Shown here: positions 1 through 36,841 of the stretch, piece after piece
How positions within the stretch are numbered: position 1 is the stretch's first letter
Layout of the letters: each line of letters starts with the position of its first letter
DNA from: Desulfobulbaceae bacterium
Lineage (GTDB): Bacteria; Desulfobacterota; Desulfobulbia; Desulfobulbales; Desulfobulbaceae
Length of the DNA: 36,841 bases
Assembly: GCA_023544645.1 (NCBI GenBank)
Contig: JAMJFO010000034.1
Coordinates: 1-36,841, forward strand
Reading direction: 5' to 3'
The notes under the pieces: generated by a model
Seen by the model: the letters and a program-made list of their open reading frames with translations, nothing else
What the model was told of the DNA's origin: nothing
Database searches by the model: none
Made by a program: the position numbers and the translations under genes

Positions 1-345
1 GCTGACGAGAACTTCGTCCCCGATAATTATTTGCGCCAAATCTGTCCCCTTTGCGTCCAAGACGCAATTATCTTCAAAAACTACATTGTTGCCCAGCAAA
101 ATTTTGGAGGGATGCCTGATGGTCAGGTTTTTACCAAAAAATATATCGGCGCCATTGCTTTTAAATAACTTGGGAAACAGTTTTTTCCGAAGGAAAAAAC
201 CCAGGGCTCCGGGGGTTGAAGTGCAACAGGAAGTTATAATTTCATATTTAACAAGCTCTGAAATTTTTTCATTGCCAATGAAAAAATTTTGATATTTTCC
301 CAACATGCTTTTCTGTGTATTTGTGAAAAAATTTTGCAGGTTCAT
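1..345 (-). CDS. Hexapeptide-repeat (left-handed beta-helix) acyltransferase, 3' end outside window
   Basis: This partial gene enters from the left edge on the minus strand, and only the N-terminal ~115 residues are present. Reverse translation gives a product starting MNLQNFFTNTQKSMLGKYQN (a second in-frame Met lies at 306). It then shows short periodic stretches such as ILLGNNVVFEDNCVLDAKG and IIIGDEVLVS, typical of the [LIV]-G-x4 hexapeptide coils of LbH acetyl/acyltransferases. Such enzymes usually transfer acetyl groups from acetyl-CoA to sugars or glycolipids in the cytoplasm. That fits its position at the edge of a polysaccharide locus. A GGAG lies about 12 nt upstream of the ATG at 345, so the start is only moderately certain. 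The active site lies outside the window, so the substrate cannot be inferred. Confidence 0.72.
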   Translation of the reverse strand, partial: MNLQNFFTNTQKSMLGKYQNFFIGNEKISELVKYEIITSCCTSTPGALGFFLRKKLFPKLFKSNGADIFFGKNLTIRHPSKILLGNNVVFEDNCVLDAKGTDLAQIIIGDEVLVS

Positions 346-841
346 TGGGCCATTTAACTCCCTCTTCCATACGATTTCGTAGGCGACATATGTAAAATGC
401 GTTGCACGTAAAGTTCCTGGAGAAATTCGTTACAAAAAAAATACATGCAGATTGTATTTTGGGAAATCATTCAAAAGAATTTTCCATGGAAGCGCGTAAA
501 AAACATGCAGGTCCATAAATTACCAACAGCTTGGGTAACATATACTTCTTTTCACGCAAAAATCAAGTTCTCCCGTTCATCTCATCAGCCTTTCGGGTCA
601 CGATAAATTAAAGTGTGAGCCAGGCGTTGTGAACATGAAGCACATCTGAAGAGTACATCTACTGTCTTTTACTCTATACCGCCCCAACCATTGAAAGAAA
701 AGTATTGTTTCTCTCCCTGATATCAATTATATTTACAAATATGAATAAATATTCTATTAACAAAATTGTAATTCGGCTCGGCGGCAATAGCAAGACCTTG
801 AGCCATGCTTATTTGAAATTCATTTAATGGAGAACCGTATT
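346..841. other. AT-rich intergenic region, divergent promoters
   Basis: This ~500-bp stretch separates the divergent acyltransferase and InlB-repeat genes. I see no credible ORF or RNA gene. It is clearly AT-richer than the coding DNA, and ACATGCAG occurs twice, near 442 and 503. The only promoter-like match found is listed separately. Confidence 0.5.
705..733 (+). promoter_or_regulatory. Candidate sigma-70 promoter for the InlB-repeat gene
   Basis: TTGTTT (705-710) and TATATT (728-733) are separated by 17 bp. The -10 matches consensus at 5 of 6 positions and the -35 at 3 of 6. The 5' leader to the ATG at 842 would be about 100 nt. In DNA this AT-rich, chance matches are likely. Confidence 0.3.
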
Positions 842-1522
842 ATGAAAAACTGGTATATCCTCCTGGCGGTACTGGGAGTCTTAACTTTTCATCCCCTGGA
901 ATCTGAAGCCCAGGAATCTCCGGTAGATTTATTTCAACCTGTAATCATTGCCGCCACATCCGCTGAACTTGTAGTTAACAAAACCGGTGACGGCACAGGT
1001 AGGGTGATAAGCAAACCTGCCGGAATTTCCTGCGGCACGGATTGTTCGCAAAGATTTCCCCGTAAAGCAAAAGTCACCCTGACCGCCACGGAGAACAGCG
1101 GAAGTTTTATGGGATGGTCTGGGGGCTGTTCGGGCACAAAACCTACCTGCACTGTTACGATGGACGAAGCAAAAAACGTTACTGCCACTTTTGCCCTGAA
1201 AACACTGGTACGAGAAGACGGTCTCTGGTATGGAACCCATAATGGCGACAGGCCCACATTTTACTTCAAACACTATATGAAAGATTATCCGCGGACCTTT
1301 ACAGCAGTCTTGGTAAATTGCGAGAAGGTGACTGTAATTAACGACGGGCATCGTTTCGAATCCAGTAAACTTATATTAAAACAATCAGACGTGGCCGGCA
1401 GGGGGATGGCTCTGACGACTCAGGCCAGAGGCTGCCTGGGTTCATCCTACAACAAAGCCTACATTGAATATTACAAGGAGGACATGCCAAATACGAACCC
1501 GCCCGATTTAAGTTGGTGGTAA
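842..1522 (+). CDS. Secreted protein with one divergent InlB B-repeat domain
   Basis: The 226-residue product begins with a signal peptide (MKNWYILLAVLGVLTF..., probable cleavage after SEA). Residues ~45-118 match the divergent InlB B-repeat fold: VNKTGDGTGRVISKPAGISC, then FMGWSGGCSG, then VTMDEAKNVTATF. Four cysteines in this domain (SCGTDC and GGC...PTC) could form disulfides in the periplasm or outside the cell. The remaining ~105 residues, starting LWYGTHNGD, are not recognised. I chose the ATG at 842 over the ATG at 827 because the latter sits inside the Shine-Dalgarno (GGAGAA) of the former, and the shorter form gives a cleaner signal peptide. A role in adhesion or polysaccharide attachment is inference from location only. 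Confidence 0.75.
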   Translation: MKNWYILLAVLGVLTFHPLESEAQESPVDLFQPVIIAATSAELVVNKTGDGTGRVISKPAGISCGTDCSQRFPRKAKVTLTATENSGSFMGWSGGCSGTKPTCTVTMDEAKNVTATFALKTLVREDGLWYGTHNGDRPTFYFKHYMKDYPRTFTAVLVNCEKVTVINDGHRFESSKLILKQSDVAGRGMALTTQARGCLGSSYNKAYIEYYKEDMPNTNPPDLSWW

Positions 1523-1533
1523 GCGTAGCGAAT

Positions 1534-1657
1534 TTCGCGCCCATATTGTTCCGTGACACGGGAGAAATCATGGGCGCGAAGCACTCTCTCGGTCCCATCT
1601 CAGTGAATGCCGGTATTTGCGCGAACATTTTCCACAAAATGACGGAACGTTGTTCCG
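1534..1657. repeat. Cluster of inverted repeats in the 1523-1822 intergenic region
   Basis: An 11-bp perfect inverted repeat (TTCGCGCCCAT at 1534-1544, ATGGGCGCGAA at 1570-1580) encloses CCGTGACACGG. A 6-bp repeat, CGGAAC-GTT-GTTCCG, follows at 1643-1657, and a related 10-bp palindrome, GGAACGTTCC, lies at 1750-1759. The large stem lacks a U-tract, so it is not a canonical terminator. The rest of this 300-bp gap shows no credible gene. The structure could be a terminator variant, an operator cluster or the relic of a small mobile element. Confidence 0.5.
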
Positions 1658-1822
1658 GAGTCTAAGCCACATTCTTAAGGAGTAACCCATCGACAAAAAC
1701 ATACTCGCTTCTCCTCCACTCCCTCTGCCACATTGAAAACGTTTTAACAGGAACGTTCCAACCACTATACCCTTGGAAGAAGACCGCCCCAAAGGATTAT
1801 TTTCCTTGACCATAGCATTTCA

Positions 1823-2902
1823 ATGAGCAAAAAAAATCCCCTGAAATCAATACTTATCAAGGTCGTTATCAGTTTCTGTTTTTTTGGGGTATTATTTTCC
1901 TTTGTTCAGACAGAAAAGCTTTTTGCCATATTCTCACGCATTAACTGGTTCTATTTTAGCCTCTCATTCGCCCTTGTTCCTGTCATGCTGCTGGCAAGTT
2001 GTTTAAAATGGAAATTAATTCTTGATCTACATGGGGAAAAAATTCCATGCAGCAAATTGCTGAAGATTTATCTGATCGGTTACTTGTTTTCTAATATCCT
2101 CCCATCAACTTTTGGTGGCGACGTTGTTCGCTCTTATTACAGTGGGAAGATTATCAACAACCAGTCATTTTCAGCCATTGCCGTTTTTATTGAACGGTTC
2201 ACCGGGATTATCATGCTCTTGTTTCTTGTTATGCTGGCCCCGCTGATGCATGCGAAACTCTACCGGGAGCCGTATATTTATATCCCCGGTATTCTCGCGC
2301 TGTCCCTGCTTTTACTTATGGTGTGGATATGGCGGGTTTATAACTCAATGCAAATACTGCATCGAATAGCGCAACAGTTTATCTTTTTTTTATACAAAAT
2401 GGCCGAGTTGACAAACCTCAAAGTATTGATATCCGTCATTCATGCGTTGGAGAAATCATACTTGAATGTTTTCAAACGGCTTAAAAAGCTTCGCGCAGAA
2501 ATGACTATAGCTGTTTCCATTATCAGAAAAGATACGTCTCTGGTGGTAAAACTCCTGTTGTTGACAGTTGGCTTCTATCTGCTCACATTGCTTAATGTTT
2601 ATGTGAGTTTCATGGCTTTTGACATACGGCCGAATTTCCTTGAGGCATGTGCGCTGGTGCCGGTTATACTTTTTGTTGCCCAGATTCCCGTTACCCTATT
2701 GGGAAACATCGGGTTTTACGAGTCGGTTTTTGTCCTGTATTTTCTGATCATTGATATACCGGGTGCGGAAACATTGGCAATGGGATTGCTGCTACGCTTG
2801 AAGATGATACTTACCGGTGTTGCCGGGTATTTCGTCTATATTACCTACAGCCATTCCAAAAATTTAGGGGAGGAAATGAGGGGGATTGATCAGAACATGT
2901 GA
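1823..2902 (+). CDS. Flippase-like membrane protein (LPG synthase TM / UPF0104 family)
   Basis: The 359-residue polytopic membrane protein has about eight hydrophobic segments; the first spans ~10-30 and the last ~325-345. It carries the family signature NILPSTFGGDVVRSYYSGK at ~91-110, followed by FIERFTGI. This is the transmembrane domain shared by AglD-like proteins and the N-terminal half of MprF. Stand-alone members are often found in glycan loci and are presumed to move or modify lipid-linked substrates. No C-terminal catalytic domain is present. No clear Shine-Dalgarno precedes the ATG. Codon use looks AT-richer than the glycosyltransferases downstream, which may point to a separate acquisition. 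The substrate is unknown. Confidence 0.82.
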   Translation: MSKKNPLKSILIKVVISFCFFGVLFSFVQTEKLFAIFSRINWFYFSLSFALVPVMLLASCLKWKLILDLHGEKIPCSKLLKIYLIGYLFSNILPSTFGGDVVRSYYSGKIINNQSFSAIAVFIERFTGIIMLLFLVMLAPLMHAKLYREPYIYIPGILALSLLLLMVWIWRVYNSMQILHRIAQQFIFFLYKMAELTNLKVLISVIHALEKSYLNVFKRLKKLRAEMTIAVSIIRKDTSLVVKLLLLTVGFYLLTLLNVYVSFMAFDIRPNFLEACALVPVILFVAQIPVTLLGNIGFYESVFVLYFLIIDIPGAETLAMGLLLRLKMILTGVAGYFVYITYSHSKNLGEEMRGIDQNM

Positions 2903-2960
2903 CAAGAGGCTGCCTTAAAGCTGAACCCTCCGCTTTAATTCAATATACCGTGGCGTCCCT

Positions 2961-3029
2961 CGGCACTCTTTTTGAAGTGTCGCCGCAGATGGAATTATAA
3001 CTTCCTCATTGGCGATGTTCCCGGGAACA
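2961..3029. repeat. Hairpin and 14-bp palindrome between convergent genes
   Basis: CGGCACT (2961-2967) can pair with AGTGTCG (2976-2982) across an 8-nt T-rich loop, with one G-U. TGTTCCCGGGAACA (3016-3029) is a perfect 14-bp palindrome just before the end of the minus-strand pyruvyl transferase gene. Either could terminate the two convergent transcripts, but neither has a U-tract. Confidence 0.35.
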
Positions 3030-3034
3030 GGACC

Positions 3035-4216
3035 CTACAAACCTTCGAGTACTTTGCCAACAAGAGCGACGCTGTCCCGGGCCTTTTTCTTTTCCGACTC
3101 CACAATGGGCTGCATTTGTGTTCGAAGCCGGTTACGTTCCTGCCAGGCACGCTGCATTAACCCGGACAAGTTCTCGACGGAAAGGTCGTCAAAGTTGATG
3201 GACCAGTCTCCCATGCCAATTGTTTTGAGAAAACCGGCGCTTTTCGGATAGGCATTGATGCTGATCATGGGGGTCCCGACGGCGGCGCAGAAAATCAGGG
3301 TGTGAGTGCGAAGCCCTGCATGGACAGCCACCTTGCCCAGCAGGCCGGCCAGTTCCTGATAGGTATAGTCCTTGTTGCCTACCACCCTGATCCGGTCTTT
3401 TCTCCGGATATGCCGCACGCACTCCCGGGTGATTTTCATGTCCATGATCTGGGTTACGGTAAAAAGGACATCAACATCCAGCTTCTCTATCAGGGTATCT
3501 GCAGTGGCGGCAATAATTTTGCAGAAATCTTCGCGGTCCAGGGATCCCCGCTGGCTCCAGTCGTCTATATAGGCATTGACATTGAGGCCGATGGTGCCGT
3601 TGGGCCCCTTGAACAGATCCTCCTTGTCGATAATTTCCTGCAGCCTCGATTCCGCGGGCAGCCTGGTATTCAGGGCGCAGTCAGCATGGACCACTATTTC
3701 AGGATGGCGCACCTGCAGGTCTTCAAGCAGTTCTTTTGTGTGGACATCCCTGGTAATGACCAACGGACTGGCATCCAGAACCTTTTGCAGGGCATCTTTG
3801 CCAACCTGATGATCTATGGGGCCGATACTTGCGTTATAAAAAACAATGGGAATCCCCTTTTTTTTGCACAATGAAGAAACAAGAGCTATCGATTTAAGAT
3901 TATTGACAAGCGGATTGTTAAATTTCCTGTCGAACAGGATGTTGTCGGTGATCAGAACCATCTGCGTTCTGGTCATCGCCCGATATAAAGGCCAGCCAAG
4001 GTTTTTCAGGGCAAGGTTCCAGGGCATCATGCCCATGGGACGAATAGGATGATGGCCGAAGTGGCTCCGGATGAAGCGGGTGTTCAGGGTCGGTATCTGA
4101 AAAAGGATATCAGACCGCTCAAGGGCAAAATCATCCAGCAGATTGCCCAGGATTGCGTTGTCACCGGCGTTGCGGCCTGAATTGTTACCAAGAACGGTTA
4201 TTGTCTTCATGTGCAT
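3035..4216 (-). CDS. Polysaccharide pyruvyl transferase family protein
   Basis: The 393-residue protein has features of the PF04230 (CsaB/WcaK-like) family: an N-terminal TVLGNNSGRNAGDNAILGNL motif and a C-terminal VAVHAGLRTHTLIFCAAVGTP segment with the conserved H-x-R-T/LH region, followed by PMISINAYPKSAGF. Family members transfer pyruvate from phosphoenolpyruvate to a sugar hydroxyl to form a ketal, giving the polymer a negative charge. It is the last gene of a minus-strand operon, 13 bp after the epimerase gene, so it probably decorates the glycan made by this locus. A second in-frame ATG two codons in (MKTITVLG) could be the start; the first ATG has GGA at a better distance. The exact acceptor sugar is unknown. 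Confidence 0.85.
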   Translation of the reverse strand: MHMKTITVLGNNSGRNAGDNAILGNLLDDFALERSDILFQIPTLNTRFIRSHFGHHPIRPMGMMPWNLALKNLGWPLYRAMTRTQMVLITDNILFDRKFNNPLVNNLKSIALVSSLCKKKGIPIVFYNASIGPIDHQVGKDALQKVLDASPLVITRDVHTKELLEDLQVRHPEIVVHADCALNTRLPAESRLQEIIDKEDLFKGPNGTIGLNVNAYIDDWSQRGSLDREDFCKIIAATADTLIEKLDVDVLFTVTQIMDMKITRECVRHIRRKDRIRVVGNKDYTYQELAGLLGKVAVHAGLRTHTLIFCAAVGTPMISINAYPKSAGFLKTIGMGDWSINFDDLSVENLSGLMQRAWQERNRLRTQMQPIVESEKKKARDSVALVGKVLEGL

Positions 4217-4229
4217 TGTATTCCACTTG

Positions 4230-5252
4230 CTACGGCTTAAGCAAACCCTGCTGAACGTACCAGTCAGCAGTTTCGATAATGCCTTCCCTGTTGCTGTGCT
4301 TCGGAGTATAGCCTAAAACCTCCCGCATCTTGCTGACATCAAAGTGACGATCCTTGGAGTAGAAGGCAACCCTTCGGCGGTATATGGGTGGTTCTATTTT
4401 AAATGGCCTGCATACTGCTTCGCAAAGATCGGCAAGGAGAAAAAACGGTCCAATGGGCAGGCGGACTATCCTGATTTTTTTGCCGAAGTGTTCGGCCACG
4501 GTTCGTGCTATATCGGCGATGGCAATGGGCTCATCCGCTCCGCTTATGAACGTTTCGCCCCCGGCGGCGGGATGGGTTGCGGCGATGATGAATGTATTGG
4601 TCAGGTCATCCACATGGACAAGGTGGTACATGCACTTTCCCTGCCCGAGCAGGAGAAAAAAGGGTTTAACCGCCATTTTGAAAAGCTTGAGCAGACGCAT
4701 GTCGCCCGGGCCGTAAATGGCGGCGGGCCGGATAATGGTATAGGGAAAATTGTTATCCGCAGCAAAGGCGTTAAGCCATTGCTCTGCCTGAAGTTTTGTC
4801 CTCTGGTATCCGTCACCGGGGCTGAAGCGGTACTCTTCCGTTGCCGGCGGATTTTCTATATGGCCATGCACGCCTATTGTCGATACATGGATATATCTTT
4901 TGAACTCAGGATTCTTGACCATTTCTTCACAGATTATCTGTGTGCTCCGGACATGAACATTCCAGTAATCCTCTTCGGTGCTCCTGGCCTCACGAAATGC
5001 CGCGGCGACATGGAAAACATATTCCTGCCCGGCAAGGGCCTTTTTCATGATTGCGTCATCAAAGACGTCACCGCGGTGCCATGTGACGTCAAGATCCTGC
5101 AGCGGTTCGAGATTGGAACTTTCCCTGGCCACAGCGCTGACGTTAAGACCTGCCGCTACGAGCTTTCTGGTCAGGACAATTCCGGTGAAGCCCGTGGCGC
5201 CGGTCACCAGGACCGGAGTTCCCTCCGGTATTTTGCATATTTTATCCGTCAT
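4230..5252 (-). CDS. NAD(P)-dependent sugar epimerase/dehydratase (extended SDR)
   Basis: The 340-residue protein has an N-terminal Rossmann fold with the extended-SDR motif TGATGFTG (Gly18, Gly21, Gly24), an active-site Ser124 in HVSTIGVHG, and the catalytic Tyr149-x3-Lys153 pair in GYQRTKLQAE. The C-terminal substrate domain includes the typical HLVHVDDL stretch. Such proteins epimerise, dehydrate or reduce nucleotide sugars in the cytoplasm; 3-beta-HSD-like or dihydroflavonol-reductase-like relatives have similar sequences, so the substrate cannot be fixed. It sits between the HxH protein and the pyruvyl transferase in one minus-strand operon, with 13 bp to the gene downstream, which favours a role in precursor supply for the surface polysaccharide. 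Confidence 0.87.
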   Translation of the reverse strand: MTDKICKIPEGTPVLVTGATGFTGIVLTRKLVAAGLNVSAVARESSNLEPLQDLDVTWHRGDVFDDAIMKKALAGQEYVFHVAAAFREARSTEEDYWNVHVRSTQIICEEMVKNPEFKRYIHVSTIGVHGHIENPPATEEYRFSPGDGYQRTKLQAEQWLNAFAADNNFPYTIIRPAAIYGPGDMRLLKLFKMAVKPFFLLLGQGKCMYHLVHVDDLTNTFIIAATHPAAGGETFISGADEPIAIADIARTVAEHFGKKIRIVRLPIGPFFLLADLCEAVCRPFKIEPPIYRRRVAFYSKDRHFDVSKMREVLGYTPKHSNREGIIETADWYVQQGLLKP

Positions 5253-5353
5253 TTCACTTCCATTGAAAATGGTGATTTACGTATAAAGAGAAAAGTTGAA
5301 AATTAAACATGAAGACGAATATGATGCAACTAAAACCAGTTGGATGACAGAAT

Positions 5354-6130
5354 TTACCTTTTTTTGCTCCCGGCATTTTTATACAATCGAAGCATCGTTC
5401 GGAGCAAGTTTCCTCTGTTTCCAACAAGGGTGGGGCGTAAACCGGCCGTTGCGAACAGGTTCCTGATGGAGGCAAGGGGGGCATGATGATCCAGGTCGGT
5501 TTCCAGGCGAATCGCGTAGCGGCCCATCATTGCTTCCTCTCCGGAAAACGGGAGGGGGTCCGAGCCTGCCGCCAGCAGGAAGCCCTGTTGAACGGCTTGC
5601 TTCATCAGAACCGGCATGGTCCAGCCCAGGGGCCGCAGGGTCGTGTCCCCGAGCAAGAGAGTTCCAGGTTTATTTTCCTTCAGGAGCGTCGCAACAACTT
5701 GTTTGCGTTCGAAAAACCATTTGCCCGGCGCCCAGCTGAGAACCGGCATGCCGCCGTTATTCCGTACTTGCTCAACGATCTGCCGGGCCGGTTGGTTGTC
5801 ATCAATGATGGTATCGCTCATCAGGGCCAGGATCTCGATTCGTTCGATTGTTATGATCTGTCGTCCGGCAACGATGTACAAGTCCCTGAAACCGGGTTCG
5901 CGCAGCCGCAACACCGTGTCCATGACATCGACCTCAACCCGGGGGCCGAGCATTTCCGGGGCATTTAGGCTGAAATCCTTGAAAAACCGGCAGTCATGTC
6001 TCTCGGCCAGAAAGGCCATGCAGGATGCATCCGGGGCAAGGGCGCTGAGGTTGTTGCGCAGCGTATCCAGGGCAAGGCGGAGGTTGTAGAAGGGATAAAT
6101 GTGAACATGGGTATCGGCGATTACAGGCAT
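5354..6130 (-). CDS. Uncharacterised protein with N-terminal HxH motif, possibly a metal-dependent hydrolase fold
   Basis: The 258-residue protein starts MPVIADTHVHIYPFY. The D-x-H-x-H on a first strand resembles the metal site that opens PHP and amidohydrolase TIM barrels. Other notable stretches are PVLSWAPGKWFFERK in the middle and LLAAGSDPLPFSGEE near residue 200, where an amidohydrolase would have its late Asp. I see no complete set of metal ligands, so activity is uncertain. A good Shine-Dalgarno (GGGGAAAAT) precedes the ATG. It lies 64 bp downstream of a GT4 gene and about 100 bp upstream of the epimerase, so it is probably co-transcribed with polysaccharide genes. A deacetylase or glycosidase role would be a guess. 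Confidence 0.6.
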   Translation of the reverse strand: MPVIADTHVHIYPFYNLRLALDTLRNNLSALAPDASCMAFLAERHDCRFFKDFSLNAPEMLGPRVEVDVMDTVLRLREPGFRDLYIVAGRQIITIERIEILALMSDTIIDDNQPARQIVEQVRNNGGMPVLSWAPGKWFFERKQVVATLLKENKPGTLLLGDTTLRPLGWTMPVLMKQAVQQGFLLAAGSDPLPFSGEEAMMGRYAIRLETDLDHHAPLASIRNLFATAGLRPTLVGNRGNLLRTMLRLYKNAGSKKR

Positions 6131-6194
6131 ATTTTCCCCAGTGAGATCAAGGTAGTCAACATATCAGGCGGCCGGGCCGGCAGACCACGCGGGG

Positions 6195-7358
6195 TCAGCC
6201 GCCCAGGACCTGTTTATAGCAGGCGGCAAGCCTTTTTGTGAATTCCTGGAAATTGTACTTTGTTTCATGGAGTTTGCGGCCGTTTCCGCCAAGCACATTC
6301 CTCTTGTCGGCATCAGGAACCAGCGATACAATGGCCGCGGCCAGCGGATGCGGCTCCGGCCCGGCAAAGACGGCGCTGTTTTCATCGAGGATAAGTCTGT
6401 TGGCCTGGACGTCCGTTGCAACGATGGGCCGGCCGGTCTTGAGATAGTCCAGCAGTTTCAAGGGGGTGTTTACACCGCTTGTGCGGGGAGAAAGAAGGAT
6501 GTCTGAGGCGGCAAGGTAGTCGGGCAGGATGTCCGGAGCAATCTTGCCGAGAAAAGTAACAAAATTCCCGGCGCCTTGGGCCTGTAAAGTGTTTTTCCGC
6601 TGTTCGATTTCCCTGGCTGTTCCGCCGATGATAATAAATCTCGCTTGAGAACATTCGCGAACAACCAGGGGGATGGCGTCCATGAGCAGATCGATTCCCT
6701 GATATACGGCAAAGGACCCGACAAAGGTGACCAGTACCTCATTTTCGTTCGTTTTCAGCTGCTCTCTTATCCCGGCGACATTTTCCGGTTCCGGCTCCAC
6801 CAGCGAGGAGGGAATGTCAAAAATATGGAAAACAGGCGTGTTTGTGCCCATGTCGCGCACCTGGGAGACAAGCCCGGGGCCGGTCCCTATGACCGCGTCG
6901 GCGAAACGGACAGTCAGTTTTTCCACTCCGGCGTATATTTGCAGCAGGAAATTCTTTACTATTCCCTCCCTGTAGGAAACAGGATCGGAATGTTTCTCAA
7001 AAATCGCCTTGCAGCCGGCCAGCCTGCCGAGGAGAACCGCAATAATCCCGGCTTCTTCAACGCCATGGACAACCGAATATTTTTGTCGGTGAATCAACCG
7101 TAATCCTTTAAACAAGAGAAGAATGTCAAAAAATATTTTATGCAGGGATGGGCCGATGGGGATTTGCTTGACCCGAAGTGGATTGGCAACTCTGATCACG
7201 TTAACACCCTCAAACTCGCGACGTTCGCCAATGGGGAGAGTGAGCAGGTCAACCGAGTAGCCCTGTCGGGCAAGAGCCTGAACATTGAAACTGGTCCGGA
7301 TTGGAGATCCCCGCCACTGAAAAAACGGTTGAGGGGAAATGAACAATATCTTTTTCAT
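6195..7358 (-). CDS. GT4-family glycosyltransferase
   Basis: The 387-residue product starts MKKILFISPQPFFQWRGSPI, a typical GT-B N-terminus with a glycine-rich donor loop region. The C-terminal Rossmann half has VTFVGSFAVYQGIDLLMDAI, then SPRTSGVNTPLKLLDYLKTG followed by RPIVATD. The usual E-x7-E acceptor motif is replaced by the SGVNTPLKLLDYL variant found in one GT4 branch. The open frame extends to 7451, but the conserved family start is at 7358; neither start has a convincing ribosome-binding site. It is the first gene of the minus-strand operon that continues with the HxH protein, epimerase and pyruvyl transferase. It would add one sugar from a nucleotide donor on the cytoplasmic membrane face. 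Confidence 0.86.
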   Translation of the reverse strand: MKKILFISPQPFFQWRGSPIRTSFNVQALARQGYSVDLLTLPIGERREFEGVNVIRVANPLRVKQIPIGPSLHKIFFDILLLFKGLRLIHRQKYSVVHGVEEAGIIAVLLGRLAGCKAIFEKHSDPVSYREGIVKNFLLQIYAGVEKLTVRFADAVIGTGPGLVSQVRDMGTNTPVFHIFDIPSSLVEPEPENVAGIREQLKTNENEVLVTFVGSFAVYQGIDLLMDAIPLVVRECSQARFIIIGGTAREIEQRKNTLQAQGAGNFVTFLGKIAPDILPDYLAASDILLSPRTSGVNTPLKLLDYLKTGRPIVATDVQANRLILDENSAVFAGPEPHPLAAAIVSLVPDADKRNVLGGNGRKLHETKYNFQEFTKRLAACYKQVLGG

Positions 7359-7830
7359 GGTTGTTTCGGCCATATGGATGAGCAGTAACAGGAGGATCGG
7401 AAAAGTTTGGTTGATTTCTACCATGTTGCGAGGGATAGTTCCACGAAACACCCTGGAGCAGGTATCCTGCTGACAGTAGATTAACCTATCCTGGTCAATT
7501 TGTCCGTTTTCTTGTTATATGTTTGCCGGCATATTTTTGCAAGGCTGAAGAATTTTGTCATGGATCTCCATCACTCTGCACCCGCTATAAATGTTGGTAA
7601 AAGCGCAATGCGTGGTTGTTCCTGCCCTGTGATTATTTACGCTGGACCAGGAGGGCCGGGTTGACGGACGGTACTATACGGTCTTCCTCCGGGGATTGTT
7701 TTTAGCTGTTTGTGATTCAGCAAATTTATGCTACATCGTATCAAAATGATATACGCACATGTTTTAAATTTTGCCTTACCGGAAGCAATCCATACCTGCC
7801 AACCTTCAACCTTGTTAACCCGGAATTCCT
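7359..7830. other. Intergenic region between divergent genes
   Basis: This stretch of about 470 bp contains the start regions of a minus-strand GT4 gene and the plus-strand SGNH protein. I find no convincing gene, RNA or terminator. CGTATCAAAATGATATACG near 7737-7755 is an imperfect inverted repeat that could bind a regulator. Confidence 0.35.
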
Positions 7831-10572
7831 GTGAACCGTAAACTGCCCCTTTTTTTATTGACCGTTGCGCTGGTGGCCCTGATGGCCAACCTCATGGGGA
7901 ACTGGTGGTCGAGCAGAGATAACAATCTGTTTAATAACGGGCACTGGATTGTCGGCAAAGACACCGGAAAATTCCTGTTCTATACTTACCAGTTTATGTT
8001 CGATCCCCTGGAGCAGAACAAGGTGGAACTTAACAGCCACATGGGTTTTCAGGAACTGCTGTATCATGAAGCGGAGACGGATGACAGACGTTTGCAAAAG
8101 CTGAGCTTCGACATGGTGGTTGGCGGCGGCACATATATCTGGGTCCTTTTGCGCAAAGAGGGGCAGCGGGCCTTTGCATGCCGATTTTCCTACAGGAAAG
8201 ATTATCCTGCCGGTTTTTTCACCTTTAACCGCCGGGGGGAAATGGTCGAGCATATCCCTTTCCCGGACGGCATGCCTGAAATTGACCGGAGTACCAGGCA
8301 AAGCGTTGAACTGAATCTGATAGAGGGCCGGTGGACAGTTACTATTGATGGACAGCTCACGGGCTCCGCGCCGGATCCGGAATTTAAAAACGGCCGCTTC
8401 GGTTTTCGCGGAAGCGGGGTGTTGCGCCAGAGAAATTACATTGAGTCCGTCCGTATCCAATGGTTGGCCGCCGGCCGCCTGATCACGGAATACGAAAATT
8501 TTGCAGCTCCCGGCACAACGCAAACCCAGTGGCTGATTATCGTGTTATGCGCCGCGCTCATCGTCGCCTTACGGCTGCTGCGCAGCTGGTGCCTCGGCAG
8601 CTTCCTTCCGTCCCCTGGCGCAACGCGCTACACTGGTATTGATTTTGTATTCGCTCTGCTCCTGCTGGGAATAATCACCCAGTGGTCCCCGCTCCCTGAA
8701 AGCGCGCAATTGGGATTGAGTTTTCTCCTTCTTGAAATCTGTTCTTTTGCCGCTTTTGCCTGGCTGATTTTAAAACACGGCCTGAATGACAACATTCCGC
8801 GGATCGGATTAGCCATCTTCATAGTGTTGTCCTGCGCAATTGCCACTTTCAGTCTGTTTCGCCATGGAGACTGGGCGGGACGCAAACAATATCCACCCGC
8901 AACCACTGCGGCGGCATCGTATCCCGGCGCCTTTATCCGCTACCCCGATCCCAGGCCCAGCCAGACTGATATTATCAGGAGAGAACCGTTCAATGTTTCT
9001 TTCGGGCAGCCCTTCACTACAGGAGACATGGCCTTTAATCAGCAGGAAATTGCCATGGATTTCATTATGCCGGTCAATACGACATTTGATATCGGTTTTC
9101 AGCAACAGTCGTTTTTTACCAGGGGTGATCCGGCAGGAGAACCTCTGCCGTTGCAACGCAGGCTGGTTCGCCTCAGCACGGTGGATCATGTGTCCAGCGG
9201 TGTTGCCACCCAGACCGGCCGGCAGCCCGAGCCCTTTATCCCTCTGCAGGGAACTCTTTTGCCTGGTCAAACGAATACCCTGCACATTCGTTCCACGGGG
9301 CAAGGGCTGGAAATCACCCTCAATGGGCAGGAAACTCCGCTCATGGTTTCCATGCCCCCTCTCGGGTACGGGGAGACTGTTTTGATGACGTATGAACAGC
9401 CCATACTCATCCAGCGACTGGGAATAAAATCTGCCTATAATCAGGCAGCTAAACAATATTCCTGGCCGCTCCTCGGCTTGTTGGGCTTTCCATTTATTGC
9501 TCTCACCGGAGGCCTGCTGTTCAGGATGCTGGGCAGCACAACTCCGACCCTGGCTTGCGCCGGGGCGGTTGCTGTAACATTTCCCCTGCTCAGCTATCTG
9601 GCGTCTGTTCTGTTTGTTGATACCCTTCGCTTGTCCCTGATGCCGGTTGACCGGTTGACTTTCCTTGATTTTGCTCTTGCCGCGTCCGCCTGGTCCATGC
9701 TGTACTGGATTCCCCTGCATCATAAGCGGATCAGGCATCCGGCCCTGCCTGCCAATGTGTTTCTTGTGGTCTTCATTGCCTGCGTGACCTTTTTAATCTG
9801 GGACATCTTTCTTCCGGCCGAACATCCGCTCAAAACGCATTTTGCAGCTACCTCCTCCAAACCGGGCGAACTGGTTGACAAAGACGTGATGAAAGCGCCG
9901 TGGTATGCCGGCAACAAACGAATAGGCGGTAATATGTTCGTATGGAAACAGCAGTTTGAAGGACGCTGGATTCCTCTTGAAAAGGAACCGGGAACAATAC
10001 GCGCCTTTGTACTTGGCGGCAGCCAGGCATGGGGATCCGGCGCCGGTTCGACCCGCGACACTTTTTCAGGTTTGCTTGAGCAGCAGTGCCGGCAGAGAGG
10101 ATGGCCGGTTGAAGTTTACAATGCAGGAGTAAACGGCGCCGGGGTGTCTGCAGTCCATGATGTGTTTTTCGAAATACTGCCACACTATAAGCCTGACCTG
10201 GTTATTCTGGATATCGGGCTGAACGATTCCGCAGCACGTAAAAATAATGCAAATATCAGGGATCTGTTGTCATTATTCAAGGAGATTGCGCAAGCATGTT
10301 CATCCCGGGATATTGATCTGATCCTGGTTCCTGAACCTGTATCTCCGGAAGCGCCTTTGGTCCCGCATGAAGATCTCTACACCGGTCTCGCGGCCATTGC
10401 GCGAAAATTTGATTTTCAGGTGGTGGATGCCCGCTCCGCCTTCAGCCTGGCAGATCCCGTGGAAATCACCTGGTGGGATGCGGCGCATTTGTCTCCTCGC
10501 GGCCATATCATCATGGCCGACACTATATTCCCGGCTTTACGAAATTCAATCGAGGAACGATTGGCACAATAG
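7831..10572 (+). CDS. Large polytopic membrane protein with C-terminal SGNH/GDSL hydrolase domain
   Basis: The 913-residue product starts with GTG, the first possible start after an in-frame TAA at 7816. The order is: signal anchor (~5-24); soluble region (~60-215) resembling a LamG/concanavalin-like sandwich (LSFDMVVGGGTYIW, FGFRGSGVL); four membrane spans (~230-345); a second soluble beta-rich region (~350-540); about four more spans (~545-660); and an SGNH hydrolase (~720-913). All SGNH blocks are visible: nucleophile Ser731 in VLGGSQAWG, Asn764/Gly766 in YNAGVNG, Gly796/Asn798/Asp799 in DIGLNDS, and Asp883-x2-His886 in WWDAAHLSPRGH. The hydrolase probably faces the periplasm and removes or transfers acyl groups on the polysaccharide. 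The split of two soluble domains between membrane bundles is unusual. The substrate is unknown. Confidence 0.8.
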   Translation: MNRKLPLFLLTVALVALMANLMGNWWSSRDNNLFNNGHWIVGKDTGKFLFYTYQFMFDPLEQNKVELNSHMGFQELLYHEAETDDRRLQKLSFDMVVGGGTYIWVLLRKEGQRAFACRFSYRKDYPAGFFTFNRRGEMVEHIPFPDGMPEIDRSTRQSVELNLIEGRWTVTIDGQLTGSAPDPEFKNGRFGFRGSGVLRQRNYIESVRIQWLAAGRLITEYENFAAPGTTQTQWLIIVLCAALIVALRLLRSWCLGSFLPSPGATRYTGIDFVFALLLLGIITQWSPLPESAQLGLSFLLLEICSFAAFAWLILKHGLNDNIPRIGLAIFIVLSCAIATFSLFRHGDWAGRKQYPPATTAAASYPGAFIRYPDPRPSQTDIIRREPFNVSFGQPFTTGDMAFNQQEIAMDFIMPVNTTFDIGFQQQSFFTRGDPAGEPLPLQRRLVRLSTVDHVSSGVATQTGRQPEPFIPLQGTLLPGQTNTLHIRSTGQGLEITLNGQETPLMVSMPPLGYGETVLMTYEQPILIQRLGIKSAYNQAAKQYSWPLLGLLGFPFIALTGGLLFRMLGSTTPTLACAGAVAVTFPLLSYLASVLFVDTLRLSLMPVDRLTFLDFALAASAWSMLYWIPLHHKRIRHPALPANVFLVVFIACVTFLIWDIFLPAEHPLKTHFAATSSKPGELVDKDVMKAPWYAGNKRIGGNMFVWKQQFEGRWIPLEKEPGTIRAFVLGGSQAWGSGAGSTRDTFSGLLEQQCRQRGWPVEVYNAGVNGAGVSAVHDVFFEILPHYKPDLVILDIGLNDSAARKNNANIRDLLSLFKEIAQACSSRDIDLILVPEPVSPEAPLVPHEDLYTGLAAIARKFDFQVVDARSAFSLADPVEITWWDAAHLSPRGHIIMADTIFPALRNSIEERLAQ

Positions 10573-10716
10573 AACGTGCAGTGGTGCAAGGAGTTCTTCG
10601 AACTTGAATTCGCAATGCTTTTAAACCTGTCCGACGGTTCTCCAGCCCAACGGTATTGCAAATGGCTTCGGGGCAGATGACAGCATCTTCGATGGCAGCC
10701 CGGCAAAATATTTTCA

Positions 10717-12750
10717 TCAATTTTCCGAGGCCGCTGCTGACTTCAACCCTGTCTCGCCCGTCGCAGATCCGGCATGCAATGCCGGGTTCGTTATAAAGAG
10801 ATCAGCCCGATCACAATCACCGGAATTTGTTGCCTGATAGTGGGTTTTGGTATGAATGTCGTGGATAAAGATGTCGCGGGTGCTGTTTTCAGATGTTGAG
10901 ACAATATATCCTGGATCATTTGACCAGTATTGGTTGTCAAATTTCATTGCGGATGAATTTTTTACCACATTGATGACCTGGAGATTTTCCCAGTCGTAGA
11001 GATAAAGATTTTCATGATCCTGTCCGTTGACGGTAATCCTGGTTCCATCAGGGGATAAACTTGCCGAACATCCCGAGGCAACTGTTCTCGATGTGCCTGT
11101 TTGCAGATCAAACACCCTGACCTTATAACCGGTGAGCGTTTTGACGGTTGCAGCGATTTTTTGACCATTGGCAGCGCTGTCGACCTCAAGGAACTCATCA
11201 TTGTTCAGGATGGTTGTCACTTCTGCGTTGGAAATATTGACCTGCCGCAGATTTTTGCCGTCGGTAAAAAGCAATGACCGGCCGTCGGGTTGAAAGCTTA
11301 TTGCCCTGGCCTTCCTTACTCTGGTTAATTCACGGGGCTGATCGCTCCCGTATTCGACCAGCATGACTCTGTTTTCGTGGAGAAATGCGATTTGCCGACC
11401 ATCAGGGGACCATCGGGGATAAGTTCCGTACTCCATTATACGCTGCGATTTGTTTGCCTGCAGTTCCAGGACATAAATACCATCGGGCCGCTGGTATACA
11501 ACTCTGCCTGCCAACGTGCGCGGAAGATCCTTTGATTCGGATAGAGATGGTTGAATGGTATTTTGAGCGGATGGCCCTGGTGGCGATAATGAAGATGGCC
11601 CGGCATATATCAGGAACGCCAGGCCGGTTATTCCGGCAGAGGCTGCCAGGAACTTTGCCCAGAACCACCGATCCCAATGCTTCCCTTCCGGATCCTCCCG
11701 GACAGAGGTTTTTTTAAACCAAGGCAGCAGAAGTATGAGCAGGGAAACGGCGCCCAGAGCATATCCATACACTTGGGTGAACAGGTGGTGTGAAATGCCT
11801 GTCAGAACAGCCATTCGCTCCGGATAGCCGAGTAATTGAAAAACCAGGGCCCAGGCCCCTTCGTAGGCGCCGAAACCTGCAATTCCTGATATGGGAAGAC
11901 TGGCCGCTAATTCAGCGCTGCAAAGGCCGAGAAATACTTTGGGCAGAGGAAATGATTCCATGGCAAATCCCAGGGGCTGAACCAATGCCAGCAGCAAAAC
12001 ATAGAGGGATAAGTATTTGCTGCAGCGAACACCGAGGGAGAGAGCCATTATCCGCCAGAAAACACCCTGTTCCCTGGTTCTCGCCATGTCCTTTTCAGCG
12101 CCTTTCAATGCCGTATACAGCCGTTGCCTGTATGTTTGAGAAACAAGGGGGACGGAGTTGCTCATGGCGGCCATTATTCCAAGCAAAGAAGGAAGCATAA
12201 ACAATATGGCGATTCCCGCCAGTCCCAGCAGTGTGGCGCTGCCGATCAGAACAGCGGGAGAAAAGACAGACGAGCCCTGCTGCAGCACCGCAAAGAGGAT
12301 CAGGAATGCCAGAGAGATCATATCAAAAAGAAATGAATATGCAAAACTTGAAGCTGCCGGTCCAAAGGGTATGCCGAGCCGTGTTTGCACCAGAAAGATA
12401 TAAATAAGGGTTCCAAGCCGCGCAGGAAGGAGGTCTGAGAAAAAACCTCTCACCAGGGTGATCAGGTATAATGCGATGGTATCAGGCCGGTATCCCGAGG
12501 TCTTTAAGAGAACATGGTAACGCCAGGTGCGAAAGAAACTTTGGGAGAAGGAGAAGAGCAGGAAAAGCAGTATCCACCCTGGGGTCATTTTCCTGATCAG
12601 GTTGATAATCTCCGCGGGTGAAATGATGGTAAACAGATAAATGAAGATTCCGCCGGATACGCTGACCGAAAAGAGGAAAAACCAGAACCGCCGCCTGGAC
12701 CCGGGATTTTTTTTTGCTGCGCTCGTTTTCGAAAAAAGCTGAAAAGGCAA
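10717..12750 (-). CDS. Flippase-like membrane domain fused to a TolB/PD40-type beta-propeller
   Basis: The 677-residue protein has an N-terminal UPF0104/LPG-synthase-TM domain of about eight spans (~22-345), with the family segment LVRGFFSDLLPARLGTLIYI at ~99-118. A membrane segment at ~368-388 follows. The C-terminal ~290 residues contain repeated propeller blades with S-P-D-G turns: PRWSPDGRQIAFLHEN, ISFQPDGRSLLFTDG and SASLSPDGTRITVNG. The propeller probably lies in the periplasm and may bind glycan or protein. The frame opens at TTG directly after an in-frame TAA (12757-12759); no ATG occurs before residue ~55. An alternative reading with an upstream ATG at 12814 would need a frame shift at the T9 run 12707-12715. 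The gene is convergent with the SGNH gene. Confidence 0.8.
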   Translation of the reverse strand: MPFQLFSKTSAAKKNPGSRRRFWFFLFSVSVSGGIFIYLFTIISPAEIINLIRKMTPGWILLFLLFSFSQSFFRTWRYHVLLKTSGYRPDTIALYLITLVRGFFSDLLPARLGTLIYIFLVQTRLGIPFGPAASSFAYSFLFDMISLAFLILFAVLQQGSSVFSPAVLIGSATLLGLAGIAILFMLPSLLGIMAAMSNSVPLVSQTYRQRLYTALKGAEKDMARTREQGVFWRIMALSLGVRCSKYLSLYVLLLALVQPLGFAMESFPLPKVFLGLCSAELAASLPISGIAGFGAYEGAWALVFQLLGYPERMAVLTGISHHLFTQVYGYALGAVSLLILLLPWFKKTSVREDPEGKHWDRWFWAKFLAASAGITGLAFLIYAGPSSLSPPGPSAQNTIQPSLSESKDLPRTLAGRVVYQRPDGIYVLELQANKSQRIMEYGTYPRWSPDGRQIAFLHENRVMLVEYGSDQPRELTRVRKARAISFQPDGRSLLFTDGKNLRQVNISNAEVTTILNNDEFLEVDSAANGQKIAATVKTLTGYKVRVFDLQTGTSRTVASGCSASLSPDGTRITVNGQDHENLYLYDWENLQVINVVKNSSAMKFDNQYWSNDPGYIVSTSENSTRDIFIHDIHTKTHYQATNSGDCDRADLFITNPALHAGSATGETGLKSAAASEN

Positions 12751-13146
12751 GGGCGGTTATCTCGATAAATTTTATTGAAGCGGCAAGATGCCGGCAAATA
12801 GATTTTTGGCTCATCCCCCCTTTCACCGGGGCAGGAACTATTTTTTCAAATGCAAAAACGAAATCCTGAAGCCTCCCGGCATATCTGCCACGCCAATACT
12901 ATATTATTTTTTTCTTTTTGTAAAACAACGCGGCAGGGAAGGAAACGGGTCATGCACTGTTCGGCGTCAGCAGGGATAGAGGGAACTCTTCCTTGACAAC
13001 TTCATTCTTGTTGCCTATGTAAACTTCTACCTGAGCGGATATGCCAAGGCATGAACCTCTTTTACATTTACGGAGAACAAAATGGCGGTGAAGGATCAGC
13101 AGTTGACCCCATACAGAAAATCGCCCAACTTTCAGCAACCTGATGC
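12751..13146. other. Intergenic region before the glycosyltransferase operon
   Basis: This stretch of about 400 bp lies between divergent genes and carries a promoter candidate for the plus-strand operon (listed separately). A 62-codon minus-strand frame (13138-12950) exists but looks like chance. No RNA gene or terminator was recognised. Confidence 0.4.
12993..13021 (+). promoter_or_regulatory. Candidate sigma-70 promoter of the glycosyltransferase operon
   Basis: A perfect -35 box TTGACA (12993-12998) is followed 17 bp later by TATGTA (13016-13021), which matches the -10 consensus only at its first three bases. The leader to the ATG at 13147 would be about 120 nt. The position upstream of the first gene of a six-gene plus-strand run supports the call. 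Confidence 0.4.
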
Positions 13147-14388
13147 ATGAAAATAGTCATAGATGTAGGCGTAATCGGACTGGCCCGGCTTTTTGAAACA
13201 GCCAGGACCGGCATATACAGGGTCATCAGCAGTCTGTCGCTTGAATTATTGGCCAGAGATGACCTTGACCTTTCCTTTACTTCCCTCTCTTCCCTGCAGG
13301 TTAATCAGCTCACGGATCAGTATTTTGCCGAGAGAAATTTTGCGCCAAGGGCTTTCCCCAGAAACCGGTTTGAACAGAGGCTGATTTCCCTTGCCGGATG
13401 TGATTGCAAGGATAAGGCCCGGCAGGAAAATTTACCGGGGAAAATTCTTTCCAGGCTTTACCGTATGTCTCTCACCCGGAGAATAGGAAAACAGGCAGAC
13501 CTGTTTCATTCCCATTATTCTCCTCTGCCCCGTTTCAGGTCTCGCCGGCCGCCTATGCGCATGCTGACCATTTACGATATAATCCCTCTCCTTCATCCGG
13601 AATATTTTGCTGATGGTTTTGTCGATGAGTTTCGCCCCATAGTTTCGTCATTCTCTCCCGGGGATGATTTTCTCTTTACAATCTCTGAATGCACCAAAAA
13701 AGACATTTGCTCCTATTTTCAAATGGACCCTGAGCGGGTTTTTGTCACTCCTCTGGCTGCGTCACCTGAACTCTATTATCCGGTGCGTGACAGGGAGGCC
13801 ATTGCTTCGGTGAAGCAACGGTTTCATATTCCCGGCGGACGGTATTTCCTTACCCTGGCCACAGTTGAGAAGAGAAAAAATCTTCAAACGTCCATTGCCT
13901 GTTTTCGTGAAATACTCAAGGAGCCGGGTTGCGACGATCTTTCTTTTGTCCTGGTCGGCACCCGCGGCTGGAAAGTGAAAGAAATCCTTGAGGAGATCAG
14001 TAATGATCCTGTTCTGCAGGGCAGGGTAATCTTTACCGGCTTTGTTCCTGATCAATATCTCAGCGCATTGTACAGTGGCGCAGAGGCCTTTCTCTATCCA
14101 TCCTTGTATGAAGGCTTTGGGCTGCCGCCTCTGGAGGCCATGCAGTGCGGGCTGCCGGTCATTGTGTCCAATACCAGTTCTCTGCCCGAGGTTGTGGGGG
14201 ATAGCGGTATCCTGGTGGACCCACTGGATAAGGACCGTATCTGTTCGGCCATGCTGCAGATTCTGCAGGATGCGGATCTTCGCAGGCAGTATGTTGCCAA
14301 AGGTCTTGCCCGGGCGCAGGAGTTTACCTGGCAGCGTTGTGCCGACCAGACAGTTGCCGGGTACAACGTCGCCTGGGGGAGCCGTTAA
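13147..14388 (+). CDS. GT4-family glycosyltransferase
   Basis: The 413-residue cytoplasmic GT-B enzyme has FHSHYSPLPRF and LTIYDIIPLLHPEYF in the acceptor half. The donor half has FLTLATVEKRKNL (the Lys and Arg contacting the donor phosphate), FTGFVPDQYLSALYSGAEAF, and the E-x7-E motif (Glu322 and Glu330) in YEGFGLPPLEAMQCGLPVI. The pattern is that of mannosyl- or rhamnosyl-type GT4 enzymes of polysaccharide loci, but the sugar cannot be assigned. It is the first gene of the plus-strand operon, and the next start lies only 24 bp beyond its stop. The start ATG is the only sensible one, directly before the first strand KIVIDVGVIG. Confidence 0.9.
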   Translation: MKIVIDVGVIGLARLFETARTGIYRVISSLSLELLARDDLDLSFTSLSSLQVNQLTDQYFAERNFAPRAFPRNRFEQRLISLAGCDCKDKARQENLPGKILSRLYRMSLTRRIGKQADLFHSHYSPLPRFRSRRPPMRMLTIYDIIPLLHPEYFADGFVDEFRPIVSSFSPGDDFLFTISECTKKDICSYFQMDPERVFVTPLAASPELYYPVRDREAIASVKQRFHIPGGRYFLTLATVEKRKNLQTSIACFREILKEPGCDDLSFVLVGTRGWKVKEILEEISNDPVLQGRVIFTGFVPDQYLSALYSGAEAFLYPSLYEGFGLPPLEAMQCGLPVIVSNTSSLPEVVGDSGILVDPLDKDRICSAMLQILQDADLRRQYVAKGLARAQEFTWQRCADQTVAGYNVAWGSR

Positions 14389-14411
14389 ATGAATGCGACG
14401 GTTGCTGGTTT

Positions 14412-15521
14412 ATGCGTATAGTATTTGATTATCAGATTTTTGTTTTGCAGCAGGAGGGGGGGATCTCACGATGTTTTCTCGAACTTGCCCAGAGACTGCC
14501 GCAACTGTTTGATGATGTTGAAACTGCAGTGGTCGCGCCTTATTTTGTCAGTCCTTTGCTGGCCAAGGCGGGAGAGGGAAACCGGGTTAAGGTGATCGGG
14601 AGAAAAGTACCTTCTTTTTCCGGGAAGCATCGCGTATTGCCGGTGCTTAATCGCTATGCAAGTCGTGCCGACCTGCAGGCCCTGCGACCCGATATTATCC
14701 ATGAAACATACTATTCAGGTCGCACTGTCTCCTATGACTGCCCGCGAATTCTGACTGTGTATGACATGATTCATGAACGCTTTCACGCCCATTTTGCCGG
14801 TCCGGATCTCCAGATTCCCAGGCTCAAGGCCATGGCTGTCTCACGTGCCGATCATGTGATTACTATCTCCAACAGCACCCGCGATGATCTCATGGAACTG
14901 TTGCACGTCGCCCCGGAGAAAATTACGGTTATCCCGCTGGCCTCGTCACTGACAAAGCCTCGGCCGGGGAAGGGCAAAATAAACGATGGCCGCCCCTATC
15001 TGCTCTATGTCGGCTTAAGGGAAGGGGTGAAAAATTTTGCCGCGCTACTGGAAGCCTATGCCCATTCAAGGACTTTGCGGTCTGATTTTGACCTGATATG
15101 TGTCGGGGGCGGCGGGTTCTCGCCCGGGGAAAGAAATGCGCTGGGAGATGCCGGCCTGATGGAACATGTCAGACAACTGGAGGCCGACGATACGCTGTTG
15201 GCCGAACTTTACTCCAATGCCGCCTTGTTTGTTTATCCTTCCCTGTATGAAGGATTTGGCCTGCCATTGCTGGAAGCAATGCGATGCGGCTGTCCCGTGG
15301 CCTGCAGTAATACCAGCAGTATGCCTGAGATAGCCGGGGACGCGGCCTTGTTTTTTGACCCCCATGCGCCGGACGAGATACAGTCTGTTCTTGAATCTAT
15401 TGTCCTTTCGGAATACCTTGCTGATACGTTGCGCATGCGTGGATATGAACAGGAACGGAAGTTTTCCTGGGAAAAATGTGTTCGCCGGACTGCCGCTTTA
15501 TACAGGCAGCATGTCCGGTAG
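14412..15521 (+). CDS. GT4-family glycosyltransferase, paralogue of the preceding gene
   Basis: The 369-residue GT-B enzyme begins MRIVFDYQIFVLQQEGGISR, where the Q-E-G-G-I-S-R glycine loop is characteristic. It has LTVYDMIHERF in the acceptor half, then YLLYVGLREGVKNFAALLEA, and the E-x7-E motif (Glu280 and Glu288) in YEGFGLPLLEAMRCGCPVA. It shares its closing architecture with the upstream gene and is likely an old duplicate with a different specificity. The open frame extends back to 14337 inside the upstream gene, but the conserved N-terminus fixes the start at 14412. There is no strong Shine-Dalgarno; translation may depend on coupling to the gene 24 bp upstream. Confidence 0.9.
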   Translation: MRIVFDYQIFVLQQEGGISRCFLELAQRLPQLFDDVETAVVAPYFVSPLLAKAGEGNRVKVIGRKVPSFSGKHRVLPVLNRYASRADLQALRPDIIHETYYSGRTVSYDCPRILTVYDMIHERFHAHFAGPDLQIPRLKAMAVSRADHVITISNSTRDDLMELLHVAPEKITVIPLASSLTKPRPGKGKINDGRPYLLYVGLREGVKNFAALLEAYAHSRTLRSDFDLICVGGGGFSPGERNALGDAGLMEHVRQLEADDTLLAELYSNAALFVYPSLYEGFGLPLLEAMRCGCPVACSNTSSMPEIAGDAALFFDPHAPDEIQSVLESIVLSEYLADTLRMRGYEQERKFSWEKCVRRTAALYRQHVR

Positions 15522-15567
15522 TGACAAAAGCTGTATTTTGATGGGATGCCAGGTACAGGGAACAGTA

Positions 15568-16452
15568 ATGGATTGCTCCGGTGAACATACTCTGGCCGGC
15601 GGTTTGCGGCAGAAAGGCAAGAAAAAGGAGGGGCTGCCCGGACACCCCCTGGTATCGATTATTACTGTTGTTCTCAATGGTGAAGATCATCTTCGCCAAA
15701 CTATTGAGAGTGTCCTGCAGCAGAGTTACAAGCCCATCGAATATATTATCATTGACGGAGGGTCGACGGATAATACCCTGCCGCTGATCCGGCAATACGA
15801 TGAGAAGCTTGATTACTGGATAAGCGAGCCGGACAAAGGGATCAGCGAGGCCTTTAACAAGGGCATACTGGCTGCCGGGGGTGCGTTTATCGGCCTGATA
15901 AATGCCGGAGACTGGTATGAACCGGATACGGTTGCACGTGTTGTCGGGACATTTCTGCAATCAACCGAGACCGGGGTGGTTTGCGGAGCTCTTCAGTTCT
16001 GGGATGGGAAAAAGCGGGAATATGTCTGCCACTCGGTTCCCGGGCTCCTTGAAAAAGATATGACCATCACCCACCCGACATGTTTTGTCCGCGCAGACCT
16101 CTATGGGCGATTCGGTTTGTATGACGAGGAATATAAATTCGCCATGGACTATAAGTTGCTGCTTCGCCTCAAGGTGGAAGGGGTCCGATTTGTAGCGCTG
16201 GAGTCTGTGCTGGCCAATATGCAGCATGCCGGCATATCGGAGGTGCATTGGCGGCAGGCCCTGCAGGAAACTCATCGGGCAAGAGTCCAGCTGCTGAACG
16301 GGTCTTTTTTTGCCACAAGATGGTATTATTTTTTTGTTGCATGCAAGCGGCGAATTCGTATTTTTCTGGATAATTGGGGCGGAAGCCATCTGATAGCTTT
16401 TTACCGGAGCAGGCTGGCGCTGGTGAAAAAGACAAAGTCTGTCTGCATATGA
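15568..16452 (+). CDS. GT2-family glycosyltransferase (GT-A fold)
   Basis: The 294-residue enzyme has the GT2 core: LVSIITVVLNGEDHLRQTIE, then YIIIDGGSTDNT for UDP/GDP binding, and GLINAGDWYEPD as the DxD-equivalent. A conserved ITHPTCFVRADLYGRFG segment follows. It resembles colanic acid WcaA/WcaE-type transferases. The frame is open from 15355, but that extension overlaps the upstream GT4 gene. ATG 15568 is preceded by AGGGA with a 6-nt spacer, so I favour it over 15511 and 15541. Its stop overlaps the next gene in an ATGA tetranucleotide (16449-16452), indicating translational coupling. Confidence 0.87.
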   Translation: MDCSGEHTLAGGLRQKGKKKEGLPGHPLVSIITVVLNGEDHLRQTIESVLQQSYKPIEYIIIDGGSTDNTLPLIRQYDEKLDYWISEPDKGISEAFNKGILAAGGAFIGLINAGDWYEPDTVARVVGTFLQSTETGVVCGALQFWDGKKREYVCHSVPGLLEKDMTITHPTCFVRADLYGRFGLYDEEYKFAMDYKLLLRLKVEGVRFVALESVLANMQHAGISEVHWRQALQETHRARVQLLNGSFFATRWYYFFVACKRRIRIFLDNWGGSHLIAFYRSRLALVKKTKSVCI

Positions 16453-17378
16453 ATTCCCGGGTATTTCTTTCCATTCTGATTCCTGTCTATAATTGGGATG
16501 TTGCTTCCCTGCTCCACTGCCTGTCCGCACAATGTTCACGCCTTACGCAACAGGATCAGGTGGAAATAATCGTGGTTGATGACGGTTCAAGCCGTAAGTT
16601 CAACAATTTTTCTGTGGCGGCGGGATTGACCGGAGTGTTGTATGAGGAGCTCCCGGAAAATAAGGGACGGGCAGCTGTCCGCAACCTTCTCGTACAGCTC
16701 GCCCGCGGGACGTATGTTCTTTTTCTGGATGCGGATATGCTCCCTGATCGGCAAGATTTTGTTCAAACATATCTTGGTCTGGCCCGGAGCGGCAGAGATG
16801 TTGTCTGCGGCGGCATAAGTTATCAGCAGATAGGAAAGACAAAACGGGCGGATTCTTTTTATATTTATAAAAGCATGAGGACGGAAGCTCTGCCGGCTGC
16901 TATACGAAATATAACGCCATGGCGTTATATCTTTACATCAAACATTATGCTGCGCCGGGATATCGCGGCATCAGTCGGTTTCGATCCCGGCTTTATCGGT
17001 TATGGCTTTGAAGACATTGAATGGGGCATACGGTTGGAAGAATCGTTTAAGGTGGAGCATGTTGATAATACCTGTACGCATACGGGGGTTATGAGCAAGG
17101 ACGTGGTATTTGCCAAAATGCGGGAGGCCACGGATAATTACTATCGCTTGTTTTCACTTTATCCCGGGAAAACAGGATCCGCGGGAGCCATCGGTCTGGC
17201 AAAACATCTTCAGTGTTTTCCCGATACCATCCTGTTGTTGAGCGACAGGTTACTCTCCACCCTTTTTTCTTTTTTTTCCTGGAACAGGCTGCTGTTTCTG
17301 CTTTTTCAACTTGATAAGGCTGTTCTTGTGGCGCGGAAACTGAAAGAACAGAAGTTGCGGCCGTGTCAGGACGCATGA
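16449..17378 (+). CDS. GT2-family glycosyltransferase
   Basis: The 309-residue GT-A enzyme begins MNSRVFLSILIPVYNWDVA. It shows EIIVVDDGSSRKF, the metal-binding DxD in LFLDADMLPDRQDF, and the acceptor-side motif GFEDIEWGIRLEE (ED-x2-W), which usually carries the catalytic base. The C-terminal ~80 residues are partly hydrophobic (LLSTLFSFFSWNRLLFLLFQ), suggesting membrane association. The start overlaps the upstream stop by 4 bp, so the two GT2 genes are co-translated. It is followed by a 164-bp gap without a recognisable gene. Sugar specificity is unknown. Confidence 0.88.
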   Translation: MNSRVFLSILIPVYNWDVASLLHCLSAQCSRLTQQDQVEIIVVDDGSSRKFNNFSVAAGLTGVLYEELPENKGRAAVRNLLVQLARGTYVLFLDADMLPDRQDFVQTYLGLARSGRDVVCGGISYQQIGKTKRADSFYIYKSMRTEALPAAIRNITPWRYIFTSNIMLRRDIAASVGFDPGFIGYGFEDIEWGIRLEESFKVEHVDNTCTHTGVMSKDVVFAKMREATDNYYRLFSLYPGKTGSAGAIGLAKHLQCFPDTILLLSDRLLSTLFSFFSWNRLLFLLFQLDKAVLVARKLKEQKLRPCQDA

Positions 17379-17542
17379 TTTCAATGTCCTTTTGGCGGGA
17401 ATGGGGATATGTATGGATGATTGTTGCGATGCCGCGTATACAGTCAGTTGAAGGACTACAGGGGAAAGGTGATTATTCGTTCTCCTCGTAAAACCGCTGC
17501 AGGCGCCTGCAGTTCATTTGTTGAACCGAGCTATTTTTTTGT

Positions 17543-18484
17543 ATGGTAACATCAGATCAGCCGGAAAATTTTTCCATTTCCATTATTATTCCGACCAGAA
17601 ATGGAGCTGCGACCTTGGGGAGCGTGCTGGCCGGATTGTCCCGCCAGACAATTCCTGTCCTGGAAACACTTGTAATCGATTCTTCATCAGATGATGATAC
17701 TGTCGAAATAGCGAAAAAATTTGGAATTTCTGTTTCGGTGGTTCCCCGGGTTGAATTTGACCATGCCGGAACAAGGACAATGGCTGCGCGAATGGCCACC
17801 GGTGATATTCTTGTCTTTATGACCCAGGATGCGGTGCCGGTGGATGCAACCGCTCTGGCAAATCTCGTAGCGCCACTTGTTGATCCGCGGGTGGCGGCAG
17901 CTTATGGCCGACAGCTTCCTGCCCCCGGAGCAACATGCTTTGCCAGACATCTGAGGGCCTTCAACTATCCAGAACGATCATCCATTCGCTGCTGGCAGGA
18001 CCGGCAGCGCTTGGGTTTCAAGGCTGCGTTTACATCCAATTCATTTGCCGCGTACCGAAGGAAGCCACTCAAAGCAGCAGGGTATTTTGGGGAGCGGATG
18101 CTTTTCGGCGAAGATACCTTTACAGTGGCAAAACTTTTACGCAATGGCTATTGTGTTGCCTACGCGGCAGACGCACATGTGTGGCATTCGCATAACTATT
18201 CCCTGATGCAGGATTTCCGGCGCTATTTTGATATCGGTGTCGTCCATGCCGCCCACCGCGAAGTGTTGGACAGTTTTGGCGGCTCCATGGGCGAGGGCAG
18301 GAGGTATGTGCTCTCGGAGCTGCAGTTTTTTGTCCGAAACGGGAATTACCTGCGTCTGCCCGAGAGCATCATGCGCAATGGCATGAAATTTCTGGCCTAT
18401 ATCCTGGGAAAACGATCTGATCTGCTGCCCCGGTTTCTAGCTGCAGCATGCAGCATGAACCGGACGTGGTGGAAAAATAAATAG
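17543..18484 (+). CDS. GT2-family glycosyltransferase, rhamnosyltransferase-like
   Basis: The 313-residue enzyme has a GT-A core with SIIIPTRNGAATLGSVLAGL, LVIDSSSDDDTVEIA, a VEFDHAGTRTMAA segment, FMTQDAVPVD as the DxD-equivalent, TSNSFAAYRRKPL, FGEDTFTVAKLL and HSHNYSLMQDFRRYFDIGV. This order of motifs is typical of RfbF-like rhamnosyltransferases of O-antigen and exopolysaccharide loci, so rhamnose is a reasonable but unproven donor. The ATG at 17543 has no strong ribosome-binding site. It lies 13 bp upstream of the initiating transferase gene and is probably in the same transcript. Confidence 0.86.
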   Translation: MVTSDQPENFSISIIIPTRNGAATLGSVLAGLSRQTIPVLETLVIDSSSDDDTVEIAKKFGISVSVVPRVEFDHAGTRTMAARMATGDILVFMTQDAVPVDATALANLVAPLVDPRVAAAYGRQLPAPGATCFARHLRAFNYPERSSIRCWQDRQRLGFKAAFTSNSFAAYRRKPLKAAGYFGERMLFGEDTFTVAKLLRNGYCVAYAADAHVWHSHNYSLMQDFRRYFDIGVVHAAHREVLDSFGGSMGEGRRYVLSELQFFVRNGNYLRLPESIMRNGMKFLAYILGKRSDLLPRFLAAACSMNRTWWKNK

Positions 18485-18497
18485 AGAACAATTGCTG

Positions 18498-19928
18498 ATG
18501 TCTCCTGTCCTTTCATGGAATTTACGTGAACGAAGTTCACTCATATATAAAATTCTGCATGTTATCGACTGTTCGCTGGCCTGTGGTTTTCTCTGGCTTC
18601 TTGTCAGGATTTACCAGGTACCCTGGAGTCCATACTATACCTGGCTGGAAGTGCTCGTTTTTGCGCTGTCTTTTCTCAGTTTTCAATATTTTCAACTTTA
18701 CCGGTCCTGGCGCGGATGGAAATTCTATCTCGAATTTTTAGTGATTGTCAAAGCGTGGGGGGTGGTTATAGGTCTTCTGCTTTTTTACTTTTTTATTTTT
18801 AAAATTTCAGAAGCATATTCGCGTGTTGTTTTTATTGTCTGGTTGTTCTTCACTCCTCTGCTGATCTTTTTTGCCCATCTGATAGTCCGCAAATTTTTCC
18901 GCTATTACCGGTCACAGGGAAAAAATATCCGGCATGCGGTTATCGTGGGGGCAGGCGACCTGGGAATGAGAATGATCAATCAGGTCGAGGCAATTCCATG
19001 GGCGGGTATCGAAGTCGTGGGGTTTTTTGATGATAAAATCGAAACACGCGAGAAGCTTGAGACGCTGCATAAACCGCTGCTTGGAAAAATCAGTGAAATA
19101 GAATCGTATCTCAAGACCCATGATATTGATTATGTGTATATTGCCCTGCCGATGAGGGCTGAGAAGAAGATTTTTTCGATTCTGAGAAATTGCCGCGACC
19201 TGGGCGCCCAGATATTTCTGGTTCCCGACCTGTATATTTTCGGCCTCCATCATGCCGAGATCCAGTCTTTGGGTGACATGCTGGTGCTCAGCTTCAATCC
19301 CTACCGGTCATGGAAGCGGGCATTTGATATTGTTTTTTCCACGGTGGTCCTGGTGCTTGTTTCACCGGTCATGCTCCTTGTTGCCCTTCTGGTCAAGCTG
19401 GACAGCCGGGGGCCGGTTTTCTATCGCCATCGCAGGATTACCCTGTCGGGCAGGGAGTTTGAATGTTTGAAATTCCGTACCATGGTCGTAGGGGCTGATA
19501 AAAAACTTGAAGATATGCTGGCTTCAGATCCGCAGTTGCGCGAGCAATGGAATAAAACCTTCAAGTTGAAAAACGACCCGCGGGTTACCCGGATCGGCCG
19601 TTTTCTGCGGCGCACCAGTCTTGACGAGTTTCCGCAGTTTATCAATGTCCTTAAGGGAGAGATGAGCGTGGTCGGGGCCCGACCGATCATCAGCAGGGAG
19701 CTCGACGAATTCTATAAGAAAAAAGGCGGGGAAAGCGCGGGCCTTTATTGTTCGATGAAGCCGGGGATTACCGGTCCCTGGCAGGTTATGATGCGCACTG
19801 ATATGGAAAATTACCAGGATCGTGTTGACCTTGATGACTGGTATGTGCTCCACCTTTCCCTGTGGACCGACATCAAGATCATCGGCCGGACCATCATTTG
19901 CGTCATCACCGGCAAGGGCGCCTATTGA
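18498..19928 (+). CDS. Undecaprenyl-phosphate hexose-1-phosphate transferase (WbaP/WcaJ type PNPT)
   Basis: The 476-residue membrane enzyme starts lipid-linked glycan assembly by moving a hexose-1-phosphate from a nucleotide sugar to undecaprenyl phosphate. It has four N-terminal spans (~20-125), a cytoplasmic CoA-binding-like Rossmann region (HAVIVGAGDLGMRMINQ), then the membrane re-entrant helix (FDIVFSTVVLVLVSPVMLL) and the catalytic core: FECLKFRTMVVGAD, RTSLDEFPQFINVLKGEMS, VVGARPI and KPGITGPWQV. The active-site Asp-Glu pair is in SLDEFPQ. A TTG at 18492 is also possible, but ATG 18498 has AGAGAA at suitable distance. It is the last gene of the operon and the probable first enzyme of the pathway, so the locus likely uses a Wzy- or ABC-type lipid carrier route. 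Confidence 0.93.
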   Translation: MSPVLSWNLRERSSLIYKILHVIDCSLACGFLWLLVRIYQVPWSPYYTWLEVLVFALSFLSFQYFQLYRSWRGWKFYLEFLVIVKAWGVVIGLLLFYFFIFKISEAYSRVVFIVWLFFTPLLIFFAHLIVRKFFRYYRSQGKNIRHAVIVGAGDLGMRMINQVEAIPWAGIEVVGFFDDKIETREKLETLHKPLLGKISEIESYLKTHDIDYVYIALPMRAEKKIFSILRNCRDLGAQIFLVPDLYIFGLHHAEIQSLGDMLVLSFNPYRSWKRAFDIVFSTVVLVLVSPVMLLVALLVKLDSRGPVFYRHRRITLSGREFECLKFRTMVVGADKKLEDMLASDPQLREQWNKTFKLKNDPRVTRIGRFLRRTSLDEFPQFINVLKGEMSVVGARPIISRELDEFYKKKGGESAGLYCSMKPGITGPWQVMMRTDMENYQDRVDLDDWYVLHLSLWTDIKIIGRTIICVITGKGAY

Positions 19929-20015
19929 TTTGTCAGTTCTGCTGTGCCGGGGCGGAACCCAAAAGGTAACCCATCACGGGGTATGTAACTCAGCGATATG
20001 ATTACTCTCAACATT

Positions 20016-20123
20016 GTAAGTGCTTACAGGTGCAGCAGGTTTGCACAAGCGCGACTGGCCGCTATACACCGGGTATGCGGTCAGGAGTGATCGTGCAAAG
20101 ATGTGGTGCCTGTGAGCACTTAC
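20016..20123. repeat. Nested long inverted repeat between convergent genes
   Basis: The outer arms GTAAGTGCTTACAGG (20016-20030) and CCTGTGAGCACTTAC (20109-20123) match at 14 of 15 positions. Middle arms TTTGCAC (20040-20046) and GTGCAAA (20093-20099) are perfect. An inner pair, CCGC-T-ATAC (20059-20067) with GTAT-GCGG (20073-20080), has one bulge. The right outer arm includes the stop codon of the minus-strand cooC-like gene. A folded RNA could terminate or protect the ends of the two convergent transcripts; a mobile-element footprint is another possibility. Confidence 0.5.
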
Positions 20124-20872
20124 CCCAAAAGCTGTTGGACGATCTTGCCGGGAGCGCTGTCGAGCGCATCATCAACGGTGACAACGGGGGTTTCCTGCCG
20201 TTCCGCATTGCGGATACTTTTTGAATCAGGGAAACAGGCGATGGGTTCCGCACCCAGTCCTTTGCGCAGAAAACTTCTGTCTGCTTCATCCTGAACAAGG
20301 TTGGCCACAAACCAGATATGGGGTATCCGGACCTCATCCGCCAGTTTCTTGATTTTCAGCGCTGTTCTAATGCTTGACCGGGAAGGGATGACCACAATAA
20401 GCAGGTGATCCACGCCGGCGACCGTCCCCCTGCCCAGATGCTCCACCCCTGCCTCCATGTCCAGCAGAACGACCTCATCGGCGGTCAGAAGCATTTTTTT
20501 CAGCATTTTCCGCAGAACGTGGTTTTCCGGGCAGGCGCATCCCCCCTCGGCCGTCTGAATGGCTCCGAGAACCATCAGCTTGTACCCGTCCTGCCTGATC
20601 ATGAAGTCCTCGAGCAGGTCATTAACCTGGGGATTGAGCTGGTAAAAGGGTGAACCGGGTGTTTTTCCCGAGCGCTCGGTCAGGAGTCTGGTCATCTCGG
20701 CTATGGGGGTGATGTCCCGGGCATTGGTAATGCCCAGCGTTTCGGCCATATGCGGACTGGGATCGGCGTCAATGAGCAGCACATCCTTGCCCTGCCGCTT
20801 GAATTCCCGGGCAAGCAACGCCATAATCGTTGTTTTGCCGACTCCGCCTTTGCCGCTGATTGCGATTTTCAT
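20120..20872 (-). CDS. cooC: CooC-family nickel-insertion ATPase (carbon monoxide dehydrogenase accessory type)
   Basis: The 250-residue cytoplasmic protein is a MinD/SIMIBI ATPase with a deviant Walker A, GKGGVGKTT (Lys8 and Lys13), and LLIDADPSP (Asp35, Asp37). The CooC-specific Cys112-Ala-Cys114 pair in EGGCACPENHVLR corresponds to the metal-binding CxC at the dimer interface described for CooC1. Family members hydrolyse ATP to load nickel into CO dehydrogenase. The start at 20872 has a strong Shine-Dalgarno (AGGAG, 7-nt spacer); the upstream frame extension is not needed. No CO dehydrogenase gene is in the window, so its client is elsewhere or is another Ni or Fe-S enzyme. It is divergent from the Bax-inhibitor gene. 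Confidence 0.88.
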   Translation of the reverse strand: MKIAISGKGGVGKTTIMALLAREFKRQGKDVLLIDADPSPHMAETLGITNARDITPIAEMTRLLTERSGKTPGSPFYQLNPQVNDLLEDFMIRQDGYKLMVLGAIQTAEGGCACPENHVLRKMLKKMLLTADEVVLLDMEAGVEHLGRGTVAGVDHLLIVVIPSRSSIRTALKIKKLADEVRIPHIWFVANLVQDEADRSFLRKGLGAEPIACFPDSKSIRNAERQETPVVTVDDALDSAPGKIVQQLLG

Positions 20873-20891
20873 ATTCAGGCTCCTGAAACTG

Positions 20892-20919
20892 TTGCTATAC
20901 TGGCTAAAATGGTTACAAT
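20892..20919 (+). promoter_or_regulatory. Candidate sigma-70 promoter for the Bax-inhibitor-1 family gene
   Basis: TTGCTA (20892-20897) and TACAAT (20914-20919) are spaced 16 bp apart, with 4 of 6 and 5 of 6 consensus matches. The leader to the ATG at 20970 would be about 45 nt. The site lies in the 97-bp divergent gap shared with the cooC-like gene. Confidence 0.45.
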
Positions 20920-20969
20920 ATCCGCACACACTGTGATAATAAATCAATCGATCAATAAGGAGAACGCTC

Positions 20970-21677
20970 ATGGAATATGGTAATAACTCAATGACAGTGG
21001 CGCAAGTCCGTCAGGAGGCTTCAACGGTCTTTCTTGCCAAGGTCTTCAACTGGATGGCCGTGGGCCTCGGTTTGACGGGAGCCACTGCATTTGTGACCGC
21101 GCAGACGGCCCTGGCCCCTCTAATACTGCGCACCCCGCTTATTTTTGTCCTGATGATCGCGGTGATCGGCCTGCCGATTTACCTGCAGGTCAGAATCAAT
21201 AAGCTTGGGGCCGGCAGGGCGACCGGCTTTTTTGTGGCCTATTCGGTTGTCATGGGTTTGTTTCTGTCGTCGATTTTTCTCATGTATACCGCCACCTCGA
21301 TAACCGCCACCTTTTTTATTACCAGTGGTATGTTCGGCGCCATGGCTGTCTACGGTCTGGTCACCAAGCGTGATCTTTCCGGCATGGGTTCGTTCATGTT
21401 CATGGGGCTGATCGGGATCATCCTGGCGTCCATTGTGAACCTGTTCCTGCACAGTTCCGCGCTGCACTGGACGATCTCGGTGATCGGCGTTATCGTATTC
21501 GTGGGGTTGACCGCCTACGATGTCCAGCGCATCAAGGGAATTGGCGAGGAGGGGATAATGGAGCAGGGCGAGTCGGCAATACGCAAAGGCGCGATCATCG
21601 GCGCTCTTGCTCTATACCTTGATTTTATCAACCTGTTCCTGATGATGCTTCGATTCATGGGCGTTGCCAGGGACTAG
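20970..21677 (+). CDS. Bax inhibitor-1 / YccA family membrane protein
   Basis: The 235-residue inner-membrane protein has seven hydrophobic segments. Family features are VFNWMAVGLGLTGATAF at the first span, the region around FITSGMFGAMAVYGLVTKRD, FVGLTAYDVQRIKGIG in the sixth, and ALALYLDFINLFLMMLRF in the last, with the conserved acidic residues of the BI-1 pH-gated calcium leak pore. Bacterial members have been linked to protease regulation (YccA with FtsH) and calcium leak. A strong Shine-Dalgarno (AGGAGA, 6-nt spacer) precedes the ATG. It is monocistronic, ending at a clear bidirectional terminator. The physiological role here is unknown. Confidence 0.92.
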   Translation: MEYGNNSMTVAQVRQEASTVFLAKVFNWMAVGLGLTGATAFVTAQTALAPLILRTPLIFVLMIAVIGLPIYLQVRINKLGAGRATGFFVAYSVVMGLFLSSIFLMYTATSITATFFITSGMFGAMAVYGLVTKRDLSGMGSFMFMGLIGIILASIVNLFLHSSALHWTISVIGVIVFVGLTAYDVQRIKGIGEEGIMEQGESAIRKGAIIGALALYLDFINLFLMMLRFMGVARD

Positions 21678-21696
21678 GAAGCCGGTACGGAGTGTT

Positions 21697-21728
21697 AAAA
21701 AAAAGGCGGGAAAACCTGCCCTTTTTTT
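21697..21728. terminator. Bidirectional rho-independent terminator
   Basis: GGCGGG (21705-21710) and CCTGCC (21715-21720) form a stem with one G-T pair and an AAAA loop. It is flanked by eight As on the left and seven Ts on the right, so it can end both the plus-strand Bax-inhibitor transcript and the minus-strand transcript of the next gene. Confidence 0.88.
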
Positions 21729-21747
21729 ATTGGTGGCATGAAATTTT

Positions 21748-22713
21748 CTATTGGTATTTTTCCAGGAGGGTGTACAGGCTGTCGATATAGTTTTCCTTGT
21801 AGATCAACTGGTTGGACGAATCAATCTCCTGGACCAGCTGGGGGATAACCTGGCTTATATCTATCCCGTGCCGGTTGAGTCCTTCCTGGTTGGCCCGCTC
21901 TATCAGGAGAACGGAATAGTAGTTGACCAGCAGCCGCGAGCGTGAATCCCGTCTGAAAAGATACGAACGTCCGCCCATGGTGTTGAGGAAAAATCCGGCA
22001 TACTCGTACATTTCCGCCAGTGTGGGCGAGAATTGCAACAGGTCGTCATTGCAGCTGTTCCAGGCTGTCCACTGATAGAATTCCGCCGCTACATCTTCAA
22101 TTTTATCTCTTTCCCGGTCCAGGATGGTTTTGATAAGAATAATATTATCCTTGCCGATGACCCGGAAGAAGTGGGCCATATTTTTGAGGATTGTATAGAG
22201 GTCATCCGATTCACGGGAGACCACCGGCGGATTTTTGAGCAGTTTATCGGCAAGAGCAATAAAGTATTGCTGTGAGGGTTCCTGCAGGTCAAATGGCTTT
22301 ATATAGTCTTTGCTGTCGATAGTGGTAAAAAAACCATGGATCTGCCCGGCCAGCATCCTGCATTCCTTTGCCCTTTTGTCTTCCGGCGATTCGATAAGAG
22401 GTTCGGCACTGAAAGGCTCCCCGGTTTGCAGTTCTTTCTGGATGACGGCTGTGGCATCCTGCTCCCGGTCCGGCGCGGTTTCGCCTTCAGTTACCGGGTC
22501 GGGTTCACTTTCTCCTGCGACCGGCGGCTCCCCCCCGGTAACGAGGGATTCGGCGCCGTCCGGCTCCCCTGTGTCATCTGATCCGCTGTAGAAAAATATT
22601 CCAGCCCCGGCAATTGCCAGGAGAAGGAGGGCAAACAGGATGAGGACAGGTTTGAGGGGTTCGGGATTTTTTTTACGGGGATGGTGTCGTTCGGATTTTT
22701 CGGTATCATGCAT
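21748..22713 (-). CDS. Uncharacterised membrane-anchored protein with acidic Pro/Glu-rich linker
   Basis: I do not recognise a family for this 321-residue protein. It has a basic N-terminus (RHHPRKKNPEP), one membrane span at ~21-42 (VLILFALLLLAIAGAGIFFY), and a low-complexity acidic linker at ~44-95 rich in Glu, Pro, Asp and Gly. A helical C-terminal domain (~110-321) begins with a conserved-looking CRMLAGQIHGFFTTID and contains KDNIILIKTILDRERDKIED. The orientation should place the C-terminal domain in the periplasm. It is convergent with the Bax-inhibitor gene and shares its terminator, and it is divergent from the pyrophosphatase gene. No neighbour suggests a function. Confidence 0.75.
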   Translation of the reverse strand: MHDTEKSERHHPRKKNPEPLKPVLILFALLLLAIAGAGIFFYSGSDDTGEPDGAESLVTGGEPPVAGESEPDPVTEGETAPDREQDATAVIQKELQTGEPFSAEPLIESPEDKRAKECRMLAGQIHGFFTTIDSKDYIKPFDLQEPSQQYFIALADKLLKNPPVVSRESDDLYTILKNMAHFFRVIGKDNIILIKTILDRERDKIEDVAAEFYQWTAWNSCNDDLLQFSPTLAEMYEYAGFFLNTMGGRSYLFRRDSRSRLLVNYYSVLLIERANQEGLNRHGIDISQVIPQLVQEIDSSNQLIYKENYIDSLYTLLEKYQ

Positions 22714-23033
22714 GATTGACGTAGTATGGATGAGGGTCGTCTTCCGATCAGAAAATTTGCGTGTTCAGTTTATCAGATCAGTGAAGATAATGGAAAAGAA
22801 AAAGATCCGGTCGAATAGAAGCTCTAGCCCTGATTTTCAGTATAGGTTCATTTTTTCAGAATTATTTCAACTTGATTAATCCTTTTTTTCCTCTTGACGC
22901 TCTTCGGGGAACATACTAAATATTTAAATTTATTTCCAGAGACCGATAAAGTTTTGTTTGGAAACCGGTTTCCAGGTAAGCCTGTTTCCTTTTTATTTTG
23001 TTTTTTTATCAAGGGACTAAAGGAGGAATTATT
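22714..23033. other. Intergenic region with candidate pyrophosphatase promoter
   Basis: This 320-bp AT-rich divergent gap has no credible gene. TTGACG (22894-22899) and TAAATA (22917-22922), spaced 17 bp, form a possible but weak sigma-70 promoter on the plus strand. It would give a leader of about 105 nt to the ATG at 23034. Confidence 0.35.
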
Positions 23034-23954
23034 ATGTCTGTTTATGTCGTAGGTCACAAAAGCCCGGACACGGATTCGGTAACTGCTGCCATTGCTTATG
23101 CTGAGTTGATGAAAGCCAAGGGGGAAGACTATATTCCCTGCATGCAGGGCAAAGCAAACCCGGAAACAATAACTGTACTCGATCGTTTCGGCGTGGCCAT
23201 GCCGGAAAACATGACCGATGCGGCCGGCAAGCAGGTTGCTCTGGTTGATCACAGTGATCTGGCCCAGGCGCCGGACAATCTCTCTGACGGTGAAGTTGTG
23301 GCCATTGTTGATCATCATAAGATCGGTGATGTCACCACCAACAATCCCATTTTTTTCTGTGCCATGCCTGTCGGCTGCACCGGTACCGTGCTCAAGGTTC
23401 TGTATGACCTGGAAGGCATTGCCATCCAGCCGCAGATCGCCGGCATCATGCTGGCCGCTATCCTCAGTGATACGGTAAACTTCAAATCGCCCACCTGTAC
23501 CGACGCGGACAAGAAAGCAGTTGCAGAGCTGAAGAGCATAGCCGGGGTCGACGATACCGACTCCCTGTTCATGGATATGCTCAAGGCCAAGAGCGCGGTT
23601 GAAGGTGTTCCGCCCATGGACCTGCTCGATCGTGATTACAAGGATTTTGACATGAAAGGCAAGAAGGTCGGCGTGGGCCAGCTTGAACTCGCCACCCTTG
23701 ATCAGGTTGCATCCATGCGTGATGATCTTTACAAGGCCATGGAAGAGAAAAAGGCCGGCGGCCGCCATTCAGTGCTGTTGATGCTGACCGATGTTGTGAA
23801 GGAGGGCACCGATTTGATGGTCGTGTCTGATGACCCTGCGATGATCGAAGGCGCGTTTAACGCTAAGCTCGACGGCAACTCCATGTGGATCGACGGCATG
23901 ATGAGCCGCAAAAAACAGACTGTGCCGAATCTGCAGAAGGCTTTCGGCTGCTGA
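23034..23954 (+). CDS. ppaC: Manganese-dependent inorganic pyrophosphatase (family II, DHH/DHHA2)
   Basis: The 306-residue cytoplasmic enzyme hydrolyses pyrophosphate to phosphate, pulling biosynthetic reactions forward. The N-terminal DHH domain shows the metal ligands His8, Asp12 and Asp14 in GHKSPDTDS, Asp72-His73 in LVDHSDL, and the DHH signature IVDHHKIGD (Asp93, His94, His95). The C-terminal DHHA2 domain ends with MMSRKKQTVPNLQKAF, the SRKKQ substrate-binding motif. No CBS or DRTGG insert is present, so it is the short, non-nucleotide-regulated form. A near-perfect Shine-Dalgarno (AAAGGAGGAATT) at 23019-23030 supports this start and high expression; the frame is open further upstream but lacks support. 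Confidence 0.96.
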   Translation: MSVYVVGHKSPDTDSVTAAIAYAELMKAKGEDYIPCMQGKANPETITVLDRFGVAMPENMTDAAGKQVALVDHSDLAQAPDNLSDGEVVAIVDHHKIGDVTTNNPIFFCAMPVGCTGTVLKVLYDLEGIAIQPQIAGIMLAAILSDTVNFKSPTCTDADKKAVAELKSIAGVDDTDSLFMDMLKAKSAVEGVPPMDLLDRDYKDFDMKGKKVGVGQLELATLDQVASMRDDLYKAMEEKKAGGRHSVLLMLTDVVKEGTDLMVVSDDPAMIEGAFNAKLDGNSMWIDGMMSRKKQTVPNLQKAFGC

Positions 23955-23976
23955 AACAGCACACCAATTGATGGTG

Positions 23977-24008
23977 AAAAAGGGTGGCCTTTGGCCGCCC
24001 TTTTTTTT
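23977..24008. terminator. Bidirectional rho-independent terminator
   Basis: GGGTGGCC (23982-23989) and GGCCGCCC (23993-24000) form an 8-bp stem with one G-T pair and a TTT loop. It has five As to the left and eight Ts to the right. It ends the ppaC transcript and, in reverse, the cytochrome transcript. Confidence 0.9.
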
Positions 24009-24013
24009 TCGGG

Positions 24014-25630
24014 TTAATGACCTGCAGCGGGGCAGCGGATTTTGTTGAGTTTTTCGCTGTAGATGAAATTATCATCACGTTCAGGTGTATGACACATCAG
24101 GCACGTTTGTTCATCCGGTTGAGCCGGGCGGAACCGATCCGGCTGCAGCGAATGATCACGGGCCGGACCGTGACAGGCTTCACAGCCGATGGTCTTGTAT
24201 TCCTCTTTCAGGCCGGCCAGCAGGTTTTGATCGATCACACTGTCCTGATCATAGGTGGGCAGAGTGACATGGCAGATCAAACATTCCGGATTGAACTGCT
24301 GGTTTTCCCGCACCAGGGTCTGCCATGCTTTCGCATGAGCTGTCTGCTGCCAGAATTCTGTCTGTGGTTTATGACACGACTGGCATACCTGCCAACCGGC
24401 GAGGTTGGAAAATGCCTGTTGATTAACCTGTGATCTCCGCTGCTGCAGATCCCCCAAGGTGCTCCGGTTGATTTTATTCACCGCAAGCTTGGTCCGGTGG
24501 ATGATTTCACGAACCTCCTGATCTTCCGGCAGGGAAACGGGCAGGCTGATGTAGCTGCTCCTGTAGGTGGCAAGCTGCTCCTCCTCACCCTGCCGGCGTG
24601 CTTCAATCTCTGCCAGTTCGGCGGTCAGCCTGTTTTTTTCCTCCAGCAGCTGTTGGTACTGAGCGTTCTGTTCACCTGGATCGGAACCATACCTTTTTAT
24701 CAGCCGGCCGATCTGCCAGTTAATCCTGTCAAGTCGATCCTTTATCGGCTTGATCCCCGATTGCGCCGACTGTTTCCAGGTGCGGGACGGCTTCCAGTCA
24801 ATGTCAAGGCGGCCGATATGCTTTCCTCGGCTGCCGATCTGGGTAATGAGGGTGTTGCCGAAGAGCTGGGGGGTTTTGTGGGCGGCTGACTGGCCGGATT
24901 GGATAAGAAGATGAATGTCATCGAATCGTTGGGCTATTTCGCGGTTGGTCTGTTCCGGCAGGCTTGACAGCAGGATGACCATGTCGGTCTGGTCCCTGAT
25001 CCGGGCAAGGGTATCCCCCAGCGTCTTTTCCCAGGGGAGAAAGCGGTGACCGGAGTGGTCCTGCTGGCCGGAAACGTCCTGGCTGCGGCCGGTCAGGCCG
25101 AGAATGCCGATGGACAGATCCCCCGCGTTTTTGATAATATACGGCGCAAAAAGGGGTTGCTCGCTATCCGGCTGGACAAGGTTCATTGACAGCCAGGGGA
25201 GCTGCAAGTCCTCCGGCTGCTGGAGAAGAAAAGGGATCCCGGCGACCAGATCCTGCGGCGCCAGGCCAAAGGCGTCATAGCCCATTTCAGCCATGGCCTC
25301 GATTATCCCGCCGGCCTGAACTGTCCTGGCCGTGACCAGCGATGGGGCGAGAACAGGCTGGGCAAAGAGCATGGCTCCTGCGTCAAGAACCAGTTTGGCA
25401 CCGGGTTCTTCCTGTTGTATTTTGTTCAGGATGTAGGCTCTTCTGGACAGACCGCCCATTTGATTCGTGCTTCAGCCGCAGGGTTCGGTTTCGCCCCGAA
25501 TATCGTTGGAATAGAGGATGACCAGTTCGGAGGCATGCGCTGCCGGGGAAGTCATGCTTGTCAGCTGGAGTGATAGAGCCAGAGTCAGTACAAGAAGGCT
25601 GGCCAGGCTGTCAGGTTTTTTGGTGTTCAT
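24014..25630 (-). CDS. Secreted tetraheme cytochrome c with UshA-like domain; apparent selenoprotein (in-frame TGA at 25474-25472)
   Basis: The reading frame from ATG 25630 gives 538 residues if the TGA at codon 53 is read as selenocysteine. Order: signal peptide (1-34, ending SPAAHA); a 5'-nucleotidase/UshA-like metallophosphatase domain (~35-290) starting ELVILYSNDIRGETEPCGU and continuing STNQMGGLSRRAYIL; a coiled coil (~297-357); and a cytochrome c-554-like domain with four CxxCH heme sites at 416, 450, 483 and 510. Homologues, as I recall them, read EPCGC here, so U replaces a Cys. Metal-ligand positions look degenerate (NDxR for NDxH, DAGA for DAGD), so phosphatase activity is doubtful and a redox role more likely. 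Without readthrough the ORF starts at 25459 and lacks any export signal, which is incompatible with heme c attachment. The gene overlaps rarA by 20 bp. Confidence 0.85.
25442..25474 (-). promoter_or_regulatory. Candidate bacterial SECIS element
   Basis: Directly after the UGA (25474-25472) the mRNA can form the stem UGGGC/GUCCA (25458-25454 and 25448-25444) with loop GGUCU. The GGUC starts 18 nt after the UGA, which, as I recall it, is also the spacing and loop sequence of the E. coli fdhF SECIS recognised by SelB. The apical stem has four Watson-Crick pairs and one G-U. The lower stem is weak. Confidence 0.7.
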
Positions 25631-26969
25631 TTTCCAATGCTCGCTGTTGAAGTATTTTTCGCCATTTTACGAGACGATCGCGAATAACCGCTTCATAACC
25701 GCGGGTGGTCGGGTCGTAGTAGGTTCTTCCTGCCAGTTTATCCGGCAGATGGTTCTGGGCAACCAGGGCATCGCGGCTGTCGTGGGCATACTGATAGCCG
25801 CTGCCGTATCCGATGTCCTTCATAAGTTTGGTCGGGGCATTACGCAGGTGCAGGGGAACGGGAAGTGTTCCGGTTTGCCGGATATCCTTGCGCACCTTGT
25901 TGCTGGCCATGTACAGGGCATTGCTTTTGGGTGCGGTGGCAAGGTATGCGGTGACCTGGACAAGCGCCAGTTCTCCCTCCGGGGAGCCGAGAATATGATA
26001 GGCCTCCCTGCCGTTAAGCGCAACCTGTAATGCCTGGGGATCGGCGATGCCTACATCTTCGGAGGCAAACCTGATGAGCCGCCGGGCGATATACAGCGGA
26101 TCTTCTCCTGCTTCAAGCATGCGGCCCAACCAGTAAAGCGCCCCGTCAGGATCGCTGTCGCGCAGGCTTTTATGCAGGGCCGAGATCTGGTTGTAGTGCT
26201 CCTCTCCCCCTGTGTCATAGCGCAGATTCCGGTGCTGCCCAGCTTCCCGGATAAGCTCCGGAGTGATGATAATCTCCGCGTCTTCCGGTTCCTCCCCGTC
26301 TCCTTCCAGGGCAAGAACAGCAGCGGTTTCCAGGCAGTTCAGGGCGCGGCGGCTGTCTCCGTCGGCATACTGGATGAGTGAATTGATGCCCTCATCTTCA
26401 AGGAGAAAATTGTACTTGCCCAAGCCGTTTTTGTGGTCGGCAAGGGCCCGGAGAATGATGGATCTGATGTTGTCCGGCGTAAGGGGTTCGAGCACCAGTG
26501 TCTGGCAGCGGGAAAGCAGGGGGGCGATGACGTTGAAGGAGGGGTTTTCCGTAGTCGCTCCGATCAGGGTCAGTAGGCCGCTCTCCACATGGGGAAGGAA
26601 CGCGTCCTGCTGTCCCTTGTTGAACCGGTGGATTTCATCAACAAAGAGCACCGTGCCGCGGCCTGCCGCTCTTTTTTTTTCAGCCCCGTCAACGATCAGA
26701 CGGATTTCTTTGACTCCGGAAAGCACTGCGGAGAAGAATACGAAATCCGCCTCGACCGATCGGGCCAGGATGTTTGCAAGAGTTGTTTTGCCGGACCCGG
26801 GAGGACCCCAGAGGAGAAGGGACGGAAGTTTTCGACTCAGCATCAGCTGGTGCAGAAGACGGCCCGGAGCCACCAGGTGTTCCTGGCCGAAAAAATCTTC
26901 CAGGGAGGATGGGCGCACACGTTCTGCAAGCGGTGTGTTGAATTGGAGTTGTCCGGTCATATCAGTCAT
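25611..26969 (-). CDS. rarA: Replication-associated recombination protein A (RarA/MgsA AAA+ ATPase)
   Basis: The 452-residue AAA+ ATPase of the RarA/WRNIP1 family acts at stalled replication forks and is related to clamp loaders. It shows Walker A GPPGSGKTT (Gly55-Thr62), Walker B VLFVDEIHRFNK (Asp111, Glu112), sensor 1 IGATTENPSF, the arginine-finger region LLSRCQTL, sensor 2 DGDSRRALNCLE, and a C-terminal tetramerisation domain ending YEAVIRDRLVKW. The length is normal for the family. A second ATG at 26960 (MTGQLQFN) may be the true start, because a good promoter ends two bases before the first ATG. Its 3' end overlaps the cytochrome gene, which is therefore probably co-transcribed and translationally coupled, an odd pairing functionally. 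Confidence 0.94.
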   Translation of the reverse strand: MTDMTGQLQFNTPLAERVRPSSLEDFFGQEHLVAPGRLLHQLMLSRKLPSLLLWGPPGSGKTTLANILARSVEADFVFFSAVLSGVKEIRLIVDGAEKKRAAGRGTVLFVDEIHRFNKGQQDAFLPHVESGLLTLIGATTENPSFNVIAPLLSRCQTLVLEPLTPDNIRSIILRALADHKNGLGKYNFLLEDEGINSLIQYADGDSRRALNCLETAAVLALEGDGEEPEDAEIIITPELIREAGQHRNLRYDTGGEEHYNQISALHKSLRDSDPDGALYWLGRMLEAGEDPLYIARRLIRFASEDVGIADPQALQVALNGREAYHILGSPEGELALVQVTAYLATAPKSNALYMASNKVRKDIRQTGTLPVPLHLRNAPTKLMKDIGYGSGYQYAHDSRDALVAQNHLPDKLAGRTYYDPTTRGYEAVIRDRLVKWRKILQQRALENEHQKT

Positions 26970-26971
26970 TC

Positions 26972-27000
26972 ATTATGGTCATAAATACGTGTATAGTCAA
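26972..27000 (-). promoter_or_regulatory. Candidate sigma-70 promoter of rarA
   Basis: On the minus strand, TTGACT (27000-26995) and CATAAT (26977-26972) are separated by exactly 17 bp, each matching consensus at 5 of 6 positions. The predicted transcription start (~26965) falls just inside the longest rarA frame. Translation would then begin at ATG 26960 with almost no leader. Confidence 0.5.
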
Positions 27001-27052
27001 GCAGTGAAGAGTGAGGGAATATACATGTACGTCCCGCATTTTCTTGCGCCGG

Positions 27053-27081
27053 TTCATCGCGAGTGGTAGAAATGATATAAT
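27053..27081 (+). promoter_or_regulatory. Candidate sigma-70 promoter of the adenylate cyclase gene
   Basis: A perfect -10 TATAAT (27076-27081) lies 17 bp after a weak -35 TTCATC (27053-27058). The leader to the ATG at 27118 would be about 30 nt. Confidence 0.45.
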
Positions 27082-27117
27082 ATTACAGCTTAAAACATGC
27101 CATGCCATGCGCTATAG

Positions 27118-28683
27118 ATGAAGTTTAATAATATTTTACTTGTCAGCACGGACCAGTCCGACATCAGGGAAATCAAGGATGCCCTGGTTGAGCACGAGGT
27201 GCTGGTCTGTTCGTATCAGCGCGAAGCAGTTCAGCTGTGCAGGGAGCAGGAGGTTCTCCTGGTGATCGTCGAAGAGGAGCTTCCCGGCTACAGCGGCAGT
27301 CAGCTTTTTGAAGAGCTGAAGGAACAGCGTCCATGGCTCGCCGGGGTGCTCATATCCGAGAAAGCCGACGAAGATCTGCTGCGCAGGGCTCTGGAGATCG
27401 GTTTTACCGGTCTGCTTGAAAAACCCCTTGAACCGGTCAAACTGCTGCAGCGAATTTACCGCGCCATAGAATCAGCAGCCCTGCAGGAGGAAAACACCCG
27501 TCTGCGCACGCTCCTGCCCCTGTACAATTTCGGGGAGAAGTTTCTTAATTCGACAACGGATCAGGAAGTATTTGACAGCCTGCTTGATGTGGTGGCGGAA
27601 GTCACCAGAGCCAGCAGGATATCGGTAATGTGGTATATGGAAAAGGAGGATTGCCTCCGGATTGTTGCTTCACACGGTATTGATGCCGACCTTGCCCGGT
27701 CCATCCGGGTAAAGCCGGGAGATCAGGTGGCCGGATGGGTCTATCAGAAAGGCAAGCCGGTCATTCTCAACAGGAATTCCCAGGACCAGTCCATTTTTGC
27801 GCCCCTTCTGCAGCGCCAGGATGTATCGGCCGCGGTTTCTTTTCCGATCACCATGCGCGGCAAGATCCTGGGGGTCCTCAACATCAGTCAGCAGAACGAA
27901 GATGCCAGGTTCAGCGAATCTGACATAGAGATGCTGGCGGTGATCTGCAGTCAGGCGTCAATGGCCCTTGCCAATGTCCGCTACCGGTCGGTGATGGAAG
28001 AGAAAACACGGACGCGGACAATTTTTCAGCAGTATGTTTCACCCGAGGTCGCGGAGCTGCTTATATCAAGCGGCACAGATCTGGTGGGGGTAGGCGAGAT
28101 AAAAAAAGTCACTGTTTTTTTTGCCGATATCCGTGAATCAACCACCCTGGTTCAGCTTCTTCCGCTTAAAGAACTGCGGGCATTTCTCAACGAATTTTTT
28201 CATATTTTCACTGACGGCATATTTCACGGCAAGGGAACGGTGGATAAGTTCATGGGGGATGCCGTGCTGGCCATATTCGGCGCTCCCGTTGACCTGGAAA
28301 ATCAGAATCTGGCGGCGATCCGGGCCGCCATGGATATCAGGCAGCGGTTTCTGCAGCTGAAAAGTGAATGGATTGTCCGCCACGAGGAATTCAAGCTCGT
28401 TGACCTGGCAGTTGGTGTGGCCTGCGGCGAGGTGTTTATTGGTAATGTCGGTTCATCAAACCGTTTTGATTATACGGTTATCGGTATGCCCGTCAATGTC
28501 GCGCAAAGAATTGCCGCTGCTTCTCCATCCGGCGCCATTCATATAACCGGGGAGGTGGTGCAGGAGGTGAGGGAGTATTTTGATATTGCAGAGGTCGGCA
28601 CCATGCGGCTCCGCGGTGTAAAGAATTTTGTGCCTGTTTATGCAGTAGGGAAAGAAAAGTTTGTGCAGCAAAGAAAAAAGTGA
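27118..28683 (+). CDS. Class III adenylate/guanylate cyclase with pseudo-receiver and GAF domains
   Basis: The 521-residue cytoplasmic protein has a receiver-like domain (~4-118), a GAF domain (~145-290) and a class III cyclase domain (~325-510). The cyclase keeps both metal Asp residues (Asp337 in FFADIREST and Asp381 in KFMGDAVLAIFG), Lys377 for base selection, and NVAQR (Asn460, Arg464), so it should be active, most likely making cAMP. The receiver domain has Glu52 (IVEEELPGYSG) where the phosphorylated Asp should be, while Asp12, Ser80 and Lys102 are kept. It may therefore be locked or sense something other than phosphorylation. The GAF domain may bind a small ligand. There is no clear ribosome-binding site. 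It is convergent with the PilZ cluster. Confidence 0.9.
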   Translation: MKFNNILLVSTDQSDIREIKDALVEHEVLVCSYQREAVQLCREQEVLLVIVEEELPGYSGSQLFEELKEQRPWLAGVLISEKADEDLLRRALEIGFTGLLEKPLEPVKLLQRIYRAIESAALQEENTRLRTLLPLYNFGEKFLNSTTDQEVFDSLLDVVAEVTRASRISVMWYMEKEDCLRIVASHGIDADLARSIRVKPGDQVAGWVYQKGKPVILNRNSQDQSIFAPLLQRQDVSAAVSFPITMRGKILGVLNISQQNEDARFSESDIEMLAVICSQASMALANVRYRSVMEEKTRTRTIFQQYVSPEVAELLISSGTDLVGVGEIKKVTVFFADIRESTTLVQLLPLKELRAFLNEFFHIFTDGIFHGKGTVDKFMGDAVLAIFGAPVDLENQNLAAIRAAMDIRQRFLQLKSEWIVRHEEFKLVDLAVGVACGEVFIGNVGSSNRFDYTVIGMPVNVAQRIAAASPSGAIHITGEVVQEVREYFDIAEVGTMRLRGVKNFVPVYAVGKEKFVQQRKK

Positions 28684-28741
28684 TTTTCCGGAGAATCCCG
28701 GATCAGTTTTATGGGAAACGGACAGCACGGGCCGATAGGGG

Positions 28742-29188
28742 CTATTTGTTCGGCAGGGGATTGGCCAATGAAGACCAGAGTTCATCCCTGTCCTTCTGTT
28801 TTTTCATCAACTCTTTTTCCAGACGTTGCATTTTTTCTCCTTCGGGACTGAGAAGAAAGTTCACGCCCATACGAAAAGCCTTGATCTCCTCTATCTGGAA
28901 AGGATTGATCCACACAGGCCGGCAGGGGATGACAAGGTTGCACAGCTCCGGGGGAATATTGATATGCAGTTCAAGGATCGACTCTTCATTGTCCATGGTG
29001 GAATGGTAGACATGATAGTTTCGCTGCAGAACCTGGGTCATGAGAAGGCAGGCCCCATGTCTGGAAATATCGATTATCCTGCCGGAAAAAGGGCCCACCG
29101 TCTCGCCACTTTCTCCTCCGGGCACAGCAAAAACCGAGATAGGAAGGAAGTCGGCATACCGCTTTGAACGCCGCAGATCAGTATTCAT
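28742..29188 (-). CDS. PilZ domain protein (fourth of a tandem set)
   Basis: The 148-residue protein begins MNTDLRRSKRYADFLPISVF. It has both c-di-GMP contacts of PilZ domains: R-x3-R in RRSKR near residues 6-10, and D-x-S-x2-G in IIDISRHGA. The shared middle motif HVYHSTMDNEES and the PVWINPF strand are common to all four paralogues here. It is the only member with a C-terminal extension, a charged helix (EKMQRLEKELMKKQKDRDEL) probably forming a coiled coil for dimerisation or partner binding. Its start overlaps the preceding stop by 4 bp (ATGA), so it is translationally coupled. As a small single-domain protein it would act as a c-di-GMP-dependent adaptor. Confidence 0.84.
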   Translation of the reverse strand: MNTDLRRSKRYADFLPISVFAVPGGESGETVGPFSGRIIDISRHGACLLMTQVLQRNYHVYHSTMDNEESILELHINIPPELCNLVIPCRPVWINPFQIEEIKAFRMGVNFLLSPEGEKMQRLEKELMKKQKDRDELWSSLANPLPNK

Positions 29189-29577
29189 CGTTTACGCACT
29201 ACCTGTTCTAAATGGCTCATTTCTTCATTGTCGGCATCATCAAGGAATTCAATGCCGATCTTGAAGGCACGAAAATCACCTTCACGGAAGATGTCCATCC
29301 ACACCGGTTGACCGGTAATCTTGCAGTTAATTATTTCCGGCTGGATATTGATCGTCAGCTGGATGCAGGAGTTGTCCTTTTCCTTGGTCGAATAAAAGAG
29401 GTGAAAGGAGTTCTCAATGACCTGGGACATCAGCAGGCAGGCTCCATGACGGGAGATGTTGATTATCCTGCCTGGCAACGGCCCGGCCAGCACTTCGTTG
29501 CATTCGCTGTCCATGGCCGCAACATCAATGGGCAGGAAACGGTTGTAACGTTTTGAACTACGCAATTCGTGAGTCAT
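29185..29577 (-). CDS. PilZ domain protein (third of a tandem set)
   Basis: The 130-residue single-domain protein begins MTHELRSSKRYNRFLPIDVA, with R-x3-R (RSSKR) and N-x-S-x2-G in IINISRHGACLL, so c-di-GMP binding should be retained. The paralogue-specific FHLFYSTKEKDNS and PVWMDIFREGDF segments follow. Both ends overlap the neighbouring genes by 4 bp (ATGA at 29185-29188 and at 29574-29577). It differs from its neighbours mainly at the N-terminal loop and the C-terminal tail, where partner specificity may lie. Confidence 0.84.
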   Translation of the reverse strand: MTHELRSSKRYNRFLPIDVAAMDSECNEVLAGPLPGRIINISRHGACLLMSQVIENSFHLFYSTKEKDNSCIQLTINIQPEIINCKITGQPVWMDIFREGDFRAFKIGIEFLDDADNEEMSHLEQVVRKR

Positions 29578-29966
29578 ATCTCGTCGGCCAGCCTGTTGAT
29601 TGCCCGTAATAGATTCTTGTCAATGGTGTTGACAAAGTCCACGCCCATTTTAAAAAACTTGATGTCGTCCATTTTAGCAGCGTTCAGCCAGACCGGCTGC
29701 GCCGAAATGATAATGGGCCCAGGATCTGTAGGGGTGTTGATATGCAGGGAGAGATTAATGGAATCATTCTCCCTGGTCGAGTGGAAGATATGGAAGGACT
29801 CCATCATAACCTGGGTCATGAGCAGGCAGGCTCCGTGATTGGATATATCCACAACTCTCGCGGAAAAGGGCCCAGCGACCTGGGAGTCGTCATCATTGTT
29901 CCGCGCATAAACGGAAATGGGTAGAAAATCTGTAAGCCGGCTTGATCGTCTCGGTTCGGAATTCAT
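29574..29966 (-). CDS. PilZ domain protein (second of a tandem set)
   Basis: The 130-residue protein begins MNSEPRRSSRLTDFLPISVY, with R-x3-R (RRSSR) and D-x-S-x2-G in VVDISNHGACLL. Asn replaces the Arg found in the other three members inside the second motif (SNHG versus SRHG), at a variable position. It has the shared FHIFHSTREND and PVWLNAAKMDDIKFFKMGVDF segments. It overlaps the gene on each side by 4 bp. Binding to c-di-GMP is predicted from the motifs, not shown. Confidence 0.84.
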   Translation of the reverse strand: MNSEPRRSSRLTDFLPISVYARNNDDDSQVAGPFSARVVDISNHGACLLMTQVMMESFHIFHSTRENDSINLSLHINTPTDPGPIIISAQPVWLNAAKMDDIKFFKMGVDFVNTIDKNLLRAINRLADEI

Positions 29967-30367
29967 TGCTTGTCCACGATATCAAACATGTTGTCAATGA
30001 TAATATCTGCCTGGTCTGTTTCCGTGCCGGAAGTGAAATCAACCCCCATTTTAAAGGCTCGGATATCATCAAGGATAAACGGGTCCATCCATATGGGGCG
30101 GGCGGCCAGCATGAATACGTCCAAACCGGGATCCATGCCCCCGCGGATCTCCAGGCGTATTGAATCCTTTTTGCTCGTTGAACGGTAAACGTCGCAGGCT
30201 TCCGGTGCGCCGAGGGGCATGAGCAGACAGGCGCCGTGTCGTGAGATATTGATTATCCTGCCGACAGACGAATCTGCCTCCCCGTTGCCGTTCACTTGGT
30301 TGCGGGCCAGAATGCTGACAGCAATAAAATCATTGTAACGCTTGGAACGACGTAGATCACTATTCAT
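29963..30367 (-). CDS. PilZ domain protein (first of a tandem set)
   Basis: The 134-residue protein begins MNSDLRRSKRYNDFIAVSIL, with Arg6-x3-Arg10 and N-x-S-x2-G in IINISRHGACLL. It is the most divergent of the four in the middle (DVYRSTSKKDSIRLEIRG) and has an acidic C-terminal tail (TETDQADIIIDNMFDIVDK). It is the first gene of the minus-strand cluster, so the operon promoter should lie in 30368-30595, shared with the divergent aldehyde dehydrogenase gene. I see no strong Shine-Dalgarno before its ATG. Confidence 0.84.
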   Translation of the reverse strand: MNSDLRRSKRYNDFIAVSILARNQVNGNGEADSSVGRIINISRHGACLLMPLGAPEACDVYRSTSKKDSIRLEIRGGMDPGLDVFMLAARPIWMDPFILDDIRAFKMGVDFTSGTETDQADIIIDNMFDIVDKQ

Positions 30368-30595
30368 TATCCGGTATCAAAAAATGTTAATTTGTTGCCC
30401 CATGGAAGATCCGCTTGAAAAGGTCAATGAAAATGGTACATTGTTTCTGCTTCAGCTTTGAACGTAGAATTGATTATTTATATTCAGATTAACATGTTAT
30501 TAGCATATTTCCATATTTTCACAAACAAAAAAACTTTGTGCCCGGACATGGAGTGCACAATCCACGGGTAAAGGTTTACGCAGCGAGGACGCACA

Positions 30596-32059
30596 ATGCA
30601 GTTACAGGAACCTGATATTTTTAGAGAAAATTGCCTGGTCAATGGTCAGTGGATCGATGCCGCGGACGGCAGGACATTCGAGGTGCACAATCCGGCGACA
30701 GGCGAACTGGTTGGAACCGTTGCCGCACTGGGACGCAAAGAGGTTAAAAAGGCTGTTGCCGCCGCTGCCGGCGCTTATCCCGCATGGCGGGAGATGACGG
30801 CCAAGCAGCGTTCAGTGATTCTGCGGCGCTGGTATGATCTTATCATGGCCCATCAGGAAGACCTGGCCGTGATCATGACCACGGAGCAGGGCAAGCCCCT
30901 GGCCGAGTCCCGGGGGGAGATCTCGTATGCCGCATCCTATGTTGAGTGGTTTGCCGAGGAAGGGAAAAGGGTTTACGGTGACACCATTCCGATGGGCCAG
31001 CCGGGAAAACGCATCGTGGTATTAAAGGAGCCCGTCGGCGTCTGCGCGGCTATAACCCCGTGGAATTTTCCTTCGGCCATGATAACCCGCAAAGTTGCTC
31101 CGGCGCTGGCCGCCGGGTGCACCGTTGTGGTGAAACCGGCCGCCCAGACACCTTTTTCCGCCCTCGCCCTGGCAGTGCTTGCTGAAAAGGCCGGAGTTCC
31201 GCCGGGCGTGTTGAATGTTCTCTGCGGCCCGGCAGCGGAAATCGGCGCGGAGCTGACTGAAAATCCCCTGGTGCGGAAACTCAGCTTCACCGGCTCAACC
31301 GAAGTGGGCAAGACCCTGATGCGTGCCTGCGCGGGAACCATGAAAAAAATTTCCCTGGAGCTGGGCGGTCATGCGCCGTTTATTGTATTTGATGATGCAG
31401 ATCTGGACGAAGCCGTTGAAGGCGCCATTGCCTCAAAATACCGGAACAGCGGCCAGACCTGTGTCTGCGCAAACCGGCTGCTTGTCCAGCGCGGGATATA
31501 CGAGGAGTTTGCCGGCAGGCTGGTCGAGGCCGTTACTTCCCAGCTGAAGGTTGGAGATGGGTTTGACAGTGGTGTCAACCAGGGGCCGCTCATCGATCTC
31601 AATGCCGTGAAAAAGGTCGAGGATCATATCGAAGATGCCGTCAGCAAGGGTGCGCGGATAGCCTGCGGCGGAAAACGCTCAAGCCGCCAGGGGTTCTTTT
31701 TCGAGCCGACTATCCTTCTTGACGTCACCTCCGATATGATCATCAGTCGAGAGGAGACATTCGGACCGGTCGCGCCCCTTTACGTCTTTGACACTGAAGA
31801 AGAAGCGGTGGCCCTGGCCAACGATACGCCCTACGGACTGGCTTCCTATTTTTTCAGCAGTAATGTGGGTCGTGTGTGGCGGGTGGCGGAAGCGCTGGAA
31901 TACGGCATGGTGGGCATCAATACTGGAATCATGTCGGCCGAATCAGCTCCCTTCGGCGGCATGAAGGAGTCCGGTGTCGGCCGGGAAGGATCAAAGTACG
32001 GTATCGAGGAGTACCTGGAAATCAAGTATCTCTGTCTGGGAGGGCTGGAAAAAAAGTAA
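30596..32059 (+). CDS. gabD: NAD(P)-dependent succinate-semialdehyde dehydrogenase-type aldehyde dehydrogenase
   Basis: The 487-residue aldehyde dehydrogenase has the coenzyme site TPWNFPSAMITRKVAPALAA, FTGSTEVGK for NAD(P) binding, the general base Glu255 in LELGGHAPF, and the catalytic thiol Cys289 in NSGQTCVCANR. ETFGPVAPLY and the C-terminal PFGGMKESGVGREG are typical of the GabD subgroup. It would oxidise succinate semialdehyde to succinate, although related enzymes accept glutarate semialdehyde or short aldehydes. The second Cys, two residues after the nucleophile, matches the redox-switch Cys of some GabD enzymes. No GABA transaminase gene is adjacent. It is convergent with folE2, with 14 bp between the stops. 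Confidence 0.9.
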   Translation: MQLQEPDIFRENCLVNGQWIDAADGRTFEVHNPATGELVGTVAALGRKEVKKAVAAAAGAYPAWREMTAKQRSVILRRWYDLIMAHQEDLAVIMTTEQGKPLAESRGEISYAASYVEWFAEEGKRVYGDTIPMGQPGKRIVVLKEPVGVCAAITPWNFPSAMITRKVAPALAAGCTVVVKPAAQTPFSALALAVLAEKAGVPPGVLNVLCGPAAEIGAELTENPLVRKLSFTGSTEVGKTLMRACAGTMKKISLELGGHAPFIVFDDADLDEAVEGAIASKYRNSGQTCVCANRLLVQRGIYEEFAGRLVEAVTSQLKVGDGFDSGVNQGPLIDLNAVKKVEDHIEDAVSKGARIACGGKRSSRQGFFFEPTILLDVTSDMIISREETFGPVAPLYVFDTEEEAVALANDTPYGLASYFFSSNVGRVWRVAEALEYGMVGINTGIMSAESAPFGGMKESGVGREGSKYGIEEYLEIKYLCLGGLEKK

Positions 32060-32073
32060 CGCGGCCGCCTGGA

Positions 32074-32814
32074 TTATGCACCAAGGTCGTCGCTGTCGAC
32101 AAAGGCATAGGCGCTGTGCTTGTGGATTGACTCAAAACTTTCCACCCCCACGGAAAACCAGTCAATATCCGGGTGCTCCAGGGATTTCTGGGAAACCATA
32201 CGTACCACGTCTTCAACAAACATCGGCCTGGCATACGCCTCTTCCGTGACAAATTTTTCATCCGGTCTTTTGAGCAGGGCGTAGAGTTCGCAGGAGCCGC
32301 AGCCTTCGACCAGGGATATCAGGTCTTCCAGCCAGATGAATTTGCGCGGCCTGACCGTGAGGTGTACTTCGGCGCGCTGGTTGTGGGCGCCGGCGCTGCT
32401 GATTTCCTTGGAGCATGGGCAAAGCGTGGTTACCGGAACGCTGACCGAAAGGAGCAGATCCTCCTGCTGGTTGATTGTTCCGATAAAAGCGCAGTTGTAT
32501 TCCATCAGGCTGGCAGTTCCGGTGACCGGGGCGTGCTTGGCGATAAAGTATGGAAAATTCATCTCCAGTTGCGCTTTTTCGGCCTGGAGCTGCTCCCGCA
32601 CCTCGGCCAGCAGCGCCGGGAAGATCCTGGCGCTCATGTCTTTTTTATGTTTGTTGAGGGCCTGGATAAACACGGAAGCACAGCTTTCGCGCACATGGTG
32701 CGGCATGGTCGCGCGGAGCGAAATGGATGCCACGGTCTGCTGATGTGAGCCCGATTTTTCACGGATACTGACCGGGCAGGTGAAATCTTTGATGCCGACG
32801 CTTTGCAGTTTCAT
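32074..32814 (-). CDS. folE2: GTP cyclohydrolase I type 2 (FolE2, GCYH-IB)
   Basis: The 246-residue enzyme converts GTP to 7,8-dihydroneopterin triphosphate for folate or queuosine synthesis. Family signatures are clear: SLRATMPHHVRESC near the N-terminus, VPVTTLCPCSKEISSAGAHN with the metal-binding active-site Cys132, the PMFVEDVVR helix and the terminal ESIHKHSAYAFV. FolE2 works with several divalent metals rather than only zinc. The length is typical. It is transcribed alone, convergent with the dehydrogenase gene and divergent from the S4 gene; the 200-bp upstream gap shows no recognisable Zur box or riboswitch. Confidence 0.95.
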   Translation of the reverse strand: MKLQSVGIKDFTCPVSIREKSGSHQQTVASISLRATMPHHVRESCASVFIQALNKHKKDMSARIFPALLAEVREQLQAEKAQLEMNFPYFIAKHAPVTGTASLMEYNCAFIGTINQQEDLLLSVSVPVTTLCPCSKEISSAGAHNQRAEVHLTVRPRKFIWLEDLISLVEGCGSCELYALLKRPDEKFVTEEAYARPMFVEDVVRMVSQKSLEHPDIDWFSVGVESFESIHKHSAYAFVDSDDLGA

Positions 32815-33016
32815 GGTAATTGATCACAGGGTAAAGCAACCATATCTTGTGGTTGCATTTTATCTGGTTCAGGTTCCAGACCAATACAGTATATTTATTT
32901 TCAGGACAAGTTTCATTTCCTGATCGGGAATAAAAACAAAGGCATAACCGTTTCTTCTTGGTTTGATGGATGAAAAAAAGTATGGTAGCCTGTATATGCT
33001 TAAAAACTGAGATGAT

Positions 33017-33415
33017 ATGATTATTCCCGCAACGGATGAAAAGGTCCGGATTGATAAATGGCTCTGGGCCGCCCGGTTTTTCAAGACTAGGTCAATGGCC
33101 GCAAAGGCGGTCAGCGGGGGACATGTCCATGTCAACGGCAGCCGGGTGAAACCGGCACGGCTTGTCCAGGCGGGTGATACGCTGCATATCCGCCGCGGTT
33201 TGCTTGAATTCGAAGTCATCGTGCTGGAGTTGAGCAGCCGCAGGGGGCCGGCCGTCAAGGCGCGCGCCCTGTACGAGGAGACCGGCGAGAGTATTCAGCG
33301 CCGGGAGCGGGATGCGCTGGACCGGCGCCTGGTAAAAGCTGCCGACTCCTCACCGCCGCGGAGGCCGGATAAACGGGAGCGAAGAAAAATTCGCAAATTT
33401 CTGCGCAAGGATTAA
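33017..33415 (+). CDS. hslR: S4-domain RNA-binding protein, Hsp15 (HslR) type
   Basis: The 132-residue basic protein has an S4 RNA-binding domain at ~8-70: [20 protein letters not shown], then [18 protein letters not shown] positively charged tail ([18 protein letters not shown]) follows. Hsp15 binds stalled 50S subunits carrying peptidyl-tRNA and helps recycle them. It is the first gene of a plus-strand run that continues 34 bp later with the IMP cyclohydrolase. The Shine-Dalgarno is weak. Confidence 0.9.
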
Positions 33416-33449
33416 TTTTTTAGATAGGTTGATGGATAAGGAGGATGTA

Positions 33450-34070
33450 ATGAGAAAGGTCGAACGTGCGCTGATCAGTTTGACTGACAAGTCGGGAATA
33501 GATGATTTTGCCGGAGCCCTGGCCGCCCTTGGTGTTGAGATTCTCTCCACGGGAGGAACAGCCAAAAAAATCAGGGACAGCGGGATCGCTGTCACCGATG
33601 TCTCCGAATTTACAGGATTTCCCGAGATGCTGGACGGCAGGGTCAAAACCCTCCATCCCCTGGTCCATGGCGGCATCCTCAATCAGCGCTCAAATCCGGA
33701 TCACCAGCAGCAGTGCGCCAGGCATGGCATCAAGCCCATTGATATTATTGCCGTCAACCTGTATGCCTTTGAAAAGACCGTTGCCCGTGCGGACTGCACC
33801 CTTGCCGACGCCATTGAAAATATTGATATCGGCGGCCCCACGCTGCTGCGCGCTGCCGCCAAGAATTTCCAGGATGTGACGGTCATTGTTGACCCGGCTG
33901 ATTATGAACAGGTGTTGCGAGAAATAAAGGGTGCCGGCAACACAACCCTGAAGACGCGCTTTCGTCTTGCCGTCAAGGTTTTTCAGCTGACATCCGCTTA
34001 TGATACGACCATAGCCAGGTGGCTGGAAGGGGTGGATGTTGATTCCAATCCCTCTTTGCAGGGAGAGTAG
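33450..34070 (+). CDS. purH: Stand-alone IMP cyclohydrolase (N-terminal half of PurH)
   Basis: The 206-residue protein corresponds only to the MGS-like IMP cyclohydrolase domain of bifunctional PurH, which normally has ~520 residues. Features include [56 protein letters not shown], the [12 protein letters not shown] segment and [16 protein letters not shown]. It closes the ring of FAICAR to give IMP. The AICAR formyltransferase domain is absent and no frameshift remnant follows; the stop is a clean TAG directly before purN. ATG 33450 is preceded by a consensus Shine-Dalgarno (AAGGAGG, 33438-33444), better than the upstream TTG/ATG. The formylation step must be encoded elsewhere. Confidence 0.93.
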
Positions 34071-34072
34071 GA

Positions 34073-34648
34073 ATGCAGAAAATGGCGGTGCTGCTTTCCG
34101 GCAGCGGACGGACCCTTGATAATTTTCATGACCGCATCAGGGAAGGCTCGCTGCAGGCAAGCGTTGAAGTGGTTATTTCCAATGTCGCCGACGCCCTGGG
34201 GCTGGAGAAGGCCGGAAAGTACGGCTATCCGGCCTTTCACGCTGTGGGCAGCGAGGAAACCAACCGGATCATCGCCAAGTATGATGTTGATCTGATCGTC
34301 CTTGCCGGATATCTCAAACTGTACACGCCGCCGGAAAAACTCAGGCGGGCTGTGCTCAATATCCATCCTTCGCTTATTCCATCGTTCTGCGGGGACGGAT
34401 TTTACGGTCATTTCGTGCATGAGGCGGTCAAGGCCAGGGGCTGCAAAGTCAGCGGCTGCACTGTGCATTTCGCCAACGAGATTTATGATGAAGGACCGAT
34501 CGTTGTGCAAAAGTGCGTGGCTCTGGAGGATGACGATACCCCCGAAGATATTGCCGCCCGGGTTTTTGCCGTTGAATGCGAAGCATTTCCCGAAGCCATC
34601 AACCTTGTGGACAGCAAGGGCGTTGATTATTTCTGGAACAGGATATAG
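34073..34648 (+). CDS. purN: Phosphoribosylglycinamide formyltransferase (PurN)
   Basis: The 191-residue enzyme transfers a formyl group from 10-formyl-tetrahydrofolate to GAR, the third step of purine synthesis. It has the N-terminal LLSGSGRTLDNF loop, the catalytic Asn and His in VLNIHPSLIPSFCGDGFYGH, and the catalytic Asp in NEIYDEGPIVVQ. The FCGDGFYG insertion replaces the shorter FKG loop of E. coli PurN, a variant common in other phyla. The ATG follows GGAGAGTAGGA, 2 bp after the upstream stop, so it is translationally linked to the cyclohydrolase. Confidence 0.94.
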   Translation: MQKMAVLLSGSGRTLDNFHDRIREGSLQASVEVVISNVADALGLEKAGKYGYPAFHAVGSEETNRIIAKYDVDLIVLAGYLKLYTPPEKLRRAVLNIHPSLIPSFCGDGFYGHFVHEAVKARGCKVSGCTVHFANEIYDEGPIVVQKCVALEDDDTPEDIAARVFAVECEAFPEAINLVDSKGVDYFWNRI

Positions 34649-34656
34649 GAAGGTCC

Positions 34657-35187
34657 ATGGCCAAAGTTATCATGTCAGCCCAGGATATTGACCGGAGTCT
34701 TGACCGGATCAGCCTGGAAATACTGGAGCGCAACCGCGGGGGAGAGGACCTGGCCGTTATCGGCATCCATACCGGTGGTGTTTTTCTCGCTGAACGCATC
34801 CGGCAGAAAATATACGCCCGGGAAAAGGGTGAACTGCTGGTCGGCAGCCTCGATATCACCCTTTACCGGGATGACTGGAGTCTTATTTCGCAGAACCCCA
34901 TCGTCCGCAAGACCGATATTGGTTTTTCCCTGGAAGGGTTGCGGGTTGTCCTGGTGGATGATGTTGTGTTTACCGGCAGGACCATCCGGGCGGCCATGGA
35001 TGCCCTGATGGATTACGGCCGGCCCAACATGATCCAGCTGGCCGCTCTGGTGGACCGGGGCGGCAGAGAGCTCCCCATTCAGCCTGATTTTGTCGGTATG
35101 ACGATCATGGCCGGCGATACCGAGCAGGTCGATGTTCTCCTGAAGGAAAGCGCAGACCGTGATGAAGTCATAGTCTTTGCAAAATAA
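34657..35187 (+). CDS. pyrR: PyrR-type uracil phosphoribosyltransferase / pyrimidine regulatory protein
   Basis: The 176-residue type I phosphoribosyltransferase has the PRPP-binding loop VVLVDDVVFTGRTIRAAMDA and the PyrR-specific LVDRGGRELPIQPDFVG. In Firmicutes PyrR binds pyr mRNA and controls attenuation; elsewhere it may act mainly as a uracil phosphoribosyltransferase. No pyr gene or obvious PyrR binding loop is in the window, and the gene follows purN by 8 bp in a purine operon. A regulatory role is therefore uncertain. A Shine-Dalgarno (AGGAAGG) precedes the ATG. Confidence 0.92.
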   Translation: MAKVIMSAQDIDRSLDRISLEILERNRGGEDLAVIGIHTGGVFLAERIRQKIYAREKGELLVGSLDITLYRDDWSLISQNPIVRKTDIGFSLEGLRVVLVDDVVFTGRTIRAAMDALMDYGRPNMIQLAALVDRGGRELPIQPDFVGMTIMAGDTEQVDVLLKESADRDEVIVFAK

Positions 35188-35244
35188 CTGAAAATAACTG
35201 TAACGTGAGCATGAGTCCTCGATAAGGTGGTGCAGGGCGTTTAT

Positions 35245-36684
35245 ATGAGTGACAGGCAGGATCGTGCGCATGGATGTCCGGATCTTGAGATGATCTGTCA
35301 AAGGGTGCAGGAGAAATCCGTCAGTTACGACCGCTATAACTTCAGCAGCCGGTATAATGATTTCCTCAAGGCCTTTTTTGATCTCTGTCAGGAATACGAT
35401 TCACTGGATGATTTCAATCGTATCTGTATCGCGGTTCCCCTGGAGATGACCGGATTATCCTGCGCGCTCTATCTGGTCGATGAGAAAAAAAACGAGCTGC
35501 AGCTGGTCTGCGACAGCGAGAGAGGAGTGCTTGATCCCCCTGCGCCGACTCCGGCGGAAATTCATCTGCAGAGCGAAGCCTACGAAACGGCTGAGTCATA
35601 TATAGTTCCCATTTACAGCAGGACGATATTTCATGCCCCGCCGGAGGATTCCGCTCCCAAGGACTGGTTTTTGCTGGAGGGAACGTCCCGGCAGAACAGG
35701 ATCTTCGGCATGTTCGAGGTGAAACAGCTTGCAGCGCTGACCTCACTGGATAAATTCTTTTTTCAGAAATACTGCAACAGGATCGGTTATAATCTCCACA
35801 ACCGCCTGATCCTGATCCAGAACATAGATCATCTCAAGTTCATCAACAACCTGGTCATGGATATTGAGCACAATATTATTGTGCCGAACATGTATTTCAA
35901 ACATATATTCAACCAGTTGAAGAAAAAGATCAATGAGCTTGAGGAGCTTAAAACCGAGATGAGTCAACTGGTCATGCCGCCGGAGATTCAGCAGAAGTTT
36001 GCTGAGAATGTCAGTCACTGTGACGCTATTCATCAGGAAATGATCTCGTATCATCAGGAGCTGGTAAAGCACCATGCCAACATATCGCTTTTCCTGGAGA
36101 GTCTTTTTCGCCGTGAGCATTTTAAAAAAGGGCACCTGGTCCTGCGCACCAAGCGTTGTTTTGTTGAAAAAGAAGTAATACTGCCTCAACTGGAGCATTA
36201 CGCCAGCCGGCTGCGGGCGGCGAACGTGTCCATAGAACGGCCGCTCAACATGCTGGAGGAGGAATTTGAGATCCTGGTCGATGTGGGATTGTTGTCCCAG
36301 GTGTACGCCAATTTTTTTTCCAATGCGGCAAAATATGCTTCCGAGGTCGTTGACCATCACGGGCAGACTCGCAAGGCCGTTGCCTACGGCAGGGAACTGG
36401 TGAAAAATTTTCCCGAACCCGGCAAGGACGGCATAAAATTCAATGTCTTCACCACCGGACCGCATCTCGACGCGGATGAAGCGGAGAAGTTGTTCGAGGA
36501 AGGCGTTCGCGGCAAAGGGAGTGAAAAACATCCGGGAACCGGCCATGGACTGGCATTCATCAAACATGTTGTTGAGCTGCACGGCGGCAAGGTTGGTTAT
36601 GAACCGACCCGGGAGGGCAATAATTTCTATTTCATTCTGCCCCTGCCTCCGTCAACCACGCTTCCGGTCCCGGAAAAGCTCTGA
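35245..36684 (+). CDS. Sensor histidine kinase with GAF-like N-terminal domain, atypical
   Basis: The 479-residue cytoplasmic protein (no membrane span) has a GAF-like region (~30-190: LEMTGLSCALYLVDEKKNEL), a candidate phosphoacceptor helix with His209 in VMDIEHNIIVPNMYF, a coiled-coil segment (~225-250), and an HATPase_c domain (~325-470). The N box is VYANFFSNAAKYA and the G2 box GTGHGLAFIKHVVELHGG. The G1 position reads VFTTGPHLD and lacks the usual adenine-binding Asp of DxGxG. ATG 35245 is preferred over GTG 35227 because AGGG lies about 8 nt upstream. No response regulator is adjacent, so it may be an orphan kinase. It lies 57 bp after pyrR and may be co-transcribed. Confidence 0.85.
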   Translation: MSDRQDRAHGCPDLEMICQRVQEKSVSYDRYNFSSRYNDFLKAFFDLCQEYDSLDDFNRICIAVPLEMTGLSCALYLVDEKKNELQLVCDSERGVLDPPAPTPAEIHLQSEAYETAESYIVPIYSRTIFHAPPEDSAPKDWFLLEGTSRQNRIFGMFEVKQLAALTSLDKFFFQKYCNRIGYNLHNRLILIQNIDHLKFINNLVMDIEHNIIVPNMYFKHIFNQLKKKINELEELKTEMSQLVMPPEIQQKFAENVSHCDAIHQEMISYHQELVKHHANISLFLESLFRREHFKKGHLVLRTKRCFVEKEVILPQLEHYASRLRAANVSIERPLNMLEEEFEILVDVGLLSQVYANFFSNAAKYASEVVDHHGQTRKAVAYGRELVKNFPEPGKDGIKFNVFTTGPHLDADEAEKLFEEGVRGKGSEKHPGTGHGLAFIKHVVELHGGKVGYEPTREGNNFYFILPLPPSTTLPVPEKL

Positions 36685-36754
36685 AATTTAGAGAATCTCG
36701 TTTTCCGTTTCCGCCTGTTTTCGGCTCTTTTTTATTTTTTCCCCGATAAAAAAT

Positions 36755-36779
36755 TGATGGACTCGTAAAAAGTCCATCA
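36755..36779. repeat. Perfect 9-bp hairpin, possible dispersed repeat unit
   Basis: TGATGGACT (36755-36763) and AGTCCATCA (36771-36779) form a perfect stem with loop CGTAAAA. The ACTCGTAAAAAGTCC core resembles sequences I recall in dispersed intergenic repeats of Desulfobacterota genomes. It lies 70 bp after the kinase gene, downstream of T-rich DNA, and has no U-tract after the stem, so terminator function is uncertain. The rest of 36685-36841 shows nothing else. Confidence 0.5.
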
Positions 36780-36841
36780 CACACTAAAAAGATGGCTAAG
36801 TAAAAATTTCGATATACAAGGAATAGTGGTGTCGGCCAAGC

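What the first reader, a model, noticed from the sequence alone, without database searches (positions are those of the whole stretch)
25436..25630. Hidden selenoprotein: in-frame TGA in a CGU motif with a SECIS-like hairpin
The 481-codon frame starting at 25459 encodes a four-heme cytochrome without a signal peptide. Reading through the TGA at 25474-25472 joins it to an upstream segment, in the same frame, with a perfect signal peptide and the domain start LVILYSNDIRGETEPCG. The UGA sits where homologues, as I recall, have the second Cys of EPCGC. A hairpin with loop GGUC begins 18 nt after the UGA, as in E. coli fdhF. A C-x-U pair in a periplasmic multiheme protein would be a striking redox centre, and automated gene calling would miss it.
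Basis: partly seen in the sequence, partly recalled or inferred. Interest (0 to 1): 0.88.

Follow-up and report, generated by a model that had tools for sequence, protein, structure and literature searches.

The report
Selenocysteine-containing periplasmic tetraheme protein, known family
A gene that looks cut in two by a stop codon very probably makes one exported, heme-carrying protein with selenocysteine at that codon; it belongs to a selenoprotein family that is already catalogued but whose job appears to be unknown.

Summary
Reading TGA 25474-25472 as Sec gives a 538-aa protein (25630-24014, minus) that scores 641 bits against NCBIfam NF041198 'UshA-like (seleno)protein' (cut-off 275); a 2026 review lists that model with a CxU motif. 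The genome has selA, selB, selC and two selD. Of 142 family genes in the class sample, 132 have TGA at this codon, 10 TGC/TGT. Behind the TGA, third codon positions are nearly frozen and form a hairpin with a GGUCU loop, 18 nt from the UGA as in E. coli fdhF; its outer pair covaries. Three genomes with Cys here (one matches Ca. Electronema aureum) gave no selC and no selB above cut-off. Added here: the N-domain has the UshA/SoxB metallophosphatase fold with degenerate metal ligands, while CGC/CGU is kept in 66 of 66 rows across phyla; 51 of 141 genes lack the cytochrome in frame, yet 49 of these keep Sec; the partner Cys is fixed in 80 of 80 cytochrome-bearing Sec proteins but shifted or missing in 13 of 49 without it. 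Best mechanism: a selenol/thiol redox centre wired to four hemes; substrate unknown.

The parts
24014..25630 (-). whole coding region of the UshA-like selenoprotein with a C-terminal tetraheme domain, 538 aa, Sec at residue 53, TAA stop
25472..25474 (-). in-frame TGA read as Sec53 (motif EPCG-U)
   Evidence: TGA in 132 of 142 family genes, TGC/TGT in 10
25532..25630 (-). signal-peptide-like segment, residues 1-33, AHA before the presumed cleavage site (judged by eye, no predictor run)
25444..25458 (-). SECIS-like hairpin, 5-bp stem UGGGC/GUCCA
   Evidence: frozen codons, stem positions paired in 123-124 of 125, outer pair of the family covaries; energy does not single it out
25449..25453 (-). 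loop GGUCU of the hairpin, 18 nt after the UGA, same register as E. coli fdhF
24545..25531 (-). metallophosphatase-fold (UshA/SoxB-like) domain, residues 34-362, including a long two-helix insertion; metal ligands not conserved
   Evidence: model pLDDT 92; Z about 31 to 3ivd, 1hp1, 2wdc; ligand columns
24017..24397 (-). c554-like tetraheme cytochrome domain, residues 412-538
   Evidence: PF13435 at 415-488; 1bvb E 1.7e-24 with the family profile
24371..24385 (-). heme motif 1, CQSCH (416-420)
24269..24283 (-). heme motif 2, CLICH (450-454)
24170..24184 (-). heme motif 3, CEACH (483-487)
24089..24103 (-). heme motif 4, CLMCH (510-514)
25611..26969 (-). rarA/mgsA-type AAA ATPase, directly upstream and overlapping by 20 nt; ends in TGA; a homologue lies upstream on the same strand in 82 of 179 loci
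22998..23954 (+). Mn-dependent inorganic pyrophosphatase, convergent downstream neighbour; a homologue lies so in 74 of 179 loci

Best explanation
The locus encodes one exported protein, 25630-24014. UGA codon 53 is read as selenocysteine by SelB and tRNA-Sec, directed by a hairpin within the coding sequence (comparative evidence, no experiment; I put this part alone at about 0.96). The protein is a member of NF041198. Its first domain has the UshA/SoxB metallophosphatase fold but has lost most metal ligands; the constant feature is Cys51-Gly-Sec53 in the loop after strand 1, which in this fold lies at the edge of the former active site (fold and loss of ligands from model and alignment; position relative to the site inferred). 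Most likely the selenolate attacks an oxidised or sulfane-type sulfur (or selenium) substrate, Cys51 resolves it as a selenenylsulfide, and electrons pass between this centre and the four c-type hemes of the C-terminal c554-like domain and so to the periplasmic cytochrome pool (inferred; direction and substrate unknown). The confidence given is for the whole statement, mechanism included.
For: NF041198: 641 bits, cut-off 275. selA, selB, selC and two selD in the genome; the second selD has its own in-frame TGA in TCG-U-AAK. TGA in 132 of 142, TGC/TGT in 10 of 142. In 125 distinct Sec sequences, codons 6-8 after the UGA are GGC 123, GGT 102, CTG 122, against 44%, 19% and 38% for these codons elsewhere in 131 of the Sec genes. 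Five inner pairs form in 123-124 of 125; outer pair C-G 47, T-A 46, C-A 22, T-G 3, other 7. On a tree, the two sides of the outer pair change together (about 7 with, 0.4 against in 14 independent pairs, median p 0.016, range 0.004-0.22; three control positions median p 1, 1 and 0.5). Three genomes with Cys and no selC hit, nor a selB hit above cut-off. CGC/CGU in 66 of 66 rows from the wide, capped scan. Metal-ligand columns degenerate. CxU in 80 of 80 Sec proteins with cytochrome, 36 of 49 without.
Against: No protein or 75Se evidence. The hairpin's energy in this window (-6.7 kcal/mol for UGA plus 42 nt) misses the -7.5 limit of the published bSECIS model, another fold is 0.2 kcal/mol better, and 94% of synonymous resamples were at least as stable. 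In the window itself the covarying outer pair is A-G, unpaired. Rfam gave only one irrelevant hit (E 8) in 24800-25800 (whether Rfam holds a bacterial SECIS model was not checked). Electron transfer between Sec and heme is inferred only: 49 Sec genes have no cytochrome in frame. Some distant rows keep a His at two of the later ligand columns (17 and 10 of 67), so remnants of a metal site are not excluded there. The neighbours identified beside the window's gene are housekeeping genes and give no pathway.
Confidence: 0.65

Rival explanations
1. A pseudogene or assembly error: the gene was broken by a TGA and only the downstream ORF or nothing is made.
For: The ATG ORF 24014-25459 alone starts right behind the TGA and would lack a signal peptide.
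Against: The TGA is at the same codon in 132 of 142 family genes, with the frame open on both sides and frozen synonymous sites just behind it; a full Sec machinery is present.
Confidence: 0.01
2. The frame is read through, but with another amino acid (near-cognate suppression or general TGA reassignment).
For: The TGA is followed by an open frame.
Against: Six of 12 sampled window ORFs, rarA and the pyrophosphatase gene among them, end in TGA, so TGA is not generally reassigned; the codon that replaces TGA in relatives is a Cys codon in 10 of 10 (L171 doubtfully aligned); the three genomes without a selC hit have Cys.
Confidence: 0.02
3. The Sec/Cys motif is not a redox centre: the two residues bind a metal (for example Cu or Zn) in place of the lost phosphatase metals.
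For: The fold is that of metallohydrolases, the motif is kept in 66 of 66 wide-scan rows, and Cys/Sec are good soft-metal ligands (general knowledge).
Against: The partner Cys is shifted or missing in 13 of 49 Sec proteins without the cytochrome while Sec stays, which fits a reactive selenol better than a two-residue metal site.
Confidence: 0.2
4. The N-domain is still a hydrolase (SoxB-like thiosulfohydrolase or nucleotidase) and Sec only tunes it.
For: SoxB model match E 3.5e-16 (58.6 bits, cut-off 550); structural Z about 30 to SoxB and 5'-nucleotidases.
Against: Ligand columns in 67 rows: DxH (placed by eye) has H in 6; GNHE has N in at most 1 and H in 4; GD has D in 15 and is Ala here; the later His columns have H in 17 and 10 and are Ser and Gly here.
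Confidence: 0.1

Closest known systems
NCBIfam NF041198, UshA-like (seleno)protein (CxU), listed in PMC13188914; as UshA-like COG0737, CxU, in PMC9312934 and PMC2398784
   Same: Nearly the whole length matched (residues 15-525 to profile 3-519 of 519), 641 bits against cut-off 275; same CxU site.
   Different: Nothing essential; 40-47% identical to the five best-scoring named loci.
NF049981, UshA-like (seleno)protein family 2 (CxxU)
   Same: Related N-domain, 57.8 bits.
   Different: Below its cut-off of 140; other spacing of the motif in the review's table; profile of 262 positions.
SoxB thiosulfohydrolase and UshA/CD73 5'-nucleotidases
   Same: Same fold of the first domain, Z about 29-31.
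   Different: Most metal ligands not conserved; CGC/CGU added; c-type cytochrome fused.
Cytochrome c554 (1bvb; PF13435)
   Same: C-terminal four-heme domain.
   Different: Fused behind a metallophosphatase-fold domain with Sec.
E. coli fdhF SECIS
   Same: Loop sequence GGUCU and 18 nt from UGA to GGUCUG.
   Different: Different stem sequence; weaker predicted stability of the region (-6.9 against -14.2 kcal/mol for about 41 nt).

Membership tests
NF041198 UshA-like (seleno)protein | score above NCBI's curated cut-off of 275 bits | tested here: met
   641 bits
NF041198 UshA-like (seleno)protein | PCGU/PCGC motif | tested here: met
   EPCG-U at residues 49-53
bacterial selenoprotein | in-frame TGA aligned with Cys in homologues | tested here: met
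   132 of 142 TGA, 10 of 142 TGC/TGT; one of the ten, L171, is doubtfully aligned
bacterial selenoprotein | selA, selB, selC, selD in the genome | tested here: met
bacterial selenoprotein | bSECIS geometry (PMC13188914): loop 3-9 nt, stem 4-16 bp, G in first two loop positions, 16-37 nt from UGA | tested here: met
   5-nt loop GGUCU, 5 bp, 18 nt
bacterial selenoprotein | bSECIS energy at or below -7.5 kcal/mol | tested here: not met
   -6.7 with the hairpin forced, UGA plus 42 nt; -9.8 if 15 nt upstream are added; 101 of 132 family genes meet it in the first frame. The review says that a subset of elements fails this model
bacterial selenoprotein | selenium shown in the protein | not testable with these tools
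   needs 75Se or mass spectrometry
SoxB/UshA metallophosphatase (as an enzyme) | conserved di-metal ligands | tested here: not met
   ligand columns degenerate in 67 rows; of seven ligand positions examined only D43 reads as in the enzymes in the window protein (DxH placed by eye)
SoxB/UshA metallophosphatase (as a fold) | same fold | tested here: met
NF049981 UshA-like family 2 | score above 140 bits | tested here: not met
   57.8 bits

The most novel reading that the evidence does not exclude
A metallophosphatase fold has been turned into an oxidoreductase: it gave up its metal pair and acquired a constant CGC/CGU centre wired to a tetraheme cytochrome, a selenol-heme or thiol-heme enzyme of the cell envelope found from Desulfobulbia to Myxococcota and Planctomycetota. 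Sec is the reactive residue and the partner Cys serves the heme route, which is why that Cys is fixed only where the cytochrome is present.
Probability: 0.45. Interest if true: 0.7.

Novelty: already known. Interest (0 to 1): 0.38.

Why it matters
The selenoprotein itself is a further member of a catalogued family. What makes it worth a biochemist's time is that I found no function for the family in the passages and searches I made, that it is near universal in the class sample (135 of 144 genomes at E up to 1e-40, 112 above the curated cut-off), and that it looks like a dead metallohydrolase rebuilt around a selenol and hemes. Natural variants (Cys for Sec, with and without cytochrome, with and without the partner Cys) already lay out the experiments.

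Tried and rejected
Stability of the hairpin as evidence: rejected. Against 100 synonymous resamples per gene, the median z over 131 genes was -0.42, 10 of 131 genes (7.6%) were in the most stable 5%, and for the window 94% of resamples were at least as stable. I rest the hairpin on codon freezing and covariation instead.

A strict motif regex missed 74 of 142 loci and also read the wrong residue in Cys genes; replaced by a profile search and alignment. A single-protein scan of genome contigs found nothing. Rfam gave no relevant hit in 24800-25800. Operon context as a clue to function: a rarA homologue upstream in 82 and a pyrophosphatase homologue downstream in 74 of 179 loci; DUF1573, DUF4159 and DUF4175 proteins were found by scanning one example each from other phyla; no pathway emerged. 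My first family searches took a wrong-strand frame downstream (22848-23768) and found nothing for it. The paper search for EPCGC was useless because one term sufficed. Searches for selenoprotein with Candidatus Electronema and selenocysteine with cable bacteria gave none and one unrelated paper. The model's coordinates were not in the box, so no Sec-heme distance was measured. No structural search with the cytochrome domain alone was made; its assignment rests on sequence.

Selection and dropped rows: the class sample was drawn by the tool (144 genomes). The 142 genes are one per locus: L002, L031-L059 and L060-L171; L172-L179 repeat eight of them with longer flanks and were left out. Seven of 132 Sec sequences were dropped as duplicates in the first 33 nt. 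One gene (L083) had no callable start and was left out of the architecture counts (141). The selection asked for C-x-U/C near the start, but its 66 rows are the same 66 as, where no such filter was set. Several of these loci lie on contigs of the same length as loci of the 142 (for example L185 and L035), so the two sets overlap.

Full report
What was checked. The window (G000:C81, minus strand) contains an ATG frame of 481 codons, 25459-24014. Directly upstream in the same frame, past a TGA at 25474-25472, lies a stretch that starts at ATG 25630 with a signal-peptide-like segment. Reading the TGA as a residue gives one protein of 538 aa with four CXXCH motifs and the sequence LVILYSNDIRGETEPCG-U-STNQMGGLSRRA. 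The start overlaps the end of rarA by 20 nt; rarA, the convergent pyrophosphatase gene and four more of 12 sampled window ORFs end in TGA, so TGA is an ordinary stop here.

Family. NCBIfam NF041198 'UshA-like (seleno)protein' matches residues 15-525 with 641 bits against a cut-off of 275. A 2026 review (PMC13188914; passages read) lists this very model as UshA-like protein, CxU; a 2022 review table (PMC9312934) and the 2008 Global Ocean Sampling paper (PMC2398784) list UshA-like, COG0737, with CxU (passages read). So the family and its selenocysteine are in print. A search for NF041198 found only the 2026 review.

Selenium machinery. The genome has selA (C10, 642 bits), selB (C96, 378 bits), selC (C87, 74 bits; ARAGORN calls it tRNA-Sec, anticodon tca) and two selD, the second with its own TGA in TCG-U-AAKIG.

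The TGA across relatives. Of 144 genomes of the class, 135 have a family match at E up to 1e-40; 112 of 144 have one above the family's cut-off. I extracted 142 genes, one per fetched locus. At the column of residue 53, 132 have TGA and 10 have TGC or TGT. The ten are L035, L060, L064, L065, L066, L080, L085, L086, L162 and L171; L171 is doubtfully aligned. The fewest Sec/Cys changes on a FastTree tree is five. In a wider, capped scan (best 80 of 207 relatives; 66 with the N-terminus), 48 have Cys and 18 Sec; two of the Sec ones, L197 (uncultured proteobacterium) and L214 (Oligoflexia), are only 23-25% identical to the window protein, the others 33-47%.

A natural experiment. Three genomes of one genus (G074, G084, G032; 92-95% complete; G074's contig has the length of the Ca. 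Electronema aureum contig of L185, and the motif regions read the same) carry Cys. None gave a tRNA-Sec hit at E up to 1e-8 (150 of 180-347 first-look candidates were scored in each), while the six other genomes searched all did under the same limit. None has a selB hit above the curated cut-off; the weaker hits in G074 and G084 lie in frames of about 400 codons and may be other elongation factors. G074's gene still has most of the hairpin sequence. Against a simple rule: G001, G061, G081, G097 and G115 have a Cys copy and selB above cut-off, and G078 has a Cys copy, selC, and selB in two pieces each below cut-off, so Cys does not always mean loss of the machinery.

The hairpin. In 125 distinct Sec sequences (of 132) the codons 5-9 after the UGA are nearly frozen: CTG/TTG 114, GGC 123, GGT 102, CTG 122, TCC/CCC 120. 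Elsewhere in 131 of these genes GGC, GGT and CTG make up 44%, 19% and 38% of their codon families. The stem +14..+18 with +24..+28 pairs in 123-124 of 125 per position. The outer pair +13/+29 is C-G in 47 and T-A in 46, with 22 C-A, 3 T-G and 7 other combinations; here a silent Leu codon change goes with a Lys/Arg change (Fisher p 1.9e-12, which ignores kinship). With kinship allowed for, 14 independent pairs gave about 7 changes the same way against 0.4 the other way (median p 0.016, range 0.004-0.22); three control positions gave medians of 1, 1 and 0.5. UGA-18 nt-GGUCUG is exactly the register of fdhF.

Evidence against the hairpin as an energy feature. For UGA plus 42 nt of this window, the conserved hairpin gives -6.7 and the best fold -6.9 kcal/mol, short of the -7.5 of the published model; with 15 nt upstream it is -9.8. 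With the hairpin forced, 101 of 132 genes meet -7.5 in the first frame. Synonymous resampling shows no excess stability. The window's own outer pair is A-G and open.

Structure. AlphaFold2 on 67 aligned sequences gave mean pLDDT 92 and pTM 0.89 for the mature protein, Sec entered as Cys. The first domain matches 5'-nucleotidases and SoxB (3ivd_A Z 31.4, rmsd 2.5, 277 aligned; 2wdd Z 30.5, rmsd 2.6, 275 aligned). By the profile alignments with 3ivd and venom 5'-nucleotidase (they begin behind the DxH motif, which I placed by eye) and the column counts, most metal ligands are gone: DxH keeps D in 36 and H in 6 of 67; GNHE keeps N in at most 1 and H in 4; GD keeps D in 15; the later His columns keep H in 17 and 10. 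In the window these read D43, R45, P125, Q126, A86, S223, G246. Cys51 and Sec/Cys53 are in 67 of 67, as constant as the best heme residues. The C-terminus matches cytochrome c554 (1bvb, E 1.7e-24).

Two architectures. Of 141 genes with a callable start, 88 have at least three CXXCH, 51 have none in frame, two are partial. Of the 51, L122 is a frame-shifted long gene, and L116 and L123 show cytochrome remnants with two and one heme motifs in another downstream frame; for the other 48 neither the profile search nor the ORF call showed a heme protein in the fetched flanks (about 3 kb where the contig allowed). Sec is present in 80 of 88 and 49 of 51. In the 80 long Sec proteins the motif is always CxU; in the 49 short ones it is CxU 36, CxxU 7, CxxxU 1, no Cys within six residues 5; the three genes just named are among the CxU ones. 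Ten proteins checked, nine of them short, have NF041198 as their best model; five of the nine short ones fall below its cut-off.

How it most likely works. Shown: the frame, the family, the conserved TGA, the machinery, the codon freezing, the predicted fold and the loss of ligands. Inferred: export, Sec insertion in this organism, Sec as the reactive group, Cys51 as resolving residue, and electron exchange with the hemes. Since Sec survives without the cytochrome but the partner Cys becomes free to move, I read Sec as the core and the Cys as its link to the heme route. The substrate is unknown; sulfane sulfur or oxidised sulfur/selenium compounds are the first candidates because the fold is shared with SoxB and many of the named relatives belong to groups of sulfur bacteria (inference and general knowledge).

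Verdict. Observation confirmed, interpretation supported, family already known. The remaining interest lies in a function that is still open.

Noticed in passing
G000:C98:54936-55865 (L027): A second selD with an in-frame TGA at the usual SelD site (TCG-U-AAKIG; site recalled), beside a selD without it on C76.
   Followed up: partly
L035/L185, L066, L080 (G074, G084, G032): One genus, including what looks like the cable bacterium Ca. Electronema aureum, has Cys here and gave no tRNA-Sec hit and no selB above cut-off: apparent loss of selenocysteine in a lineage whose relatives have it.
   Followed up: partly
L111-L169 (short forms): 51 of 141 family genes lack the cytochrome in frame; among the Sec ones the partner Cys is shifted or missing in 13 of 49.
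   Followed up: partly
L200, L211, L215, L222, L224, L226, L228, L235, L237, L240: In these ten loci, from Scalindua, Brocadiaceae and Planctomycetota-type records, homologous genes lie upstream of the Cys form; the one scanned (L240) has DUF1573 and 94.6 bits to NF041425, OS_HP2 (seleno)protein, below its cut-off of 100.
   Followed up: partly
window 28742-30367 (-): Four small genes in tandem, three with a PilZ domain above Pfam's threshold, next to a response regulator-GAF-guanylate cyclase gene (27118-28683; a homologue of the latter lies near in 56 of 179 loci).
   Followed up: no
window 23977-24000: A G+C-rich inverted repeat flanked by A and T runs between the selenoprotein gene and the convergent pyrophosphatase gene looks like a shared terminator (seen in the sequence; not scored).
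   Followed up: no
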